From contig JAFXUZ010000043.1 in NCBI GenBank assembly GCA_017524725.1, forward strand, positions 1 to 64,000: a stretch of 64,000 bases of DNA, given 5' to 3'. The DNA comes from Clostridia bacterium (GTDB taxonomy: Bacteria > Bacillota > Clostridia > Christensenellales > Aristaeellaceae). The notes beneath the pieces were generated by a model. The model saw only the letters and a list, made by a program, of their open reading frames with translations. It did no database searches and was not told the DNA's origin. Of the stretch, positions 1-64,000 are shown in pieces; the stretch's first letter is position 1, and each line of letters opens with the position of its first letter. The position numbers and the translations under genes were made by a program.

Positions 1-286
1 TATATGCGGAAAGCCGAAATAAGCTGTTTTTCTAACAAAGGCGGCAGGCATTTGCAAATGTATTTGCATTTTTCCTTCAGAGAACGTCTCCAGATTAGAA
101 GAAAACGCTGGGAAGTGCTTATTTCCAGCCCCTTTCCAGCGCTTTTATGGCATTGTTTTCGTTAGGATATCGCTCGCCTAATAAGAAAACGATCAAACAT
201 CATCAGTCAAAGGTAATTTGCCTGTGATTTCATTCAGCCATTCTTCTCTTGATATTGCCGAGATACCTGTGACACGGTAAAGTGAA
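1..286. other. left-edge region without a recognisable gene
   Basis: No reading frame here has a convincing ribosome binding site or protein-like composition. A few short A/T-rich inverted motifs around gcatttgcaaatg (50-62) are visible, but nothing identifies them. The stretch ends at the terminator-like hairpin behind the minus-strand operon. Confidence 0.4.
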
Positions 287-313
287 GCAGGCCGCCAGGA
301 AATGGCGGCCTGC
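287..313 (-). terminator. terminator-like hairpin after the membrane hydrolase gene
   Basis: A perfect 10-bp stem (gcaggccgcc / ggcggcctgc) lies about 70 bases beyond the stop codon of the last gene in the minus-strand operon. On the minus strand it is followed by a moderately T-rich tract (ttcacttt) rather than a full T run, so termination is probable but not certain. Confidence 0.55.
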
Positions 314-380
314 GGTGAAGAGATGCTTTGGCTCAGAGAGATTCGGTGTGTTCCATGTCGAAACCGTATCATCACCGCGT

Positions 381-2711
381 TCAATACATCGGGATATACG
401 AGACGGAGGCAGAGATGGTCATCATGATGAAGATCATGCAGCAGGCCAGCGCGCCTGTCCAGACATTCCCGGTCAGCTTATAGAAGATCCGGTTGAAGAT
501 GGGCAGCAGGAACATCATGACCACCAGCGCGAAGACCATATTGATGTACAGCCATACTTCAGTGCCGCTGCCCCAGTAACCGTAGAACGGCACGCCTTTG
601 CTGAAATAGCATACATAATTGATCAGCAGAATGAACATGAGACCAATGCTGTTGGCCAATGCGCCTACCAGGAGGGTTTTCCATTCACTCCAGCCCTCGC
701 GGCCGATGCTGCAGTTCACACGGATGGAGTTGGAGATATAGAAGATGAAGATGATCGGGATGTACTCCCAGGCTGTTACGAACATCCGTGCGTTGATCGG
801 AGCGGCCGAGACCAGCATGAAGCGGAAATCCTGGTGGAACAAGCGATAACATGCATGCACAAGAAGATAGAAAGCGGCAAACATGATCACGGACAGCAGC
901 AACGCTTTCCCGGTGTTGGCCAGTACGCCGCTGCCTTTGCCTTGGCAGATCCTGATCGCCTTGAACTTGCCCCAGTCAAAGGGCTCCATTTCCTGGCCGT
1001 GCGCCTTGGCAGCTGCCTTTTCATAGACGTATTCGAGGAGGGTCGTGCCGAAGAAGATAATCAGGCCGATAGCACCGTTGATTGCCGCCCACAAAAGAAT
1101 GGCGTTAATCATGCGTGCGGGGAATACATAGGTGAATACACTGGCTGAGTTGCCCGTGGGGAAGATCTGTATGGAAAGGTGTGCAAGCGGGATATAATCC
1201 AGGCAAGCGATTACAGCGGTCAGAATCATGCAGAACCAGAAGATGACCTTGTGAGATATCGTCTGATGCTCCTGAAGGACGGGAACTTCAGTCACTGCTT
1301 TCTGGCTTTCCTTCATGCGCGCAAAGAAGGGCAGCTTCATCAGCACCGCACAGAGGGACAGAATGAAGGTAAAGGCGGCTGCCAGGGAGAGACCGTTCAG
1401 CAGTTCCTTGCCGAACCATACCTGCTGGCGGGGACTGAGCGACGTCTCGGCCCCGAGTGTTTCTCCGAAGAACTCAACGGTATTGGCAATGCTGACGGGA
1501 TCGTACATCTCAAAACAATGATTGATATCCTCGCGGTGGACGATACGGTAGGTCCCATTGCTCATATCACCGTACCCATAGTCGATGGCCACTGCGTCAT
1601 AGCCGTTGTTCTTTCCGTTGACTTCATTGATGAACCGGCGGGAGATGACCTCGAAGGAGGAGGTGTCGGTTTGATAACGGAAGGAGCCTTCATCATAATA
1701 AGCGTAGGAAAGCGCGGCGTTGCAGCGCAGGTTTGCGTACTTGTTGGCAGAGGATACCTTGATATAGCCGGAGATATAGACAGCTTTGATCACGCTTTCC
1801 TCAAAGCTCTTGCCGGCCATGTCCGCCGCCAGGGTGCAGACGTTCCCGCCGCCCGCGGAGTGCCCGACCGCGCCAAAACGGGTCTTGTCGCAGAATTTGA
1901 AATCATCTGTATTATTGTATACATACTGGACCAGGTATTCGACGCCGTTCGCACCGGTGGTCGATGTCTCCGTTGTACTGCCCTGGCCGCCCGGATCGGA
2001 ACAGAAGACGACAAAACCGCGGCGAGACAGCTCGATACAGTACTGGGACATGGTGGCCTTGGTGCGGGTAAAACCTGGGAGAACGAATACGACCGGCGCA
2101 GGCTGCTGTTCTGTCGCAGTAGCCGGCACATACATTGTGACAGCGTAAGTGGTATCGTTGGGCATCACGAAAGTCTTGCCGTTGATTTCACCACCATTAT
2201 ACTGCTCTGTCATGGCCTTGGTCAGGGTGAAATCGTTTACTGTGACCTTAAATCCTGACGTCTCGATGCAGTGTGCCCCGAAGCTGAACAGGAACACCAG
2301 CACAAGCGCAATGCACATAGTGATGAAGCGGGCTGACCTGGGCAGCGGCTTTTCAGCCTTTGTTTTGACAGGAGCGTCCTGGACATTTTTCCTGACCACC
2401 ACGAGTTCATCCTCCTGAGTGCGGAAATATGCAACGCAGTTTAGGATGAAAGCGGGCAGGCACAGCACACTGAGGATCAGACACGCCAGGTAACGGGACT
2501 GCTCCTTCTTTTCCAGGCGGCCCGACTTCATTTTATGCCGGATGTCGGTGATGACAAAGCCATTGACAAGCGTGATCAGCGCAAAAACTACACACAGCCA
2601 GTACAGAGGATTGGAGAGAGCGAAACAGCATGCTGCAGCGACCATCCACAAGCCGGTAAACACGTAGGAGCAGACCGCGGCTGCTTTCATCAGCTTATTC
2701 TTCAGATACAT
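381..2711 (-). CDS. polytopic membrane protein with an alpha/beta-hydrolase domain
   Basis: The 776-residue protein has three parts. Hydrophobic segments occupy about residues 10-60 and 128-150. A dienelactone-hydrolase-like alpha/beta-hydrolase domain spans about 160-415, with nucleophile elbow GHSAGGG near residue 285 and a candidate histidine in DINHCF. Roughly seven further membrane segments follow. The catalytic domain probably faces outside, which is an inference from topology. AAGGAGG sits seven bases before the ATG. It is the last gene of the operon led by the esterase at 7821 and begins 14 bases after the lipoprotein gene. The substrate is unknown; an ester or amide on the outer surface is the natural guess. 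The long C-terminal membrane half is not part of ordinary dienelactone hydrolases. Confidence 0.75.
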   Translation of the reverse strand: MYLKNKLMKAAAVCSYVFTGLWMVAAACCFALSNPLYWLCVVFALITLVNGFVITDIRHKMKSGRLEKKEQSRYLACLILSVLCLPAFILNCVAYFRTQEDELVVVRKNVQDAPVKTKAEKPLPRSARFITMCIALVLVFLFSFGAHCIETSGFKVTVNDFTLTKAMTEQYNGGEINGKTFVMPNDTTYAVTMYVPATATEQQPAPVVFVLPGFTRTKATMSQYCIELSRRGFVVFCSDPGGQGSTTETSTTGANGVEYLVQYVYNNTDDFKFCDKTRFGAVGHSAGGGNVCTLAADMAGKSFEESVIKAVYISGYIKVSSANKYANLRCNAALSYAYYDEGSFRYQTDTSSFEVISRRFINEVNGKNNGYDAVAIDYGYGDMSNGTYRIVHREDINHCFEMYDPVSIANTVEFFGETLGAETSLSPRQQVWFGKELLNGLSLAAAFTFILSLCAVLMKLPFFARMKESQKAVTEVPVLQEHQTISHKVIFWFCMILTAVIACLDYIPLAHLSIQIFPTGNSASVFTYVFPARMINAILLWAAINGAIGLIIFFGTTLLEYVYEKAAAKAHGQEMEPFDWGKFKAIRICQGKGSGVLANTGKALLLSVIMFAAFYLLVHACYRLFHQDFRFMLVSAAPINARMFVTAWEYIPIIFIFYISNSIRVNCSIGREGWSEWKTLLVGALANSIGLMFILLINYVCYFSKGVPFYGYWGSGTEVWLYINMVFALVVMMFLLPIFNRIFYKLTGNVWTGALACCMIFIMMTISASVSYIPMY

Positions 2712-2725
2712 GTTCGTTCCTCCTT

Positions 2726-3487
2726 TTAGTCAGCCTTGGCCACTGTGGAGCCGTAGGTATCCTGGATCCACGCGTAGACTTTCAGGCTAAGTTCCGTATC
2801 CGTCAGCCGGGCTGTAAAACGCTCCTTGGCACCGATCGTGATACCACCGACGTTTTCGATAAAGTCCACGCCTTCCTTCCACCCGCCGGTCCCGGTCAGG
2901 TTGTCCGTGTTGGACCATCCTACTGTGATATCCACATCAGCGTCCTTGGTGATGGCCGCGCAGGTATCACCCACACCGCCTTCATAGCCGCGGATCAGGA
3001 TGTCCATGTTTTCAGGCTGATAGCCCTCATGGCGCAGAAACTCATCGAGTCTGGTGCGGAAACTATCCATGTATTCCTGATTCAGACCGGAAGTACCTTC
3101 CTTGTTGTACCAGGCAATCACCAGATCGCGCTGCGGGGCGGGCACAAAGACCGCGCGGAGGACCACGCTGTGCACGTCATTCCGCAGCACTGACTGTATG
3201 TCATCGAACCGCACGAGCCCCTTGTTCGCAATCAGCGGCACTGTTTCAGCGTCAGCCTCGTTCCACGCCTCCTGTGTCGTCCAGCCCAGGAAAAGCTTCC
3301 CACCCGGCGCGTCCGGCTCGGCGATGACCGCGTTGTTGAATATATTGACCATTTCACATCCGACGATGCTGCCGTCCACTTCCAACACGACCTGGACGTC
3401 GCGCTCCAGACCTTTAATCATCGTGCAGCCGCTCAGGGCCATTGCGCAGAACAACATCAGCGCAACTACTGCCAGTGTCCTTTTCAT
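2726..3487 (-). CDS. lipoprotein with an InlB-like repeat
   Basis: This 253-residue protein starts with a lipoprotein signal peptide whose lipobox LSGC places the lipidated cysteine at residue 21. Residues about 30-75 resemble the InlB/Listeria-Bacteroides repeat (a valine-rich strand, then a KLFLGWTT-type turn). The remainder contains no motif I recognise. The start codon overlaps the stop of the malic enzyme gene by four bases (ATGA), and GGAGGAAGAAC lies upstream, so translation is probably coupled. The context suggests a surface-anchored accessory of the same operon; no catalytic function can be assigned. Confidence 0.7.
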   Translation of the reverse strand: MKRTLAVVALMLFCAMALSGCTMIKGLERDVQVVLEVDGSIVGCEMVNIFNNAVIAEPDAPGGKLFLGWTTQEAWNEADAETVPLIANKGLVRFDDIQSVLRNDVHSVVLRAVFVPAPQRDLVIAWYNKEGTSGLNQEYMDSFRTRLDEFLRHEGYQPENMDILIRGYEGGVGDTCAAITKDADVDITVGWSNTDNLTGTGGWKEGVDFIENVGGITIGAKERFTARLTDTELSLKVYAWIQDTYGSTVAKAD

Positions 3488-4680
3488 TGTTCTTCCTCCT
3501 GATCGATGGTCTTCTGTGCTACACCGGTCTCAATAGCCGCCTTGCGTACCGCCGCTGCTACGGATTCATGCGCACGCATGTCATATGCATAGGGAAGAAT
3601 ATAGTCGGGGCGGAGTTCGTCTTCTGTTACGCAGGCAGCAATTCCGCGGGAAGCCGCCATCATCATTTCCGCATTGACTGTCGTTGCACGTACATCCAGT
3701 GCGCCGCGGAAGAGGCCTGGGAACACCAGCACATTGTTAATCTGGTTCGGATACTCCGAAGAGCCGGTGCCAACAATGTATGCGCCTGCCTCTTTCGCGT
3801 CCTGCGGTGGGATCTCCGGTACAGGGTTTGCGCAGGTAAAGAGGATCGGCTTTTCTGCCATGGAGCGCACCATATCCTTGGTGATGCAGTTCGGGCCAGA
3901 TACGCCGACAAGCACGTCCGCGCCTTTCATGGCGTCGGCCAGCGTGCCTGTCAGTTTCCGGCGGTTGGTGATCTTCGCCAGCTCCTGCTGCGCCGGGTTG
4001 AACTGGGTGTCGCCTTCCCCCAGGATGCCCGCCCGGTCGCAGACAGTCATATCCTGCACGCCGAAGGCCATCAGGAATTTCGATATGGCGATCCCGGCGG
4101 CTCCGGCTCCGTTGACCACCACACGGATCTCCTCAATCTTCTTTCCTGCCAGCTTCAGCGCGTTCAGCAGCGCCGCAGCGGTCACGATGGCCGTGCCGTG
4201 CTGATCGTCGTGGAATACGGGGATGTCCAGATCCTCTTTCAGGCGGCGCTCGATCTCAAAGCAGCGGGGCGCGGAGATGTCCTCCAGGTTGATGCCGCCG
4301 AAGGAACCGGCGAAAAGCTCAATGGCTCGAATGATCTCATCGGTGTCCTTGGAGTGGATGCACAGCGGATAGGCATCCACGTCGCCGAAAGCCTTGAACA
4401 AGGCGCACTTGCCTTCCATGACGGGCATGCCGGCCTCCGGGCCGATATCTCCCAGGCCCAGCACTGCCGTGCCGTCCGTGATGACAGGCACCGTGTTCCA
4501 CCGCCGGGTGAGTTCAAAGCTCTTATCCACGTCCTCATGGATGGCCATGCAGGGTTCTGCCACGCCGGGCGTGTAGGCCAGGGAGAGCTTTTCCCTGCTG
4601 TCTACTTCGACGCGCGGGACGACTTCGATCTTTCCTTTCCACTCCGCATGTTTCCTGAGCGACTCAGCTCTGAAGTTCAT
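3484..4680 (-). CDS. NAD(P)-dependent malic enzyme (malate to pyruvate and CO2)
   Basis: The 398-residue protein has the length and layout of short bacterial malic enzymes. The N-terminal malic domain contains [11 protein letters not shown] and [15 protein letters not shown]; the metal-binding EDI (INLEDIS) and FHDDQHGTA follow, then a Rossmann domain with NGAGAAGIA. It oxidatively decarboxylates malate to pyruvate in the cytoplasm. GGAGG lies eight bases before the ATG. It sits directly behind a YfcC-type carrier gene, so imported dicarboxylate feeding this enzyme is a reasonable inference. Cofactor preference cannot be read with confidence. Confidence 0.93.
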
Positions 4681-4698
4681 TTTGTGTATCCTCCTTGT

Positions 4699-6066
4699 TC
4701 AGAATGGTCCATAATGAATGGCGGTACCGAGAATGATGAATGCCGCACCGATCAGGATAAAGACCAGCAGCCACTTCCAGGCGAATTTCAGCCAACGGTC
4801 CAGGCTGATGCCGGCGTATCCGATGCTGGCCATCAGCACGCTGGATACCGGCGTGATCAGGTTGGTGAACGCGTCGCCGAAGTTGAAGGTCTGTACCACA
4901 GTCTGCTGGGTGAGGCCCAGCACCTCGCCAACGCCGGAGAAAATCGGGATCACGGTGGTGGCCTGAGAGGAGGAAGAGCACAGCACGCAGTTGATGATCA
5001 GGTTGCTGATGTACATGCCGATGGCGGAGATGAAGGTGGAGCCGCCGGAGAATAGCTGCGCCATGGCATGAACGATCGTGTGGATGATGTTGCCGGAGGA
5101 GAGGATGGTATTGATGCCCGTGGCAAAGGCAACCACCAGGGCAGCGCCCGCCATGGTCTTTGCGCCGTTGACAAACTCCGTGGCGATCTCGCTGGGCTTG
5201 AACCCGCAGATCAGACCGCAGACAACGGCAGTCACCATGAACACGGCGGGGATGGCGTCGGCGGTGCTCCAGCCATGGGTCGCGCCATATACCAGCACGA
5301 CGAAGCCAATGATGAAAGCGATCAGCGCGATCAGGCGGCGGGTTGTCAGTTCCTCGGACTGAGGCGCTTCAAGTTCCGCCGCATCCGATGCAGGAAGCGG
5401 AGACTGTTTGCGAAGCTTATGCACATAGCGCACCAGGAAGAAGGAGCCTGCAGCCCACAGCACCACGGTTGCGGCGATGCGCAGAGGCCAGCCGGAAAAA
5501 ATCTCGAGTCCAACCAGATTCTGTGCCACCGCTGTGGAGGAGGTGCAGAACGCGCCGCCCGCCTGCCCGCTGATCTCACCCATCAGTACCAGCGCAACAC
5601 CGGTGAAGGCGTCCGCGCCCATGCTCTTGGCAAGCATCAGCGCCATGGGCACAAAGGCGATGATGGGGGTATTGATGCCCATCGCCCCAAGCACTGAGAA
5701 GATGCCCAGGAGAATCGGGATGAGCAGCACCAACCGGTCCTTGTAGGTGGAAACCAGTTTGCCGATGGAGGCGTCAATGCACTTGGTCTTATTGATGATG
5801 CCCATAGCACCGGCGATAATGGTGATCATCGCGATGATGGCCACCTGCTTGCTGAAGCCGCCGGGCAGCGCCAGGATCGCCTGCCATGGATTCACCGGCG
5901 TCTGATCAATGTAGTGGAAGGAGGAAGCGTCGATGGCCTTCCTGCCGTTGATTTCGATCATGTCGTAAGCGCCGGCAGGGATGATGTAGGTAGCCAGTGT
6001 CGCAAGCGCCGCAATCATCAGCATGATGATGAGCTGGTGGGGCATTTTGAATGCCTTTTTCTTCAT
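4699..6066 (-). CDS. YfcC/DcuC-type carboxylate carrier
   Basis: The 455-residue protein is almost wholly hydrophobic, with about twelve membrane segments. It shows the YfcC-family pattern: an N-terminal YIIPAGAYD segment, GINTPIIAFVPMALMLAKSMG, and a C-terminal half rich in small residues with the CVLCSSSSQATTVIPIF hairpin. The family belongs to the IT superfamily that includes C4-dicarboxylate carriers; most members have no tested substrate. Malate or a related acid is inferred from the malic enzyme gene 18 bases downstream. The start is supported by GAGGAGG. An amino-acid substrate, as proposed for some relatives, remains possible. Confidence 0.85.
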   Translation of the reverse strand: MKKKAFKMPHQLIIMLMIAALATLATYIIPAGAYDMIEINGRKAIDASSFHYIDQTPVNPWQAILALPGGFSKQVAIIAMITIIAGAMGIINKTKCIDASIGKLVSTYKDRLVLLIPILLGIFSVLGAMGINTPIIAFVPMALMLAKSMGADAFTGVALVLMGEISGQAGGAFCTSSTAVAQNLVGLEIFSGWPLRIAATVVLWAAGSFFLVRYVHKLRKQSPLPASDAAELEAPQSEELTTRRLIALIAFIIGFVVLVYGATHGWSTADAIPAVFMVTAVVCGLICGFKPSEIATEFVNGAKTMAGAALVVAFATGINTILSSGNIIHTIVHAMAQLFSGGSTFISAIGMYISNLIINCVLCSSSSQATTVIPIFSGVGEVLGLTQQTVVQTFNFGDAFTNLITPVSSVLMASIGYAGISLDRWLKFAWKWLLVFILIGAAFIILGTAIHYGPF

Positions 6067-6102
6067 GGAATGATCCTCCTCTGTCTCTCCATACCGTGTT
6101 GT

Positions 6103-7821
6103 TCATGCTCTGTAGTACAGCTGACCATCTTTGCCGCGCCGGAACTGGGAGAACAGCGCATCCCAGCTGATCCAGCTTTCCTCGGGGAAGTTGGCATGGG
6201 CCATATCCCGCACAATGCCCACCGTGAGCATCGGCACCCCCTGTGTATCCGGATAGCAGTACCAGGTGATCGGATCGGTCTTCCAGGTCTGCATCCGTTT
6301 CGGATCCAGTCCGCAGCGCGCCATCTTTTCCATGATATCTGCTTTCAGTTCAGGAATCAGCCGGAAGGGAAGATCGGGGTCCTCTCCTGGCTCCGTACAG
6401 AACGGATCATGCTCCCCGCATATGAACATGGTGGGAATCACCGGCGTCGTTTTCTCATAATGGCTGTGAACTTTCCTGGGGTGATACATGCCAGACCAGC
6501 TGGCGCAGGCGGTGAACAGGTCGCTGGCACTGGTGCTCAGCACATCTGCCATGATGCCGCCGCTGCTCTGCCCACAGGCGTAGATGCGGCCTGGATCAAT
6601 GGGCAGCCGCTCTTTCATATCCCGGATCATTTCCCGGATGAAGCCCACATCGTCAATCGATTTCCCCTCATAACTGCCGTTCCAGTAGAGCACGTTTTTC
6701 AGCCCGCCGGGCTTCTGCTGATGGATACCGGCCTGGGGATACACGACAATGAATCGCCGGGCTTCTGCCACCAGATGCATGTCCGTGAGGTCGAAGAAGG
6801 AAGCGGCTGTGCCGCCCCGCCCGTGCATGACTACCACCAGTGGCCATTTCTGATCGGGAGTGCAGGTTTCTGGTACGTATTCATACCAGAGCCGGGTCAT
6901 ACCGTCGATTTTCCGCTCCTGCAGCACGGCACCTGACTTCAGCGGATCTTTGTAGGAACGCAGATTTTTACCGTCAAATCCGCGATGCCGTCTTGCCAGT
7001 GTCAGAAAGCTCCAGGTCTTTTCCAACGCTTCCTGTGTCATGGTCTCCGTACCTAGTGTCAGTCTCACCTGGGCGAGCTGCTCTTCGTTCACCTCGCTGC
7101 GGGAACGAACTGCCGGCGGCATCCAGATTGCGTCTGCTCCATCACCTGAGAGTGGTGTTGGATCCACGTGATTCTCTTCTTTCCAATAGGTCAGGGCGGA
7201 TTCCACAGACGGCGAAAGCTCCTTCACCATCATCCAGATGGGAACGGGGCACTTGGCTGCCGTGATGCGCAGTTCCGTCAGCCCCTGTTCTGTCTGTTGG
7301 GCGGTTGCATACCGTGTTTCATTCAGGTGGTGCTGCAGTTCTCCGAAGCTGACCAGCCCGCTCCATTCACTGGCCATACGCTGAACCGCCTGGTGCGCTA
7401 CAATAGCCCCATCCCCTACGCCGCAGGCATAGATGTTATCCTGCATCGTAACGTACCAGTCACGCTGCTGGATGGCTTTGTAGACATCGTTCATGTAATC
7501 TGCGTCGGTACCATCCGTCTTCCAGCCAGTCGCCGCCGGTACCAGCAGGTGAACGAAGATTTGACGGCGATCAGCAAGTGCGCGGAGACCTGTGCTTTCG
7601 AGGAAATCCAGTGGTTCGCTGCCGGAAGGAGCTGCAACGACGAAACAGGGCTGGTCATTTTCGAGACCTGCCGGAATGTAAGTGTAGAAGGTTCTGGAAG
7701 AAGCGGCGGATTTTGTGGTTTCCCTGAAGAAGCCGTGAATCAGGGAGCGATTGGGGTGGTCAAGGTCGACGGGCAAGCTCTCTGCGGAAACGGGAAATTC
7801 TCTCAGTGCTGGTTGCTTCAT
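6103..7821 (-). CDS. tandem alpha/beta-hydrolase, PHB-depolymerase/esterase-like
   Basis: The C-terminal half (about residues 300-572) resembles polyhydroxybutyrate depolymerase and feruloyl-esterase proteins. It has the oxyanion segment MHGRGGTAASF, the nucleophile elbow CGQSSGG, the acid in CGEHDPF and the histidine in RDMAHANFPE. The N-terminal half follows a similar fold order, but its elbow reads ACGVGDGA, with no serine, so it is probably non-catalytic. No signal peptide is visible, so the enzyme appears cytoplasmic. It is the first gene of a five-gene operon opposite a LysR regulator and lies 36 bases ahead of the carrier gene. It may release an organic acid for the malic enzyme; the actual ester is unknown. 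Confidence 0.75.
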   Translation of the reverse strand: MKQPALREFPVSAESLPVDLDHPNRSLIHGFFRETTKSAASSRTFYTYIPAGLENDQPCFVVAAPSGSEPLDFLESTGLRALADRRQIFVHLLVPAATGWKTDGTDADYMNDVYKAIQQRDWYVTMQDNIYACGVGDGAIVAHQAVQRMASEWSGLVSFGELQHHLNETRYATAQQTEQGLTELRITAAKCPVPIWMMVKELSPSVESALTYWKEENHVDPTPLSGDGADAIWMPPAVRSRSEVNEEQLAQVRLTLGTETMTQEALEKTWSFLTLARRHRGFDGKNLRSYKDPLKSGAVLQERKIDGMTRLWYEYVPETCTPDQKWPLVVVMHGRGGTAASFFDLTDMHLVAEARRFIVVYPQAGIHQQKPGGLKNVLYWNGSYEGKSIDDVGFIREMIRDMKERLPIDPGRIYACGQSSGGIMADVLSTSASDLFTACASWSGMYHPRKVHSHYEKTTPVIPTMFICGEHDPFCTEPGEDPDLPFRLIPELKADIMEKMARCGLDPKRMQTWKTDPITWYCYPDTQGVPMLTVGIVRDMAHANFPEESWISWDALFSQFRRGKDGQLYYRA

Positions 7822-7902
7822 GAATCAACACCTCTCGCGTTTTCTATTCTGGTTTTATTATAACCGGATTAGCTATTATGTCAATTTTATGGTTTTTATA
7901 CG

Positions 7903-8001
7903 AGTATTAATTCGATTTATATATATCTATGTAAGCACTCTTTACTTGACATGTTGCAAAGAAACTTATATAATTTGTTCGTAGTATTAATTTGATTTAT
8001 A
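7903..8001. promoter_or_regulatory. pair of direct repeats, candidate LysR binding sites
   Basis: The 19-base motif agtattaattcgatttata at 7903-7921 recurs with one mismatch at 7983-8001, eighty bases apart. The first copy lies upstream of the lysR promoter and between the two divergent genes. The second begins about where lysR transcription should start. This is the layout expected for a regulator that controls both itself and the divergent operon; binding is inferred. Confidence 0.6.
7946..7974 (+). promoter_or_regulatory. consensus sigma-A promoter for the lysR gene
   Basis: TTGACA at 7946-7951 and TATAAT at 7969-7974 are separated by 17 bases, a perfect match to the housekeeping consensus. 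The predicted start near 7981 gives a leader of about 40 bases before the ATG at 8021. Confidence 0.88.
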
Positions 8002-8020
8002 GAGCGAAGGAGGTACCGGT

Positions 8021-8965
8021 ATGCAGAATGAGCTGATCTATATTGAAACAGTATGGCAGAAGGGCAGCTTTTCCAAGGCTGCGCAAGCCTTGTACCTGAC
8101 CCAGCCAGCGCTGAGTCTGGCCATTCAGAAAGTGGAAAACGAAATCGGCATGCCGCTCTTCGATCGCTCAAAAAAACCGCTTGCCCTGACGGAAGCGGGA
8201 CAGATTTATCTTGACCATATTCGTCAGGTCAAAGCATTGGAGGAGGAAAGAAAAAACCGGCTGTATGATATCACATCCATGCAGCGCGGCTTGATCCGAA
8301 TCGGCGCGACGAGTTATCTTATCTCTCATATTCTTCCGCCTGTGCTGCAGATGTTCCATCAAAAGTATCCGAAAATCAGACTGCAGATTTGTGAAGCTGG
8401 TTCCTTTGAACTGAGGGAAATGCTAATCGAACAGCAGCTTGATGTGATTTTTATCAGCCGTGTTGACAAGGATTTGCCTTATGATCTACACCCTGGTTTT
8501 CAGGATCACTTAATCCTTTGTGTTCCCGATATTCTTCACAGCGAAGAAATCATGAAAGACGCAGCATTGACCGGGGAAGATATCAAAGCAGGGAAGCATT
8601 TACAGGATGACTGTCCCCGCGCAGAACTGAAATGTTTTTCGGATCTGCCCATGATCCTGCTGGAAGAAAAATACGACCTTCGCCGCCGTGCAGACGACAT
8701 TTTCATGGACAGCGGCATAAAAATCAAACCACAGCTGGAAGTAGCTCAATTACTGACAGCGCGTGCGCTTTCCTATGCGGGGTTAGGAGCGACATTGATC
8801 CCGGACAGAGCGATTCTTCCCGCTCAGAATGGAGTTCATTATTATCGGCTGGATCATCCCCAAGCCGTTCGCAATATGATGCTCGTCACGAACAAAAGAA
8901 GCTATGTCTCTTTTGCACTGCAACGGTTTATGGAAGCTTTTTCTCTGGTTTACAGCGCAGAATGA
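8021..8965 (+). CDS. LysR-family transcription regulator
   Basis: The 314-residue protein has the standard LysR layout: an N-terminal winged helix-turn-helix (about residues 1-60, SFSKAAQALYLTQPALSLAI) and a two-lobed effector-binding domain from about 90 to the end. AGGAGG precedes the ATG. It is divergent from the esterase/carrier/malic-enzyme operon with about 200 bases between them. LysR proteins typically activate such a divergent operon in response to a pathway metabolite, so malate or a related acid is the likely signal; this is inferred from context. Confidence 0.92.
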   Translation: MQNELIYIETVWQKGSFSKAAQALYLTQPALSLAIQKVENEIGMPLFDRSKKPLALTEAGQIYLDHIRQVKALEEERKNRLYDITSMQRGLIRIGATSYLISHILPPVLQMFHQKYPKIRLQICEAGSFELREMLIEQQLDVIFISRVDKDLPYDLHPGFQDHLILCVPDILHSEEIMKDAALTGEDIKAGKHLQDDCPRAELKCFSDLPMILLEEKYDLRRRADDIFMDSGIKIKPQLEVAQLLTARALSYAGLGATLIPDRAILPAQNGVHYYRLDHPQAVRNMMLVTNKRSYVSFALQRFMEAFSLVYSAE

Positions 8966-9207
8966 CACTACATACTGCTTCAATAATTATCATCCATGCC
9001 TATGATATTTATATTTTACCACCATGCATTTTTTGTCAAATTTATTGGCCAATCAACATCTGATCCATAATCGCCATAAAAGTATATGCGGTAGAATAAC
9101 TTCCCCGTTTACAATACCATTTCCCCAAACGACAGAGTTGCAGCTTCCATTCCCGCTGGTAGAATAGAAAGATGTTTATCTCACTACCAGATCCGGAGGC
9201 GACATTC

Positions 9208-9500
9208 ATGACGTTGCACGATGCTTCTAAGGAATTTGAACTTGACTGCAAGGTACGGCACTTGTCACCTAAAACAATTGATAACTATACCAAGCAATTG
9301 CGGTATCTTGAAAATCACCTCTCCATTGAGTTTTCAATCCTGAACATCAAAGATGTGAAACCAGCTCATATCAAGAGCTTTATGGCCATGATGGATGATG
9401 CTGGCAGGAAGTCACAATACATTAACGATCTACTCAAGGTTTTCAAAACCTTTTTCACCTATCTGGAGGCTGAAGGATATCCAAAGGCAGGAATTCGGGA
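9208..9500 (+). pseudogene. truncated tyrosine recombinase, core-binding domain only
   Basis: The frame begins at ATG 9208 behind CCGGAGGCGACATTC. For about 95 residues it reads as a typical SAM-like core-binding domain (LSPKTIDNYTKQLRYLENHL, then YINDLLKVFKTFFTYLEAEGY). After EGYPKAG the sequence loses family character and the frame closes at 9603. The whole catalytic domain with its Arg/His/Tyr residues is absent. The break lies at the left side of the integrated element at about 9500-13850, so disruption by that element or a linked deletion is likely. Confidence 0.7.
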
Positions 9501-9824
9501 TAATAGTTGCAAGCAGGGCAAAATGCTTACATTTTGCACATTGCTTGTTGGTAGGCTCCGCCCCCAAGCCCCTGATTACCAGAGCTTCGCTCTGTGGTTG
9601 TAGGATTTGTCCGGCATAATGCTTCAAAAAAAACCGCAAAAAAGAGATCCCCCGTATCTTTCGACCGGTCTGTATTGCCAATCGATGCGGATACGGGGGA
9701 CTCTTTATCCTTTTATATCTTGCTGTGTTCTTGCCAAATTACATCTTTGTTTTTTCTCTCAAGGTATTGATATCAGCCTTGATACCACTTCATACGGAAA
9801 TGTGATACTACATTTGATGCCTGG
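9500..9824. other. junction region without a gene
   Basis: This 325-base stretch links the broken recombinase to the ParM operon. It contains a small cagagcttcgctctg hairpin near 9580 and the long terminator stem at 9636-9699. I see no protein-coding frame and no obvious attachment-site repeat. Confidence 0.5.
9636..9699 (-). terminator. terminator of the element's minus-strand operon
   Basis: A perfect 10-bp stem (cccccgtatc at 9649-9658, gatacggggg at 9690-9699) encloses a 31-base loop. On the minus strand it is followed by a T-rich tract (complement of 9632-9646). It lies about 125 bases past the ParR-like gene. Confidence 0.75.
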
Positions 9825-10190
9825 TCAGAAACAGTCCAGAAACGCTTCTATTGCGGCTTCGCTTTCGCTATTTATCTCCGGTTTCGCCTGGCTTTCAGGT
9901 ACCTGCCGCGTCGCACCGACTTCTAACGGAGTCTCTTTCAAGCAGTCAACGACAGCTTTTCGGACTGTTGTATCTATTTTCTGCAACAGATCCGCTTCCT
10001 GAAATCGCATTTCGGGATGATTGATCCTGGCAAAGTGATCATTGATCGCCGTAACGATCGTCCTTGTGTAGGAACTGTACTCCGGCCGCCGGGTGTCCGC
10101 ACACATCAGGTTGTTCCAGGCTTCCAGGTCCTGCGCATTGTTCAGGTTCAGCCGTAGAGTCGTTTTAAACAGGTTTCCGCTTCCTTTCAC
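9825..10190 (-). CDS. ParR-like DNA-binding partner of ParM
   Basis: The 121-residue protein starts with a short strand and two helices (FKTTLRLNLNNAQDLEAW, then YSSYTRTIVTAINDHF), the pattern of a ribbon-helix-helix domain; an acidic tail follows. It begins with GTG overlapping the parM stop by four bases (GTGA), so translation is probably coupled. Its position directly behind an actin-like gene, as in ParMRC systems, is the main reason for calling it the centromere-binding adaptor. The sequence is too short and diverged to be certain. Confidence 0.6.
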   Translation of the reverse strand: MKGSGNLFKTTLRLNLNNAQDLEAWNNLMCADTRRPEYSSYTRTIVTAINDHFARINHPEMRFQEADLLQKIDTTVRKAVVDCLKETPLEVGATRQVPESQAKPEINSESEAAIEAFLDCF

Positions 10191-11128
10191 TTTGTTTCAG
10201 CCTTCTTCAGTCGGAGCCCAGCCAGGAATTCATAGCCTTTGGCTGTGGCACAGATATCGTTGTTGATCGTCACCCGGTTCGGGTCAAAATCTCCGAAATT
10301 GCTTATCAAGCAGCCGCCTCCGCCGACGATGTAAAGCTTCATCAATTCCGGGTTATATTCATGTTCCCGTAGCCGGCGCATGATGCCCGCAACATATTGT
10401 TTTGCAGTTTCCCGGATCACAGAAAGGTATCTATCGCTGATATCAGTCTTTCCGTTTCGCAGTACATCTTCAATGATGTCGTCATCAACAACACTTCCGA
10501 ATTTCCGCAGCATTTCTTCCCGGACAGCCAGAAAGCACTGATGTGTGCCGTATTTCTCAGTAAAGCATTTCTGTGCGTTAGGCTTTCCGTTGGTAATGGT
10601 CATAATGTTCATGGTGCCGTTTCCGATGTCGCACAGCATCGTGGTCCCGGTAAATTCCGGCAGCCTTTCAGCAATTGCGGCAAAGCCCTGAGGAAACACA
10701 TCCACACCGACGATATGAATGAAATAAAGGGCATCATTGTACTCGACTACCGGGTCTTTCTGCTGCAGCAGATAATTACGGAAGCGTTCCTTTTGTTCAG
10801 ATACCCAGGTCAGGGGAAGGCCCGCCGCCAGGTGGATCTGTGCGCTTCTCAGATTCTCATTCCTCATCTCTTTTACGATTGCAGCAAGGGTCAGGATAAA
10901 ATAATCACGGTCTGTCATTTTATCAGCGCAAAATTCTTTATGGCCTTCGCCGATGCTGTAATAGAGATGATCATAAAGCATCACATCTTCCGCAAAGGTC
11001 GGTTCTTTTTCATAACCGACCACACCTGCCCGAAAGCAGGTGTTGGCCGTTTTGATGTTCCCGAAACCGTGGTCGACTCCAATGATCCTGATGATTTGAT
11101 GGGTGATGGGATTTGTATAATTCAGCAT
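10187..11128 (-). CDS. parM: ParM/StbA-type actin-like segregation protein
   Basis: The 313-residue protein shows the actin-like ATPase order: phosphate-1 segment VDHGFGNIKTA, phosphate-2 CDIGNGTMNI in the middle, and the adenosine-binding VGGGGCL near residue 275. Such proteins form filaments that push apart plasmid copies and also occur in integrative elements of Firmicutes. It is co-transcribed with the ParR-like gene. Presence of a partition system suggests that the element or its ancestor spent time as a replicating circle. Confidence 0.82.
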   Translation of the reverse strand: MLNYTNPITHQIIRIIGVDHGFGNIKTANTCFRAGVVGYEKEPTFAEDVMLYDHLYYSIGEGHKEFCADKMTDRDYFILTLAAIVKEMRNENLRSAQIHLAAGLPLTWVSEQKERFRNYLLQQKDPVVEYNDALYFIHIVGVDVFPQGFAAIAERLPEFTGTTMLCDIGNGTMNIMTITNGKPNAQKCFTEKYGTHQCFLAVREEMLRKFGSVVDDDIIEDVLRNGKTDISDRYLSVIRETAKQYVAGIMRRLREHEYNPELMKLYIVGGGGCLISNFGDFDPNRVTINNDICATAKGYEFLAGLRLKKAETK

Positions 11129-11165
11129 TATTCTCTCTTTCTGCCGCTCCTGCGGCGGGACGGTA

Positions 11166-11543
11166 TTATAGTCTGTTTATGATTTCGTTTATGATAATTT
11201 CTTCTGCCCGATCGCGTATGCTGTTTATCCGGCGGATCCATTCCATTTGATCTGTCGCTTTCAAACTCTCCGTTACACTTTCATTCCGGGCCATCTGCCG
11301 GATCAGCTTATCCAGCATTTCTTTGGCACGTTCCTGCGCATCTGCCAGATACTTGTCCAGGGTTCCGTTCAGGATCAGCCGTTCACAGAGTCCCGAATGC
11401 TCCGCTTCCAGATATGCCCGGTGCATCCGTCCCCATCTTCCGATAGGGCGGTGCTCCTGAGGTTCCAGGATCAGGTTTGGGTACAGAATGCCGTCTGCTC
11501 CGAGGTTGTATGTGCCGCCGTGTTCTTCAAAGATGCTGTTCAT
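11166..11543 (-). CDS. tnpV: TnpV-like transposon-encoded protein
   Basis: The 125-residue protein matches the pattern I recall for TnpV: an N-terminal FEEHGGTYN followed by PIGRWGRMHRAYL, then a helical region ending with MEWIRRINSIRDRAEEII. TnpV proteins are common passengers of Firmicutes transposons and conjugative elements; their biochemical role is not established. The start overlaps the stop of the MobC-like gene by four bases (ATGA). Confidence 0.75.
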   Translation of the reverse strand: MNSIFEEHGGTYNLGADGILYPNLILEPQEHRPIGRWGRMHRAYLEAEHSGLCERLILNGTLDKYLADAQERAKEMLDKLIRQMARNESVTESLKATDQMEWIRRINSIRDRAEEIIINEIINRL

Positions 11544-11866
11544 TTTCTTTCCTCCTTCATATCATTCAGCATTTTTGTGATCAGCGCGATATCTTCCAGC
11601 AGCTCCCGGCTGGGATTATCTCCCTGGCTGAGCCGCTGAAGCTCCTTCAGGATACTCAGCATATGCACGTTCATGGCTTTGAATACTCTCGGATTTGGAG
11701 TAACCGTGATATCCCGGTTGAGGCATTTCCTGTAGCAGTATTCCTGTTTCGGAAGTCCCGACAGAGCAACAGCCCGGTTGAGCTGCTCGTTTTCTTCCGG
11801 CGATACCCGAAAACCTACGGTTATGTTCCGGAAGCGGTTGTGACGATCCACATTTTTTGCTGACAT
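11540..11866 (-). CDS. MobC-like relaxosome accessory protein
   Basis: Starting at the ATG at 11866 (GAGGG eight bases upstream), the protein is 108 residues long. It has a ribbon-helix-helix-like N-terminus (ITVGFRVSPEENEQLNRAV) and a helical C-terminus, as in proteins annotated as MobC in Firmicutes mobile elements. Such proteins help a relaxase open oriT. A longer form from 11890 would overlap the integrase gene and has a poorer start. No relaxase gene is present in this element. Confidence 0.65.
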   Translation of the reverse strand: MSAKNVDRHNRFRNITVGFRVSPEENEQLNRAVALSGLPKQEYCYRKCLNRDITVTPNPRVFKAMNVHMLSILKELQRLSQGDNPSRELLEDIALITKMLNDMKEERK

Positions 11867-11870
11867 CTTT

Positions 11871-12947
11871 TTAACCCTCTTTTCTTTCATTGTTCAGCCG
11901 TTCAGCCATGTCAGTTTGCCTGGAAGGAAACATATGTGCGTAACGGTATGTTATATCGATGCTTTCATGACCTACCCGATTCGCGATGGCGACGGCGCTG
12001 AATCCCATGTCGATCAGAAGACTGATGTGGCTGTGACGCAAGTCATGGATCCTGATCTTTTTAACTCCGGACTCCTTTGCGCCGCGGTCCATTTCGTGAT
12101 GCAGATAGTTAATGGTTACGGGAAAGATCCTGTCGTTCTTCTGGACCTTATAAAGACTTTTCAGATAATCCTGCATTTCATCACAGAGGAATTCCGGCAT
12201 TTCCACCGTACGCACACTTTTCTTCGTCTTCGGCGAGGTGATCAGATCCTTACCGCGGATGCGCTGATAGGTCTTGTTGATTCGAACGGTCCTTTTGTCA
12301 AAGTTGAAATCCCCGGGCGTCAGGGCCAGGAGCTCGCCTTCGCGGATGCCGCACCAGTACAGCATCTCGAATGCATAGTACGACATCGGTTTATCCATAA
12401 TGGATACCGAAAACTTTTCATATTCCTCCTTCGTCCAGAATTGCATTTCTTCACTTTCCTTGCTGCCGATATACCCGACCTTGGATGCCGGATTGCTTTT
12501 CAGTCCATAATGCCTGACCGCATGATTCAGGATGGATACCATTTGATTATGGATCGTTTTCAGGTAGGTGTTTGAATAAGGTTTTTTCTTTTCGTCCCGA
12601 TAGGCCAGCAATTCGTTCTGCCAGGCGATAATATCCTTCGTTTCGATTTCACTGATGATGAATTCCCCGAAGATGGGAATCAGTTTGGTTTGAATAATAT
12701 TTTCTTTCGTCTGCCATGTGCTTTCCTTCAGCCGGGGTCTGCGGTCTCGTTCATACAATTCACAGAATGCCGCAAAGGTCATATCCATGTCGGCCGCGTT
12801 TTGCTTAAGGAAAGTCATTTCCCATTCCTGTGCTTCCTTCTTGGTTTCAAAACCGCGCTTGCACTTCTGCCGGCCTTCTCCCTTCCAGTCATGATACCAG
12901 GTCAGCGCATACCATTTCCCGGTCTTTTCATCCTTGTAAACCGACAT
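11871..12947 (-). CDS. int: Tn916-type tyrosine integrase
   Basis: The 358-residue protein has an N-terminal arm-binding domain (about residues 1-60), a core-binding domain (about 65-165) and a catalytic domain. The catalytic residues are visible: arginine in CGIREGELLAL, lysine in SPKTKKSVRTV, HDLRHSH, GHESIDITYRYAH and the tyrosine in TYRYAH. All appear intact. AAAGGAG precedes the ATG. It overlaps the small Xis-like gene upstream by 20 bases. It is the integration and excision enzyme of the element at about 9500-13850. Confidence 0.93.
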   Translation of the reverse strand: MSVYKDEKTGKWYALTWYHDWKGEGRQKCKRGFETKKEAQEWEMTFLKQNAADMDMTFAAFCELYERDRRPRLKESTWQTKENIIQTKLIPIFGEFIISEIETKDIIAWQNELLAYRDEKKKPYSNTYLKTIHNQMVSILNHAVRHYGLKSNPASKVGYIGSKESEEMQFWTKEEYEKFSVSIMDKPMSYYAFEMLYWCGIREGELLALTPGDFNFDKRTVRINKTYQRIRGKDLITSPKTKKSVRTVEMPEFLCDEMQDYLKSLYKVQKNDRIFPVTINYLHHEMDRGAKESGVKKIRIHDLRHSHISLLIDMGFSAVAIANRVGHESIDITYRYAHMFPSRQTDMAERLNNERKEG

Positions 12948-13137
12948 TCTTCTCAGCTCCTTTCCCTGCTTTGTAAAGACGTTCCTGAAAATAATCCCGA
13001 TTGATCCTCCCGGATATGGTCAGGAATCCCTTCTCACGAAGTTCCCGGTTGAGCTGCCGGATCAGCTTGTAGGCGAACGATTTTGATATTCCGAGTTCCT
13101 TTGCCACTTCGTCCGCTCTCATAAAACAGTTATTCAT
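12928..13137 (-). CDS. xis: small helix-turn-helix protein, probable excisionase
   Basis: The 69-residue basic protein is one winged helix-turn-helix: MRADEVAKELGISKSFAYKL, then ISGRINRDYFQERLY. It overlaps the integrase gene by 20 bases and is first in the operon, the usual place of an excisionase that steers the integrase. AAGGA lies nine bases before the ATG. It could instead be a small transcription regulator. Confidence 0.72.
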   Translation of the reverse strand: MNNCFMRADEVAKELGISKSFAYKLIRQLNRELREKGFLTISGRINRDYFQERLYKAGKGAEKNVGLQG

Positions 13138-13160
13138 CGATGCGTATCCTTTCTGTATTT

Positions 13161-13184
13161 GAATTAAGCCGTAATGCTTAATTC
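13161..13184. promoter_or_regulatory. palindromic operator in the element's switch region
   Basis: The inverted repeat gaattaagc / gcttaattc has perfect 9-bp arms and a 6-base spacer. It begins just downstream of the -10 box of the minus-strand promoter, where a bound repressor would block the xis-int operon. The likely binder is the divergent Cro/CI-type protein; this is inferred. Confidence 0.65.
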
Positions 13185-13191
13185 TAATTTC

Positions 13192-13220
13192 ATTATACTA
13201 AGCGATTATGTTTGTGTCAA
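13192..13220 (-). promoter_or_regulatory. consensus promoter of the xis-int operon
   Basis: On the minus strand TTGACA (complement of 13215-13220) and TATAAT (complement of 13192-13197) are spaced by 17 bases. Predicted start is near 13185, directly at the palindrome 13161-13184. Confidence 0.85.
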
Positions 13221-13265
13221 CATTTATTCATTACATCTATATTAAATATTTATGTTAAATTTCTC

Positions 13266-13294
13266 TTGATTATCTTAAACTGCTTTGCTATAAT
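13266..13294 (+). promoter_or_regulatory. promoter of the repressor gene
   Basis: TTGATT at 13266-13271 and TATAAT at 13289-13294 have a 17-base spacer. The predicted start is about 20-25 bases before the ribosome binding site of the repressor gene. It faces away from the xis-int promoter. Confidence 0.78.
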
Positions 13295-13323
13295 CATTCT
13301 ATCTTTTGTGAGGAGTGGTTTTA

Positions 13324-13851
13324 ATGGCAACAGGAGAACGAATCCGTTTCTTCCGCACATTACGGGGGATGACGCAAAAGTACCTGGGACTTCTGCTTGG
13401 TTTTCCTCCGGCTTCCGCAGACGTAAGACTGGCGCAGTATGAATCCGAAGACCGCACACCCAAGGCTGACCTGACATCGCGGCTTGCCAAAGCGCTGGAT
13501 GTTTCCCCTAAAGCAATAGCCGTCCCGGATATAGACAACATGGACGGGCTCATGCATACGCTTTTCACATTGGAAGACCGCAGGCTGCTCCGCATTACGA
13601 ATGCGGACGGTCTGATCTGTCTTCGTGCCGAGATCTTCGACGGCGGCGTTCATGCCGCCGATCTGGAGCAGCGGCTCCGCGCCTGGCAGGAGCAAGCTGA
13701 CAAGCTGAAAACGGGAGAAATCACGAGAGAGGATTATGACCGCTGGCGGTATCACTATCCCGAGTTTGACGACACCGGCATCCGCGTTCCGGTTCCGACG
13801 GAAGAGGCAGCCCGTCCCAGACGCGGCAGAAAACCGAAGAATAAAGACTGA
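13324..13851 (+). CDS. Cro/CI-family repressor of the integrated element
   Basis: Starting at the ATG at 13324 (GAGGAG eight bases upstream) the protein has 175 residues. An N-terminal helix-turn-helix of the XRE class (GERIRFFRTLRGMTQKYLG, then LARALD-type helix LTSRLAKALDVSP) is followed by an acidic region and a basic tail (PRRGRKPKNKD). It is divergent from the xis-int operon, with a palindrome in between, so it probably keeps the element integrated by repressing that operon. No autoproteolysis or metalloprotease domain is visible, so the inducing signal is unknown. Confidence 0.85.
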   Translation: MATGERIRFFRTLRGMTQKYLGLLLGFPPASADVRLAQYESEDRTPKADLTSRLAKALDVSPKAIAVPDIDNMDGLMHTLFTLEDRRLLRITNADGLICLRAEIFDGGVHAADLEQRLRAWQEQADKLKTGEITREDYDRWRYHYPEFDDTGIRVPVPTEEAARPRRGRKPKNKD

Positions 13852-13852
13852 C

Positions 13853-13899
13853 ACAAAAAGCCCTCCGATCTGCGGATGATGGATCCACAGCGGAGGGCT
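13853..13899 (-). terminator. terminator downstream of guaA, facing the repressor gene
   Basis: A 9-bp stem (agccctccg / cggagggct) with additional inner pairing is followed on the minus strand by TTTTTGTG. It lies 180 bases past guaA and immediately behind the convergent repressor gene. Confidence 0.7.
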
Positions 13900-14078
13900 G
13901 AATCATACAAATCTGTAGTTTTTGTGATTCCATTTTCCGTTTTCGGTCATTTACCCCACAGCCATCGGATATGGGGACAATGAGGTCTATTTCCGGAAAA
14001 CTTTATCATTTCTTTATCAGAGCCACTTTGGAGAAGGCTGAAAACATTGTGGCATCAGGGTTTTCGCCATTCCGGCGT

Positions 14079-15065
14079 TCACTCCCACTCGATGGTGGCA
14101 ACAGGCTTTGGACTGAGGTCATAAAGGACACGGTTGACGCCCTTGACTTCCTTCAGGATACGGGAAGTGATCCTGCCAAAGAGGGCGTAGGGGATTTCCT
14201 CGACGGAAGCGGATGTGGCGTCGATACTGTTCACGGCGCGGAGAATAACAGGCCAGTCCCAGGTGCGTTTGTTATCCCTGATGCCGGTGGACTTGATGTC
14301 GGGAACGACGGTGAAATACTGCCACACCTTGCCCTCCAGGCCGGCAGCGGCGAATTCTTCCCGAAGGATAGCGTCGCTTTCGCGGACGGCTTCCAGGCGG
14401 TCACGGGTAATGGCGCCGACACAACGGACGCCCAGGCCGGGACCGGGGAAGGGCTGGCGGTAGACCATATTGTCCGGAAGGCCAAGGGCCTTGCCTACCA
14501 TACGCACTTCATCCTTGAAGAGCAGTTTGACGGGCTCCACCAGGGTGAAGTTCATGTCCTCAGGAAGGCCGCCTACGTTGTGATGCGCTTTGATACCATC
14601 CTTGCTCTCAAGGATGTCCGGATAGATGGTGCCCTGCGCCAGGAAGGAGATGCCCTCCAGCTTGCGGGCTTCCTCTTCAAAGACGCGGATAAATTCGTCG
14701 CCGATGATCTTCCTCTTTTTCTCCGGATCAGAGACACCGGCAAGCTTGTCAAGGAACCGGTCCACAGCATCCACATAGATGAGGTTGGCGTCCAATTGCC
14801 CCCGGAAAACGCTGATCACCTGTTCAGGTTCGCCCTTGCGCAGAAGTCCGTGGTTTACATGCACGCATACCAGCTGTTTTCCGACGGCGCGGATCAGCAG
14901 GGCCGCGACTACAGAAGAGTCAACTCCGCCGGACAGCGCCAGAAGGACTTTTCCCGTCCCGATCTGCTGACGAAGTTCGGCGATCTGTTCAGTGATAAAC
15001 CGCTCGGCGAGGGCGGGGGTGGTGATGCGCTGCATATCCTGTGGGCGTACGTTTCCCTGGGGCAT
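14079..15065 (-). CDS. guaA: GMP synthase, ATP-pyrophosphatase and dimerisation domains only
   Basis: The protein matches the C-terminal two thirds of GuaA: the PP-loop LALSGGVDSSV, HNVGGLPEDM, YRQPFPGPGLGVR and the terminal PVATIEWE. The N-terminal class I glutamine amidotransferase domain of about 190 residues is absent. Nothing resembling it lies between this gene and thrS. The ATG at 15065 is preferred because GGAGG lies eight bases before it; the ATG at 15080 overlaps that site itself. The enzyme makes GMP from XMP. It must either use ammonia or pair with a separate glutaminase subunit encoded elsewhere, as in archaeal two-subunit enzymes. Confidence 0.9.
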   Translation of the reverse strand: MPQGNVRPQDMQRITTPALAERFITEQIAELRQQIGTGKVLLALSGGVDSSVVAALLIRAVGKQLVCVHVNHGLLRKGEPEQVISVFRGQLDANLIYVDAVDRFLDKLAGVSDPEKKRKIIGDEFIRVFEEEARKLEGISFLAQGTIYPDILESKDGIKAHHNVGGLPEDMNFTLVEPVKLLFKDEVRMVGKALGLPDNMVYRQPFPGPGLGVRCVGAITRDRLEAVRESDAILREEFAAAGLEGKVWQYFTVVPDIKSTGIRDNKRTWDWPVILRAVNSIDATSASVEEIPYALFGRITSRILKEVKGVNRVLYDLSPKPVATIEWE

Positions 15066-15187
15066 ACTTATTTCCTCCATTTTTATGTCATTCGGTATAA
15101 AGAGGTTGGGTAAAACAATTGGCTCAGATCATGTTCGGGACGCCGGAGGAACCGAAAAAAAGTGTCGGAAGCGGGGGAGAATGATCG

Positions 15188-15223
15188 CTTCCCCGTTCCG
15201 CTTATTATCGCGGAACGGGGAAG
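15188..15223 (-). terminator. hairpin after thrS
   Basis: A perfect 14-bp stem (cttccccgttccgc / gcggaacggggaag) with an 8-base loop lies directly behind the thrS stop codon. No T run follows on the minus strand, so it may be a stability or processing hairpin rather than a full terminator. Confidence 0.55.
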
Positions 15224-15227
15224 AGGG

Positions 15228-17120
15228 TCACATTTCGGAAACCAGTTCGATCGCGCGGCTGCGGTTCAGCTTTTTGCAGACCTTGACAAATGTATCCAGC
15301 GGGATGTCGTGGAGCTGCTGCTTGGACCCGCGGACGGTGACCGAAACGGTACGGCTTTCGGCTTCCTTGTCGCCCAGGACCAGGATGTAGGGATCCTTCA
15401 TGGTCTTGTAAGCCTTCACCTTTTCGTTCATGTTCTTGTCGGCGTAATCGACTTCGACGCGGATTTCCTCGTCCTCCAGTGCTTTGACCACTTCTTCGGC
15501 ATAGGCGTTGTGCTCAACGCGGATGGGAACAACGCCCACCTGCATGGGGCTCATCCAGAAGGGGAAGGAGCCCTTGAAGTTTTCGATGATGATGCCGATG
15601 AACCTTTCAAGGGAACCGTAAAGCGCGCGGTGGATGACCACGGGCATCTCCATGCCGCCTTCCTTGGTCTGGTAGGTGAGACCGAAATTGTGGGGAAGCT
15701 GGAAGTCCAGCTGGATGGTGCCGCACTGCCATTCGCGACCCAGGGCATCCTTGATCTGCAGGTCGATCTTGGGGCCGTAGAAGGCGCCGTCGCCCTCGTT
15801 GACCTCATAGCCGTCCTCGCCGTATTTGTCGTCGAGGATCTTCTTCAGGGCCGCCTCGGCGCGGTTCCACACCTCGATATCGCCCATGAAATCATCCGGG
15901 CGGGTGGACAGCTCAGCGCGGTATGTGACGCCGAAGGTGGAATAGATCTCGTCGGCGATGGAGATGATATCGGCGATCTCCTCTTCGATCTGGCTTTCCA
16001 TGACAAAGGTATGGTCATCGTCCTGGCGGAATTCCTGGACACGGAACAGGCCGTTCATCTGGCCGGATTTTTCCTTGCGGTGCAGAACGTCATATTCGCT
16101 GTAGCGGATGGGCAGTTCCTTGTAGGAGTGCACCCGGCGCTTGTAGGTCATCATGGCGTTGGGGCAGTTCATGGGCTTGGCGCCCATGGTCTCGTCCAGT
16201 TCACGGTTGAAGACCGCGGAGCCCTTGGGGAGTTTGACCTCGGTTTCCTTCGCGGCGCCTTCCTGCAGGTTGTCAAGCACGCCGGGGATCTCGGCATCGG
16301 CGGAAAGCCAGCCGGAAATGCCGGGGATCATGAACATATTGTTGACGTAATGGGCCCAGTGGCCGCTGATCAGCCACAGCTTTTTCTTGTTGACCACCGG
16401 AGCGGAGATCTCCGTATATCCGTGTTTCCACTGGATCTCGCGGGAATACGCAAGCAGGGCCTGGTACAGCTGCCAGCCGCGGGGGAGCCAGTAGGGCATT
16501 CCGGGGGCGGTATCGTCAAACATGAAAAGGTCCAGTTGGGCGCCGATCTTTTTGTGGTCGCGCTCCATGGCTTCCTTGACCCAGTTCAGGTGGTCCTTCA
16601 GGGCCTTCTGGTCCGGGAAGGCATACACATAAATTCGCTGGAGCTGGTCCCTGTGCTCGTCACCGCGCCAGTAACTGCCGGAAACGGCGCGGATCTGGAA
16701 GGCGGCGTTCATCAGTTCCTGGCTGTTGGAGATGTGCGGCCCGCGGCAGAGGTCCACAAAATCGTCGCCGGTGCGGTAAATGGTGATCTTTTCATCCTCC
16801 GGGAGATCGGCGATCAGTTCTTCCTTGAATTTCTGCCCCTTGAACAGAGCCAAAGCGTCATCGCGGCTCAGCTCTTCACATTTCCAATCCTCGCGGCGCT
16901 TGATGATCTCCTTCATTTTTGCTTCGATGACAGGGAAATCATCGTTGGTGCAGTTGCGGGGGAGAAGGAAATCGTAATAGAAGCCGTCGGCGATCTGGGG
17001 CCCGATGGCATACTGGACCTCGTCCTTGCCGAACACCTCAAAAACCGCCTTGGCAAGGATGTGTGCCAGCGAATGCCGGTATACATCCAGATAGAACTTC
17101 CTGTACTCTTCCTTGTCCAT
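15228..17120 (-). CDS. thrS: threonyl-tRNA synthetase, form without the TGS domain
   Basis: The 630-residue class II synthetase starts almost directly at the editing domain (RHSLAHILAKAVFEVFG). The N-terminal TGS domain found in most bacterial ThrRS is missing. The editing-domain and zinc-type ligands are visible (HSLAH, VDLCRGPH). The catalytic core has motif 2 region FRQDDDHTF and the active-site cysteine in KPMNCPNAM, where many homologues read CPGH. An anticodon-binding domain occupies about residues 515-610. A T-box leader precedes the gene. The lineage-specific CPNAM form occurs in other TGS-less enzymes as far as I recall. Confidence 0.95.
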   Translation of the reverse strand: MDKEEYRKFYLDVYRHSLAHILAKAVFEVFGKDEVQYAIGPQIADGFYYDFLLPRNCTNDDFPVIEAKMKEIIKRREDWKCEELSRDDALALFKGQKFKEELIADLPEDEKITIYRTGDDFVDLCRGPHISNSQELMNAAFQIRAVSGSYWRGDEHRDQLQRIYVYAFPDQKALKDHLNWVKEAMERDHKKIGAQLDLFMFDDTAPGMPYWLPRGWQLYQALLAYSREIQWKHGYTEISAPVVNKKKLWLISGHWAHYVNNMFMIPGISGWLSADAEIPGVLDNLQEGAAKETEVKLPKGSAVFNRELDETMGAKPMNCPNAMMTYKRRVHSYKELPIRYSEYDVLHRKEKSGQMNGLFRVQEFRQDDDHTFVMESQIEEEIADIISIADEIYSTFGVTYRAELSTRPDDFMGDIEVWNRAEAALKKILDDKYGEDGYEVNEGDGAFYGPKIDLQIKDALGREWQCGTIQLDFQLPHNFGLTYQTKEGGMEMPVVIHRALYGSLERFIGIIIENFKGSFPFWMSPMQVGVVPIRVEHNAYAEEVVKALEDEEIRVEVDYADKNMNEKVKAYKTMKDPYILVLGDKEAESRTVSVTVRGSKQQLHDIPLDTFVKVCKKLNRSRAIELVSEM

Positions 17121-17149
17121 GCCTTTTCACATCCTCTCATTCTGATAGA

Positions 17150-17395
17150 AGGCTTGCAGAAAGAAACATCCCCTGCAGGCCAATGACCTGCAAGGGACGC
17201 AAAATGCGCGGTTCCACCCTTGTTGCCGACGTTTTAGCCGGCCTCTTCATTAAGTGATGATAACGGTATCGCCGTGCCTGTTCACAGGCCTCTCCGGGGC
17301 GGTCTTCGGTCTTTCCCGGCCGGATGCTTACACCGGACGCATCCTCTCTTGGGACCGGAGGAAAACTTACTCTTCCCCATCAAAGATTTGCATTA
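17150..17395 (-). promoter_or_regulatory. T-box leader of thrS
   Basis: The minus strand carries the universal T-box sequence AGGGTGGAACCGCG (complement of 17207-17220). It is followed by a terminator stem (17170-17196) and a T-rich tract. Upstream lies a stem I region with the GAGTA element and an AGAGAG-type bulge near 17345-17372. A candidate ACC (threonine) specifier falls near 17304-17316; I could not fold the leader to confirm it. Uncharged tRNA-Thr should stabilise the antiterminator and allow thrS transcription. Confidence 0.93.
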
Positions 17396-17486
17396 TATGA
17401 TACATCATGAGATCGGAAATGTAAAGGGGTAAATCAAATTTTCATTTATTTGCCCCATGGATCCGAACCCGGACAGTTTTATTCGC

Positions 17487-19145
17487 TCAGGCTTCGATCC
17501 TGTGATAGGAGGGGGCTTTGCGCTTCAGGAACAGGAAAGAAAGGGCAGAACCGAGGACCAGCAGGACAGTTTCGATCAGGATGATCAGCTTGTGATCGAG
17601 GCCAAGGATAAACAGCAGCACGACAGCCCCGGCATCGAGCGCCAGCACAACAAAGAATATGAGCAGGCCGAAGATCTGGTTCATGTTGGATTTGATCGCT
17701 TTAGTTTCATTGATCCAGTCCAGGCGGGGCTTGCCTATGTCGATGATCAGGCCGAGAACGGCGCCGATAAAGGCGAGCAGTGCGGACCACAGGAACATCA
17801 AAAAGGCGTATGCGCCGAATCCCGGGATGATCACCGCGCAGATGACCGGCGGGGGAATGATCCCCACCAGGGAGAAGAACAGCGCGGCGGCCAGTTTGGA
17901 TGCGATCATGGTACGGGCGTCTGCGGGAAGACTGACCATCAGGGAATGGCGGCGTCCTTCACGACTGACCGCGGTGGAAGCTACGCTGTTCATGCCCATC
18001 ATCAGGCTCATGATGCCGGTAATGAACAGGCAAATGGGAAGCATGGCTTGCTTGGCGCCGCCAAGAGTCCGGATAAATTCAGCAAGGCCGCCGTCGATCT
18101 GCAAAAACGGGATGATCATCAGGACGGTCATCATTGTAGGCATGATCACCGGGCCCAGAAGGCCGTTGACCAGATATGCGGGGGTACGGATCATCTCCAG
18201 GATCTCCCGTTTTGTCAGCGCCTTAAAAGGACTCTGGCCATGGATCACAGTCCGGCTCATATCGACTTTTTTCATCGGGGCGCCGGTCTCGCTGCCGCGG
18301 GAGGTGTCCTCAATATAGTGATATGAGAACAGCACCGCTACCAGCAGCATGGACACAACGCTTGCAACGATCATCAAAAGCATATCCATACCCCCGTCCG
18401 TAAGGGCGCGAGCGGCCCAGGCCACGGGAGGAATGGCAAGGATGATATTGTCGAATGTGCTGCTGAGAGATGTAATGCTTTCGGCAAGGGCCTCCTGATC
18501 CACGGAAGAACCGCCGAGCTGACCCGAAAAATAAGAGATAAACACGGCTCCCACAACCAGTATCAGGCTGAAAACGGTGGTGATAAGTTCCTTATGTGTC
18601 CAGAAACCGGGTACTTTGGAGATCAGGCCTGAGACCAGGGCGCAGAACGCCACCGGAACGGCGGGGGAGATGATGGTTACGGCCAGCGCGCGCAGCATTA
18701 GCCCGGCATCGAATCCGGTGCGGCTCATGAATACGACGGTCCCGGGGATAATGAACAGGGCGCTGATGCCGATCTCGGCGATCAAATGCCCAACGATGCG
18801 GGCGGAATACAGGGTGAAATTTTTGACCGGCAAATACGACAGAATGACGATATCCCTTGAAAAATACAGCCGGCTGAGGACCTCCAGGATGCCGTACATC
18901 ACGGTCATGAACATGCTGGCGGCCACCAGGAACTTCAGCAGGATGTCCGCCGAGCGCAGGTTGATCAGCACGTCCAGGACCCGGAGCTCGAATATGACCA
19001 TCATAACGGCCAGCATGCCCATCACGCCGATCATCGCGGCCCCGCGGCCAATGGACTTTTTCTGCGCGCTGCGGTCGCCCCGGGCAAACATATCGCTGAA
19101 AATACCGCTGATCTCCAGCTTCATCAGCGCAAAAAACGATTTCAT
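17487..19145 (-). CDS. ABC exporter permease with about twelve membrane segments
   Basis: The 552-residue hydrophobic protein has two sets of membrane helices joined by a cytoplasmic segment rich in lysine and methionine. This resembles large ABC-2-type permeases of Firmicutes. Start ATG 19145 is preferred to an upstream TTG because GGAGGG lies seven bases before it. It follows the ATPase gene by about 38 bases and forms an exporter with it. The substrate cannot be deduced. Confidence 0.82.
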   Translation of the reverse strand: MKSFFALMKLEISGIFSDMFARGDRSAQKKSIGRGAAMIGVMGMLAVMMVIFELRVLDVLINLRSADILLKFLVAASMFMTVMYGILEVLSRLYFSRDIVILSYLPVKNFTLYSARIVGHLIAEIGISALFIIPGTVVFMSRTGFDAGLMLRALAVTIISPAVPVAFCALVSGLISKVPGFWTHKELITTVFSLILVVGAVFISYFSGQLGGSSVDQEALAESITSLSSTFDNIILAIPPVAWAARALTDGGMDMLLMIVASVVSMLLVAVLFSYHYIEDTSRGSETGAPMKKVDMSRTVIHGQSPFKALTKREILEMIRTPAYLVNGLLGPVIMPTMMTVLMIIPFLQIDGGLAEFIRTLGGAKQAMLPICLFITGIMSLMMGMNSVASTAVSREGRRHSLMVSLPADARTMIASKLAAALFFSLVGIIPPPVICAVIIPGFGAYAFLMFLWSALLAFIGAVLGLIIDIGKPRLDWINETKAIKSNMNQIFGLLIFFVVLALDAGAVVLLFILGLDHKLIILIETVLLVLGSALSFLFLKRKAPSYHRIEA

Positions 19146-19182
19146 GGTTATTCCCTCCAAGCAATCATCACGGATATGGTGA

Positions 19183-19923
19183 TCAGTCTTCCGTTTCCTC
19201 GCCGCTGCCTGTCAGTTCGAGGAAGATCTGCTCCAGGCTTTCGGCGTGCTCGGCACTCTTGAGCTCATCCACCGTTCCGACCGCCGCAAGATGGCCCTTG
19301 TTGATCACGGCAACCCGGGTGCACAGCTTTTCCGCCACCTCAAGCACGTGGGTGGAAAAGAAGACGGTCTTCCCGAGCTTGCACTGGTTCTTCATTTCTT
19401 CCTTCAGCAGGAAGGACGCCTTGGGATCCAGGCCCATCATCGGCTCATCCAGGATCCATACGTCGGGATCGTGCAAAAGGGCGCCGATGGTTGCCAATTT
19501 CTGGCGCATACCCTTGGAATATCCCGAGATCCTGCCCCCGACAGCGTCGGTCAGCTCGAACATTTCCAGGTACTTGTCCATGCGCTCCTTGCGCTGTGCC
19601 GCAGGCACGCCGTAGATATCGCCCATGAAGTTGAGGTACTCCAGGCCGGAAAGGCGGTCGAAAAGGTCCGCACCGTCAGGAACGAAGCCCAGCTTGCGCT
19701 TGGCCTCCATCGGTTTTTCCGCTACATCCACGCCGTCAAGAAGGATCCTGCCTTCAGTAGGCAGGAGGCTGCCCGTCAGCATCCGGATGGTGGTGGTTTT
19801 ACCGGCGCCGTTGGGACCGATAAAGCCGAAAAGCTCTCCGGTGTTGACGGTAAATGAAACGTTGTCAACGGCCTTCGCGCCGGATTTTGCATAGATCTTG
19901 GTTACTTTTGAAAATTCGATCAT
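19183..19923 (-). CDS. ABC transporter ATP-binding protein
   Basis: The 246-residue protein contains Walker A GPNGAGKTT, the signature YSKGMRQKLA, Walker B VWILDEPMMGLD and the switch histidine in FSTHV. The short LSGLEYLNFMGDIYGV segment is typical of drug- or peptide-exporter ATPases. GAGGGGG precedes the ATG. It pairs with the large permease downstream. Confidence 0.93.
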   Translation of the reverse strand: MIEFSKVTKIYAKSGAKAVDNVSFTVNTGELFGFIGPNGAGKTTTIRMLTGSLLPTEGRILLDGVDVAEKPMEAKRKLGFVPDGADLFDRLSGLEYLNFMGDIYGVPAAQRKERMDKYLEMFELTDAVGGRISGYSKGMRQKLATIGALLHDPDVWILDEPMMGLDPKASFLLKEEMKNQCKLGKTVFFSTHVLEVAEKLCTRVAVINKGHLAAVGTVDELKSAEHAESLEQIFLELTGSGEETED

Positions 19924-20064
19924 GGTTTTACCCCCTCAGAAATCATTGTTTACCAGGCAGGAGCATTGTAGCATGACGTCCGGTGTTTTATCAACGGTGA
20001 ACGCCTGAAAACAGTATAAACAGGGTCCAAAACGACTTTTGTGCTGCACGGAAACGCATTTAGG

Positions 20065-21318
20065 TCATGCTCCGGAGAGCGGACTGAAGCAAAGCCTCAT
20101 AAGGATCTCCACGTTCTTCGCCATGGACTGGACCGGAACGTATTCAAACCTTCCGTGGGCATTTTCATATCCCGCGGAAAGATTGGGACATGGAAGTCCG
20201 CGCCATGTCAGGGATGAACCGTCAGTGCCGCCCCTGAAGGGCTCAGAGACCGGGTGGATGCCGCTGTCCGCTATCGCCTGTTTCAGCCTTTCGGTGAGCT
20301 CCGGCTTTTTTTCCAGGATCTCTTTCATATTGCGGTACTGAAGGGTGATCTCAAGGCCGATCCTTTCCGCACCGTAACGATCCTGAAGTTTTTTAACGCA
20401 TTTCCTCACAAAATCCTCCCTGGCTGCGAATCTATCTTTGTCGAAATCACGGATGATCATGCGCAGGGAAGCATGTTCACATGTCGCCGTGCAGGACGAC
20501 ACATGATAGAATCCCTGAATGCCGGAGGTGGTCTGGGGCTTTTCATCCTGAGGGAGCATCGCCATCAGTTCCGCGGCGATATCCACGGCGTTCACCATGA
20601 TGCCTTTGGCCGTTCCTGTGTGAACGCTGCGTCCCGAGATCAGGATCTTTGCTTCCGAAGCGTTGAAGGTCTCGTCCTCATACCAGCCCAGGTGATCACC
20701 GTCCAGGGTATAAGCGCTGGGCGCGCCGAAGCGCTGCAGGTCCAGGTCCCGGGCGAGACCGCCTACCTCCTCGTCGGGGGTAAAGGCAAGCCTCAGCGGT
20801 GCGTGGGGTATCTCGGGATGGGCGGCAAGGCATTCGGCCAGGGTCATGATCGCAGCGATGGATGCTTTGTCGTCCCCCCCAAGCAGTGTGGTCCCGTCGG
20901 TAAGGACAAGATCGCATCCGATATACTGCTGAAGATTTGGGTAATCTTCGGCGCGCATCACAATGCCTTTTTCACTGTTCAGCAGGATGTCGCCTCCGTC
21001 GTAACCCTTCAGGACCCAGGGACGCACGTTTTCCCCGGGAGCGTCCGGAGCGGTGTCCATATGGGCGATGAGACCTACGGGGGAAGAGGGAGCATCGGGG
21101 CAGGAAGAGCGGATCCCGGCATAAACGATACAGGCGTTCTCGTCAAAATAAACGTCATTCGCGCCAAGGGATCGGAGCTCGTCTGCGAGCAAACGCGCCA
21201 GGTCCATCTGGCAGGGGGTCGTCGGCCATGTGCCCCGGAAGGGACTGCTCTGAGTATTGACGCGTGCATACCGGATCAGGCGTTCCGTTACTTTTTTTTC
21301 GATATCCGCATGGTTCAA
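20065..21318 (-). CDS. pepT: peptidase T, tripeptide aminopeptidase
   Basis: The protein belongs to the M20B zinc peptidases: metal ligands in IAHMDTAPD, LGGDDKAS and TPDEEVGG, then GRSVHTGTAKG and the C-terminal RGGTDGSSL. It removes the N-terminal residue of tripeptides in the cytoplasm. A TTG at 21318 is the best start: it overlaps the pepC stop (TTGA) and has AAGG eight bases upstream. Another TTG at 21324 is too close to that site. It is the second gene of a peptidase pair, a typical protein-salvage arrangement. Confidence 0.92.
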   Translation of the reverse strand: MNHADIEKKVTERLIRYARVNTQSSPFRGTWPTTPCQMDLARLLADELRSLGANDVYFDENACIVYAGIRSSCPDAPSSPVGLIAHMDTAPDAPGENVRPWVLKGYDGGDILLNSEKGIVMRAEDYPNLQQYIGCDLVLTDGTTLLGGDDKASIAAIMTLAECLAAHPEIPHAPLRLAFTPDEEVGGLARDLDLQRFGAPSAYTLDGDHLGWYEDETFNASEAKILISGRSVHTGTAKGIMVNAVDIAAELMAMLPQDEKPQTTSGIQGFYHVSSCTATCEHASLRMIIRDFDKDRFAAREDFVRKCVKKLQDRYGAERIGLEITLQYRNMKEILEKKPELTERLKQAIADSGIHPVSEPFRGGTDGSSLTWRGLPCPNLSAGYENAHGRFEYVPVQSMAKNVEILMRLCFSPLSGA

Positions 21319-22628
21319 AGCCAATCACCTTCCCATGGATTGATGCGCACAGGCTCCCCGTCCAACAGGGCGCGCTGTTTTTCGTCCAGGTATTTTTTAT
21401 CGACGATGGCCTCGTATACATATTCCCTGAAATAATTTTCGCTGCAGACAAAATACCCTTTGCGGCCGGCTTCTTCGCCCCAGCTGTTTTCGATCTTCCA
21501 GCGGTCGGGCTTCCCGCTCTCATTAAGGTGTACGCCGACAAGGATCATGGCATGGGTGGCATAGCTGTCATGAGACATGAGCCGGTCCCCCTTACTCATG
21601 GTAAAATCGATCCCGCCCATGAGTCCGCCGTAATCGATGCTGTCCGGATCCCAGATCCCCATTGCGCGGTCCCCGAATGCGCCGGAATCGCAGCCGAACC
21701 AAACAGGCTTTCCGTCATTCAGCTGCCGGAGGACCAGGGTTTCCATTTCATCCGTAGACAGGTTCAGATTGTCAATATCGCCGTCGGCCATGCATCCGAT
21801 GTAATGGAATATATAATGCAGGTCTTTTTTAAGACCGTCGGTGGGGTGATCGGTCACGGTGATATAATCCTCAAGGGGTTCGCCGATATATTTCCGGTAA
21901 AAATCCGTCCCGGTAAGGCGGCGGTCCTCATGGAAAACTCCATCCCGATCCCGCCAGGAAAAATCGAATTCAGCGGGTGGTTCTCCAAAGGCGATGCATT
22001 CCATGCGATAGACTTCTTCCAGCATTTTCGTTTTCAGGGGTACCGGATCTTCCCCGTTCCTGACGGCGGAGCGAAGAAGGAGTATATCTTTGCGAAGCAG
22101 CGAGGAAAGAAGCTTCCTGAATTTTTCCGTATGGGTCGACTGGTATGTTTCCGGCATCACGTTCTGCGGCACGACTCCGTATTTGCGGACCAGGTCCACG
22201 GCCATATCCCAGTAACCGCCGTCATGGAAGCCCTCCAGGATATATTCGTTCATTCTGTCGCTCAAAGGTCTGTCGGCATAACGGACGGCCATTTCCAATA
22301 CATTATTGGCTTTTTCAAGCTTGTCATAAAAAGACAGGTAATTGCCTGAAAGCTCAAATTTTTCAAGCCCGCATTTGTCGGCAGCCTTTTCCCGCAGGAT
22401 ATTCATAACGGCATACAGCCAGCATCTTCCGCTTTTCTGCTGCCAGGTGATCCCCCGTGTCTTCAGTTCCACGGTAAATTCCCCGTTCAGCCTTGCGGCT
22501 GCGGACGGAACATATGCCAGATCCTGCAGTTCACATTTGGCCATGGCGGCCTGGAGTGTGGTTATCTCTTTTTTCGTTTTTTCTTCCTCACGGAAGCGGA
22601 GCAACATCTCCTGAGTGACGGGACTCAT
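21315..22628 (-). CDS. pepC: aminopeptidase C, bleomycin-hydrolase family
   Basis: The 437-residue protein has the papain-like C1B triad: cysteine in SGRCWLYAVMN, histidine in YATHAMILVG and asparagine in KIENSWGEEAG. PepC is a cytoplasmic hexameric aminopeptidase. GGAGGATACCC precedes the ATG, and a promoter with -10 TATAAT is visible upstream. It overlaps pepT, so both are made from one transcript. Confidence 0.94.
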   Translation of the reverse strand: MSPVTQEMLLRFREEEKTKKEITTLQAAMAKCELQDLAYVPSAAARLNGEFTVELKTRGITWQQKSGRCWLYAVMNILREKAADKCGLEKFELSGNYLSFYDKLEKANNVLEMAVRYADRPLSDRMNEYILEGFHDGGYWDMAVDLVRKYGVVPQNVMPETYQSTHTEKFRKLLSSLLRKDILLLRSAVRNGEDPVPLKTKMLEEVYRMECIAFGEPPAEFDFSWRDRDGVFHEDRRLTGTDFYRKYIGEPLEDYITVTDHPTDGLKKDLHYIFHYIGCMADGDIDNLNLSTDEMETLVLRQLNDGKPVWFGCDSGAFGDRAMGIWDPDSIDYGGLMGGIDFTMSKGDRLMSHDSYATHAMILVGVHLNESGKPDRWKIENSWGEEAGRKGYFVCSENYFREYVYEAIVDKKYLDEKQRALLDGEPVRINPWEGDWL

Positions 22629-22695
22629 GGGTATCCTCCTTTACGTTTGTGGTGGTCGGCCGCATATCGGGTACAAAACAGGGAAAAGCGTTATT

Positions 22696-22724
22696 ATTAT
22701 ACCCCAGTCAGAGAAAACAGGCAA
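22696..22724 (-). promoter_or_regulatory. promoter of the pepC-pepT operon
   Basis: On the minus strand TTGCCT (complement of 22719-22724) and TATAAT (complement of 22696-22701) are separated by 17 bases. The predicted start lies about 60 bases before pepC. Confidence 0.65.
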
Positions 22725-22913
22725 AGGTCTTTTCCTATCGGTTTATTTATTTTTGAGCAATTGCATATCATTGATTGCTTTTTGCATCTTTTTCGAACGT
22801 TCTGACAGCAATCCATCAAGATCGGTCCGGAATTCCGGGCGACCCGTTCGGAAAAAAACGAAAAAAACAGCAAAAAAATAATCGGAAAAAGACACGGGGC
22901 CGTCTTCCTGCCG

Positions 22914-22942
22914 TTGTACATAGGCTCCGAATCAGTTATAAT
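22914..22942 (+). promoter_or_regulatory. consensus-like promoter without an obvious gene
   Basis: TTGTAC at 22914-22919 and TATAAT at 22937-22942 are separated by exactly 17 bases. The next convincing coding start on this strand is 520 bases away at 23463, so this promoter gives either a long leader or an unrecognised RNA or small gene. Confidence 0.6.
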
Positions 22943-23462
22943 ATAGAAAGGTCTTTTGCTTCATTCCCAGGAATGGCCGAAAAAACAAAAAGTGAAATTT
23001 CTAAAATTCCGTGTCCTTTTGATCCTTTTGCGTTTTGACTTTTTCCGCCTCCTCCCAGGCATCCGACCTGGGCCTGAGCGAACCGGACATTCTGGGACGG
23101 GTAGTTACAGTCGGTGCTATGCTCGGTCCCGAAACCATCTCGAAGAAGGAAAGAACGCCCTTATCAATGTACTCATTTTTCTGATCGCTTTGCAGCTTTG
23201 CGGCGTTGACGATGAACGCAACATGTTCAACTGGACGAGATACCTGAACACACACGTGATGCTGCCTGAAGAAAATGAAGACAGCAGATATATAGACGAA
23301 ACAGGCACCATGTACGGTATAGGGTGACCCCTGATTTTCGGGGAACGGGAAGCGTTATGCCGGGTGACCATCGAGCCGGTTTGCGGAAAACGGTATTTGA
23401 CGATATTTCTCGCGCAGACTAGGAAACAGCGATTACTGTTATCATGAACGGGGGACATGTCG
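22943..23462 (+). other. 520-base region with no assigned gene
   Basis: The region follows a good promoter and precedes the secreted hydrolase. One frame ending at 23327 has a protein-like tail (MFNWTRYLNTHVMLPEENED), but it lacks a plausible ribosome binding site and an informative N-terminus. It could be a decayed gene, a leader RNA or a small unknown gene. I recognise no standard RNA here. Confidence 0.35.
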
Positions 23463-25634
23463 ATGATCAGACGTATTGCAGCGGGGATCCTGACAGCGGT
23501 ACTGCTTTTTCTCCTGATTCCCGGCACGGCCGTGAAGGCTTCGGAGCTTTCTCCTTATACCAAAACCGTTCGTTACGGCAGCAGCGGAAGCACCGTGACC
23601 GAACTGCAGGAAGCGTTGTCTTTCCTCGGCTATTATCAGCTGAAGATCGACGGTAATGCCGGAAACGCCACAATACGGGCGGTCAAGGCTTTCCAGAAGG
23701 ATCATGGCCTGAATTCGGACGGAGTCGCCGGCCCTGCCACCTGGGCAAGTCTGTCAGATGCGCTGGATGCTGCCGGGGCTGAGATGTCCGCAGTATTTGA
23801 AGTGGGTACGGAAATTCAGCAAAGTGTCCCCGAACAGAATGCTGCGGAAAATGAAACTTCGGATATCGGCGACGATACGCCTCTTGAGGGAGCGGAAGAA
23901 ACGGTTTCCGGAAGCGAAGTCCCTGCATCCGCCGCCGCGCAGGAGACCGTCCTTCTTTCGACGGAGGCGGCCTCAGCCGTGCCGGATATCACACCGCTGA
24001 CCGTGACCGTGCGCTACGGTATGCGCGGCGAAAGCGTGCGCGCGCTCCAGGAAGCTTTGATCGCCCTCGGCTACAGGCCAGGCACTCCGGACGGTGTATG
24101 CGGGAATGGAACAGTGGCGGCGATTCGCGCATTCCAGAAAGATTTCAACCTGAACGCTGACGGCGTTGCCGGCAAGGAGACCCTTGCGCAGATCAACGCC
24201 GGTCTGCAGGTGAAACGGGCGCAGCAGGAAAAGCCCGCCGGCCCCGATATAGCCGAAGTATCGGAAAACGTCACGGCTCCCGTGTCCGAGGCGGTGGAAG
24301 GACCTGCCGAAGCACAGGGCGTACCGGGCGGCGATGATGATCTGCGTATCCCTGCATCCGCTCTTTCCGGCGGTGACCGGGGTGACGATGTCTATGCCCT
24401 CCAGAAGGTATTGCTTTTCCTGGGGTATTATAACCTTTTCCTGGACGGATCTTACGGGCCGGGGACTGCGAACGCTGTCAAAGCATTTCAGGGTGATCAC
24501 AGCCTGACGACTGACGGCCGGGCAGGCCCCCAGACCCTGCAGGCCCTTGAAAAAGCCCTGAAGAAAGCCCTTGCAGCTCCCGCAAACGCACAGATGACCT
24601 CATGGATGGATACCCTTGCCAACGAGAACGGTGTGAAGAACGGGGCCGCTGTGATCACAAAGGACGGAGAGCTCCTTTTCGCCTGGGGTTGGGGCGGGAC
24701 CGACGAGGACACCTGCTTCAGGATCGCTTCGGTGACCAAATGGGTCACCGCCATCGGTCTGATGACATTATACGATCAGGGCCTGATCGACCTGGACGAG
24801 GATATCAGCGTCTATCTGCCTTTTGAAGTACGGAATCCGGGATACCGTGAGGAAAAGATCACTGCCCGCATGCTTTTGAACCACACGTCTTCCCTGCGTC
24901 CCGACGTCACAGATTATCATCCTGAATGGAGCCGCATCGGAACGAACGGATACGATCCCATCTTTATGGAGAATCTGCGGCCTGGGTCGATGTATTCCTA
25001 TGCTGACTTTGACGGCGCGCTGCTTGGATCCCTTATAGAAGCGATCACCGGCGAGAGCGTCCAGACCTATATGGACCGGGCGGTGTTCAAACCATTGGGC
25101 CTGACTGCGGCTTATACTCCGAAGCTCCTGCCTTCAGGCGTGTCTGCGGCCGACCTGCTCAGCACCTCCGGCACAGTCCAGATCAGCGTAAAAAAGGACA
25201 TCGAACGGGAATTCAACCTTTATGCGGATCCTGTGGACAACTGTGGCTATACGGTTGGAAGGTTGTTTATCAACGCTTCTTCCCTGTCCGTCCTGGCGCA
25301 GATGATGATCGACGGCGGTACTTACGGCGATGTCAGGATCCTGAATGAGAATACCGTCCGCCTGATGGAATCCGACACGACCCCGGCCCAAAGCCCCTAC
25401 GGCCTGGGACAGGTGCGCCTGAACCAGTTTTCCGGCGGAACATGGTACGGTCACCAGGGCAGGTACGGTGGGCTTTCTTCCAACGTGTACTATCAAAAGG
25501 AAAACGGCATCGCTGTGGTATTGATCCTGAACGGATACGACTATCGCCTGGAAAACAATGTCGTTCTGCCGGCTGTAAGTATCCTAGACAATATGGACGC
25601 CCTGATGAACATGGCGGGCGTAACCGTTGACTGA
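23463..25634 (+). CDS. secreted serine hydrolase with three peptidoglycan-binding repeats
   Basis: A signal peptide (about residues 1-28, cleaved near VKASE) is followed by three PG_binding_1 domains at about 35-100, 180-245 and 300-360. Each carries the G-x-x-V-x-x-LQ and KAFQ.DH signatures, joined by acidic/alanine linkers. The C-terminal 350 residues form a class C beta-lactamase-like domain with SVTK as the SxxK nucleophile, YADFD where YxN is usual, and HQGRYGG as the third motif. GGGGGA is seven bases before ATG 23463. It probably acts on cell-wall or D-amino-acid substrates outside the cell; the exact reaction is unknown. Confidence 0.85.
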   Translation: MIRRIAAGILTAVLLFLLIPGTAVKASELSPYTKTVRYGSSGSTVTELQEALSFLGYYQLKIDGNAGNATIRAVKAFQKDHGLNSDGVAGPATWASLSDALDAAGAEMSAVFEVGTEIQQSVPEQNAAENETSDIGDDTPLEGAEETVSGSEVPASAAAQETVLLSTEAASAVPDITPLTVTVRYGMRGESVRALQEALIALGYRPGTPDGVCGNGTVAAIRAFQKDFNLNADGVAGKETLAQINAGLQVKRAQQEKPAGPDIAEVSENVTAPVSEAVEGPAEAQGVPGGDDDLRIPASALSGGDRGDDVYALQKVLLFLGYYNLFLDGSYGPGTANAVKAFQGDHSLTTDGRAGPQTLQALEKALKKALAAPANAQMTSWMDTLANENGVKNGAAVITKDGELLFAWGWGGTDEDTCFRIASVTKWVTAIGLMTLYDQGLIDLDEDISVYLPFEVRNPGYREEKITARMLLNHTSSLRPDVTDYHPEWSRIGTNGYDPIFMENLRPGSMYSYADFDGALLGSLIEAITGESVQTYMDRAVFKPLGLTAAYTPKLLPSGVSAADLLSTSGTVQISVKKDIEREFNLYADPVDNCGYTVGRLFINASSLSVLAQMMIDGGTYGDVRILNENTVRLMESDTTPAQSPYGLGQVRLNQFSGGTWYGHQGRYGGLSSNVYYQKENGIAVVLILNGYDYRLENNVVLPAVSILDNMDALMNMAGVTVD

Positions 25635-25718
25635 TCCTTTTTCATCCGAGCGGACATGGACTGAAAAAGCAGTCCTTCACAAAACAGATCAATTTAAATT
25701 TTTTAGGAGGAATAGAAA

Positions 25719-26138
25719 ATGAAAGACGTCAATTGCGGCTACTGCATGCGGGATGAACATCTGGATTCTTTCGGCATCTTCATCTGCGACCTGAAAGTTT
25801 CTTCGCTGATCCTATTCCGTGAACAGAGCCATCCGGGCCGCTGTATCGTGGCGTACAAAGATCACGTCAGCGAGATCGTCGATATCAGCGCCGAAGAACG
25901 CGCCGCTTTCATGGAAGACGTCAACCGGGCCGCAAAAGCGATCCACGCCGCATTCCATCCCGACAAGGTGAACTACGGCGCGTACGGCGATACCGGCTGC
26001 CATCTTCACGTTCACCTGGTCCCCAAATACAGGGATGGATTCGAATGGGGCGGGGTGTTTCAGATGAACCCCGGCCTGAAGAAACTGACCGATAATGAAT
26101 ACGAAGACATGATCCGCAGGATCAGAGAAAACCTGTGA
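25719..26138 (+). CDS. HIT-family nucleotide hydrolase or transferase
   Basis: The 139-residue protein contains the histidine triad HLHVHLV near its C-terminus and the HDH-type RCIVAYKDHV segment. HIT proteins cleave nucleoside phosphoramidates or dinucleotide polyphosphates. TTAGGAGG precedes the ATG. Cysteines in CGYCM at the N-terminus may bind zinc, as in some family members. It lies between the secreted hydrolase and rdgB; a shared role in nucleotide clean-up with rdgB is possible. Confidence 0.88.
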   Translation: MKDVNCGYCMRDEHLDSFGIFICDLKVSSLILFREQSHPGRCIVAYKDHVSEIVDISAEERAAFMEDVNRAAKAIHAAFHPDKVNYGAYGDTGCHLHVHLVPKYRDGFEWGGVFQMNPGLKKLTDNEYEDMIRRIRENL

Positions 26139-26168
26139 TCACGGTCTTCCGGACCGCATGAATAAAAA

Positions 26169-26196
26169 TCGCCGGGAAAGACATCTTTCCCGGCGA
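26169..26196 (+). terminator. strong hairpin between the HIT gene and rdgB
   Basis: Perfect 12-bp arms (tcgccgggaaag / ctttcccggcga) enclose a 4-base loop. No T run follows, and the ribosome binding site of rdgB begins about 10 bases later. It may attenuate or process the transcript. Confidence 0.5.
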
Positions 26197-26219
26197 AATA
26201 TGTAACAGGAGAACGAAAG

Positions 26220-26807
26220 ATGGAACTGACTGTTGCGAGCAATAACCGCGGAAAGCTGGCTGAATACCGCGAGATCCTCGAACCCCTCGGATTCACGGTG
26301 TTTTCCCAGTCAGAAAAAGGAATCCGGATCGACGTGGAGGAAAACGGAACGACTTTTGAGGAAAACGCCCTGCTGAAGGCCAAGGCAGTCCATCAGCGGA
26401 CCGGGGGATGGGTGATCTCAGACGACAGCGGACTAATGGTCAGCGCACTTGGCGGCGAACCGGGGATCTACAGCGCCAGGTATCTTGGGCTGGAAACGGA
26501 GCACGAAAGGCGGCAGGCCATCCTGTCAGCGTTATGCGGCAAAAGTGACAGAAGCGCACGTTTCGTATGCTGTATCTGCCTGGTCGATCCTGAGGGGAAA
26601 GAACACTTTTTCAAAGGGATATGGGAGGGGACCATCGCCATGGAAGCGTCCGGAGCAAACGGCTTTGGGTATGACCCGATCTTTATATCCGTGGATTCCG
26701 ACGGACATACCACCGCGTCGCTCCCCATTTCCTTCAAGGAGACACACTCTCACAGGGCCAGGGCAGTTTCCGCCCTTCTCGCTTTTCTGAAAAACGAAAA
26801 CCTCTGA
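26220..26807 (+). CDS. rdgB: RdgB/HAM1 non-canonical purine NTP pyrophosphatase
   Basis: The 195-residue protein begins with the family hallmark VASNNRGKLAEYREIL and contains SDDSGLMVSALGGEPGIYSARY and GANGFGYDPIF. It hydrolyses ITP, dITP and XTP to monophosphates, keeping them out of DNA and RNA. AGGAGAACGAAAG precedes the ATG. Confidence 0.95.
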   Translation: MELTVASNNRGKLAEYREILEPLGFTVFSQSEKGIRIDVEENGTTFEENALLKAKAVHQRTGGWVISDDSGLMVSALGGEPGIYSARYLGLETEHERRQAILSALCGKSDRSARFVCCICLVDPEGKEHFFKGIWEGTIAMEASGANGFGYDPIFISVDSDGHTTASLPISFKETHSHRARAVSALLAFLKNENL

Positions 26808-26813
26808 CAGCCA

Positions 26814-27362
26814 TCAATCTTTGCCTGAAAATTTAACCCTGACAGACATCTCCACCTGGTTTCCGCGGATCCCGATGCGGATCTCATCGGCAGCATTCTT
26901 CAGGATGGAACGCTCATAGTGATCCCACCCGGGATCAAAAGAGACCTGAGAGTTCTCAAGCGGCATGGGCTGTTCGGCAGCATTTTCGGTAAACACATAG
27001 GATCCTGCGCCCGAAAGCATCGCACGCTCGAAAAAATCCCTGAGGCGGCCGAGAAACCCCTTAGCTGCGTCGTTTTCTTGATATGTTGTGGCGCTGATCA
27101 GTTCCGTTCGGGTCGCCTCATTCATCAGAATGGAAGTGGTCAGGAAAAACGTCATCTCCTTATCCCCGCTCTCGATCCAGAAACAGGCGTTCACTTCACC
27201 GGACAGGGAGCGGATCATGCTCATCATTTCTTCCGCGATCAGCCTGGCCCGGAGCGTTTCCTTGGGCGTCAGTTCGCACCATGCAGCAGCTTTTTCCGCT
27301 TCAGCAAGGGCCGAATCCTGTCCTGAACCGCTGTTCCTGATTTCGATCCTGTCAGATATCAT
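26814..27362 (-). CDS. small protein resembling a degenerate anti-sigma-type ATPase
   Basis: The 182-residue protein has an N-terminal segment ending with RARLIAEEMMSMIRSL, which resembles the first helix and N box of RsbW/SpoIIAB-type HATPase_c_2 domains. The expected asparagine and the G1/G2 glycine motifs are not clear, so ATP binding may be lost. It follows the SpoIIE-type phosphatase gene by about 125 bases in the same direction. A role as a signalling partner of the phosphatase is inferred from position and weak similarity. Confidence 0.55.
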   Translation of the reverse strand: MISDRIEIRNSGSGQDSALAEAEKAAAWCELTPKETLRARLIAEEMMSMIRSLSGEVNACFWIESGDKEMTFFLTTSILMNEATRTELISATTYQENDAAKGFLGRLRDFFERAMLSGAGSYVFTENAAEQPMPLENSQVSFDPGWDHYERSILKNAADEIRIGIRGNQVEMSVRVKFSGKD

Positions 27363-27485
27363 ACGATCATCCTTCTTTCCGGTGCCTCCCGCGGTGTGCG
27401 GAACCGGCTCCGTTTTTATTTTATTCCTTCAGGATCATCTCCGGGACCTGAAGGGAACGAGTCAATAAATTTATCTTCGTGACTG

Positions 27486-28958
27486 TCAAATTGAAGGAGA
27501 AGATCCGTTATACCGGATGCACAGCATGGTCATATCGTCAAACTGCGGAGCGTTTTGAACGAACCTTGCAACGTCGGTCCTCACAATATCCAATAACTTT
27601 TCAGGGTCTGCCCCGGGTTTTCTGTTGAGGGATCTCAGCATACGCTCAGTGCCGAACAGTTTCTTTTCCCTGTCTGTCGCTTCAGTAACACCGTCAGTAT
27701 ATAAAAACAGGATGTCTCCCTGCCCGAGGACCAGGTTGTATTCCGTGTATTGCGTACCTTCTATGGTGCCGACGGGCAGCCCGTGTTTTTCCCTGAACAG
27801 TGTGAACTGTCCTCCTTTAAAGACTGCAGGATACTCATGACCGGCGTTGGCCGCCCGTATGGTACCTGTAGCTGTATCGAGGATGCCGAGCCAGACTGTC
27901 ACGAACATTTCCGCTTTGTTGTTCGCGGTGATCCGCCTGTTGACAGACGACAGGATATCGGCAGGGCTTCCTCCTGCCAGGGTGCCGTCGCGGATCATGA
28001 TCCTTGCGGACATCATAAACAACGCCGCAGGAACTCCTTTGCCCGAAACGTCGGCGATGACAAGGGCCAGGTGGTTATCATCGATGAAAAAAAAGTCATA
28101 AAAATCCCCGCCGACTTCCCTGGCAGGAGCCATGCTGGCGCAGATATCGATTTCACCATGGCCGGAAAAAGGGGGAAAGGGATCAGGAAGCATGGCAGCC
28201 TGGATGCCCTTGGCAAGCTGGAGCTCGGTCTCGATACGGGTATTGTTTTCGGTCATGGTCTTCTGGGCCAGCACCATTTTGCGGCCGCGTGAAGCGATAT
28301 CCGCACTGATGACCGCAGAGATCACAAACATCAGGCATCGCGGCAGGAAAGAGAAAAGATATGAGTTCCGTACATAGGTGCCAACATCGTATGAAACTTC
28401 GTTCAGACCGCTGGCGATCCAGTTGTCCGTAAGTGTCAGGACCGTTCCGACGGGGAGAGTCACATTGTTCAGGTCGATCCAGCCTTTGACCGCGCCGAAA
28501 TAAGTGGAAAAAGCAAAAACAGCGACGGTAAGGTATGAGACCAGCTTTGTCAGGGTGCGGGAAAAATACCTGCTGGAGCAGATGACCGGGATCACCATCA
28601 ATATGGCGACCTTGTGGGTCAGCATCCCGTCCAGGCGAGCATAGACAACGATAAGTAAAACAAGAAGGAAATATTTCAGCCACCAGGCATCGTTCCTGAC
28701 AGCTCGGCAAACCACGGCGGCTGCCAGTATCTGGAGCGATCCGAAAATCGTGGCGTGATCAATGATCCTTCCTGTTACGGGAAAAAGATGAACGCGGACA
28801 GCTGCCCAGACCATGACCAGCAGAATTCCGCTGATCAGGAGCACATTGAACATAGCCCTGTTGGCCTGGACTTCATTGTCATGGAACAGGACCTCGGAAC
28901 GGTATGCTTTCTCTTTTTTAAGGTAATAATCTTTGACTTTTTCGACAGGGTTCTTCAT
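27486..28958 (-). CDS. membrane-bound SpoIIE-type PP2C phosphatase
   Basis: From ATG 28958 (GAGGAG seven bases upstream) the protein has 490 residues. About six membrane segments occupy residues 30-220, then a short coiled linker (about 225-250) leads to a SpoIIE/PP2C domain. Metal-binding signatures are GDFYDFFF, VIADVSGKGVPAALF, FLYTDGVTEA and the final FDDMTML. Such enzymes dephosphorylate anti-sigma antagonist (STAS) proteins in partner-switching pathways. The domain faces the cytoplasm. An ATPase-like protein follows, and transporter genes precede it in the operon. No STAS protein or sigma factor gene is present in this window. Confidence 0.88.
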   Translation of the reverse strand: MKNPVEKVKDYYLKKEKAYRSEVLFHDNEVQANRAMFNVLLISGILLVMVWAAVRVHLFPVTGRIIDHATIFGSLQILAAAVVCRAVRNDAWWLKYFLLVLLIVVYARLDGMLTHKVAILMVIPVICSSRYFSRTLTKLVSYLTVAVFAFSTYFGAVKGWIDLNNVTLPVGTVLTLTDNWIASGLNEVSYDVGTYVRNSYLFSFLPRCLMFVISAVISADIASRGRKMVLAQKTMTENNTRIETELQLAKGIQAAMLPDPFPPFSGHGEIDICASMAPAREVGGDFYDFFFIDDNHLALVIADVSGKGVPAALFMMSARIMIRDGTLAGGSPADILSSVNRRITANNKAEMFVTVWLGILDTATGTIRAANAGHEYPAVFKGGQFTLFREKHGLPVGTIEGTQYTEYNLVLGQGDILFLYTDGVTEATDREKKLFGTERMLRSLNRKPGADPEKLLDIVRTDVARFVQNAPQFDDMTMLCIRYNGSSPSI

Positions 28959-28985
28959 TCCGTTTCTCCTCGAGCATTCCTGCGC

Positions 28986-29016
28986 GGAAACGGCGCCGGA
29001 TGAAGGCGCCGTTTCC
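28986..29016 (-). repeat. 12-bp hairpin between permease and phosphatase genes
   Basis: Perfect arms ggaaacggcgcc / ggcgccgtttcc enclose a seven-base loop. No T run follows on the minus strand. Inside an apparent operon it may protect the upstream transporter mRNA or reduce readthrough into the phosphatase gene. Confidence 0.55.
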
Positions 29017-29037
29017 GAAAGTACGCAGGAGAGGGGA

Positions 29038-30507
29038 TCACCTGCGGTCCTTGTCGATGAATTCAAGGACTATGACGGACAAAAGGGCGTAGATCATAGC
29101 AAATAAGATGAAAACGAGCCAGTAGTTGACCACATTTTCCACATTTTTTTCATAAGCGTCGACATGGCTGATCTGCGCCGTCTTTGTCTGGATATACTCC
29201 CGCAAATTATCCTCGCCTACCAGGTCAATCAGCTGACCAACGGTGATCTTCAATGTAAACGGCTGGTCACGGCGGGCCTGAATGTCCGGGTTGGTGATGA
29301 TCGCATCAATGAGCTCGCCCAGGGTGAAGCTCCGGCCGAGAGTGGTATCCCTGTACGTGTTCACACCGTCCTCAACCTTAAGGAGATCCAGCACGTCGCG
29401 CAGCGTGAAGTCCCTTCCGATCTCCAGATCCTTAAGGTCCGATCCTTCAAGTTCTTCGTCCAGGCTGTTCAGAAGTTCCCCGACGGTTGCAAAACCAAGG
29501 TTCAATTCCCGGAAGGAAGCAAAATTCGCATCGGTCCTGAGGGATGCCAGGATTTCACCGACGGTCATCGATGCATCGATCGGTTTTTCGAGGAGCCCGA
29601 TCACGGTCTGAGAACTTGTGAGCACGTCCCACAGCTCGCCGACGGTAAAGGTAGCGTTGATCTCCCTGCTGCGAAGCTCGTCCATCATATGGTTGTCCTT
29701 ATCTTCAAGGAGATTCAGTACCTGGCCGACGGTATAGGTGCCTCCGATCTCGGAGCCCTTCATCTTGACCAGCGTATTCCACAGTGTGACCATCGGCGAG
29801 TTGTTATAATCGGACTGGGCGGCGAAGCATTTTAGGCCGTAGCTTGATATGGTGTAATGTGAGATCTCCTCAGACCAGGCGGGCAGGTTGAAGATCCCGC
29901 CGGAAAAGACCAGCTGGAAGATCAAAACGAAAGGCATGATGGTCATTGCCGTCGTTGTGGAGTGCGCAATTGCCGAGATCAGAAGGGACAGCATATCCGA
30001 GGCAAAAGAGACCAGAAAAACGGTAATGGTCAAGTCTAGCGCCGTTGAAAACGTGATCAGGCCGTCCGAAAGAGGGATCTTGACGCCCATAATGATGAGG
30101 ACATAGATCGTAATGCCGCTCTGCACAAGGCAAAGGAGCGCCTGGTAGATCATATGCGCGGCGATGTAGGACGAAATATGCAGCCCGGCCCGATGTTCGC
30201 GCTTGAGGATGTTCCTTTCCCTGCAGATGACCTGGATGGAGTTGAAACATCCGTTCCAGATAGCGACGCAGGCGAGGGCGAAGGCGCCTTTCAGTTCGCC
30301 TTCCATAGTAAGGAAAAAGTCTTTTTTGATCACCATGGATACCAGGGCCGCGATGATCGCCGCCATGGGGAGCACCTTCCAGTCGTTCTGATAGAGAAAC
30401 ATCCTCAGCAGCTTGCCAAGATAGATGATCACCTGGGGGCCGCGCCCGCGGTGGCGGATATGGACCAGACGCTCGGACTGAATACCCGCTTCCTGTTTGT
30501 TACGCAT
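29038..30507 (-). CDS. ABC-2-type permease with seven internal repeats
   Basis: From ATG 30507 (GGAGGT five bases upstream) the protein has 489 residues. Membrane segments occupy about residues 35-235 and a last one lies near 455-480. Between them sits a loop with seven repeats of about 27 residues, each built on (F/Y)TVGELLDLL-like cores (TYTVGQVLNLL, ATFTVGELWDVL, ASMTVGEILASL, FATVGELLNSL, RDFTLRDVLDLL, RSFTLGELIDAI, LKITVGQLIDLV). The loop probably lies outside the membrane. The start overlaps the ATPase gene by eight bases. Together they form an ABCG-like transporter. I know of no family with this loop. Confidence 0.8.
   Translation of the reverse strand: MRNKQEAGIQSERLVHIRHRGRGPQVIIYLGKLLRMFLYQNDWKVLPMAAIIAALVSMVIKKDFFLTMEGELKGAFALACVAIWNGCFNSIQVICRERNILKREHRAGLHISSYIAAHMIYQALLCLVQSGITIYVLIIMGVKIPLSDGLITFSTALDLTITVFLVSFASDMLSLLISAIAHSTTTAMTIMPFVLIFQLVFSGGIFNLPAWSEEISHYTISSYGLKCFAAQSDYNNSPMVTLWNTLVKMKGSEIGGTYTVGQVLNLLEDKDNHMMDELRSREINATFTVGELWDVLTSSQTVIGLLEKPIDASMTVGEILASLRTDANFASFRELNLGFATVGELLNSLDEELEGSDLKDLEIGRDFTLRDVLDLLKVEDGVNTYRDTTLGRSFTLGELIDAIITNPDIQARRDQPFTLKITVGQLIDLVGEDNLREYIQTKTAQISHVDAYEKNVENVVNYWLVFILFAMIYALLSVIVLEFIDKDRR
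29158..29750 (-). repeat. coding region of the seven TVGEL repeats
   Basis: This interval encodes the seven degenerate repeats of about 26-28 residues in the permease loop. The conserved core is a T-(V/L)-G-E-(L/I)-(L/I) helix start, followed by a variable charged stretch. The repeats are diverged in DNA sequence, so they are old. Confidence 0.7.
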
Positions 30508-31852
30508 GCTGCACCTCCGCATACTTGGTGATAAATTCGTCCGCGCGTCCTTCGCCGCCCTCTTCCTGGCGGTTGATGGTCATGACGATCTGTTCCATCG
30601 TTTGCTTGCCGAAGAAACTCCGCGCTTCTTCTATGCTTCCGAAAAACGCCAAACGCCCGGTGCGGTTTGAATCCTTGGCCAGTACGATCACGTCGTCAAA
30701 CAGGTCGATGACACGGTCGGGAGTATGCGTAATGACGATGATGATCTTGCCCTGGTCGGCGATCATTCGGAGCTGCTCCATAAGTTCCCTGGCCATGACG
30801 CCGTCAAGGCCGCTGTCAGGCTCGTCGAGGATAAAGAGGGATGGATTCGATATGAATTCAAGGGCGATGGAAAGCCGCTTCTTCTGGCCGCCGGACAGTT
30901 TTTCCACCAGGTTGCCCCGTACGGGAGTCAGGCCGAAGATCCGCATCACCTCTTCCACACGCGCCTTGCGGTCCTTGCTGGATATATCCCTGGGCAGGCG
31001 CAGACGGGATGCGTCCGTCAGTGTCCTGTAGACCGTATCCTTGCCTCGCATCAGTTCCTGTTGGGGGACAAAACCGATCTCGTACTGCATTTTCTTGTAT
31101 TCGCTGTATATATCGCCGCCGTTGAGGGTCACCTTTGCTTTTGCTTTCTCATAACCGTTGACAGCGTTGAGGAAGGTGGTCTTGCCCGCTCCTGAACCGC
31201 CCAGCAAAAGGACCATGTGTCCGGGCTTGATATACATGTGGATGTCGCGAAGAAGATATTTCTTCTGGAAAAATTCCTTGGCCGTACGCTCTTCCAGGTT
31301 GACGGTCAGGCCGTCTTTCATTCCAGCGACGCTGACGCCGGAGATCGTATCCAGGGACATCCTGGTCAGGTCTTCGGCCTGGATCTCCGGCTGATATTTG
31401 GGATTGAAGCCCCAGATCACCGCGGGCAAGCCGGTAATAAAGAGCCAAAGCCACATCCACCAGCCTTTGGCATGATACATCTGGATGATCCCGCTGCATA
31501 TCCGGATATGGTACACCACTCTGACAATCAAAAGGACAAATGCCAGCGCGGAGAGGGCCAGCGCCAGATTGCTTGCCTGGCCTTCTTCGATCTGGACATC
31601 CACGATCGTCAGAATGAGATCCATCACAAGCATGATCACATTGGTAATGAACAGAACACGTCCCTCCGGTTCGCGTCCCGCACATCTTGAAAACATATAA
31701 TCCCTGACGCATGGCACAAGAGACCACCTGGGATCAACACCGGACTTTTTGAACATACCCCAATAGCCGGCGATCAGGAGCACTGCCAGGGCGATCCCGT
31801 GCCATGCCGTCGTGTCGAAAAGCAGGATTCCGAGGATTTTGAGTGCGATCAT
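30500..31852 (-). CDS. ABCG-like ATPase with its own N-terminal membrane domain
   Basis: The first 165 residues hold about four membrane segments with a short W/P-rich linker (PRWSLVPCVRDYMFSR), resembling DUF5684-like domains. The remainder is an ABC ATPase: Walker A GGSGAGKTTFLNAV, signature LSGGQKKRLSIALE, Walker B LFILDEPDSGLD and ITHTPD. The spacing and the KKRLS signature resemble the eukaryotic-type ABCG branch. GGGGGA precedes the ATG. It is followed with overlap by the permease gene. The fusion order is membrane domain then ATPase. Confidence 0.85.
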   Translation of the reverse strand: MIALKILGILLFDTTAWHGIALAVLLIAGYWGMFKKSGVDPRWSLVPCVRDYMFSRCAGREPEGRVLFITNVIMLVMDLILTIVDVQIEEGQASNLALALSALAFVLLIVRVVYHIRICSGIIQMYHAKGWWMWLWLFITGLPAVIWGFNPKYQPEIQAEDLTRMSLDTISGVSVAGMKDGLTVNLEERTAKEFFQKKYLLRDIHMYIKPGHMVLLLGGSGAGKTTFLNAVNGYEKAKAKVTLNGGDIYSEYKKMQYEIGFVPQQELMRGKDTVYRTLTDASRLRLPRDISSKDRKARVEEVMRIFGLTPVRGNLVEKLSGGQKKRLSIALEFISNPSLFILDEPDSGLDGVMARELMEQLRMIADQGKIIIVITHTPDRVIDLFDDVIVLAKDSNRTGRLAFFGSIEEARSFFGKQTMEQIVMTINRQEEGGEGRADEFITKYAEVQHA

Positions 31853-31889
31853 GATCCATTCCCCCTTCGATCATATGGTATGAAGCGGT

Positions 31890-33662
31890 TTATTGTTCAC
31901 ACGGGATGCGGTCTTTGGACCCGTCCAGAACCAAAGTCAGGTTGTTGAGGTTCAGGGAGTATGTATACCGGATATCATCGGCCATTGCGGTGACAAGCCG
32001 TATGCCCATTCCCTTGCCCTGCTCTTCGGGCGGGATATAACTGACAGGGTCAAAGCCCGAGCAGTCATCCCGGAAGCGAAGGACCCATTTGTCGTTCTTG
32101 TGCTGGATGCGTATGGACAGATGATTTCCCCCGCCTGGGGAGAATCCGTAAGATACGGTATTCGCTGCCAGTTCCTCCACGCAGACGGCAATACGGTTTG
32201 AAAATCGAGCGCTTTGCCCGTGGCGGGAACAGAACAGCCCCGCTGCCTGCGAAACGGAAGAAACGTCCTCCATGGTACGGATCTCAGCCTCCATAAGGTC
32301 ATTTTTGTCCACACCGAAGGAAGGATCAAGAAGCATAAAGCGAGGGAAATCGTCGCGAACATCACGGGTCCTGATATACGTGTAAAGGAAGACCGCGGCC
32401 AGCGTTATGATCTCGCCGATGACAAACTGGAGCCATAACCCGTCGATACCGATCATCTGCCGCAGAAGGAGCGCAGCGAGGCACGGGAAGACAGCGCCTT
32501 CACAGAAGGAGAAGACCTCTGTCAAAAGGACACGTCCCGTCCCCTGGTAAAAACTTTTCAGAGCGTTGGCGGCGCAGCATGGGATCAGGCCCGAGGCCAA
32601 CAGCCTGACGCCGAGGATGGCCATCCTTTGCGTCTCGTTCTCCTCAGTCAGGAAAAGGCCCACGAAAAACGGAGCAAAAATAACAAGTACGATACAAACG
32701 CACAGGCCGAGAAACACGCTCCATCGTAGAAGGAGAAACAGCACGTTCCTGAGGCCGTTCCGGTCCTCTTCCTGGCAAAGTATGCCTGATAGAGTCAGTG
32801 AAACACCGCTCATCCCGGTGCTGATGCTGTTGCTGGCGTTCATGATCCCGCTGGCGACGGCATACGCAGCGACCGCCGCCGCGCCGCCGCCTTCGGATCT
32901 CATGAACATGCGGTTGAGGAAGAAGACCAGAATAATGGAGGAAGCCATATTGAATGCTGTCGGGATACCGCCCCGGAAAAGCTCGCCTGCTTTGGCAAAG
33001 CTGAAACTCCTGAAGGAAAAACGGAAAACGCATTTTTTTGACAGGAAATAACCCAACCCGATGACCACGGCCACATAATAGCTGAGGGCCGAAGCAAGCC
33101 CCATGCCGAACATGCCGCCGTGGAACACAAGTACGTTCAGGAAATCAAAGGCGACATCGGAAACGGTCATCCCGATCACCGCGGCGATCAGGAGTGCGTT
33201 CTTTCCGGACATCATCAGGAACGGGACCAGGATCAAGGCAAACATCGATCCCGGAGCACCGATGGAGAAACCGGCAAGGTAACTGACGGTATCGTTGTGG
33301 ATGACTCCGGAGGCGCCGGCGCCGACGATCCGGGCAAGGAGGGACCGGAAAACGAGGACCAGCGTCATGAAAACAAGAGAAACGGTGAGGGAGATCACGA
33401 CAGCAGTTGAATAACCCCTGTTCGTTTCTTCCTGTGAACCGCTCCCCAGGGATTTGGAACACACCACCTGGATCCCGGCTGACAGCATGCCTCCGACCGC
33501 TCCGATGGAAAGAAGGAGCGGATTAGAAAGCTCGTAGGCGGCGATCGCGTTGATGCCGAGGAAACGGTTGATCATAATGTTGTCGATCAGAAGACAGACC
33601 GACACTGTAAGCGCCGAAAAGATCTGTGAGGCAAGCATCTGCCGGATTAGTTTCGGTGTCAT
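31890..33662 (-). CDS. MATE-family carrier fused to an anti-sigma-type kinase domain
   Basis: From ATG 33662 the protein has 590 residues. Residues 1-445 form a twelve-helix MATE/MOP carrier (LIDNIMINRFLGINAIAAY, later ASGIMNASNSISTG). The last 130 residues form an HATPase_c_2 domain of the RsbW/SpoIIAB class, with the N box VEELAANTVSYG, G1-like RDDCSGFDP and G2 GKGMGIRLV. These look intact, so ATP binding is likely. Ion-driven export coupled to a cytoplasmic kinase module is the direct reading. It is the first gene of the operon that also encodes a SpoIIE-type phosphatase. Confidence 0.88.
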   Translation of the reverse strand: MTPKLIRQMLASQIFSALTVSVCLLIDNIMINRFLGINAIAAYELSNPLLLSIGAVGGMLSAGIQVVCSKSLGSGSQEETNRGYSTAVVISLTVSLVFMTLVLVFRSLLARIVGAGASGVIHNDTVSYLAGFSIGAPGSMFALILVPFLMMSGKNALLIAAVIGMTVSDVAFDFLNVLVFHGGMFGMGLASALSYYVAVVIGLGYFLSKKCVFRFSFRSFSFAKAGELFRGGIPTAFNMASSIILVFFLNRMFMRSEGGGAAAVAAYAVASGIMNASNSISTGMSGVSLTLSGILCQEEDRNGLRNVLFLLLRWSVFLGLCVCIVLVIFAPFFVGLFLTEENETQRMAILGVRLLASGLIPCCAANALKSFYQGTGRVLLTEVFSFCEGAVFPCLAALLLRQMIGIDGLWLQFVIGEIITLAAVFLYTYIRTRDVRDDFPRFMLLDPSFGVDKNDLMEAEIRTMEDVSSVSQAAGLFCSRHGQSARFSNRIAVCVEELAANTVSYGFSPGGGNHLSIRIQHKNDKWVLRFRDDCSGFDPVSYIPPEEQGKGMGIRLVTAMADDIRYTYSLNLNNLTLVLDGSKDRIPCEQ

Positions 33663-33716
33663 TCCCGAACCGTCCTTTTCCCTGGTTGCAAAACCGGTAT
33701 TGGAATAATCCAATTT

Positions 33717-33745
33717 ATTTTACACGAGTAAAAACAAATTGTAAA
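33717..33745 (-). promoter_or_regulatory. promoter of the MATE/ABC/phosphatase operon
   Basis: On the minus strand TTTACA (complement of 33740-33745) and TAAAAT (complement of 33717-33722) have a 17-base spacer. The predicted start is about 50 bases before the ATG at 33662. Confidence 0.72.
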
Positions 33746-33767
33746 CCTTATAAATGATAAAAGGTCA

Positions 33768-33796
33768 TTGCAAATCAAAACGTTATAAAGTAAAAT
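33768..33796 (+). promoter_or_regulatory. promoter of the giant repeat protein gene
   Basis: TTGCAA at 33768-33773 and TAAAAT at 33791-33796 have a 17-base spacer. It is divergent from the neighbouring operon promoter; the two -35 boxes are only 22 bases apart, so a shared regulator could control both. Confidence 0.65.
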
Positions 33797-33880
33797 AGTA
33801 TCTACCTCCCGGCGCAGGAAAATGTCGGCAATATTGTCGCTGTGTTTACGTCGGAAACCCAATGAGAGGAGATCCCGGAT

Positions 33881-36800
33881 ATGAAAAAAACTCACGCTGC
33901 TCTTCTTGCCCTGCTTATGATGCTCTTTCTTGCCTTCAGCGCCAACGCTGAGGTATCAGAGTGGCTGCAGGCGGATTATCAGTATACCTCCGCCGGAAAG
34001 ATCGAATCGGTACGCTACCTGAACAGGAACGGCGACCTGACCATAGCCGACGACCTGGGTTATGCCCAGGCCATATATACATACAAGGCAGGCCGGCTGC
34101 TCCAGTACGAATACCAGGACGATAAAGGCACGCCCGTGGACTCTGTATCGGGATTCTGCCGCTGTGTGTACTCTTATGAAGGAAAGCGGGTCGTCTCTCA
34201 AGCCTATTACACAGCGGAAGGCGCTCCCGCTGTCGGTCCGGAGGGCTTTTTCGAGGAAAAAACCGCGTATAGGGAAGGAAATATCTCATCCATTACCCAT
34301 TACGGTACGAATGGACAGCTTGTCTCTTCCGATTCCCTTTACGCAAAATATGAAGCCGTATACAAGGCAGACGCAAAAGATTCCCTCCACTTGGTTTCCG
34401 AGCAGTACACCTCCGCCGACGGATCGCTGTTCGCGGGGGACCGCGTTTGGGCGAAGGCTGTTTACCAATACTCCGATAATTTCAAGTACAAAACGCTGAC
34501 CGGTTATTACGGTCCGGACGGAAAACCCGTAGTGAATCCCTCCGTTGGCTACGCTTCCTGCGTATACGACGTAAATCAGGACAGCGTCCAAAGGATCGCT
34601 TATTTCGATGCCGACGGAAGGGCCATGGACGGTCCGGAAGGCTGGTCGGCCTGCAGCTACACTTACGGCGGTTCTAAAGAGACCCGCAAATACACCTGCG
34701 CCGACGGATCCCCCTTTGTGAACAAAAAAGGCTACAGCATGATCACCCAGGTTAAAAACGGCAGCCGGGTGACAGAAGAGTATTACTATGACGGGGACGG
34801 CAAGCCCGTGTTCACCTCCGACGGCTACGCCGGCTGGAAAAGGACCTACGCCAGCGGCGGAAAGGTCGGCATGCAGGTATACCTCGGAAAGGACGGCAAC
34901 CCGATGAACGTACCGTCCCTGGGGTACGCCCAGTTCAACCGTACTTATTCCGGCGGCCTTTTGACAGAGGAAATGTATTACGATGCCAGCCATCGCGAAG
35001 TCGAATGTGCGGACGGATACCACAAGGTGATCTACACCTACGATGAAAATAAGGACCTGGCCGAGGAATGGTACTACGGCTTGAATAATTCACTGACCCC
35101 CTGCAGCGGCGGGTACGCCGGCAAGGCTTACGAATACGACTTTTCCGGCCGTACGACCAAGGTCATCTATTATTCGACCAACAAATCCATTCAGGCAGCT
35201 TCTGACGAAGCGCTCGGAGCCTCCGAGGTACGCACGACCTATGCCGGCGGGAAGGAAGCCACTGTCAGTTACTACCTGAAAGGCAAGGCCGCGCTCAACA
35301 GTGACGGCTATTTCCGCAGGGAAAGCGTTTACGACAAAAACGGCCATCTGACCAGCCGTTCCTGGTACGGTACGGACGATACACTCATCGATACCTCAAA
35401 AGGCTATGCCAGGGTCGAATATGGCTATGATCCCCAGGGCAGGCAGATATCAGTCCGCTATTACAACGCCGATATGGCCCTGATGACGCCGAAACAGACC
35501 GAATACGCCTACACCGAGACCAGGTACGGCGTGGATAAGACCATCTACACCCTGTATTATTTCGGTTACGACGGCCAGCCCATGACACTGAAAAAAGGGT
35601 ACGCCTCCCTCTTTCGCGTTGTAGACGATAAAAACAGGGTCATTGAGGAAAGGTATTACGGTATCGACGGGGAACCTGTCACTGTCGGGGGCTATCACCT
35701 GATCCGCCAGGAATACGGCCCGAACGGAAAAGTAAGTTCGGTACGATACTTTAACACGGACGGAACGCCCGCCGTCGTGAACAACGGCTCCTCCGGCTTG
35801 AACTATAATTACGACGAAGACGGACGTGTGTCGGTCATCCGTTATCTTGACGGAAACGGCGCTCCCATCGCTATCCGTGAAGGTTATGCCACCTTGACCA
35901 GGGAATACGACGATAACGGGAACATCACTTCCGAAAGATATTACGACACACAGGGCAAACCCGTAAATCGCACAAAGGGATATGCAAGGATCGACCAGGT
36001 GTATGACGGCGAAAAACGCCCTGTCTTTACCACCTGGTATCAGCCGGACGGTCTTCCCGGGCTTGAAGGGGAGACCTACTGCAGCGCGGCGCGTATCTAT
36101 GGCAAAGGCGACCAGGTCGTCGACATCGTTTATTTCGATGAAAACAGCCAGCGCGTTCTCTGCAAGGCAGGCTACGCCGAATTGAGAAACCAGTACGATC
36201 CCGAAAGCGGGGAGACCGTGCGATGGGAATGGTACGGGGCCGACGGAAGCCCTGTCGCCTATGACGGATACCGTGCCGCGATGACAAGGGAATATGACGA
36301 CAAGGGCAATGTGAAGCTTGAAAGCTATTTCGGTACCGACGGAGCCCCCGTCTTGGGTGAAAAGGGATGGGCTTCCATCTACCGGGAATACAATGAAAGC
36401 GGAAAACCCATCCTGACCGTCTGGTACGGAACGGACGGAAAACCGGCTAACCCCTCCGGCAACACCTACTGCGCCCTGAGGCAGACATATGACGAAAGAG
36501 GAAACTGCACGGAGTACCGTTATGAGGACGGAAACGGTCGCCCGGTGAAAGCCGAGGAAGGCTACGCCGTCATGCAGCGCATTTACGATGATAACCGCAA
36601 GGTTACGAGCGAATCCTATTTTGACGAAAACGCTCTGCCCCTTTTGAACGCCAAGGGTTATGCCCGGATCACCCGGGAATATGACGGAAAAGGGAATATC
36701 ACCGAAGAACGCTATTATGGCACGAATGGAAAGATGATCCTTGCGTCCTCGGGATATGCCATGGTCCGCACAGAATACGATGCCGCGTCGGGGCTTATGA

Positions 36801-39800
36801 ACACCAGGACCTGGTACGATACCGAAGGCATGCCCCTGTGTGCCAACGGGTATTATGCGACGATCGAAAGGCAGTACGATGAAAACGGCAGGATCATCCT
36901 TGAAAAGTATTACGGTGCGGACGGTCTGCCGGCAGCCGGCAAGGATGGATACAGCGGGATCATCCGCAGATATGACGAAAAAGGCCGCGCGGTCTATATC
37001 AGCTGGTTTGACGAAAACGGGATCCCCGGCTTTGCAGGCGACCTGTATGTCAGCAAGGAGCAGGATTACGACGAAAAAGGCAACATCACCGAATACCGCT
37101 ACCTTGACGGCGCGGGAAAACTGACGCCCTGCAAAAACGGCTATTCAGTTCTTCGCCGGAAATACAACGATAATAGTCTCGTGATCCTGGAGCAGTACTT
37201 TGGCTCCGATCTGGCTCCGTTCTCTGTTTCCAAAGGATACGCCGGAATTTCCAGGGAATATGACGCCATGGGCCGCACTGTCCGCACGACATACCTTAAC
37301 GCCGACGCATCGCCCGTAATGATCTCCGGCGGCTATGCCTCTGTAGAGACCGATTACACAGGCGATTCAAAACTGGTTTCCAGGAAGGTTTGGTACGACG
37401 CTTCCGGACAGCCGGTGCGCGCCAACGGTTATTACGCGGCAGTCGGCTACGAATACGACGGCCAGGGCCGCGTAGCCATGGAAAGCTATTACGACGAAAA
37501 CAACGACCTTACTCCCTGCAAGAAGGGGTATGCTCGGATCTATAACGAATACGATGCCCAGGACAGGCCCGTATTTACTGTCTGGTATGATATTGACGGG
37601 CAGCCCTTCAATCCTGAAGGGAACACCTACCCGGCCCAGGAAACGGAATATGATGAAAAAGGCAACGCGGTCTGCTATCGGTACATGACCGCAGGCCATG
37701 AACCGGTCGCCTGCGCAGCAGGCTACCAGGTCCTCCGACTTGCCTATGACGGCAATGGCAAAGTCACCGACGAACGGTATTTCGACCATTCAGGCATGCC
37801 GGTCATGACAAAGAACGGAGCCGGTCTGCACAGGGAATACAACGAATACGGCCGTGTGACGCTGATCCGGTATCTTGACGAGGAAGACGATCCCTTCATG
37901 CTGTCGGACGGGTACGCCGAAAAACATACGGAATATTCCGGTTCCACCGCCCTCGTCACCCGTGAAGCCTGGTATGACAATCATGGCTCCTTTGTCGCCC
38001 CCGACGGCTATTACGCCATCGTAGAACGCAGTTATGATGCTGAAGGCAGAGTCGCTAACGAAAAATACTACGGCACGGACACGAAGCCTGCCGCCTGCAA
38101 AGCCGGCTATGCCGTCGTTACCAGGGAATACGACGAAAACGGGAATGTTTCGCTTGAACAGTATTACGACCAGGCCGGCGGCCCATTCGTTACTGACAAG
38201 GGTTACAGCGGCATCCGCAGGGAATACAATGAATACAAACGGGCAACCTGGGTCTGCTATCTTGACAGCAATGCACAGCCCGTTGTAATCAGCGCAGGCT
38301 ATGCTTCGGTGCGCACTGAATACTTGGGCAAAACGAAGTACGCTGTAAAGCAGTCCTGGTTCGGCGCGGACGGGGAACCCGTAAGCCCCAACGGTTACTA
38401 CGCTGCTGTAGAGAAGACCTACGACGAAAACTATAAAGTCACTTCCGAACGATACTACGGTGTCGACGGCAACCTTACCCTGTGCAAGAACAAATATGCC
38501 GGCATCGACCGCAGGTACAACGACAAGGAACAGGTCATCTATGAAAAGTGGTACGATGCTTCCGGCAATCCGTTCAATCCGAGCGGCAATACCTTCGTCG
38601 CCCAGGAGATCTCCTATAACGAGGACGGCAGGGCTTCGGAATACCGCTACCTGGATGAAAACGACCGGCCTGTCAAATGCAGCGCCGGATACGAGGCTCA
38701 GGGCCGTATCTACGACGAAAAGGGCAATGTCGCCGAATATACCTACCTTGACGCGAACGGAGTCCTTACCCCATGCGCTTCTGGTTACGCATATCTCCGT
38801 CGTGAGTATGACGACAGCAAAAATGTCATCCTCGAAACCTATTTCGGCACCGACGGGCAGCCGTATGAAATGTCTAAGGGGTACTGCGGGATCCGCAGGG
38901 AATACAATGAATTCAAACGGGTAATCTTTACATGCTTCCTTGACGCTGAAGGCAGGCCTGTCCTGACCAAAGACGGTTATGCCTCTGAGCGCTCCGAATA
39001 CCTGGGCAATACGAAATACGCGACCAAACAGGCCTGGTTCGGCGCGGACGGGGAACCTGTGAGCCCCAACGGATATTATGTCCGCATTGAGAAGGGCTAC
39101 GACGAGAATTACAAGGTCACATCAGAACGGTACTACGGCGCTGACGGTCAGCTTGCTCTCAGTAAGAACAAATATGCCGGCATCGACCGCAGGTACAACG
39201 ATAAGGGGCAAGTCGTCTATGAAAAGTGGTACGATGCTTTAGGCAATCCCTTCAATCCTAGCGGCAATACCTTCGCCGCCCAGGAGATCTCCTATAACGA
39301 GGACGGCAAGGCTTCGGAATACCGCTACCTGGATGAAAACGACCAGCCTGTCAAATGCAGCGACGGGTACGAAGTCCAGGGCCGCACTTATGATGAAAAA
39401 GGCAATGTCGCCGAATACGCCTACCGCGACGTTTCCGGCGCTCCGGTCCCCTGCATATCAGGCTACTCATTCCTGCGCCGTGAATATGACGACAGCAAAA
39501 ACGTCGTCCTGGAAACCTATTTCAGCACTGACGGGCTGCCGTATGAAATGCCGAAAGGTTATTGCGGGATCCGCAGGGAATATAACGAAAGCAAACAGGC
39601 GACATACACCTGTTACCTTGGCGCGGATGGGACACCCGTGGTGACCGAAGACGGCTATGCTTCTGTACGCACCGATTACCTGGGCAAAACGAAGTACGCT
39701 TTAAGGCAGGCCTGGTTCGGCGCTGAAGGTGAACCCGTGATCCCCAACGGATATTACGCTGCCGTGGAGAAGACATACGACGAAAACAACAAGGTCATAA

Positions 39801-41110
39801 CCGAACGGTACTACGGCGTCGACGGCAGCCTGACCCTGTGCAAGAACAAATATGCCGGCATCGACAGGCGGTACAATGACAAAGGGCAGGTCGTCTTTGA
39901 AAAGTGGTACGATGCCTCAGGCAATCCCTTCAATCCAAGCGGCAATACCTTCGCCGCCCAGGAGATCTCCTATAACGAGGACGGCAAGGCTTCTGAATAC
40001 CGCTATCTGGATGAAAACGACCGGCCCGTCAAATGCAGCGCAGGGTACGAGGTCCAGGGGCGTACCTACGACGAAAAGGGCAATGTCGCTGAGTACGCTT
40101 ACCGTGACGTTTCCGGCGCTCCGACCCCATGCGATTCGGGATACGCTTATCTCCGCCGCGAATACGACGACAGTAAAAACATCATCCTCGAAACCTATTT
40201 CGGCACTGACGGACTGCCGTATGAGATGCCTAAGGGCTACTTCGGCATCCGCAGGGACTACAACGAGAACAAGCGGGCGACATACACCTGCTACCTTGAC
40301 TCGGATGGGAAACCCGTGGTGACCAAAGACGGTTATGCGTCTGTCCGCACCGAATATCTTGGCAATACTAAGTATGCTACCATGGAGGCCTGGTTCGGCG
40401 CGGACGGGGAACCTGTGAGCCCCAACGGATACTATGTCCGCATTGTGAAGGGCTACGACGACAATTACAAAGTCACATCAGAACGTTACTACGGCGCTGA
40501 CGGTCAGCTTGCTCTCTGCAAGAACAAATATGCCGGTATCGACCGCAGGTACAACGATAAGGGGCAGGTCGTCTACGAAAAATGGTACGACACTGACGGT
40601 GTGCCTTTCAGCCCCACCGGAAACACCTTTGTCGCCCAGGAGATCGCATACAACAACGAAGGCAAGGTCTCGGAATACCGCTACCTTGACGAAAACGACC
40701 ATCCGCTGAAATGCTCCGCGGGCTATGAAATTCAGGGACGCATCTATGACAGTTACGGCAACGTCAGCGAGTTCGCCTACCGGGATGCCGACGGAAACCC
40801 GGTGATGTGTGCTTCCGGATACGCTTACCAGTATCGCGAGTACGACGCACAGAAGCATATCGTGCGCCAGGCTTACTTTGACACGGAGCATGCCCCTATC
40901 GATCTTAAAAACGGATATGCCGGTTATACCCAGACCTTTACCGAAAGCGGCAAGGTACATGTAATCACTTATTTCAATGCAAATGGCGAAACCACGGAGA
41001 TCAAGGGCGGTTATTCGAAAGCAGAATATATCTACAGCAGCGAAGACGTTCTCCTCAAAGTCGTTTATACAAACCTTGCAGGCGAAACCGTCAAGGAAGA
41101 AAATAAGTGA
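33881..41110 (+). CDS. giant secreted protein of about 74 tandem 32-residue repeats
   Basis: The 2409-residue protein has a signal peptide (about residues 1-24, ANAEV cleavage) and then almost nothing but repeats of about 32 residues. The consensus is GYA-x5-YD-x2-G-x-V-x4-YYG-x-DG-x-PV. The pattern recalls YD/RHS, MORN and YwqK-like beta-hairpin repeats, but period and consensus differ. There is no visible catalytic domain, cell-wall anchor (LPxTG), dockerin or C-terminal membrane segment; it ends with a short charged tail. It may be a long, tyrosine-rich, beta-structured extracellular fibre or adhesin. About 74 units is estimated from length. A GAGGAGATCCCGGAT leader precedes the ATG. Confidence 0.85.
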   Translation: MKKTHAALLALLMMLFLAFSANAEVSEWLQADYQYTSAGKIESVRYLNRNGDLTIADDLGYAQAIYTYKAGRLLQYEYQDDKGTPVDSVSGFCRCVYSYEGKRVVSQAYYTAEGAPAVGPEGFFEEKTAYREGNISSITHYGTNGQLVSSDSLYAKYEAVYKADAKDSLHLVSEQYTSADGSLFAGDRVWAKAVYQYSDNFKYKTLTGYYGPDGKPVVNPSVGYASCVYDVNQDSVQRIAYFDADGRAMDGPEGWSACSYTYGGSKETRKYTCADGSPFVNKKGYSMITQVKNGSRVTEEYYYDGDGKPVFTSDGYAGWKRTYASGGKVGMQVYLGKDGNPMNVPSLGYAQFNRTYSGGLLTEEMYYDASHREVECADGYHKVIYTYDENKDLAEEWYYGLNNSLTPCSGGYAGKAYEYDFSGRTTKVIYYSTNKSIQAASDEALGASEVRTTYAGGKEATVSYYLKGKAALNSDGYFRRESVYDKNGHLTSRSWYGTDDTLIDTSKGYARVEYGYDPQGRQISVRYYNADMALMTPKQTEYAYTETRYGVDKTIYTLYYFGYDGQPMTLKKGYASLFRVVDDKNRVIEERYYGIDGEPVTVGGYHLIRQEYGPNGKVSSVRYFNTDGTPAVVNNGSSGLNYNYDEDGRVSVIRYLDGNGAPIAIREGYATLTREYDDNGNITSERYYDTQGKPVNRTKGYARIDQVYDGEKRPVFTTWYQPDGLPGLEGETYCSAARIYGKGDQVVDIVYFDENSQRVLCKAGYAELRNQYDPESGETVRWEWYGADGSPVAYDGYRAAMTREYDDKGNVKLESYFGTDGAPVLGEKGWASIYREYNESGKPILTVWYGTDGKPANPSGNTYCALRQTYDERGNCTEYRYEDGNGRPVKAEEGYAVMQRIYDDNRKVTSESYFDENALPLLNAKGYARITREYDGKGNITEERYYGTNGKMILASSGYAMVRTEYDAASGLMNTRTWYDTEGMPLCANGYYATIERQYDENGRIILEKYYGADGLPAAGKDGYSGIIRRYDEKGRAVYISWFDENGIPGFAGDLYVSKEQDYDEKGNITEYRYLDGAGKLTPCKNGYSVLRRKYNDNSLVILEQYFGSDLAPFSVSKGYAGISREYDAMGRTVRTTYLNADASPVMISGGYASVETDYTGDSKLVSRKVWYDASGQPVRANGYYAAVGYEYDGQGRVAMESYYDENNDLTPCKKGYARIYNEYDAQDRPVFTVWYDIDGQPFNPEGNTYPAQETEYDEKGNAVCYRYMTAGHEPVACAAGYQVLRLAYDGNGKVTDERYFDHSGMPVMTKNGAGLHREYNEYGRVTLIRYLDEEDDPFMLSDGYAEKHTEYSGSTALVTREAWYDNHGSFVAPDGYYAIVERSYDAEGRVANEKYYGTDTKPAACKAGYAVVTREYDENGNVSLEQYYDQAGGPFVTDKGYSGIRREYNEYKRATWVCYLDSNAQPVVISAGYASVRTEYLGKTKYAVKQSWFGADGEPVSPNGYYAAVEKTYDENYKVTSERYYGVDGNLTLCKNKYAGIDRRYNDKEQVIYEKWYDASGNPFNPSGNTFVAQEISYNEDGRASEYRYLDENDRPVKCSAGYEAQGRIYDEKGNVAEYTYLDANGVLTPCASGYAYLRREYDDSKNVILETYFGTDGQPYEMSKGYCGIRREYNEFKRVIFTCFLDAEGRPVLTKDGYASERSEYLGNTKYATKQAWFGADGEPVSPNGYYVRIEKGYDENYKVTSERYYGADGQLALSKNKYAGIDRRYNDKGQVVYEKWYDALGNPFNPSGNTFAAQEISYNEDGKASEYRYLDENDQPVKCSDGYEVQGRTYDEKGNVAEYAYRDVSGAPVPCISGYSFLRREYDDSKNVVLETYFSTDGLPYEMPKGYCGIRREYNESKQATYTCYLGADGTPVVTEDGYASVRTDYLGKTKYALRQAWFGAEGEPVIPNGYYAAVEKTYDENNKVITERYYGVDGSLTLCKNKYAGIDRRYNDKGQVVFEKWYDASGNPFNPSGNTFAAQEISYNEDGKASEYRYLDENDRPVKCSAGYEVQGRTYDEKGNVAEYAYRDVSGAPTPCDSGYAYLRREYDDSKNIILETYFGTDGLPYEMPKGYFGIRRDYNENKRATYTCYLDSDGKPVVTKDGYASVRTEYLGNTKYATMEAWFGADGEPVSPNGYYVRIVKGYDDNYKVTSERYYGADGQLALCKNKYAGIDRRYNDKGQVVYEKWYDTDGVPFSPTGNTFVAQEIAYNNEGKVSEYRYLDENDHPLKCSAGYEIQGRIYDSYGNVSEFAYRDADGNPVMCASGYAYQYREYDAQKHIVRQAYFDTEHAPIDLKNGYAGYTQTFTESGKVHVITYFNANGETTEIKGGYSKAEYIYSSEDVLLKVVYTNLAGETVKEENK
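38297..41008 (+). repeat. 678-bp tandem duplications inside the giant gene
   Basis: The block starting with the GYAS(V/E)R motif occurs at 38297, 38975, 39653 and 40331, exactly 678 bases (226 residues, seven 32-residue units) apart. Equivalent positions, such as aaatatgccgg at 38492 and 39170, are identical. The fourth copy decays toward the C-terminus. The copies are far more alike than the units upstream of 38200, so they arose by recent in-frame duplication. Short-read assemblies could miscount them. Confidence 0.9.
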
Positions 41111-41123
41111 TCTCATCCATACC

Positions 41124-41153
41124 GGGCCTGATCTTATGATCAGGCCCATTGTT
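41124..41153 (+). terminator. terminator of the giant repeat gene
   Basis: A 10-bp stem (gggcctgatc / gatcaggccc) with loop ttat is followed by attgttt. It lies 14 bases after the stop codon. Confidence 0.78.
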
Positions 41154-41165
41154 TGCCTTAAATGA

Positions 41166-41184
41166 CCAAATTTGTCGAATTTGG
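41166..41184. promoter_or_regulatory. palindrome ahead of the sugar kinase promoter
   Basis: CCAAATTTGTCGAATTTGG has perfect 7-base arms around a 5-base centre. It ends 12 bases upstream of the -35 box at 41196, a position suited to a regulator. The binding protein is unknown. Confidence 0.45.
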
Positions 41185-41195
41185 CAGATTTAGCA

Positions 41196-41224
41196 TTGAA
41201 TTGCACCGGTTTTCATGTTATTAT
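41196..41224 (+). promoter_or_regulatory. promoter of the sugar kinase gene
   Basis: TTGAAT at 41196-41201 and TATTAT at 41219-41224 are spaced by 17 bases. The predicted start is about 45 bases before the ATG at 41276. Confidence 0.65.
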
Positions 41225-41275
41225 ATCCATGTTCCAAGAAAATATTCGGTCATTCGATCAAGGAGGAAAAAGCCC

Positions 41276-42373
41276 ATGGATATGAATCTGCGCCCCGCAA
41301 ATGAATGCAAGTTTGACGCCGTCAGCCTTGGCGAAATCATGCTCCGCCTGGATCCCGGCGAAGGCCGTATCCGCACTGCCCGTTCCTTCCGTGCCTGGGA
41401 AGGCGGCGGTGAATACAACGTGATCCGCGGCCTGCGCAAATGCTTCGGACTCAGGACAGCCGTAATCACCGCTTTCGCTGAAAACGAAGTCGGCTACCTG
41501 ATGGAAGACTTCATTATGCAGGGCGGCGTTGACACTTCGCTGATCAAATGGATGAAGACCGACGGCATCGGCCGCATCTGCCGCAATGGCCTCAATTTCA
41601 CCGAACGCGGCTTTGGCATCCGCGGTGCCGTAGGATGCTCCGACCGGGCGAACACCGCTATTTCCAAATGTCGTCCCGAGGATTTCGATTTTGACTACAT
41701 CTTCGGCACACTTGGCGTTCGCTGGCTGCATACCGGTGGTATCTACGCCGCTCTTTCCGAGGAAGCATCGGAGACCGCTATCGCCGCCATCAAGACTGCC
41801 AAGAAATACGGCACCGTGGTCTCATATGACCTCAACTACCGGCCCTCCATGTGGAGTGCCATCGGCGGCCAGAAGAAGGCTCAGGAAGTCAACCGTGAGA
41901 TCGCCAGGTATGTGGACGTTATGATCGGCAATGAAGAAGACTTTACCGCCTGTCTCGGTTTCCAGATCGAAGGCAACGACGCCAATCTTAAAGAACTGAA
42001 TATCGAAGGCTACAAGAAGATGATCAACGAAGCGGCCAAGACCTATCCCAACTTCAAAGTCGTCGCCACCACACTGCGTACCGTTAAAACCGCTACTGTA
42101 AATGACTGGAAAGCACTCTGCTGGGCTGACGGTGAGATCTATCTTTCCAAGGCCTATGACGGGCTTGAGATCATGGATCGCGTCGGCGGCGGCGATTCCT
42201 TCGCTTCCGGCCTTGTTTACGGCCTGATCTCCACCGGTGATCCCGAGAAGGCGGTCAATTATGGTGCCGCACACGGAGCCCTTGCCATGACTACCCCCGG
42301 TGATACCTCCATGGCCCATAAGAATGAGGTCGAAGCCATCATGGGAGGCGCCGGCGCCCGCGTCAAGAGATAA
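41276..42373 (+). CDS. kdgK: PfkB-family sugar kinase, likely 2-keto-3-deoxygluconate kinase
   Basis: From ATG 41276 (AAGGAGG nine bases upstream) the protein has 365 residues. It is a ribokinase-family fold with the N-terminal substrate signature GGGEYNVIRGL and the C-terminal catalytic DRVGGGDSFASGL containing the base aspartate. The overall length and the RWLHTGGIYAALS region resemble KDG kinases, which phosphorylate KDG from pectin and alginate breakdown. The window contains a GH105 locus that would yield uronates, which fits. The substrate assignment is inference. Confidence 0.8.
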   Translation: MDMNLRPANECKFDAVSLGEIMLRLDPGEGRIRTARSFRAWEGGGEYNVIRGLRKCFGLRTAVITAFAENEVGYLMEDFIMQGGVDTSLIKWMKTDGIGRICRNGLNFTERGFGIRGAVGCSDRANTAISKCRPEDFDFDYIFGTLGVRWLHTGGIYAALSEEASETAIAAIKTAKKYGTVVSYDLNYRPSMWSAIGGQKKAQEVNREIARYVDVMIGNEEDFTACLGFQIEGNDANLKELNIEGYKKMINEAAKTYPNFKVVATTLRTVKTATVNDWKALCWADGEIYLSKAYDGLEIMDRVGGGDSFASGLVYGLISTGDPEKAVNYGAAHGALAMTTPGDTSMAHKNEVEAIMGGAGARVKR

Positions 42374-42395
42374 CAATCCTTCCCCGTGTCTGTTC

Positions 42396-42425
42396 GGGCA
42401 CTGTCCTTACGGCAGTGCCCTTTTT
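42396..42425 (+). terminator. terminator of the sugar kinase gene
   Basis: A stem of gggcactg / cagtgccc with a 9-base loop is followed by five T residues. It is 23 bases after the stop codon and ahead of the amidohydrolase gene. Confidence 0.88.
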
Positions 42426-42505
42426 CGGGTTCGTCGGTGTCCAAACGAACACCCCATGACGAAAGATCTTACATCAAATGGCTAACAGAGGGGAGAGAAC
42501 ACTTT

Positions 42506-43663
42506 ATGTTATTAATCAGAAACGGGTTTGTAAAGACCGTTTCCCACGGCGACATCCCCGGAGGCAGTGTTCTTGTTGATAACGGCAGTATCGCCGCTGT
42601 TGGCAGGGACCTTTCGGTGCCTGACGGTTGTACGGTTTTTGACGCTCAGGGAGGTTATATTACCCCAGGGCTTATCGACGCCCACACCCATATAGGCTTG
42701 GATGAAAGCGCCGTACGCTGGGAAGGCGCTGATTACAACGAGACCAGTGCCCCTGTGACCCCGCAAATGCGCGGGATCGACGGCCTGAACCCAATGGATC
42801 CGGCATTCTCGGAAGCACGGCACGGCGGCGTTACCACTGCTGTAACAGGCCCCGGATCTGCCAATGTGATCGGAGGCACTTTCCTCGCGGTCAAACTCTT
42901 CGGAGACCAGGTAGACGGCATGATCCTGAAGGATCCGGTGGCGATGAAGGTCGCTTTCGGTGAGAATCCCAAGGGCTGTTACGGGCAGAACGGGCGAAAG
43001 GAACCGGTGACCCGCATGGCCATAGCCGCCCTGCTCAGGGAAACCCTTTGGAAAACCAGGAATTACGCACGGGAGATCGAAAGATCGGAAAAAGAAGATG
43101 ACGGAAAGCGACCGTATGATTTTGGACTTGAAGCGATGCTCCCCGTCATCCGCAGGGAGATCCCTCTCAAAGCCCATGCACATCGGGCCGACGATATCCT
43201 GACAGTCCTGAGGATCGCAAAAGAATTCAACGTGGACGTGACCCTGGATCATTGCACCGAAGGGCATCTGATCGTAGATACGCTGATCAAAGCAGAGCGG
43301 CCGGTACTGGTCGGCCCGACCCTTGGCGGGAAGAGTAAATTCGAACTGAAGAACAAATCCTTTGAGACTGCCGGTATCCTTGCAAAAGCAGGGCTCACTG
43401 TATGCATCATTACCGACGCGCCGGTCATCCCGCTGGAACACCTCGCCCTCGCTGCCGGATTGGCCGTCCGTGCGGGTATGGATGAGGAAGACGCTTGGAA
43501 AGCCATTACCCTGAACCCTGCCAGGGTGGCAGGTATCGACACCCGTGTAGGTTCCCTGGACATTGGGAAGGATGCCGATATCGCCGTCTTTTCCTCCGAT
43601 CCTCTCAGAGATATCCAGGCCCGCGCTATCCAGGTATTCATAAACGGCAGGCCCACGCTGTGA
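42506..43663 (+). CDS. imidazolonepropionase-like metal-dependent amidohydrolase
   Basis: From ATG 42506 (GGGGAG ten bases upstream) the protein has 385 residues. It shows the composite domain of the amidohydrolase superfamily with metal ligands HTHIG (residues about 60-64), KAHAHRADDI, LDHCTEGHL and the aspartate in IITDAPVI. The C-terminal NPARVAGIDTRVGSLDIGKDADI closes the beta sandwich. No signal peptide is seen. Substrate is unknown; cyclic amides and dipeptide-like compounds are typical for relatives. Confidence 0.87.
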   Translation: MLLIRNGFVKTVSHGDIPGGSVLVDNGSIAAVGRDLSVPDGCTVFDAQGGYITPGLIDAHTHIGLDESAVRWEGADYNETSAPVTPQMRGIDGLNPMDPAFSEARHGGVTTAVTGPGSANVIGGTFLAVKLFGDQVDGMILKDPVAMKVAFGENPKGCYGQNGRKEPVTRMAIAALLRETLWKTRNYAREIERSEKEDDGKRPYDFGLEAMLPVIRREIPLKAHAHRADDILTVLRIAKEFNVDVTLDHCTEGHLIVDTLIKAERPVLVGPTLGGKSKFELKNKSFETAGILAKAGLTVCIITDAPVIPLEHLALAAGLAVRAGMDEEDAWKAITLNPARVAGIDTRVGSLDIGKDADIAVFSSDPLRDIQARAIQVFINGRPTL

Positions 43664-43705
43664 CCTTATACCGGCGGGCTTATATATCGCAAAGGTGTAA
43701 AAAAC

Positions 43706-43740
43706 GCGTCCCGGAACAAGATGCCGGGACGCTGCTTTTT
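43706..43740 (+). terminator. terminator of the amidohydrolase gene
   Basis: Stem gcgtcccgg / ccgggacgc with a 9-base loop, then tgcttttt. It lies between the amidohydrolase gene and the convergent recombinase gene. Confidence 0.85.
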
Positions 43741-43744
43741 CTCT

Positions 43745-44854
43745 TTATTTATGCTTTGGATCCACCCAACTGACCCGCATCGCGGCAGCGCGGCGCTTAT
43801 CCTCGTCTGCGGCGGCATAATGCTTCCTGGTGGTGTTCACATTGGAATGGCCCAGCGAAGTGGCCACCAGATAAATATCCCCGGTTTCGCGGTAAAGGTT
43901 GGTACCGAATGTGGAACGCAGTTTATGCGGGCTGAGCCTTTCCTTCAGCGGAGCCGCGGCTGTAGCGTATTTTTTTACCAGGTCCTGCAGCGCCCGGGTA
44001 CTGATGCGTTTTTTTTGCAGTGAAAGGAAAAGGGCGTTTTCATGTCCTTCTGCGGGCTGGATCGTGTTTCTTTGAGCAAGGTAGTCCTCAAGCGCTTCCT
44101 TCACGCCGTCGTTGAAATAAAGGATCACCCGGTTCCCACCCTTGCGCGTGACGGCAAAGGCGCTGTTGTCCAAATCCACATCGTCCAAATCCATACCGAT
44201 CAGTTCACTGGCGCGGATCCCGGTGCCCACCAGCAGACACAGAATGGCCAGATCCCTGACCCTGGTGTTTTCCGCATATTTCTTCTGTCTTTTGCCCAGG
44301 CCCTCGCCGGTTTCGGCCGACTCCAGCATACGGGCTACCTCGTATTTGTCCAGGTAAATGATCGGCTTTTCATGTAGTTTGGGCATTGTAAGCTTTTCGG
44401 TCACATTTTCAGGGATAATCTCATGGATATACAGGTATTTGAAAAAAGACCTGACGGCCGACAGCTTGCGGGCGATGGCGGCCTCATCGTTCATCGTCAG
44501 CCGCACGTCGTCGCTGTTCTCGTCAAACAGTGCATTTCCGCTGTAATCAGGCCGTACATACTGCCTTAAATAGTCCTGGTAGCGTTCCAGATCCCTCAAT
44601 GTGATGCGTGCAAGATCCTCCGAGGTAAAAGAACCGGGCTCAAGGGACGCAAAAGCAGGTTCCTCCAGAATCAGAAAATAAAAAAAAGTCCTGAGGTCGT
44701 GCACGTACGCAAGTCTTGTAAGCACCGACGTCGTTGATGAAACAGAAAGGATATAATCACCGCACAGAGGGGGGAGGGATCGCAGTACTTCCCGGATCTG
44801 CGCGGTCGCTTTTTGCTTTTTCATTTGATGATAATCCGTTTTTTTCCCAGCCAT
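43745..44854 (-). CDS. XerC/XerD-like tyrosine recombinase
   Basis: From ATG 44854 (GGAGG seven bases upstream) the protein has 369 residues. The core-binding domain is followed by a catalytic domain with arginine in GTGIRASELIGM, SPHKLRSTFGTNL, GHSNVNTTRKHYA and the final tyrosine in KHYAAAD. All appear intact. It resembles the Xer group that resolves chromosome dimers, but single-copy XerC-like proteins also serve as phage or cassette integrases. It lies divergently next to a tRNA gene. No element boundary is evident. Confidence 0.88.
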   Translation of the reverse strand: MAGKKTDYHQMKKQKATAQIREVLRSLPPLCGDYILSVSSTTSVLTRLAYVHDLRTFFYFLILEEPAFASLEPGSFTSEDLARITLRDLERYQDYLRQYVRPDYSGNALFDENSDDVRLTMNDEAAIARKLSAVRSFFKYLYIHEIIPENVTEKLTMPKLHEKPIIYLDKYEVARMLESAETGEGLGKRQKKYAENTRVRDLAILCLLVGTGIRASELIGMDLDDVDLDNSAFAVTRKGGNRVILYFNDGVKEALEDYLAQRNTIQPAEGHENALFLSLQKKRISTRALQDLVKKYATAAAPLKERLSPHKLRSTFGTNLYRETGDIYLVATSLGHSNVNTTRKHYAAADEDKRRAAAMRVSWVDPKHK

Positions 44855-44969
44855 GGCTATTCCTCCGATAAAAGTATATGCCGATAAGGCACGCCTTGTC
44901 AAGGAACGCGATGAGTAATAACCAAGGAGAGAAAAGGTGTGCTGCTTCGTGTTTTTTTCCTGTTTTGCC

Positions 44970-44998
44970 TTTACAAATATGATGCGCTGTGGTATAAT
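44970..44998 (+). promoter_or_regulatory. promoter of the tRNA-Ala gene
   Basis: TTTACA at 44970-44975 and TATAAT at 44993-44998 have a 17-base spacer. The tRNA starts 12 bases after the -10 box. Confidence 0.85.
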
Positions 44999-45009
44999 AT
45001 TTTTTGTGA

Positions 45010-45082
45010 GGGGCATTAGCGCAGCTGGTAGCGCGCCACAATGGCATTGTGGAGGCCATCGGTTCGACTCCGATATGCTCCA
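45010..45082 (+). tRNA. tRNA-Ala (anticodon GGC)
   Basis: The cloverleaf is complete: acceptor GGGGCAT / ATGCTCC (45010-45016, 45075-45081), anticodon stem CCACA / TGTGG with loop ATGGCAT, and T stem ATCGG / CCGAT. The G3-U70 pair, the classic alanine identity element, is present. The discriminator is A and the CCA end is not encoded. Confidence 0.95.
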
Positions 45083-45091
45083 CTCAAAGGA

Positions 45092-45116
45092 CCTCGTCTT
45101 ATGACGAGGTTTTTTG
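45092..45116 (+). terminator. terminator of the tRNA-Ala gene
   Basis: Stem cctcgtc / gacgagg with loop ttat, followed by seven T residues. Confidence 0.92.
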
Positions 45117-45161
45117 TATATAACATACCATTTGTCCAAAATAGCTCATCCACACCGCAGG

Positions 45162-45190
45162 TTGACAAAACGGCATTCGAGTATTATAAA
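45162..45190 (+). promoter_or_regulatory. promoter of the GH16 gene
   Basis: TTGACA at 45162-45167 and TATAAA at 45185-45190 are spaced by 17 bases. The predicted leader is about 100 bases. Confidence 0.75.
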
Positions 45191-45300
45191 TGTAATAGAA
45201 AACTTCAGCTGCAGCCTGCCAAAACATACGACCGATCAAGAGCTCATTTCCGGCGTAAGGATATGTCGGGCGAAAACCACACATGAAACGGGGGAGAAAA

Positions 45301-46173
45301 ATGAAATTCGATTCTCTTGGTAAAAAGACGGCAATCATACTTACCCTGCTGCTTCTTTTCGAACTTCTTCCGCCGTTTTCCCGCGCTGAAACTGCCGATC
45401 CGGGATATGATATCAGCAGCCTCAGTTATGAACTGGTCTTTTCGGACGAGTTCGACACGGAAGGCCTGCCCGATCCGTCCCGGTGGGCCTTCAACACCGG
45501 GGGAGGCGGCTGGGGCAACGGCGAACTGCAGTACTATATGCCCAAAGGCAACGCATCGATCGAAGACGGTGTACTGATCATCGAAGCAAGAAAGGAAAAG
45601 CGGGGCAATTGCAGTTACTCATCCGCGCGCATGCTCACCCGGAACATTGCCGACTGGCTGTATTGCAAAATAGAGGTCCGCGCGAAGATCCCTTCCGGCA
45701 AAGGCACCTGGCCCGCGATCTGGATGCTGCCTACCGATTTCGCTTATGGCGACTGGCCCGCTTCCGGCGAGATCGACATCATGGAGCATGTGGGCTACGA
45801 TCCTGACGTGATCGTACAAAGTATCCACACCAAAAAGACACACGGCGGATCCGCCAGCAATCACAGCGTCACTGTACCCGGGGTGCGGGAAGAATTCCAT
45901 ACCTATGGCATGGAATGGCTTCCGGACCGGATCATTTACTCCATCGACGGGGAAGAAACATATATATATAATAAACCGGATACCAATGAAGGGGACCGCC
46001 CATCCGATACCTGGCCATTTGATCAGCGAATGCACCTGATTTTGAATCTCGCCTTCGGCGGCACCTGGGGAGGGGCCATGGGTATTGATGAAGAGTGCCT
46101 TCCCGCAAGGTTTGAAGTGGACTACGTTCGGGTATACCAAAGTCCGGAGATCATGGCGATGACCGGGCAGTGA
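45301..46173 (+). CDS. secreted GH16 endo-beta-glucanase
   Basis: From ATG 45301 (GGGGGAG five bases upstream) the protein has 290 residues. A signal peptide (about residues 1-30) is followed by one GH16 domain, with LVFSDEFDTEGLP at its start and the catalytic GEIDIMEHVG holding both glutamates and the aspartate between. LNLAFGGTWGG and the closing FEVDYVRVYQ are also present. The WP-rich motif and the insertion style point to laminarinase or lichenase activity on beta-1,3 or mixed-linked glucan. The enzyme acts outside the cell. Confidence 0.92.
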   Translation: MKFDSLGKKTAIILTLLLLFELLPPFSRAETADPGYDISSLSYELVFSDEFDTEGLPDPSRWAFNTGGGGWGNGELQYYMPKGNASIEDGVLIIEARKEKRGNCSYSSARMLTRNIADWLYCKIEVRAKIPSGKGTWPAIWMLPTDFAYGDWPASGEIDIMEHVGYDPDVIVQSIHTKKTHGGSASNHSVTVPGVREEFHTYGMEWLPDRIIYSIDGEETYIYNKPDTNEGDRPSDTWPFDQRMHLILNLAFGGTWGGAMGIDEECLPARFEVDYVRVYQSPEIMAMTGQ

Positions 46174-46260
46174 TATTTCCTTTCATGTCATTATTCCACA
46201 GACACGACCGACGGCCGTAAGAAATGCATAATATTTAAATTTAAAATGGAGTGGTCCATC

Positions 46261-46947
46261 ATGAAAAAAACGTTATGCGGCATTCTGTCCTTTACCCTTT
46301 TTTTGCTTGGCTGCGCATCCGCAGGGGCAGAGAGCCTGCCGGTGCGTCATAAATTATTGTATCAGGGGCACGGCAGCCTTCGCATCGTTACCAGGGAAGG
46401 GAAGGTGATCTATATCGACCCTTATGCGGGGAATGGATATGATCTGCCCGCTGACCTTATCCTTGTATCCCATGGCCATCGGGACCATAGCGCAGTGAAT
46501 CTGATAAAAAAACAAAACGAAGGCTGCCGTATCATTTATAATACGGACGCCCTGATCGGCGGAGAATACAAAACCTTTGACCTTGGCTTTGCTACGGTCG
46601 AAGCCGTACAGGCCGGCAATAATAAAAACCATGACATCAAGGTATGTGTCGGATGGATGATCACGCTTTCCGACGGGGTATCCATTTATGCGACCGGAGA
46701 TACCTCTGCCACGGATCAGATGGCTGAGTTAGCAAGCCGCGATATCCATTACGCGTTTATAGTGTGTGACGGAAGGTACAACATGGATATCGACGAAGCG
46801 ATCGCCTGCGCTAAAATAATCAACGCTCAGCATAGCGTACCTTATCACATGTCTCCCGGTGCACTGTTTGACCGGTCAAGGGCAGAGCTGTTCGATGTGC
46901 CGAACAGACTGATCATCCCCGCAGGCGAGGAGATCGTTTTGGAATGA
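46261..46947 (+). CDS. secreted MBL-fold metallohydrolase-like lipoprotein
   Basis: From ATG 46261 the protein has 228 residues. A signal peptide ends with FLLGC, a possible lipobox. The MBL domain shows SHGHRDHS (first metal motif) and a later ATGDTSAT, which matches the conserved acidic ligand. A terminal YHMSPG may supply the last histidine. The layout resembles UlaG-like beta-lactamase-fold proteins such as YtnP/L-ascorbate lactonase relatives. The substrate is unknown. Confidence 0.8.
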   Translation: MKKTLCGILSFTLFLLGCASAGAESLPVRHKLLYQGHGSLRIVTREGKVIYIDPYAGNGYDLPADLILVSHGHRDHSAVNLIKKQNEGCRIIYNTDALIGGEYKTFDLGFATVEAVQAGNNKNHDIKVCVGWMITLSDGVSIYATGDTSATDQMAELASRDIHYAFIVCDGRYNMDIDEAIACAKIINAQHSVPYHMSPGALFDRSRAELFDVPNRLIIPAGEEIVLE

Positions 46948-47025
46948 CCGTCAATCCGACATGGTTTGTTGTCAGTGACTTAAGTCCTTTTTTATCCGGA
47001 TACGCTCCGGGAGGCAAATATAAAT

Positions 47026-47790
47026 ATGAACACCTTTGAAAAAACCAAGTTTTCTGTTTCTCATCCGGACGGAAGTACCGTACGAGGTATCCGTTTCAAG
47101 TCTGATTCGGCAGGAAAGCGCCCGGCAGTGATCATCTGCCATGGCTTTAACGGATGCTATGCGGGCAGCCTTGACCGGGGAGAAGCTTTCAGCACAGCGG
47201 GTTTTGACTGCTGGCTGTTCGATTTCCGCGGCGGTGGCGAATATACGGCCAGCGATGGAAAGCTTTCGGAAATGATGACCACGGAAACGGAATGCGCCGA
47301 CCTGAAACTGATCATAAAATACGTCCTCTCACAACCCGAAACCGATGGGCATCGGCTGTTCCTCCAGGGAGAAAGCCAAGGCGGACTGATCTGTACCCTT
47401 GTGGCCGAGGAATTACCATCTTTGATTTGCGGTCTCATCCTCTGGTATCCTGCCCTTTTGATTCCCGAAGCGTCACGGGAACGTCTGCAAAAAGGCGTGT
47501 GCGACGTATTCGGGATCCGCCTATCCCCGGATTTTGATCGGATCGCGGCAAAGCTTGATCCATGGATAAAAATGAAGGATTATCCCGGAAACGTGCTCCT
47601 GATCCATGGTGACAGTGATCCGGTAGTACCTTTGGAATATTCAAAAAAAGCTCTGTCATTCTTCCCTAATGCCAAGCTAAAGGTCATCCCCGGAGCGGGG
47701 CATGGTTTTAGCGATATTGATCTGAAAAGTGCAATACTTTGGTCTGTTTCGGAAGCAACTCATATATACAAAGGTCTTATCAGGTCATAG
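47026..47790 (+). CDS. alpha/beta-hydrolase, prolyl-oligopeptidase-like
   Basis: The 254-residue cytoplasmic protein has an oxyanion segment ICHGFNG, the nucleophile elbow GESQGG, the acid in HGDSDPVVP and the histidine in GAGHGFSD. The set is complete and matches bacterial serine hydrolases (peptidase S9-like or feruloyl-esterase-like). GGAGG is eleven bases before the ATG. Substrate unknown. Confidence 0.87.
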   Translation: MNTFEKTKFSVSHPDGSTVRGIRFKSDSAGKRPAVIICHGFNGCYAGSLDRGEAFSTAGFDCWLFDFRGGGEYTASDGKLSEMMTTETECADLKLIIKYVLSQPETDGHRLFLQGESQGGLICTLVAEELPSLICGLILWYPALLIPEASRERLQKGVCDVFGIRLSPDFDRIAAKLDPWIKMKDYPGNVLLIHGDSDPVVPLEYSKKALSFFPNAKLKVIPGAGHGFSDIDLKSAILWSVSEATHIYKGLIRS

Positions 47791-47912
47791 TCTGTTTTGC
47801 GCCGTTTTAGAATTGTTCCGTCAAAGCATACCATGGAGGACCATAACGCTTTTTTGATCCGCGATCCATCCTTTATTCCGATAAAGAATAATCAACCCCT
47901 GATAAAGCAAAT

Positions 47913-47950
47913 ATCGCCGGCATGTCAAATACCGGCGATTTATTTTTCGC
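47913..47950. terminator. bidirectional terminator between hydrolase and superoxide reductase genes
   Basis: Stem atcgccgg / ccggcgat with an 11-base loop is followed by ttatttttcg on the plus strand. It sits between two convergent genes. Confidence 0.75.
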
Positions 47951-47964
47951 TTATTTTTTAAATG

Positions 47965-48339
47965 TCAGGCTTCGGCCTGCCAGAGACCGTGCAGGTTGCA
48001 GAAAGCGAGGGCAGAAACCGCTTCGTCGCCTTCGGTCAGGGCGAATACGGCTTTAGCAGGTTCACCCGGCTTCAGAGCCTTGCGCTGACGCCCTTCCTTA
48101 GTCTCAAGAATGATCCATTCGATAAAATGTTCTTCGGTCATCGGATGAGCGACAGACCCGACCTCCACCGTCACTTTAAGGCCTTCAGTTTTGATCACGG
48201 GCACATGCTTTTCCTTTGCTCCGTCGCTGGTGCCTGGGATCATTTCTTTCATCGGTTCACCACAGCATTTGGTAGGGCAGGCACTGGGTTTGATGATTGC
48301 GGCGATCTTGCCGCATCCTTCGCAGACATAAAATTTCAT
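47965..48339 (-). CDS. superoxide reductase (desulfoferrodoxin)
   Basis: From ATG 48339 (AGGAG seven bases upstream) the protein has 124 residues. The N-terminal desulforedoxin domain holds CEGC and KCCGEPM, four cysteines for the rubredoxin-like iron. The catalytic domain has KHVPVI, SVAHPMTEEHFIEW and FCNLHGLW, giving the four histidines and the cysteine of the active iron. It reduces superoxide to hydrogen peroxide without making oxygen, an anaerobe's defence. Both iron sites appear intact. Confidence 0.94.
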   Translation of the reverse strand: MKFYVCEGCGKIAAIIKPSACPTKCCGEPMKEMIPGTSDGAKEKHVPVIKTEGLKVTVEVGSVAHPMTEEHFIEWIILETKEGRQRKALKPGEPAKAVFALTEGDEAVSALAFCNLHGLWQAEA

Positions 48340-48422
48340 CGTCTCGTCTCCTTTCATCCCGCACCTGTAAAGCACAGGTTTTCCGGGGGGGAAAATTCGT
48401 TTCGCGGACCGGAATACCGATA

Positions 48423-50576
48423 TTATAAAGCGGTTTCTGAAGACAAATCAAGTGTTTTCATTCCGCTTCCTTCAAGCTCGACGGCATATGACTTTCCTTT
48501 GAAAGAAATATGTACGGCGAGGGGATCGGGAGAGGAATTGACCACCGCCAGGATATTTTCACCCGGATAATAGGCGCATTCTGCCAACGGATCGTCGGTA
48601 TGGGGAAGGCTGAGCTCCATGCCGTTTGTAATAAGCCTGTCCAGGAGGGCGGTATTGGCCGGACTGTAGGAATAGCCTGCCAGATAGATGCCCCTGCCCC
48701 TGCCGAAAGGATGACTGGTGATCACCGGCATGCCCTCTTCCTGCCACAGGACCCGCACTTTTGGATCGATGATCCTTACCGGAACGGTCTTGCCAAGGCC
48801 ATGCTTATCCGGACATACACCGGGCATTTCATCCGACGGTACTGCGAAAGACCCGTGGCAGGAATATGCCGCGTCGTCCCTGTCGACGCCCAGCACATTG
48901 GCCAAACGGAAGGAACGGAAACCGTCCGGCGCACAGGATGGTTCGGCAATGCCGATCACTGTGCCGCCACGCAGCGCAAAAGCACTGACGCTTTCAAGGA
49001 TCTTCCCGTCGCGCCACGCGTCGCCGCCGGACCATGCAGTACCTTCCCAACCGCAGTTGATAAGGACGTCAATGCCTTCCGGCACGCCGTCCCTGATGTC
49101 CTCAAACGAAAGAAAGCGGACATCATGGGGGAGGCCGGACAAACTCTCGATCACATGGATCAGGGGATGCATATAGGTTTCGTGGAAATGGCCGGACAAG
49201 GTCCAGGAGCGAAGGCTGCCCCACGAGGTCAAAACACCGATACCCACTCCGGATCCCACGGGCTTCCCGGTATCGTGAAGAGCGGATATCCGTCGGAACT
49301 CCCGGAGGATCCGATCCATGGCTTCAGTAAAGTCAGGATAGTCCGGCACCAGGTGCAGATAGCCTCCCAGACCTGTACGGTCGATCTTCTGTCTCAGCAT
49401 GGCGCGGCGCACGCGCACCCAGTACTCCAGAGCGTCCCTTCCGGGTCTACCGCCGGGAGAGAATGTGGGAGCGCCGCCCAATCCTACCGGGAACAGGTAC
49501 GGATGGAAACGGATCTCATGGGTCCGGGCCGGGACCCCGGCGCAAAGACGCACCTCAAAGCCGGAAAAGACGCACTTGATGATCCCGTCAAAGCCCATCT
49601 CCTCAAAATGTCCGTTCCATGGTTCCAGGCCGACCCAACTGTCGTCATAGAATACATACGCTTCCTTGCCATATGCGTGAGTCATATCGGTAAGGCTCCG
49701 CCCCAGTTTCCTGACGAAGCGTCCCACAAAATCCATCCAGTCTTTTTTGTGTGCTGTCGGGGGGACATGTGTGGCGTTGTATTTTCCCTTTCGGACAAAA
49801 TCCTCGGCGGTCAGCGCATAGCCGTATTCCTTTTCAAAATCCTTCAGGGCGGCTGGGCTCACGGTAAAGTCATAGCTGGCCCAGTCCGTGAAAAGATTGC
49901 GGTTCAGCTCTGACGATCCCCAGATCCAAGCGAAATTGTAAAACAGCGAGGTGAACCGGACCACATTGGTATCCGGATGAGCATCCAGCCATTTTTTCAT
50001 CCATTCCGTCAGGTATTCACGAGCCTCAGGCAGGTAGGGATCCAGCACCATCAGGTGCTCCTTGTCCCAGTGGTTGGTAACATGATTGTACATCGAGATC
50101 TCTTCCCAGATACGCCAGGCAAGGAAGGAGACCGTGTACTCCCTGTAGGGGGCAGAAGGGAAAGCGACCTTTCCATCGGCATAAGACACTTTATCCCTGT
50201 CCACCCTGACATTTTCCGTACGGTCCCATACTTCAAGGTACTTAAGAGCTTCCGGACTTTCGTTCACCTGAAACTGTTCCGCAAAGAAACCGTCCATCAG
50301 GCTGATCTCCGTCCGGTCGGAAGATGCTGTCACAGGAGGTGTGGAAAGAAACGACTGCTGCCTGCATTCCGGATGCTCGCGAAGAAACGGATTGTGTTCC
50401 CGGATTGGGCAGAGGGTAGAATAGATCCTGTAACCCGATGAAACGATCTCAGGGCTCAGCCTGGTACCGTCGCTGTCACGGATCACGTCGGCGTCCCACC
50501 GCCGGGCCAGGTCCAAAGTCAGCTGTTCGCATCCGCTCTCACCGGGAAGGGTAAAATGTCCTGTGCAGGTCTTCAT
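48423..50576 (-). CDS. GH112 phosphorylase of a beta-galactoside
   Basis: The 717-residue protein matches GH112: an N-terminal barrel with WDADVIRDSDGT, WDRTENVRV and MVLDPYLPEAREYL, a middle domain and a C-terminal sandwich. GH112 enzymes cleave lacto-N-biose, galacto-N-biose or galactosyl-beta-1,4-rhamnose with phosphate, giving galactose-1-phosphate. The GH105 gene beside it acts on rhamnose-containing pectin products, so galactosyl-rhamnose is the favoured substrate here. The ATG overlaps the end of GH105 by no bases but lies within four of it. No signal peptide is seen, so the enzyme is cytoplasmic. Confidence 0.85.
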   Translation of the reverse strand: MKTCTGHFTLPGESGCEQLTLDLARRWDADVIRDSDGTRLSPEIVSSGYRIYSTLCPIREHNPFLREHPECRQQSFLSTPPVTASSDRTEISLMDGFFAEQFQVNESPEALKYLEVWDRTENVRVDRDKVSYADGKVAFPSAPYREYTVSFLAWRIWEEISMYNHVTNHWDKEHLMVLDPYLPEAREYLTEWMKKWLDAHPDTNVVRFTSLFYNFAWIWGSSELNRNLFTDWASYDFTVSPAALKDFEKEYGYALTAEDFVRKGKYNATHVPPTAHKKDWMDFVGRFVRKLGRSLTDMTHAYGKEAYVFYDDSWVGLEPWNGHFEEMGFDGIIKCVFSGFEVRLCAGVPARTHEIRFHPYLFPVGLGGAPTFSPGGRPGRDALEYWVRVRRAMLRQKIDRTGLGGYLHLVPDYPDFTEAMDRILREFRRISALHDTGKPVGSGVGIGVLTSWGSLRSWTLSGHFHETYMHPLIHVIESLSGLPHDVRFLSFEDIRDGVPEGIDVLINCGWEGTAWSGGDAWRDGKILESVSAFALRGGTVIGIAEPSCAPDGFRSFRLANVLGVDRDDAAYSCHGSFAVPSDEMPGVCPDKHGLGKTVPVRIIDPKVRVLWQEEGMPVITSHPFGRGRGIYLAGYSYSPANTALLDRLITNGMELSLPHTDDPLAECAYYPGENILAVVNSSPDPLAVHISFKGKSYAVELEGSGMKTLDLSSETAL

Positions 50577-50579
50577 GCG

Positions 50580-51608
50580 TTATTCACCGGCTTTCAGCGC
50601 TTCCGCAAGGAAGCAGAGCGCCAGCCCCTGGCCCCAGCCCTGGGTCCAGCGCCTTGAAATATTGCGGTATCCGTCCAGGTCGCGCATAACAGCGGTGCCG
50701 CCGGACACGTTCAGCACCCTGCCATCAGGAGTGATGTTATCAAGGATACCTTTCAGGGAAAGGGCAGCGTATCTTGTGTGAAGAGGATTGCCGCTTTCCA
50801 GCATGGCGGCGGCGATGCCGCAGCTGGCAGACAGTTCCTCATAGCTCTCCGGGTCGTTCACAATGGTATGCCACAGCCCGTTTTCCGTCTGCAGTGTTTT
50901 CAGTGCGCTCAGCTGCTCACGGAGGGAACCCTGCACATCCATAAATTCCGGGTAGAGATATGCTTCGGGCAGGACCCGATGTACCATGCTCATGGTATAA
51001 GCTGCCCAAGCGTTGGCCCTGGCCCAATAAAACCCGGACATATGGTCCCCGGTCAGGTTATTCCACCCGTGGTACCATAGGCCGGTGGAGGGATCCTGAA
51101 GAAAATCGATATGCCTTGCATACTGGTGAAGCGCGTCGTTGATCATGTCCCGATCCTTAAGCAGCACACCCAGGCGCAGTAGAAAGAAGCCTGCCATCAT
51201 CAGCGTATCCGCCCACGCCTGCTCCGGAAAGTCGTTGTTGACAGATACTGTGTGCTGCAGGACACGGTCCGAAAAACGCAGGGCGTCGTTCGTCAGGTAT
51301 GCCGCTTTTGATTTGGCGATGTCAAGGTATTTTTCATCCCCCGTATGCTGGTAAAGCGAGATAAGGCAATGTCCCATGGCGCAGGTATTCACTGTCCAAT
51401 GGGGAAGGCCCAGGGAGATCAGCTCGTCCACCTTGGCCTGAAGCATCCTGAACCACTCGTCATTCCCGGCACATTCCGCCGCAAAGGCGATCCCATGGTA
51501 AGCTACTCCGCAGGGCCAGTCCCATGTAAGGTCCATTTGCAGTGTCTTTTTGACAACGCTGTCCATTATCTCAAGGATCTGTCCGCGGTCGATATCCAGT
51601 TTGATCAT
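50580..51608 (-). CDS. GH105 unsaturated rhamnogalacturonyl hydrolase
   Basis: The 342-residue protein has an alpha/alpha-six-barrel with WDWPCGVAYHGI, HQYARHIDFLQD and GFYWARANAWAAYTMSM, the last matching the catalytic aspartate region of GH88/GH105. It removes the unsaturated galacturonic acid that rhamnogalacturonan lyases leave on oligosaccharides. No signal peptide is present, so it is cytoplasmic. AAAGGAG precedes the ATG. It is third from the end of the transport locus. Confidence 0.88.
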   Translation of the reverse strand: MIKLDIDRGQILEIMDSVVKKTLQMDLTWDWPCGVAYHGIAFAAECAGNDEWFRMLQAKVDELISLGLPHWTVNTCAMGHCLISLYQHTGDEKYLDIAKSKAAYLTNDALRFSDRVLQHTVSVNNDFPEQAWADTLMMAGFFLLRLGVLLKDRDMINDALHQYARHIDFLQDPSTGLWYHGWNNLTGDHMSGFYWARANAWAAYTMSMVHRVLPEAYLYPEFMDVQGSLREQLSALKTLQTENGLWHTIVNDPESYEELSASCGIAAAMLESGNPLHTRYAALSLKGILDNITPDGRVLNVSGGTAVMRDLDGYRNISRRWTQGWGQGLALCFLAEALKAGE

Positions 51609-51631
51609 GAGCTGTCTCCTTTAAAACAGCC

Positions 51632-51653
51632 GCGCAGGGCTTGCGCCCTGCGC
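51632..51653 (-). terminator. hairpin between solute-binding protein and GH105 genes
   Basis: Perfect 9-bp arms (gcgcagggc / gccctgcgc) with a four-base loop are followed on the minus strand by GGCTGTTTT. It may partially terminate or protect the highly expressed binding-protein mRNA. Confidence 0.65.
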
Positions 51654-51687
51654 AGTTGTTGGGATAGTTTTACACGTTCTGAAAATG

Positions 51688-53334
51688 TTATTTCGCGGGA
51701 ACGACTTCCACGGCGGTCAGGTTCAGGGGATGCGTGGAGTTGCCGGCTTCCCAGGCGGCAGCACGCTCGTCGATGATCTCCTGATAACCGGCATCCAGGT
51801 ATTCCTGCGCATACTGTTCATACAGCGCTTCGAATTCCTCGGGCTTGCACATGGTCAGGGCATCGCGATATTCCTTGTACTTGTTGGTCAGCACGGTCTG
51901 GTACTCGCTTTCGGCTTCCATGCTGACGGAGAAGAGGGTGTTGGCGATGGCCCATCCGGCATCACGGACGGCGACCTTGTCATAGTACCAGCCGATGATG
52001 TCCTGGGTGAAGTCCTGGGGCAGGTCATGGGGCAGGTTGTTGGAGATCACATCTTCGATGGTGCCGGCCTGGCGCGCTTCGATGGTGATGCACCAGTAGT
52101 CCTTGTTGTTGTTGAAGCCCATCTTGTAATCGCCGTTGTAGTTGCTGTCGCTCACAGGCAGGCCGTTCTCGTCATAGTTGAAGTTCGCTCCTTCGACGCC
52201 CCACTGGAAAGCGAACAGGTTTTCTTCCTGGGTCAGCCATTCCATGTACATCCAGGCAGCTTTCATCTGGTCCGCAGTTGCGTCCTTGGAGAAGCCGATC
52301 ATCATGCCGAAGGGGTTGTCGGTACGGTAGCCGGGGGTGGTGCAGCCTTCAGCGTCAATGGTGCCGACCACGGGAGCGAGAGCCAGCTTGGCGCCGGGAT
52401 TCGCCTCATAGAAAGCGGTCAGCCAGGGCATGTCGGCGGAGATGTAGCCGCCGTAGGAATAGGTGAGGCCGTTGATGAAATTGGTCTTTTCATCTTCGCC
52501 GTTGGTCAGGTAATACTCGGGGTTGGTGATGCCGGCATTGTAGTCGGCGTTGGCCTGCTGAAGCAGGATCTTGTTGGGTGCCCAGCCAAGGGAAGGAATA
52601 TTGTAATCGCCGTACATGGCCCATTCCTTCTCGTCAAGGGGCCAGGTACGGAACTTGTAGTTCTGATCGGAACCGACGCCGGTGATCATCGTGCCTCCGC
52701 CGGGATGTTCGGCAATGCCGGCTTCCATGATCTTTGTCATGGCATCCAGGTATTCGGCACGGGTGACAGGCACATGGTCATACCCGACGGCTTCCAGCCA
52801 GTCCATGCGGACGAAGCTCTGGAAGGTGTAGGTGGTGTCATAGTAAGGACGGAATGCAGCCACAAAATAGGTATCGCCGTTGATCTGGGTGAAAGTCAGC
52901 TGGTTGTTGGCGACCATCCTGCCGTAATAGGTGGGGGCAACAGCAGCAAAGTCTTCCATGTTGAAAGTAGTAAGATAGCCGTCCGAGGCCCACTGGGTGA
53001 CCTTCGGATAATCATATTCCATCAGGACAGTGGGAAGATCGTCCGCTGCGGCAAGCATTGAATACTTGGTCATCACGTCTGTGCGGGGGATAGCGACATA
53101 GTTCACGGTAATGTTGTACTTGTCGCCGAAATTCTCCTGAATCCACTTGGTCCAATAGTTGTTCTCTACGTCGGGCACACCGGCCTGGCCGCGGTCATAC
53201 ACGGGAATGGTGATGGACACATTCTCCGCGAAGGGTTCCCAGGCGGGGGCCGCCGCTTCTTCAGCCACGGCGGGCACCGCCGCAGGCAGCATCATGGCTG
53301 TCAGGGCAAGAGCAAGCGCTTTCTTGGTCTGCAT
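51688..53334 (-). CDS. extracellular solute-binding protein of a carbohydrate ABC importer
   Basis: The 548-residue protein has a signal peptide (about residues 1-24) and the type I binding-protein fold of the LplA/YtcQ family (SITIPVYDRGQAGVP, ATADQMKAAWMYMEWLTQEE). The signal peptide shows no lipobox cysteine (PAAVPAVAEE), unlike most Gram-positive binding proteins, so how it is held at the membrane is not clear. AAGGAGG precedes the ATG. It delivers oligosaccharides to the two permeases upstream in the locus. Confidence 0.88.
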   Translation of the reverse strand: MQTKKALALALTAMMLPAAVPAVAEEAAAPAWEPFAENVSITIPVYDRGQAGVPDVENNYWTKWIQENFGDKYNITVNYVAIPRTDVMTKYSMLAAADDLPTVLMEYDYPKVTQWASDGYLTTFNMEDFAAVAPTYYGRMVANNQLTFTQINGDTYFVAAFRPYYDTTYTFQSFVRMDWLEAVGYDHVPVTRAEYLDAMTKIMEAGIAEHPGGGTMITGVGSDQNYKFRTWPLDEKEWAMYGDYNIPSLGWAPNKILLQQANADYNAGITNPEYYLTNGEDEKTNFINGLTYSYGGYISADMPWLTAFYEANPGAKLALAPVVGTIDAEGCTTPGYRTDNPFGMMIGFSKDATADQMKAAWMYMEWLTQEENLFAFQWGVEGANFNYDENGLPVSDSNYNGDYKMGFNNNKDYWCITIEARQAGTIEDVISNNLPHDLPQDFTQDIIGWYYDKVAVRDAGWAIANTLFSVSMEAESEYQTVLTNKYKEYRDALTMCKPEEFEALYEQYAQEYLDAGYQEIIDERAAAWEAGNSTHPLNLTAVEVVPAK

Positions 53335-53397
53335 AGAATAGCCTCCTTTTTTATTTATGGTTGACGCCGCCGCGATCAGACGGCGATCTCCATCGTT

Positions 53398-54318
53398 TTA
53401 TCCCTTCACTGCGCCAATCATGACGCCCTTAACGAAGTATTTCTGCAGGAAGGGGTAGATGCAGATAATCGGAAGAGTCGCGAACATGATGCACGCGGCC
53501 TGCAGCACCTCGGGAGTGCTGGTCACCTCGATGGCTTCGGACAGCGTGGCCGTCTGCGCTTCGGAAGCGGACGCCACCAGTTGGTACAGTTTGTACTGGA
53601 TCATCTTCAGCCCTTCAAGGGTGGTGTAATATTTGTTGTCGGCATAGGCGTTCCAGCGGCCCACTGCGTAGAAAAGGGAGAGGGTGGCGATGATGGGTTT
53701 GGAAAGAGGCAGAACAATCCTGAAAAGGATCTGGAAATTCGTCGCGCCGTCCAGGAAGGCCGCTTCTTCCAGGCTGTCGGGAATGGAGGACTGGAAAAAG
53801 CTTTTCATGATCAGCATATTATACGCGCTGTAGATCAGCGGGAGGATCAGGACCCACATGTTGTTGTACAGTCCCAGGTTTTTATACAGCAGGAAGGTGG
53901 GGATCAGACCCGCGCTGAAGTACATCGGGAACATCAGGATGAATGTAAAGAATGTCCGGCCCTTCAGGCGTTTCTTGGACAGGGGATAGGCCGCGCAGGT
54001 GCAGACGATCATGCCCAGCAGCGTGAAGATAGCCACAACCATCACACTGAAGCCGAAGGAACGCACCATGCTGCCGTCCTGGAAGATGGATTTGTAGGCC
54101 TCAAAATTGATGCCCTTCGGCCACAGGACCACGGACTTCTGCATGACAGCCGTATTGCTGGATATGGATTTTGCAGCCAGGTGGATGAAGGGAAGAACAC
54201 AGGTAAGGGAGAGGACAGTGAGAATGAAAATGATCAGGAAATCGATCACGGTGAATTTTTTTACGGCATGGGAACCGTCAGACACGGTGTCAAATTCTCT
54301 CTCTTTATTTTTTGCCAC
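53398..54318 (-). CDS. carbohydrate ABC permease (LplC/YtcP type)
   Basis: From GTG 54318 (GGGGG eight bases upstream) the protein has 306 residues. Six membrane segments carry the EAA motif PDSLEEAAFLDGATNFQILFRIVLPLSKP. The upstream permease ends 14 bases before this GTG. It forms a heterodimer with that protein. No ATPase gene is present in the locus, so a shared multi-sugar ATPase (MsmX-like) must serve it. Confidence 0.9.
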   Translation of the reverse strand: MAKNKEREFDTVSDGSHAVKKFTVIDFLIIFILTVLSLTCVLPFIHLAAKSISSNTAVMQKSVVLWPKGINFEAYKSIFQDGSMVRSFGFSVMVVAIFTLLGMIVCTCAAYPLSKKRLKGRTFFTFILMFPMYFSAGLIPTFLLYKNLGLYNNMWVLILPLIYSAYNMLIMKSFFQSSIPDSLEEAAFLDGATNFQILFRIVLPLSKPIIATLSLFYAVGRWNAYADNKYYTTLEGLKMIQYKLYQLVASASEAQTATLSEAIEVTSTPEVLQAACIMFATLPIICIYPFLQKYFVKGVMIGAVKG

Positions 54319-54331
54319 GATCCGCACCCCC

Positions 54332-55306
54332 TTACAGAAGCCCGTCTTCGCCAAGGGCTTTGGCAAAACGGTCGCTGAGGACTACCAGGAGCAGTCCGAC
54401 AAGGGACTGGAAAAGGCCCACCGCGGTCGCCATCGAAAACTTGGAATTGGCAAGGCCTTTTTCATAGATGTAAATAGCCAGCTGATACTGGAAATCCTTG
54501 ACCTGGGTATTCCCGAAAACATCCAGACGTTCGTAGTTGGACCCCATGATCTTGCCCAGATTCATGATGAGAAGGATCACGATGGTACCGCGGATCCCCG
54601 GAAGGGTGATGTGCCAGATCCGCTGCCAGCGGTTCGCACCGTCGATCATGGCCGCCTCGTAAAGCTCTCCGGAGATCCCGGTGATGGCCGCCAGGTAGAT
54701 GATGGTACCCCAGCCCATACCCTGCCACACGCCGATGAGCAGGTAGGTGGCGGCCCAATGCCATTTTTCCGTAAGGAAGGGAATGCCGCTGTCGATCCAT
54801 CCCCAGTTCATCATCAGGATGTTGACGATGCCCGTGGTGGGCTTGAACAACTGGTAGGCAACCGCACCGATGATGACCCAGGAAAGGAAATGCGGAAGAT
54901 ACAAAACCGTCTGCGTCACCTTTTTAAAGCGGGGAAAGCGCAGTTCGTTGAGCATCAGCGCCAGGATGATAGGCATCGGGAAGGAAACGGCCAGATCCAG
55001 CAGGTTGAAGACCAGCGAGTTTTTCAGGGCCCGTATAAAGTCCCTGTCCTTGAAGATCTTTTCAAAGGTCTGCCAGCCCACCCATTTGCTGCCCGCATAA
55101 CCCTTGGCCGGTTTGTAGTCCATAAAGACCATCCTGAGGCCGGGATATGCGGCGTAATTGAAGATGACGACCAGCGCGACGGGGATCAAAAGAAGAAGGT
55201 ACAGATGCCAGTCCCTGCTCAGGGCCTTTTTCCATTCGTGCAGTTCGCGTTCCATCCGTGACTGCGTTTTTGCCGGCCCGCTCACGGTTTTAGATGACTG
55301 AATCAT
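54332..55306 (-). CDS. carbohydrate ABC permease (LplB/YteP type)
   Basis: From ATG 55306 (GGAGGG five bases upstream) the protein has 324 residues. Six membrane segments carry the EAA loop SGELYEAAMIDGANRWQRIWHITLPGI. The YNYAAYPGLRM and DYKPAKGYAGSKWVGWQTFEKIF regions match the Lpl/Yte family of complex-sugar importers. It is the first gene of the minus-strand locus. Confidence 0.92.
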   Translation of the reverse strand: MIQSSKTVSGPAKTQSRMERELHEWKKALSRDWHLYLLLLIPVALVVIFNYAAYPGLRMVFMDYKPAKGYAGSKWVGWQTFEKIFKDRDFIRALKNSLVFNLLDLAVSFPMPIILALMLNELRFPRFKKVTQTVLYLPHFLSWVIIGAVAYQLFKPTTGIVNILMMNWGWIDSGIPFLTEKWHWAATYLLIGVWQGMGWGTIIYLAAITGISGELYEAAMIDGANRWQRIWHITLPGIRGTIVILLIMNLGKIMGSNYERLDVFGNTQVKDFQYQLAIYIYEKGLANSKFSMATAVGLFQSLVGLLLVVLSDRFAKALGEDGLL

Positions 55307-55604
55307 AGAATCCCTCCAGTGCAAATGCTCTGCGATAAACATGACCACACTGTCTTAACGACCCTGATTGTACCTTTTTTTACATTATACTCCGTTAAGT
55401 ATTATAAAAACAAACGATATATGATCGTATTTTTCCCATTTTCAATCATTTATGATCAGGGGAACGATAACCCGAAATCAGATCTTTCTGTTTATAACGC
55501 CTCCCGGGTCTGTACACGCTTTATGACTGCATGGTATAATCGTGTCGAGCATTCGGATCATTCCGTTACTTTTGCCTGTTTGATCACAGATAAGGAGACG
55601 AAAA

Positions 55605-56558
55605 ATGCTGACACACCGTCTGCACGGCAGGGATGTAAGCGTGATCGGCCTGGGTACCGCACATTACGGGGGACTCATCCCAAAAAGCCTGGCCTTCGAC
55701 CAGATGGACGCCTATCTCGCCGCAGGAGGCAATCTGTTGGACACGGCGCGGGTATACGGCGACTTTGTGACCCCGAGGACAGGGGAAAGTGAAAAGATCG
55801 TCGGACAGTGGATGGAGGAACGGGGAAACAGGAAGGATATCTTCCTTTCCACCAAAGGCGGTCATCCGCCCTTTGAATGCATGTCCAGGTCCCGGCTGAG
55901 TCCCGGGGAGATCATCGGCGACCTGCACGAAAGTCTGTCGGACCTGAGATGCAGTTATATTGACATTTATTTTCTCCACCGGGACGACGAAAGCAGGCCG
56001 GTGGAGGAGATCGTCGATACCCTGGAAGGCTTTGTCGCAGAAGGGCTGATAGGGATGTACGGGGTCTCCAACTGGAAAACGGAAAGGATCATAGAGGCAA
56101 ACCGCTATGCCGCGTCCCGCGGATACCATGGGATCGGGGCAAACCAGCCCCAGTTCTCCCTGATGAAGCCCAACACTCTGGGCGACAGGACCCTTGTCAG
56201 GATGGACCGGGCCATGCACGATATGCACTGCCGCCTTTCCATGCCATGCTTTTGCTTTTCCAGCCAGGCGGAGGGATTCCTGGCAAAAAAGCTCTCCGGT
56301 ATGCCCCTTAACCCGGATCTGGTAGGCAAATATGCTTCAGCTGCCAACAGCGCCATCCTGGATAAGGTAAAGGCACTGGCTGCGGAGGGCATTTCGGACC
56401 CCGACGAAGCTTCCGTGGCGTTTTTGACCTGTCAGCCCTTCCCGTGCTTTGCCCTGTGCGGTTCGTTCGGTCTGGACCGTATCCGCACCTGGGAACGCCT
56501 TGGGAACGCCAGACTGCCGGATGGATTGATCGACGAACTTAACTCTCTGACGCTTTAG
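55605..56558 (+). CDS. aldo/keto reductase
   Basis: The 317-residue protein has the AKR barrel with the catalytic tetrad visible: aspartate in NLLDTARVYGD and its tyrosine, lysine in LSTKGG and histidine in YIDIYFLHRDD. The C-terminal NADPH site is near GVSNWKTERI and later. GGAGACGAAAA precedes the ATG. Substrate is unknown; relatives reduce sugars and aldehydes. Confidence 0.9.
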   Translation: MLTHRLHGRDVSVIGLGTAHYGGLIPKSLAFDQMDAYLAAGGNLLDTARVYGDFVTPRTGESEKIVGQWMEERGNRKDIFLSTKGGHPPFECMSRSRLSPGEIIGDLHESLSDLRCSYIDIYFLHRDDESRPVEEIVDTLEGFVAEGLIGMYGVSNWKTERIIEANRYAASRGYHGIGANQPQFSLMKPNTLGDRTLVRMDRAMHDMHCRLSMPCFCFSSQAEGFLAKKLSGMPLNPDLVGKYASAANSAILDKVKALAAEGISDPDEASVAFLTCQPFPCFALCGSFGLDRIRTWERLGNARLPDGLIDELNSLTL

Positions 56559-56582
56559 GGCAAAAACGAATACCCGGAACGC

Positions 56583-56639
56583 CGTGCGCCGCGTAAGAAG
56601 CGATTCCGGAATGACGAATCCGGCATATGCGGCGCACAA
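56583..56639 (+). repeat. nested inverted repeat after the aldo/keto reductase gene
   Basis: Outer arms gtgcgccgc / gcggcgcac (56583-56591, 56631-56639) enclose a second pair gattc / gaatc. It may be a terminator-like structure; no T run follows. Confidence 0.5.
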
Positions 56640-56710
56640 AAGCCGGTTTCCGGTGCAGATCAAGCTGAACAGCTATAGAACATGACAGATTCGGAAAGGA
56701 CATACATTCA

Positions 56711-57769
56711 ATGAAAACATTTTTGAAAGCCCTGGCTCTTCTTTCAGCCCTGCTTCTGCTGATGCCTGCATCGCTCGGAGAAGGGGAGGACCCCATCGTT
56801 GTCATCCGTGTACGGGATGTCGGTGATATTTATGTTAAGCTCGATCCTCAAGCCGCTCCCGTCACCGTTTCCAATTTTCTGAAACTGTCGGACAGCGGCT
56901 TTTATAACGGCCTCGCCTTCCATCGCATCATCAGCGGGTTTATGGTGCAGGGCGGTGATCCGCTTGGCAACGGTACCGGCGGATCGGACGAAACCATCAC
57001 CGGCGAATTCAGCCGGAATGGATGGGATAATCCTCTCAAACACACCCGGGGCGTGATCTCCATGGCCCGCAGCAGCGATATGAACAGTGCCTCCTCCCAG
57101 TTTTTCATCATGCATGCCGACGCCCCCCATCTGGACGGCGCCTATGCCGCTTTCGGGCAGGTACTCACGGGGATGGATGTGGTGGACGCCATGTGCATTA
57201 ATGCCGCAGTAATCGATTCCAACGGCACCGTCTCTCCACAGGATCAACCGGTTATCACTCAGATCCGCCGCGCATCCCCGGAGGAAGCCCGATCCGTCGC
57301 CGAAAAAGAGGCGCTGAACGGTGCGGCCGGAGGGAAGTATATAGACCGCATCACCGGTGCCTCCTTTCCTGTACCCGAATGCTTTGCCCTGTCAGGATCA
57401 ACCGGCACCTCGGTAGTCTTCTCCAACGGAACGGACAGCTTTTCTTTCAGCTCTGCCGATTACTGGAAGCGCTTTGGCTGGGTCAATCAGGAATACTATG
57501 CCGGTCAGGGCATTGACCGCACCAAGTTCAACGTTTTGTCCCTTTCAAAGGACAGCATTGCCCCCGGCAAGGATCCTGCCGAAGAGACCCACGGCGGTCT
57601 TCTGTGGTATACAGTCACATTGGATTCAAACGGTCTCAGTACCAGACGCTGGGTCACCATGGACAACGGCAATTTGTTTGTCCTGACAGCCGGCGGAGAA
57701 AATGCCATTGCCGCTGCGGTCTCGGTGCTGGATACTCTAAAAACCGCCGGTTTTACAGGAGATGAATAA
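56711..57769 (+). CDS. secreted cyclophilin-type peptidyl-prolyl isomerase with C-terminal extension
   Basis: A signal peptide (about residues 1-23) precedes a complete cyclophilin domain (about 25-190), with FHRIISGFMVQGGDPLGNGTG, MNSASSQFFI and LDGAYAAFGQVLTGMDVVD. A further 160 residues follow, with no recognisable motif; they contain repeated D/S-rich strands. The enzyme assists folding of exported proteins outside the membrane. No lipobox is seen. AAGGA is about ten bases before the ATG. Confidence 0.9.
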   Translation: MKTFLKALALLSALLLLMPASLGEGEDPIVVIRVRDVGDIYVKLDPQAAPVTVSNFLKLSDSGFYNGLAFHRIISGFMVQGGDPLGNGTGGSDETITGEFSRNGWDNPLKHTRGVISMARSSDMNSASSQFFIMHADAPHLDGAYAAFGQVLTGMDVVDAMCINAAVIDSNGTVSPQDQPVITQIRRASPEEARSVAEKEALNGAAGGKYIDRITGASFPVPECFALSGSTGTSVVFSNGTDSFSFSSADYWKRFGWVNQEYYAGQGIDRTKFNVLSLSKDSIAPGKDPAEETHGGLLWYTVTLDSNGLSTRRWVTMDNGNLFVLTAGGENAIAAAVSVLDTLKTAGFTGDE

Positions 57770-57836
57770 GAGCTCGGACACAAAATATATATTGACGTTA
57801 TTTGCCTGATCCCCGGATAGGGCAGGGGTTGGTTTA

Positions 57837-57874
57837 ATATCTCTGCCGTAAATGTCACTTTACGGCAGAGATAT
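57837..57874 (+). terminator. terminator of the cyclophilin gene
   Basis: A 16-bp perfect stem (…tctctgccgtaaa / tttacggcagaga…) with loop tgtcac ends in tatatgtttat. It lies about 70 bases after the stop codon. Confidence 0.75.
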
Positions 57875-58028
57875 ATGTTTATAAAGCAGGGGATGGGGGC
57901 GAAATTGTAAAAAACGCAAACAGCGGGTCACTGACTGACAATACCTCATGCAAAGATACTTTTAATCCGGCGAAATCTTTGCTATAATAGCTTCGGAAAA
58001 AAACTTCTTTTGAAAAGAGGATCCGGCC

Positions 58029-58421
58029 ATGAAAAAAATGAAATTCCTGAAAAGCGCGGCCCTCCTTGCCGTCCTTATTCTGTCTGCCCTGACCCTGACC
58101 GCCTGCGTTTCCACTCCGCCGATCGAAGCCACCTGGTCCCTCGGTTCCATCACGGGAAACGGCAATATGAGCATGGAACTTGCAAACACCCTTTCCGCCG
58201 CGAAAACCGCCGGCTTTGAGGTGTATATGACCTTCAGCGGAGGAAAAGGTTCCATCGCCGTCCAGGGCTTTGCTCCCCAGGCGTTTACCTATACGCTGAA
58301 CGGAAGCAAGATCACCATGATCATCGACGGTATCTCATCCGTATGCACCTGGACAGTCAGTGGGAATACCCTGACCCTGGATTACGCGGGTTCGCACCTG
58401 GTACTGACAAAGAAAACATGA
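58029..58421 (+). CDS. small lipoprotein of unknown function
   Basis: The 130-residue protein has a lipoprotein signal with LTAC (cysteine about residue 26). The rest is a strand-rich domain with repeated T/G turns (TWSLGSITGNG, FTYTLNGSKITMII, CTWTVSGNTLTLDY), resembling DUF5640/lipocalin-like small beta-barrels. A TATAAT box lies 40 bases upstream at 57983-57988. Function cannot be assigned. Confidence 0.72.
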   Translation: MKKMKFLKSAALLAVLILSALTLTACVSTPPIEATWSLGSITGNGNMSMELANTLSAAKTAGFEVYMTFSGGKGSIAVQGFAPQAFTYTLNGSKITMIIDGISSVCTWTVSGNTLTLDYAGSHLVLTKKT

Positions 58422-58442
58422 TCATTAAGATCATAAACGACA

Positions 58443-58480
58443 AAAGCCGGAGGCTTTCGTACCTTCGGCTTCTTTGTTTT
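58443..58480 (+). terminator. terminator of the small lipoprotein gene
   Basis: Stem aagccg / cggctt with a 16-base loop, followed by ctttgtttt. Confidence 0.65.
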
Positions 58481-58548
58481 ACCTGGGCATGTTGCTTTTC
58501 CCGGCTGCGCATGCAAAACCGGCATAATCTTACCTGAGTTTTTTTCCC

Positions 58549-59496
58549 TCAGTCGTCCTTCCAGACATGATCGCGGATCCTTTCGTATTCCTCGGGAGTG
58601 ATCTTCAGTATGGTACCGTGCTTGAAGCCATACGGGAAAGAAAACGCGCTGTCTGAACGGGTGAATACTCCGTTTTCGATGCCGTCCGATACAAAGGGCA
58701 CATAGCCCTGCCCGGCGCCCCTGACCCCGTAATAGTCCACAAAAAGACACCATCGTCCGTCGTCGAGCCTGACGGCCGTAGGTGCTTCATACAGCCCCTG
58801 AGCGATGCCTGCCATGGATGTATCAAAATCCGGGACCCGGGTCCACAGGCCGCGGGCTGATGGCGCGGAAAGCAGGATCATGGTGGCGGGGTTTTTCTCG
58901 CTTTTTACAAACAGGTAATACTTTCCATTTTCATAGTACGCAGCCGAATCGATCACCGAGGAATCCTCCTTGCGGTAAAACAGTTCAGGTGCGGAAAAAT
59001 GGATAAAATCCCTGGTCCTGCAGGCATAAACAGCCATGTCCTTAAAACCGCTCTCCTGCCTGCTGGCGGAAAAATGAATGATGTACTCCTGTTCCTCCTC
59101 GTCAAACAGGATATCCGGCGCCCACAGGCATCCAAAGCTTTCGTCCCCGATAGGCTCCAAAGCTTCCTCGGTCCAGTCCACAAGGTTTTCCGAAATGAAA
59201 TGGGCCAGGCATTTGCTGCCGTGGCGCTTGATCTCGTCCCAGGAACGGCAGTATTTACCCCTCATGCCATAGGAAAGGCTCAGATCGGTGGCAAAAATAT
59301 GGAATTTGGAGTCGAACCGGCTGCGAACCACCGTCATATCGCGGACGCCCTTGTCCCCGTAATAAGCCCACAGCACCGGGCGGCCGCCGTTCACCGCTTC
59401 CCAGTGAAAAGCGTCCCTGCTGAGGGCAAAATAAACCTGCTCACCGTCCGGGGTCGTTTTTTCCCTGAAATGAACAAAAAGATAACAGCTTCCCAT
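58549..59496 (-). CDS. GH43-like glycosidase, cytoplasmic
   Basis: The 315-residue protein has beta-propeller blade motifs of the GH43/GH32-type clan: YFALSRDAFHWEAV, FGCLWAPDILFDEEEQEY (with the usual WAPD aspartate) and GLYEAPTAVRLDDGRWCLFVD. The family contains arabinosidases, xylosidases and galactanases. No signal peptide is seen, so it acts on imported oligosaccharides. GGGGAGG precedes the ATG. Confidence 0.82.
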   Translation of the reverse strand: MGSCYLFVHFREKTTPDGEQVYFALSRDAFHWEAVNGGRPVLWAYYGDKGVRDMTVVRSRFDSKFHIFATDLSLSYGMRGKYCRSWDEIKRHGSKCLAHFISENLVDWTEEALEPIGDESFGCLWAPDILFDEEEQEYIIHFSASRQESGFKDMAVYACRTRDFIHFSAPELFYRKEDSSVIDSAAYYENGKYYLFVKSEKNPATMILLSAPSARGLWTRVPDFDTSMAGIAQGLYEAPTAVRLDDGRWCLFVDYYGVRGAGQGYVPFVSDGIENGVFTRSDSAFSFPYGFKHGTILKITPEEYERIRDHVWKDD

Positions 59497-59526
59497 GTTT
59501 TTACCTCCCCATTTTACATCGCGCGA

Positions 59527-60459
59527 TCAGTCCAAAGGCGCGCTTTCCTCGAATGGAATATAGACCCCGGTCTGGAACATCTGGTAGATGACATCGTAAT
59601 GAGGTGTTTTCCTGCCGTCGCCTTCACCGTTGAAGGTACGCCAGACGCCGCCGGTGCCGGAATTGTTCCAGTCAAAGGTGCAGTTCGGCAATTCATCCCG
59701 CAGCGACGCCTTCACCGACGGGTCGACCCGGCTCTGGTCCATCGAGGAGGACGCGTAATTATATGCCCACAGGCGGCGCAGGGACTTGATCCGGCCCAGC
59801 AGCAGGATATCCTGGATACGGTTGTTGGGGATGTTCAGGTCCATCAGATTTGTGCATGCAAGCAGCGGCTCCACCGAAATGATGCGGTTGGAGAACGCCT
59901 CCAGGTATTCAAGCTTTGGGCAGTTTCCCAGCGCCGTGATATCGGTAAGCTGATTCCGCCCGATGATCAGCACCCTAAGGTCGGGCATGGATCTGAGGAA
60001 ATCCAGCGTAGTCAGGCCGTTGTGGCCCAGGTCCAGGGCCAGCATTCGGCGGCAGTATTTAAGGCAGGCGAAATCCTGGCTGGTATGGGCTGTGCTCCGG
60101 TTGTTGTGCAGGGTGGAAAAAACCGTCATATCTGTCCGGATAACATGGGGCCCTTTGTTATTGCAGTTTATGATGAAGGTCCATCCGAATTCGACATTGG
60201 GGTAACGGGCTGACAGTTCCTCCGCCCAGACCATGTTCATGGTCGTCAGATACATATCGCATTTTTGCAGACATGGCAGACGGTCCAGGAATTCCTCCAG
60301 TTTGCTGAGGCTCCGGACCTCGGTCGCGCCAAAGTCCACATAAGTTGCTTCCCGGTAAGCTCTTACCCGGCCGTCGTATACCACTTCATCGTTTTCCACA
60401 GCCGATGCGCTCGTCAGAAGCAGAAGCGCGAAGACCAGAAGAAAGAACGCTTTTTTCAT
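59527..60459 (-). CDS. secreted leucine-rich repeat protein
   Basis: The 310-residue protein has a signal peptide (about residues 1-20) and four to five leucine-rich repeats of the bacterial type (RMLALDLGHNGLTTLDFLRSM, DLRVLIIGRNQLTDITALGNC, KLEYLEAFSNRIISVEPLLAC, NLMDLNIPNNRIQDILLLGRI). The flanking regions lack known motifs. It probably binds a protein or glycan outside the cell. GGAGGAGCGAT precedes the ATG. Confidence 0.85.
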   Translation of the reverse strand: MKKAFFLLVFALLLLTSASAVENDEVVYDGRVRAYREATYVDFGATEVRSLSKLEEFLDRLPCLQKCDMYLTTMNMVWAEELSARYPNVEFGWTFIINCNNKGPHVIRTDMTVFSTLHNNRSTAHTSQDFACLKYCRRMLALDLGHNGLTTLDFLRSMPDLRVLIIGRNQLTDITALGNCPKLEYLEAFSNRIISVEPLLACTNLMDLNIPNNRIQDILLLGRIKSLRRLWAYNYASSSMDQSRVDPSVKASLRDELPNCTFDWNNSGTGGVWRTFNGEGDGRKTPHYDVIYQMFQTGVYIPFEESAPLD

Positions 60460-60488
60460 ATCGCTCCTCCGAATGGGTTGATATTTAT

Positions 60489-60517
60489 ATTATACCGGAC
60501 AAAAGCTTCGAAAGCAA
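60489..60517 (-). promoter_or_regulatory. promoter of the LRR protein gene
   Basis: On the minus strand TTGCTT (complement of 60512-60517) and TATAAT (complement of 60489-60494) are separated by 17 bases. It faces away from the promoter at 60528. Confidence 0.72.
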
Positions 60518-60527
60518 TATACGGCGT

Positions 60528-60556
60528 TTGCGTCTGCGGCCGACAGCGGTTATAAT
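60528..60556 (+). promoter_or_regulatory. promoter of the acetyl-esterase-like gene
   Basis: TTGCGT at 60528-60533 and TATAAT at 60551-60556 have a 17-base spacer. The gene starts about 95 bases downstream. Confidence 0.72.
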
Positions 60557-60649
60557 ATAGGAGCCGGAAGGCCGTACTGACCTTTGTATCACCCGCATTA
60601 TCACGCAGGACTTTTCGTCTATCCCGGCTTTGAACAGGAGGCAAAAAAA

Positions 60650-61483
60650 ATGCAGTACCGCAGGTTTTCCGTCCGTGTTCCCGGCGCTGGCTCACCATGT
60701 ACATTGACGCTTTATGGGCAGGACCTTGAAGAGCCCATCCGGGAAGGGCGCAGGTCACCCGCCCTGCTCGTCTGCCCCGGCGGTGCCTATATGTATACCT
60801 CTCCCCGGGAGGCCGAGCCCGTGGCCCTGGTATTCCTTGCCCGGGGATTCAACGTGTTCGTCCTCAGGTATCACTGCGCCCCGGAAGCACGCTGGCCCGT
60901 GCCCCAGCTGGAAGCCGCGGAGGCGATCCGGACGATCCGTTCCCACGCGGATGAGACCATGACCGACCCCGGCCGGGTCTTTATCTGCGGCTTTTCCGCC
61001 GGCGGACACCTGGCGGCTTCCGTCGGCATCCTCTGGAAGAGCGCAGGCTGGGCGTATGCCTTAAAGGCGGCAGACGAAGAGATCCGCCCGACGGGCATGG
61101 TGCTGTGCTATCCGGTCATCACAGCCGGGGAAAAGGCCCACAGGGGATCCATTGATAATCTGCTGGGACCGGGGCGGAAGGACATCTCCCCTCTTTCCGT
61201 TTCCCTGGAAAAACATGTTGGCCCTGACTGCGTGCCTGCCTTCATCTGGCATACCCGAACTGACGGCTCGGTCCCGGTGGAAAACAGCCTGTACCTTGCT
61301 GCGGCGCTTGCGGAAAACGGCATACCGTTTGAAATGCACGTTTTCCCACACGGAGGCCACGGCCTGAGCCTTGCAAATACACTGACCGACTCCGCCGGGG
61401 ACGGGGTCATGATCGCCGCGGACTGCGCCGTGTGGCCGCAGATGGCCGCGGACTGGATGCTGGAGGAAAAATGGCGGTCGTGA
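60650..61483 (+). CDS. acetyl-esterase-like alpha/beta-hydrolase
   Basis: From ATG 60650 (AGGAGG eight bases upstream) the protein has 277 residues. It carries an oxyanion LVCPGGAYMYTS, the elbow CGFSAGGHLA, the acid region HTRTDGSVPVE and the histidine in FPHGGHGLSL. This pattern is typical of carbohydrate acetyl or feruloyl esterases (BD-FAE/AXE-like) in polysaccharide loci. No signal peptide; it is probably cytoplasmic and removes acetyl groups from imported oligosaccharides. Confidence 0.87.
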   Translation: MQYRRFSVRVPGAGSPCTLTLYGQDLEEPIREGRRSPALLVCPGGAYMYTSPREAEPVALVFLARGFNVFVLRYHCAPEARWPVPQLEAAEAIRTIRSHADETMTDPGRVFICGFSAGGHLAASVGILWKSAGWAYALKAADEEIRPTGMVLCYPVITAGEKAHRGSIDNLLGPGRKDISPLSVSLEKHVGPDCVPAFIWHTRTDGSVPVENSLYLAAALAENGIPFEMHVFPHGGHGLSLANTLTDSAGDGVMIAADCAVWPQMAADWMLEEKWRS

Positions 61484-61499
61484 TTTTTCCTTACTTCTT

Positions 61500-62414
61500 T
61501 CAGTTCTCCGTTTCAGGACGGCTTTCGGCCCGGGTCCATCCTTCCAGCCTGAGAACGCTGTTCCTTTCCCCTTTGCGCGCCGCTTTGGCGTTATTCTTCC
61601 TGTACTCCCGTGGAGACATGCCGGTCTCCTTCTGGAAATTGCGGTTGAACGACGATATGGAAGGAAGCCCGACCGCAGCGGCGATATTCAGCACCGAATC
61701 GTTGCCGATGGAAAGCATCATGCAGGCTTTCCTGATCCTCAGCTGGTTGAGGTATTTCAGGGGAGATGTCCCCATGGTCTCCTGGAAGGACCGGCGGAAA
61801 TGAGCCGGGCTCATCAGGCACAGTTCCGCCATCTGGTCCATGTCGAAATCACCGCTGTAATGGGTATCCATGTATCTGAGGACCGGACGGATGTTGAAAT
61901 CCGCTTCCGGCTGCTCCATTTGCCCGATTTCCCCGGCAAAGCGCCAATATTCGATCTGGAGCGCGGAAAAATAGATGCGCACCAGGTCTGTGTCCAGCGT
62001 TTTCTTCATGCATTCATCCAGGATGCACTCGCACAAAAAGCGCATTCGGTCGCTCCTGTCCCTTTCAAGGCGGATCCCCGGCAGGAATCCTGTCTCCATA
62101 CGGCCGGTCATGCCTTCGATATCCACAAAGATATAACTCCACCCGCTCCTTGTGCCCTTATCCGAGCAGGTGGTGTGCGGGACCATACGGGGAATAAGAA
62201 AAACATCCCCCTCGCTGAAGGGCACCCGTTTCCCGTCGATCAGCATGAAGCCGCTGTGCGAATGACAGAAACCGATCTCCAGGCAGTTGTGAAAATGCAT
62301 CCTTTTGGCGAGAATATCGGATATGGTCCAGTCACTGCCGGTAAATACCTTCAGGGGCAGTTCTTCCGGCAGGTCGTAATACCGGTATTCCACCACGGGC
62401 TTTGACGACGCCAT
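61500..62414 (-). CDS. AraC-family transcription regulator with cupin sensor
   Basis: From ATG 62414 (GGGGGG eight bases upstream) the protein has 304 residues. An N-terminal cupin-like domain (MHFHNCLEIGFCHSHSG, VPFSEGDVFLIPRMVPH) precedes two AraC helix-turn-helix motifs (MAELCLMSPAHFRRSFQ and IAAAVGLPSISSFNRNFQ, MSPREYRKN). AraC proteins of this type usually sense a sugar and activate glycosidase genes. It is convergent with the esterase gene; its targets are not evident from position. Confidence 0.9.
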   Translation of the reverse strand: MASSKPVVEYRYYDLPEELPLKVFTGSDWTISDILAKRMHFHNCLEIGFCHSHSGFMLIDGKRVPFSEGDVFLIPRMVPHTTCSDKGTRSGWSYIFVDIEGMTGRMETGFLPGIRLERDRSDRMRFLCECILDECMKKTLDTDLVRIYFSALQIEYWRFAGEIGQMEQPEADFNIRPVLRYMDTHYSGDFDMDQMAELCLMSPAHFRRSFQETMGTSPLKYLNQLRIRKACMMLSIGNDSVLNIAAAVGLPSISSFNRNFQKETGMSPREYRKNNAKAARKGERNSVLRLEGWTRAESRPETEN

Positions 62415-62623
62415 ACATTTTTCCCCCCGGATCATTGATACGAAACGATTATAACATCCCCTGTGATCCAAGTCAAAGCAGCCTCTTGTTCCATCCTGTT
62501 TTTCCGGGTATAATAAACAGGGTGGATGTATCACGGCCGGTACGCAGTATAAAAACACCCGCGGGGTATCTTTTAAATATGGTATGATCCATATGTCGGT
62601 TTGAAGGATCCAGGGAGAAAAAA

Positions 62624-63757
62624 ATGAAGCTTCTTATCCTTGCAACAGCGATTATACAGATTTTCATGCTTGTCCCTTCGGCGCAGGCGGAGACTCTCCT
62701 GCCGGGCAGCGCCGGCCGAATCGAAGATTCAGCCTTTGAAAACTGCTCTTTTGAAAGCGTGGTCCTGCCTGAGTGGACCCAATCCCTTGGGGACCGCGCT
62801 TTTGCGGACAATGCCCGCCTTAAAAGGATCGTGATCCCGACCTCAGTCTCCTCTATCGCTCCTTCGGCTTTCGACGGCTGCCCCAGGGATCTTCTGATCG
62901 TTGCCGACGGCGGCTATCCCATTTCCTGGGCTGTCAGTAATCTCTTTGACTACAGCGGCGGCGGAAATGCCCGTATCCTTGTAACGGTCGAGACCTATAA
63001 AGGGGACGACAGCCGCCAGACCCTTTACGGCACAGCCACCGACGGCGCAGGTTTTTCAAACATGTTCGCCGGGTTCACCAGGACCGCGGGAAACATCACG
63101 CTGGTTGAAGATCCCGGACGGGAAGAACTGCTTTCCATGATCCCTTCTGTTTTTGCCGGCGCCGGGGAAACCGATATCTCCGTTTTCGTTTTTCTGGGCC
63201 ACGGCCTCCGGGACGCCGATACAGGCACCAGCCTGCTTGCCGCCTACCGTGATACGGAAGGGATCACCGCTTCACAGCTTCGGGCCGCTTTCGACGGCAT
63301 CGGCGGGAGGAAGGTGATCATCATCGACGCGTGCTACAGCGGCGGCCTGATCACCGACGAGACCGAAACGCAAAGTGATGAAACATCCCTGAAGGCGGCA
63401 GAGGAATTTACCCGGGATTTCACTTTACCGTTCATGTTCCGCAGCCGTTCCGCCCTGACGACCGACGGGTATTACATCATTACCGCCTGCAGCGCAAACC
63501 AGCAATCCTATGAGACGTTTTTTTCCTCCGGCGGCGAATCCGCCGACGCCGGTTTTTTCAGTTATTACTTCAATCTGGGCTGCGGGTGGGATGAGGTTTC
63601 CCACACCTCGGGCAGCCTGTTCGCCGATCGGGATCAGAACGGCATCGTTACCCTGGATGAGATCGCCGTCTATACCTCCGGCCATCTCCCTTTCCTGCAG
63701 ACCCTGACCGTCTATCCCGCCGGAGCCGACTGGTTCGGACTGTTCCGTAACGACTGA
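62624..63757 (+). CDS. secreted caspase-like cysteine peptidase with N-terminal LRR-type repeats
   Basis: A signal peptide (about residues 1-22) is followed by a short BspA-like LRR_5 segment (about 25-95: IEDSAFENCSFESVVLP, LKRIVIPTSVSSIAPSAFDG). A caspase-family (C14-type) domain occupies about 105-330, with catalytic histidine in FVFLGHGLRD and cysteine in IIIDACYSGG. Both appear intact. Such secreted metacaspase-like proteins usually cleave after basic or acidic residues; its specificity and targets are unknown. GGGAG precedes the ATG. Confidence 0.85.
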   Translation: MKLLILATAIIQIFMLVPSAQAETLLPGSAGRIEDSAFENCSFESVVLPEWTQSLGDRAFADNARLKRIVIPTSVSSIAPSAFDGCPRDLLIVADGGYPISWAVSNLFDYSGGGNARILVTVETYKGDDSRQTLYGTATDGAGFSNMFAGFTRTAGNITLVEDPGREELLSMIPSVFAGAGETDISVFVFLGHGLRDADTGTSLLAAYRDTEGITASQLRAAFDGIGGRKVIIIDACYSGGLITDETETQSDETSLKAAEEFTRDFTLPFMFRSRSALTTDGYYIITACSANQQSYETFFSSGGESADAGFFSYYFNLGCGWDEVSHTSGSLFADRDQNGIVTLDEIAVYTSGHLPFLQTLTVYPAGADWFGLFRND

Positions 63758-63779
63758 TATACGCCACACCCGTAAAAAC

Positions 63780-63809
63780 GGCCGGAGCTTGAAGCTCCGG
63801 CCGGGCTTT
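63780..63809. terminator. bidirectional terminator at the right side
   Basis: Stem ggccggagctt / aagctccggcc is followed by gggctttta on the plus strand and by TTTTTACG on the minus strand. It lies between the caspase-like gene and the convergent partial gene. Confidence 0.82.
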
Positions 63810-63828
63810 TATACCTTTGCCGCAGGGA

Positions 63829-64000
63829 TCATCTATCCAGTTCTTCCAGTCGCCTGAGCCAGTCAAGGATCGATCCGTCGGCAAACAGCGTCATCAGAAA
63901 GCCTTCGGAAAACCTTTCGGCGCGGATGGCCGCGAATATCATCGCAAGGATGCACCTGGCGTCGCAGCCGGCAGTATCAGCCCGATCAAGTGTGTCGGTG
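63829..64000 (-). CDS. C-terminal part of a small protein, possibly DUF6508-like
   Basis: The frame enters from the right edge and ends at the stop codon at 63829-63831. The visible 56 residues include ILAMIFAAIRAERFSEGF followed by a DGSILDWLRRLEELD tail. This resembles the C-terminus of DUF6508 proteins (ERFxDGxL ... LxRLxEL), but the fragment is too short for certainty. The start lies outside the window. Confidence 0.5.
   Translation of the reverse strand, partial: TDTLDRADTAGCDARCILAMIFAAIRAERFSEGFLMTLFADGSILDWLRRLEELDR

What the first reader, a model, noticed from the sequence alone, without database searches (positions are those of the whole stretch)
33881..41110. Giant secreted protein of about 74 tyrosine-rich 32-residue repeats
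The protein is exported and almost wholly repetitive, with consensus GYA-x5-YD-x2-G-x-V-x4-YYG-x-DG-x-PV. It resembles YD, MORN and YwqK repeats without matching their period. There is no toxin domain, anchor or enzyme domain. A long beta-structured fibre, adhesin or matrix protein is plausible and may be undescribed.
Basis: partly seen in the sequence, partly recalled or inferred. Interest (0 to 1): 0.75.

Follow-up and report, generated by a model that had tools for sequence, protein, structure and literature searches.

The report
Giant toxin-free YD-repeat surface protein
A gut bacterium makes an enormous exported protein built from 74 copies of one small folding unit; it is a long-period, toxin-free cousin of the YD (Rhs) repeats that wrap bacterial toxins, and its relatives sit in the genes that build the cell's sugar coat, so it is probably a scaffold of that coat and not a weapon.

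Summary
ORF 33881-41110 encodes 2409 aa: a Sec-type signal peptide, then 74 units of about 32 aa from residue 27 to 2408, including four recent copies of a 7-unit (226-aa) block. It is a single gene under purifying selection (dN/dS about 0.14).

The unit is not a wholly unknown fold. It carries the YD motif (YDxxG[KRN]V), AlphaFold2 makes each unit one beta-hairpin (pLDDT 95 for 8 units), and the top 46 Foldseek hits of a 1028-aa model are all YD/Rhs-shell proteins. The Pfam RHS_repeat profile finds it only below cut-off, though it passes in close relatives. There is no Rhs core motif, toxin, anchor or enzyme domain.

The family is almost confined to one clostridial family (94 of 194 genomes; few elsewhere). 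A fixed-length subfamily, present once in this genome on another contig, lies between a Wzz/BY-kinase gene and a degenerate LCP gene; the pair is co-inherited in 19 of 19 genomes and absent from 111. Other members sit in capsule loci or are fused to membrane modules.

Best reading: a polysaccharide-layer scaffold. For the window copy itself this is inference, because its own neighbours are not capsule genes.

The parts
33768..33796 (+). promoter-like site TTGCAA-17-TAAAAT in the 167-bp divergent intergenic region
   Evidence: consensus match only
33864..33871 (+). ribosome-binding site GAGAGGAG, 9 bp before the ATG
   Evidence: read from the sequence printed
33881..41110 (+). giant exported YD-type repeat protein, 2409 aa
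33881..33949 (+). Sec-type signal peptide, residues 1-23, predicted cut ANA/E
   Evidence: by inspection: KK n-region, hydrophobic core, AxA motif
33959..41104 (+). 74 tandem units of about 32 aa (residues 27-2408), each one beta-hairpin
   Evidence: units; hairpins, for residues 27-1054
38201..40912 (+). four copies of a 7-unit, 226-aa (678-bp) supra-repeat, residues 1441-2344
   Evidence: 69-82% aa identity between copies
41124..41147 (+). intrinsic-terminator-like hairpin, 10 bp stem, just after the stop codon
31890..33713 (-). divergent neighbour: MatE transporter fused to a HATPase_c_2 domain; conserved neighbour in G001 and G003
41279..42373 (+). downstream neighbour: PfkB sugar kinase; conserved neighbour in G001 and G003, separated by the terminator

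Best explanation
The gene makes an exported, toxin-free YD/Rhs-type repeat protein: 74 beta-hairpins in a row form a very long curved strip of antiparallel sheet with a Tyr and a Tyr/Trp at the same place in nearly every hairpin. It belongs to a clostridial family many of whose members work outside the membrane together with capsule/exopolysaccharide (EPS) assembly proteins. The window copy is most likely released to the cell surface, where the strip binds and orders the surface polysaccharide as a scaffold of the sugar layer. Shown by computation: repeats, export signal (by eye), hairpin fold, kinship with YD shells, purifying selection, linkage of several subfamilies to EPS genes. Inferred: that the protein touches the polysaccharide, that the aromatic rows do so, and that the window copy shares the role of its EPS-linked relatives.
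For: Fold: 8-unit model pLDDT 95.3, pTM 0.87; 1028-aa model mean pLDDT 90.1; Foldseek top 46 hits all YD/Rhs/teneurin/TcBC/SGS1 shells, best E 3e-29; VIA Z 10.8 over 144 residues to RhsA. EPS link: own-genome paralogue lies between a Wzz/BY-kinase gene and an LCP-family gene, followed by CapD-like, DegT and sugar transferase genes. In 18 named loci the Wzz/BY-kinase gene is directly upstream in 18/18 and the LCP gene directly downstream in 16/17 with sequence there. Phylogenetic profile: 19 of 130 genomes have this LCP and the same 19 have the repeat protein's C-terminal region at E<1e-30, next to each other; the rest lack both (chance 3e-23 if genomes were independent). Other subfamilies are also in capsule loci: giants beside Wzz, sugar transferase and LCP genes, and fusions to membrane modules inside EPS clusters next to DUF6077 or sugar transferases. 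A member of the window protein's own N-terminal clade, L104, also lies beside EPS-type genes. Selection: dN 0.11, dS 0.77 to two orthologues.
Against: The window gene's own conserved neighbours (MATE-HATPase, ABC transporter, SpoIIE, PfkB) are not EPS genes. Members of its N-terminal clade range from 867 to 3356 aa and most lack EPS neighbours. No carbohydrate-binding module or cell-wall anchor is recognisable. One relative is fused to a TIR domain, so the repeat is a reusable module and need not always serve polysaccharide.
Confidence: 0.5

Rival explanations
1. Adhesin or cell-cell recognition protein: the strip is exposed and binds plant-fibre, host or neighbour-cell glycans, as teneurins and other large repeat proteins bind partners.
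For: Secreted, long, changing repeat number with four recent 226-aa duplications; relatives come from rumen, goat and sheep gut genomes, a fibre-rich setting; variable length in its own clade.
Against: No anchor or sortase signal; the best-understood subfamily is fixed in length and tied to EPS assembly, not to surface-binding genes.
Confidence: 0.22
2. Closed YD cocoon that carries a cargo made from another gene (an enzyme or toxin), as the B-C shell of Tc proteins or Rhs shells carry their toxin domain.
For: Fold kinship to Rhs/TcBC shells; 74 hairpins exceed the 40 that form the Tse5 barrel (PMC10684867).
Against: No Rhs core protease motif, no plug domains recognised, no toxin or immunity-type gene next to it; long-model pTM only 0.46, so closure is not shown.
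Confidence: 0.12
3. Decaying remnant of an Rhs toxin that lost its toxic end and is now without function.
For: No C-terminal toxin; distant kinship with Rhs.
Against: dN/dS about 0.14 over 1440-1500 codons in two comparisons; full-length open frame; own promoter-like site and terminator; none of 61 family sequences carries the Rhs core motif.
Confidence: 0.03

Closest known systems
YD/Rhs repeat proteins (Pfam RHS_repeat PF05593, NCBIfam TIGR01643; Rhs toxins, WapA, TcB-TcC, teneurins)
   Same: YDxxG[R/K/N][L/V] hairpin motif with the DxxG turn, antiparallel hairpin strip, often giant and exported; Foldseek E 3e-29; profile passes cut-off in some relatives (22.1-28.0 against 22)
   Different: period 32 instead of about 24 in Tse5 (about 970 aa for 40 hairpins, from the numbers in PMC10684867); no core protease motif, no toxin; window protein itself below the profile cut-off (19.8 bits); several subfamilies linked to capsule assembly
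MORN_2 / YwqK repeats (PF07661)
   Same: Tyr- and Gly-rich short repeats; sub-threshold hit in relative L036 (23.6 against 29.6)
   Different: 22-position model, no hit in the window protein, not among the fold matches seen
OspA single-layer sheet and DUF3836 proteins
   Same: antiparallel hairpins side by side in one sheet; secondary fold matches
   Different: a few hairpins only; no YD motif (own knowledge)
LcpA-GspA pair of Actinomyces oris (PMC6381275)
   Same: an LCP protein genetically paired with a large surface protein, which it glycosylates in A. oris
   Different: here the LCP partner of the EPS-linked subfamily has Trp in place of the strand-3 Arg in all 17 aligned sequences, no sortase signal was seen, and the window gene has no LCP neighbour

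Membership tests
YD/Rhs repeat fold | YDxxGRL-type motif repeated along the chain | tested here: met
   columns 9-15: Y 71/74, D/N 53/73, G 40/73, K/R/N 56/74, V/I/L 48/73; consensus of known YD repeats from PMC10684867
YD/Rhs repeat fold | each repeat one beta-hairpin, hairpins side by side in a strip like Rhs shells | tested here: met
   predicted structure only:
YD/Rhs repeat fold | strip closes into a hollow barrel/cocoon | tested here: inconclusive
   mean pLDDT 90 but pTM 0.46 and rmsd above 20 A over full length to Rhs shells
Pfam RHS_repeat PF05593 | score at or above the gathering cut-off of 22 bits | tested here: not met
   window protein absent, 19.8 bits; relatives L094 28.0, L036 22.5, G003 orthologue 22.1, G011 22.5 pass
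Rhs polymorphic toxins | core aspartyl-protease motif (P-x4-DPxG[LY]) followed by a variable toxin domain | tested here: not met
   no match in any of 61 family sequences; repeats run to residue 2408 of 2409; no toxin domain over cut-off
MORN_2 / YwqK | MORN_2 profile match | tested here: not met
   no hit in window protein at E<1; below cut-off in L036
Choline/glucan-binding cell-wall repeats | CW_binding profile match | tested here: not met
   no hit at E<1
EPS-linked 1950-aa subfamily | collinear full-length match and place between Wzz/BY-kinase and LCP genes | tested here: not met
   window protein groups by its N-terminus with L037, L101, L107, L040 and others, not with that subfamily; no such neighbours

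The most novel reading that the evidence does not exclude
YD shells have a second, non-toxic trade: in these Clostridia they act outside the membrane as a chamber, ruler or acceptor for growing capsule polysaccharide, with the fixed-length subfamily (1916-2035 aa) and its degenerate LCP partner as a chain-handling unit, and the window protein as a free, longer version that organises the finished polymer.
Probability: 0.17. Interest if true: 0.85.

Novelty: new variant of a known kind. Interest (0 to 1): 0.58.

Why it matters
YD/Rhs shells are known mainly as toxin wrappers or as teneurin-type receptors. A whole family of toxin-free, long-period YD proteins, tied by gene order, co-inheritance and fusions to capsule assembly, would give this fold a structural job in the bacterial surface and would add an unrecognised component to the Wzz/BY-kinase/LCP polysaccharide pathway in gut Clostridia. 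No Pfam or NCBIfam model covers it, so these very large proteins are probably annotated as hypothetical.

Tried and rejected
Pfam's borderline hits to Ntox37 and SSXT (E about 2e-4, 17-22 residues, below cut-off, no stretch passing) look like repeat-composition artefacts. Sequence search of the PDB gave nothing for the protein and only E 0.68 to a Gtf2 accessory sheet for the profile. No relatives in plasmid or phage records at E 1e-5, so mobile or phage origin is not supported. An alignment of mixed subfamilies was too diverse for the named-genome scan, so that scan used the EPS-linked subfamily and its names describe that subfamily. VIA rows for LptD, Tom40, TarM and SdgB look like generic sheet matches and were set aside. 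Paper searches on YD repeats with EPS, rumen or Butyrivibrio found no description of this family, but only open-access text was searched.

Full report
WHAT IS THERE. The ORF at 33881-41110 (+) is 2409 aa. After a 23-residue signal peptide (read by eye), a self-trained cyclic profile divides residues 27-2408 into 74 units, mostly of 32 residues with a share of 33; the score is 3706 bits against about -470 for shuffled sequence, and 32 is the only strong short period. Residues 1441-2344 are four copies of a 7-unit block of 226 aa at 69-82% identity, so the protein has grown recently by duplication of whole blocks. It looks like a single gene: promoter-like site, ribosome-binding site, 10-bp terminator hairpin. 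Two orthologues of the same genus, 80-81% identical, keep the same neighbours and give dN 0.11 and dS 0.76-0.78: the protein is under purifying selection. In one of them the copy is broken into two frames and in the other it is split over two contigs at the repeats, which may be assembly error.

WHAT FOLD. No Pfam or NCBIfam family passes its cut-off and no PDB sequence matches. Eight units with a 54-row alignment of family members fold at mean pLDDT 95.3 and pTM 0.87, each unit a hairpin of strands at positions 4-9 and 15-21 plus a one-residue bridge at position 27. The turn between the strands is the D10-x-x-G13 of the YD motif. Published YD repeats have YDxxGRL[I/T], DxxGR making the hairpin turn and the Tyr facing the shell interior (PMC10684867). 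Foldseek on the small and on the 1028-aa model returns Rhs effectors, Tc B-C shells, teneurins and SGS1 first, E down to 3e-29; VIA Z is 10.8 for RhsA over 144 residues. The long model has mean pLDDT 90 but pTM 0.46 and superposes poorly over full length, so whether the strip closes into a cocoon is open. By sequence, the RHS_repeat profile run over the whole own genome has one hit at E<0.01, and it is this gene, at 19.8 bits under the cut-off of 22; the G003 orthologue (22.1), the G011 relative (22.5), L036 (22.5) and L094 (28.0) are over it. I conclude that these are remote, long-period YD repeats: per unit, the link from one hairpin to the next is lengthened (DGxPVxxxxGYA).

WHAT FAMILY. 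The own genome has two such proteins. With the 8-unit profile, 94 of 194 genomes of the same family and 21 of 39 genera have one or more, against 4 other genomes in a class-wide sample of 391 and 2 others in a phylum-wide sample of 398. Named hits to the EPS-linked subfamily are Clostridia MAGs, many from rumen, goat and sheep gut, among them Christensenella sp. UBA1224 and UBA4379; a more distant hit is in Butyrivibrio sp. Su6. I did not establish the name of the window's own genus or family.

EPS-LINKED SUBFAMILY. The paralogue on contig 10 is 1954 aa and lies between a Wzz/BY-kinase gene and an LCP-family gene, followed by NusG-like, CapD-like, DegT and sugar-transferase genes (the NusG-like and CapD-like labels are by reading, Pfam gave no hit). 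Its relatives are collinear over the whole length at 47-86% identity and keep a length of 1916-2035 aa, unlike the window protein's clade. Wzz/BY-kinase is directly upstream in 18 of 18 named loci, the LCP gene directly downstream in 16 of 17 with sequence there. In 130 genomes of the family, 19 have the LCP gene and the same 19 have the subfamily's C-terminal region at E<1e-30, adjacent in each; three further weak hits (E 1e-16 to 1e-17) are in other repeat proteins. Shared descent inflates the chance figure of 3e-23, but the pair is clearly inherited together. The LCP partner is unusual: the strand-3 Arg is Trp in all 17 sequences and it has its own invariant motifs. In A. oris LcpA the strand-3 Arg (R128) is dispensable while R149 and R266 are needed (PMC6381275); the equivalents of those two cannot be placed with confidence here, so activity is unknown.

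OTHER ARCHITECTURES. Giants of 2600-3150 aa lie beside Wzz-type, sugar-transferase and LCP genes and, by reading, PHP-type phosphatase genes. Shorter repeat sets are fused behind membrane segments inside EPS clusters: L036 and L094 next to DUF6077 genes, L060 behind a polytopic region, L113 beside sugar-transferase and DegT genes. L034, L041, L052, L099, L109 and L111 have a homologous neighbour, with a PG_binding_1 domain where tested (L034). L037 and L105 lie beside FHA genes. L093 is TIR - membrane segment - 26 repeats. The window protein's N-terminal 260 residues match L037, L101, L107, L040, L108, L105, L106, L104, L039 and L110 best after its two orthologues; some of these (L104, L108, L110) have possible EPS-type genes in reach, most do not.

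HOW IT MOST LIKELY WORKS. Exported by Sec; folds into a hairpin strip with Tyr9 and Tyr/Trp20 side chains aligned from unit to unit; stays at the surface without covalent anchor by binding the polysaccharide layer, whose assembly genes many family members accompany. Export signal, fold and family linkage are computed or read; polysaccharide contact and the role of the aromatic rows are inference; transfer of the role to the window copy is the weakest step.

VERDICT. A real and so far uncurated family, a new variant of the YD/Rhs kind: same hairpin and motif, longer period, no toxin, and for several subfamilies a different genomic setting. Not an Rhs toxin.

Noticed in passing
L093:7418-11188 (-): TIR_2 domain, a membrane segment and 26 repeats in one protein of a genome outside the family: a receptor-like architecture, unknown partner.
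   Followed up: partly
L009:13372-14469 and orthologues: LCP-family protein with its own invariant motifs (CNEGMxN, WDTF, AERNALN, NGLQAV, SVYNCC) and Trp in place of the strand-3 Arg; co-inherited with the EPS-linked repeat protein, perhaps a non-catalytic LCP.
   Followed up: partly
L036:9616-10674 and L094:10709-11776: DUF6077 membrane protein directly upstream of a membrane-fused repeat protein in EPS clusters of two different families; suggests a role for DUF6077 in EPS assembly.
   Followed up: partly
window 31890-33713 (-): MatE transporter fused to a C-terminal HATPase_c_2 domain, with ABC transporter genes and a SpoIIE phosphatase gene next to it; synteny conserved in three genomes.
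   Followed up: partly
window 33881-41110: 34 cysteines, 18 of them at unit position 30, in an exported protein of a probable anaerobe; purpose unclear.
   Followed up: no
window 23457-25634 (+): Protein with three PG_binding_1 stretches and a beta-lactamase-type domain, with an apparent signal peptide.
   Followed up: no
window 43745-45139 (-) and 45010-45083 (+): Tyrosine recombinase ORF whose TTG-started 5' end overlaps a tRNA-Ala gene on the other strand; the real start is probably the internal ATG near MAGKKTDYHQ.
   Followed up: partly
L029:7739-13410 (G001): Window orthologue is broken into two frames in this genome, and split over two contigs in G003; biological break or assembly error at the repeats cannot be told.
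   Followed up: no
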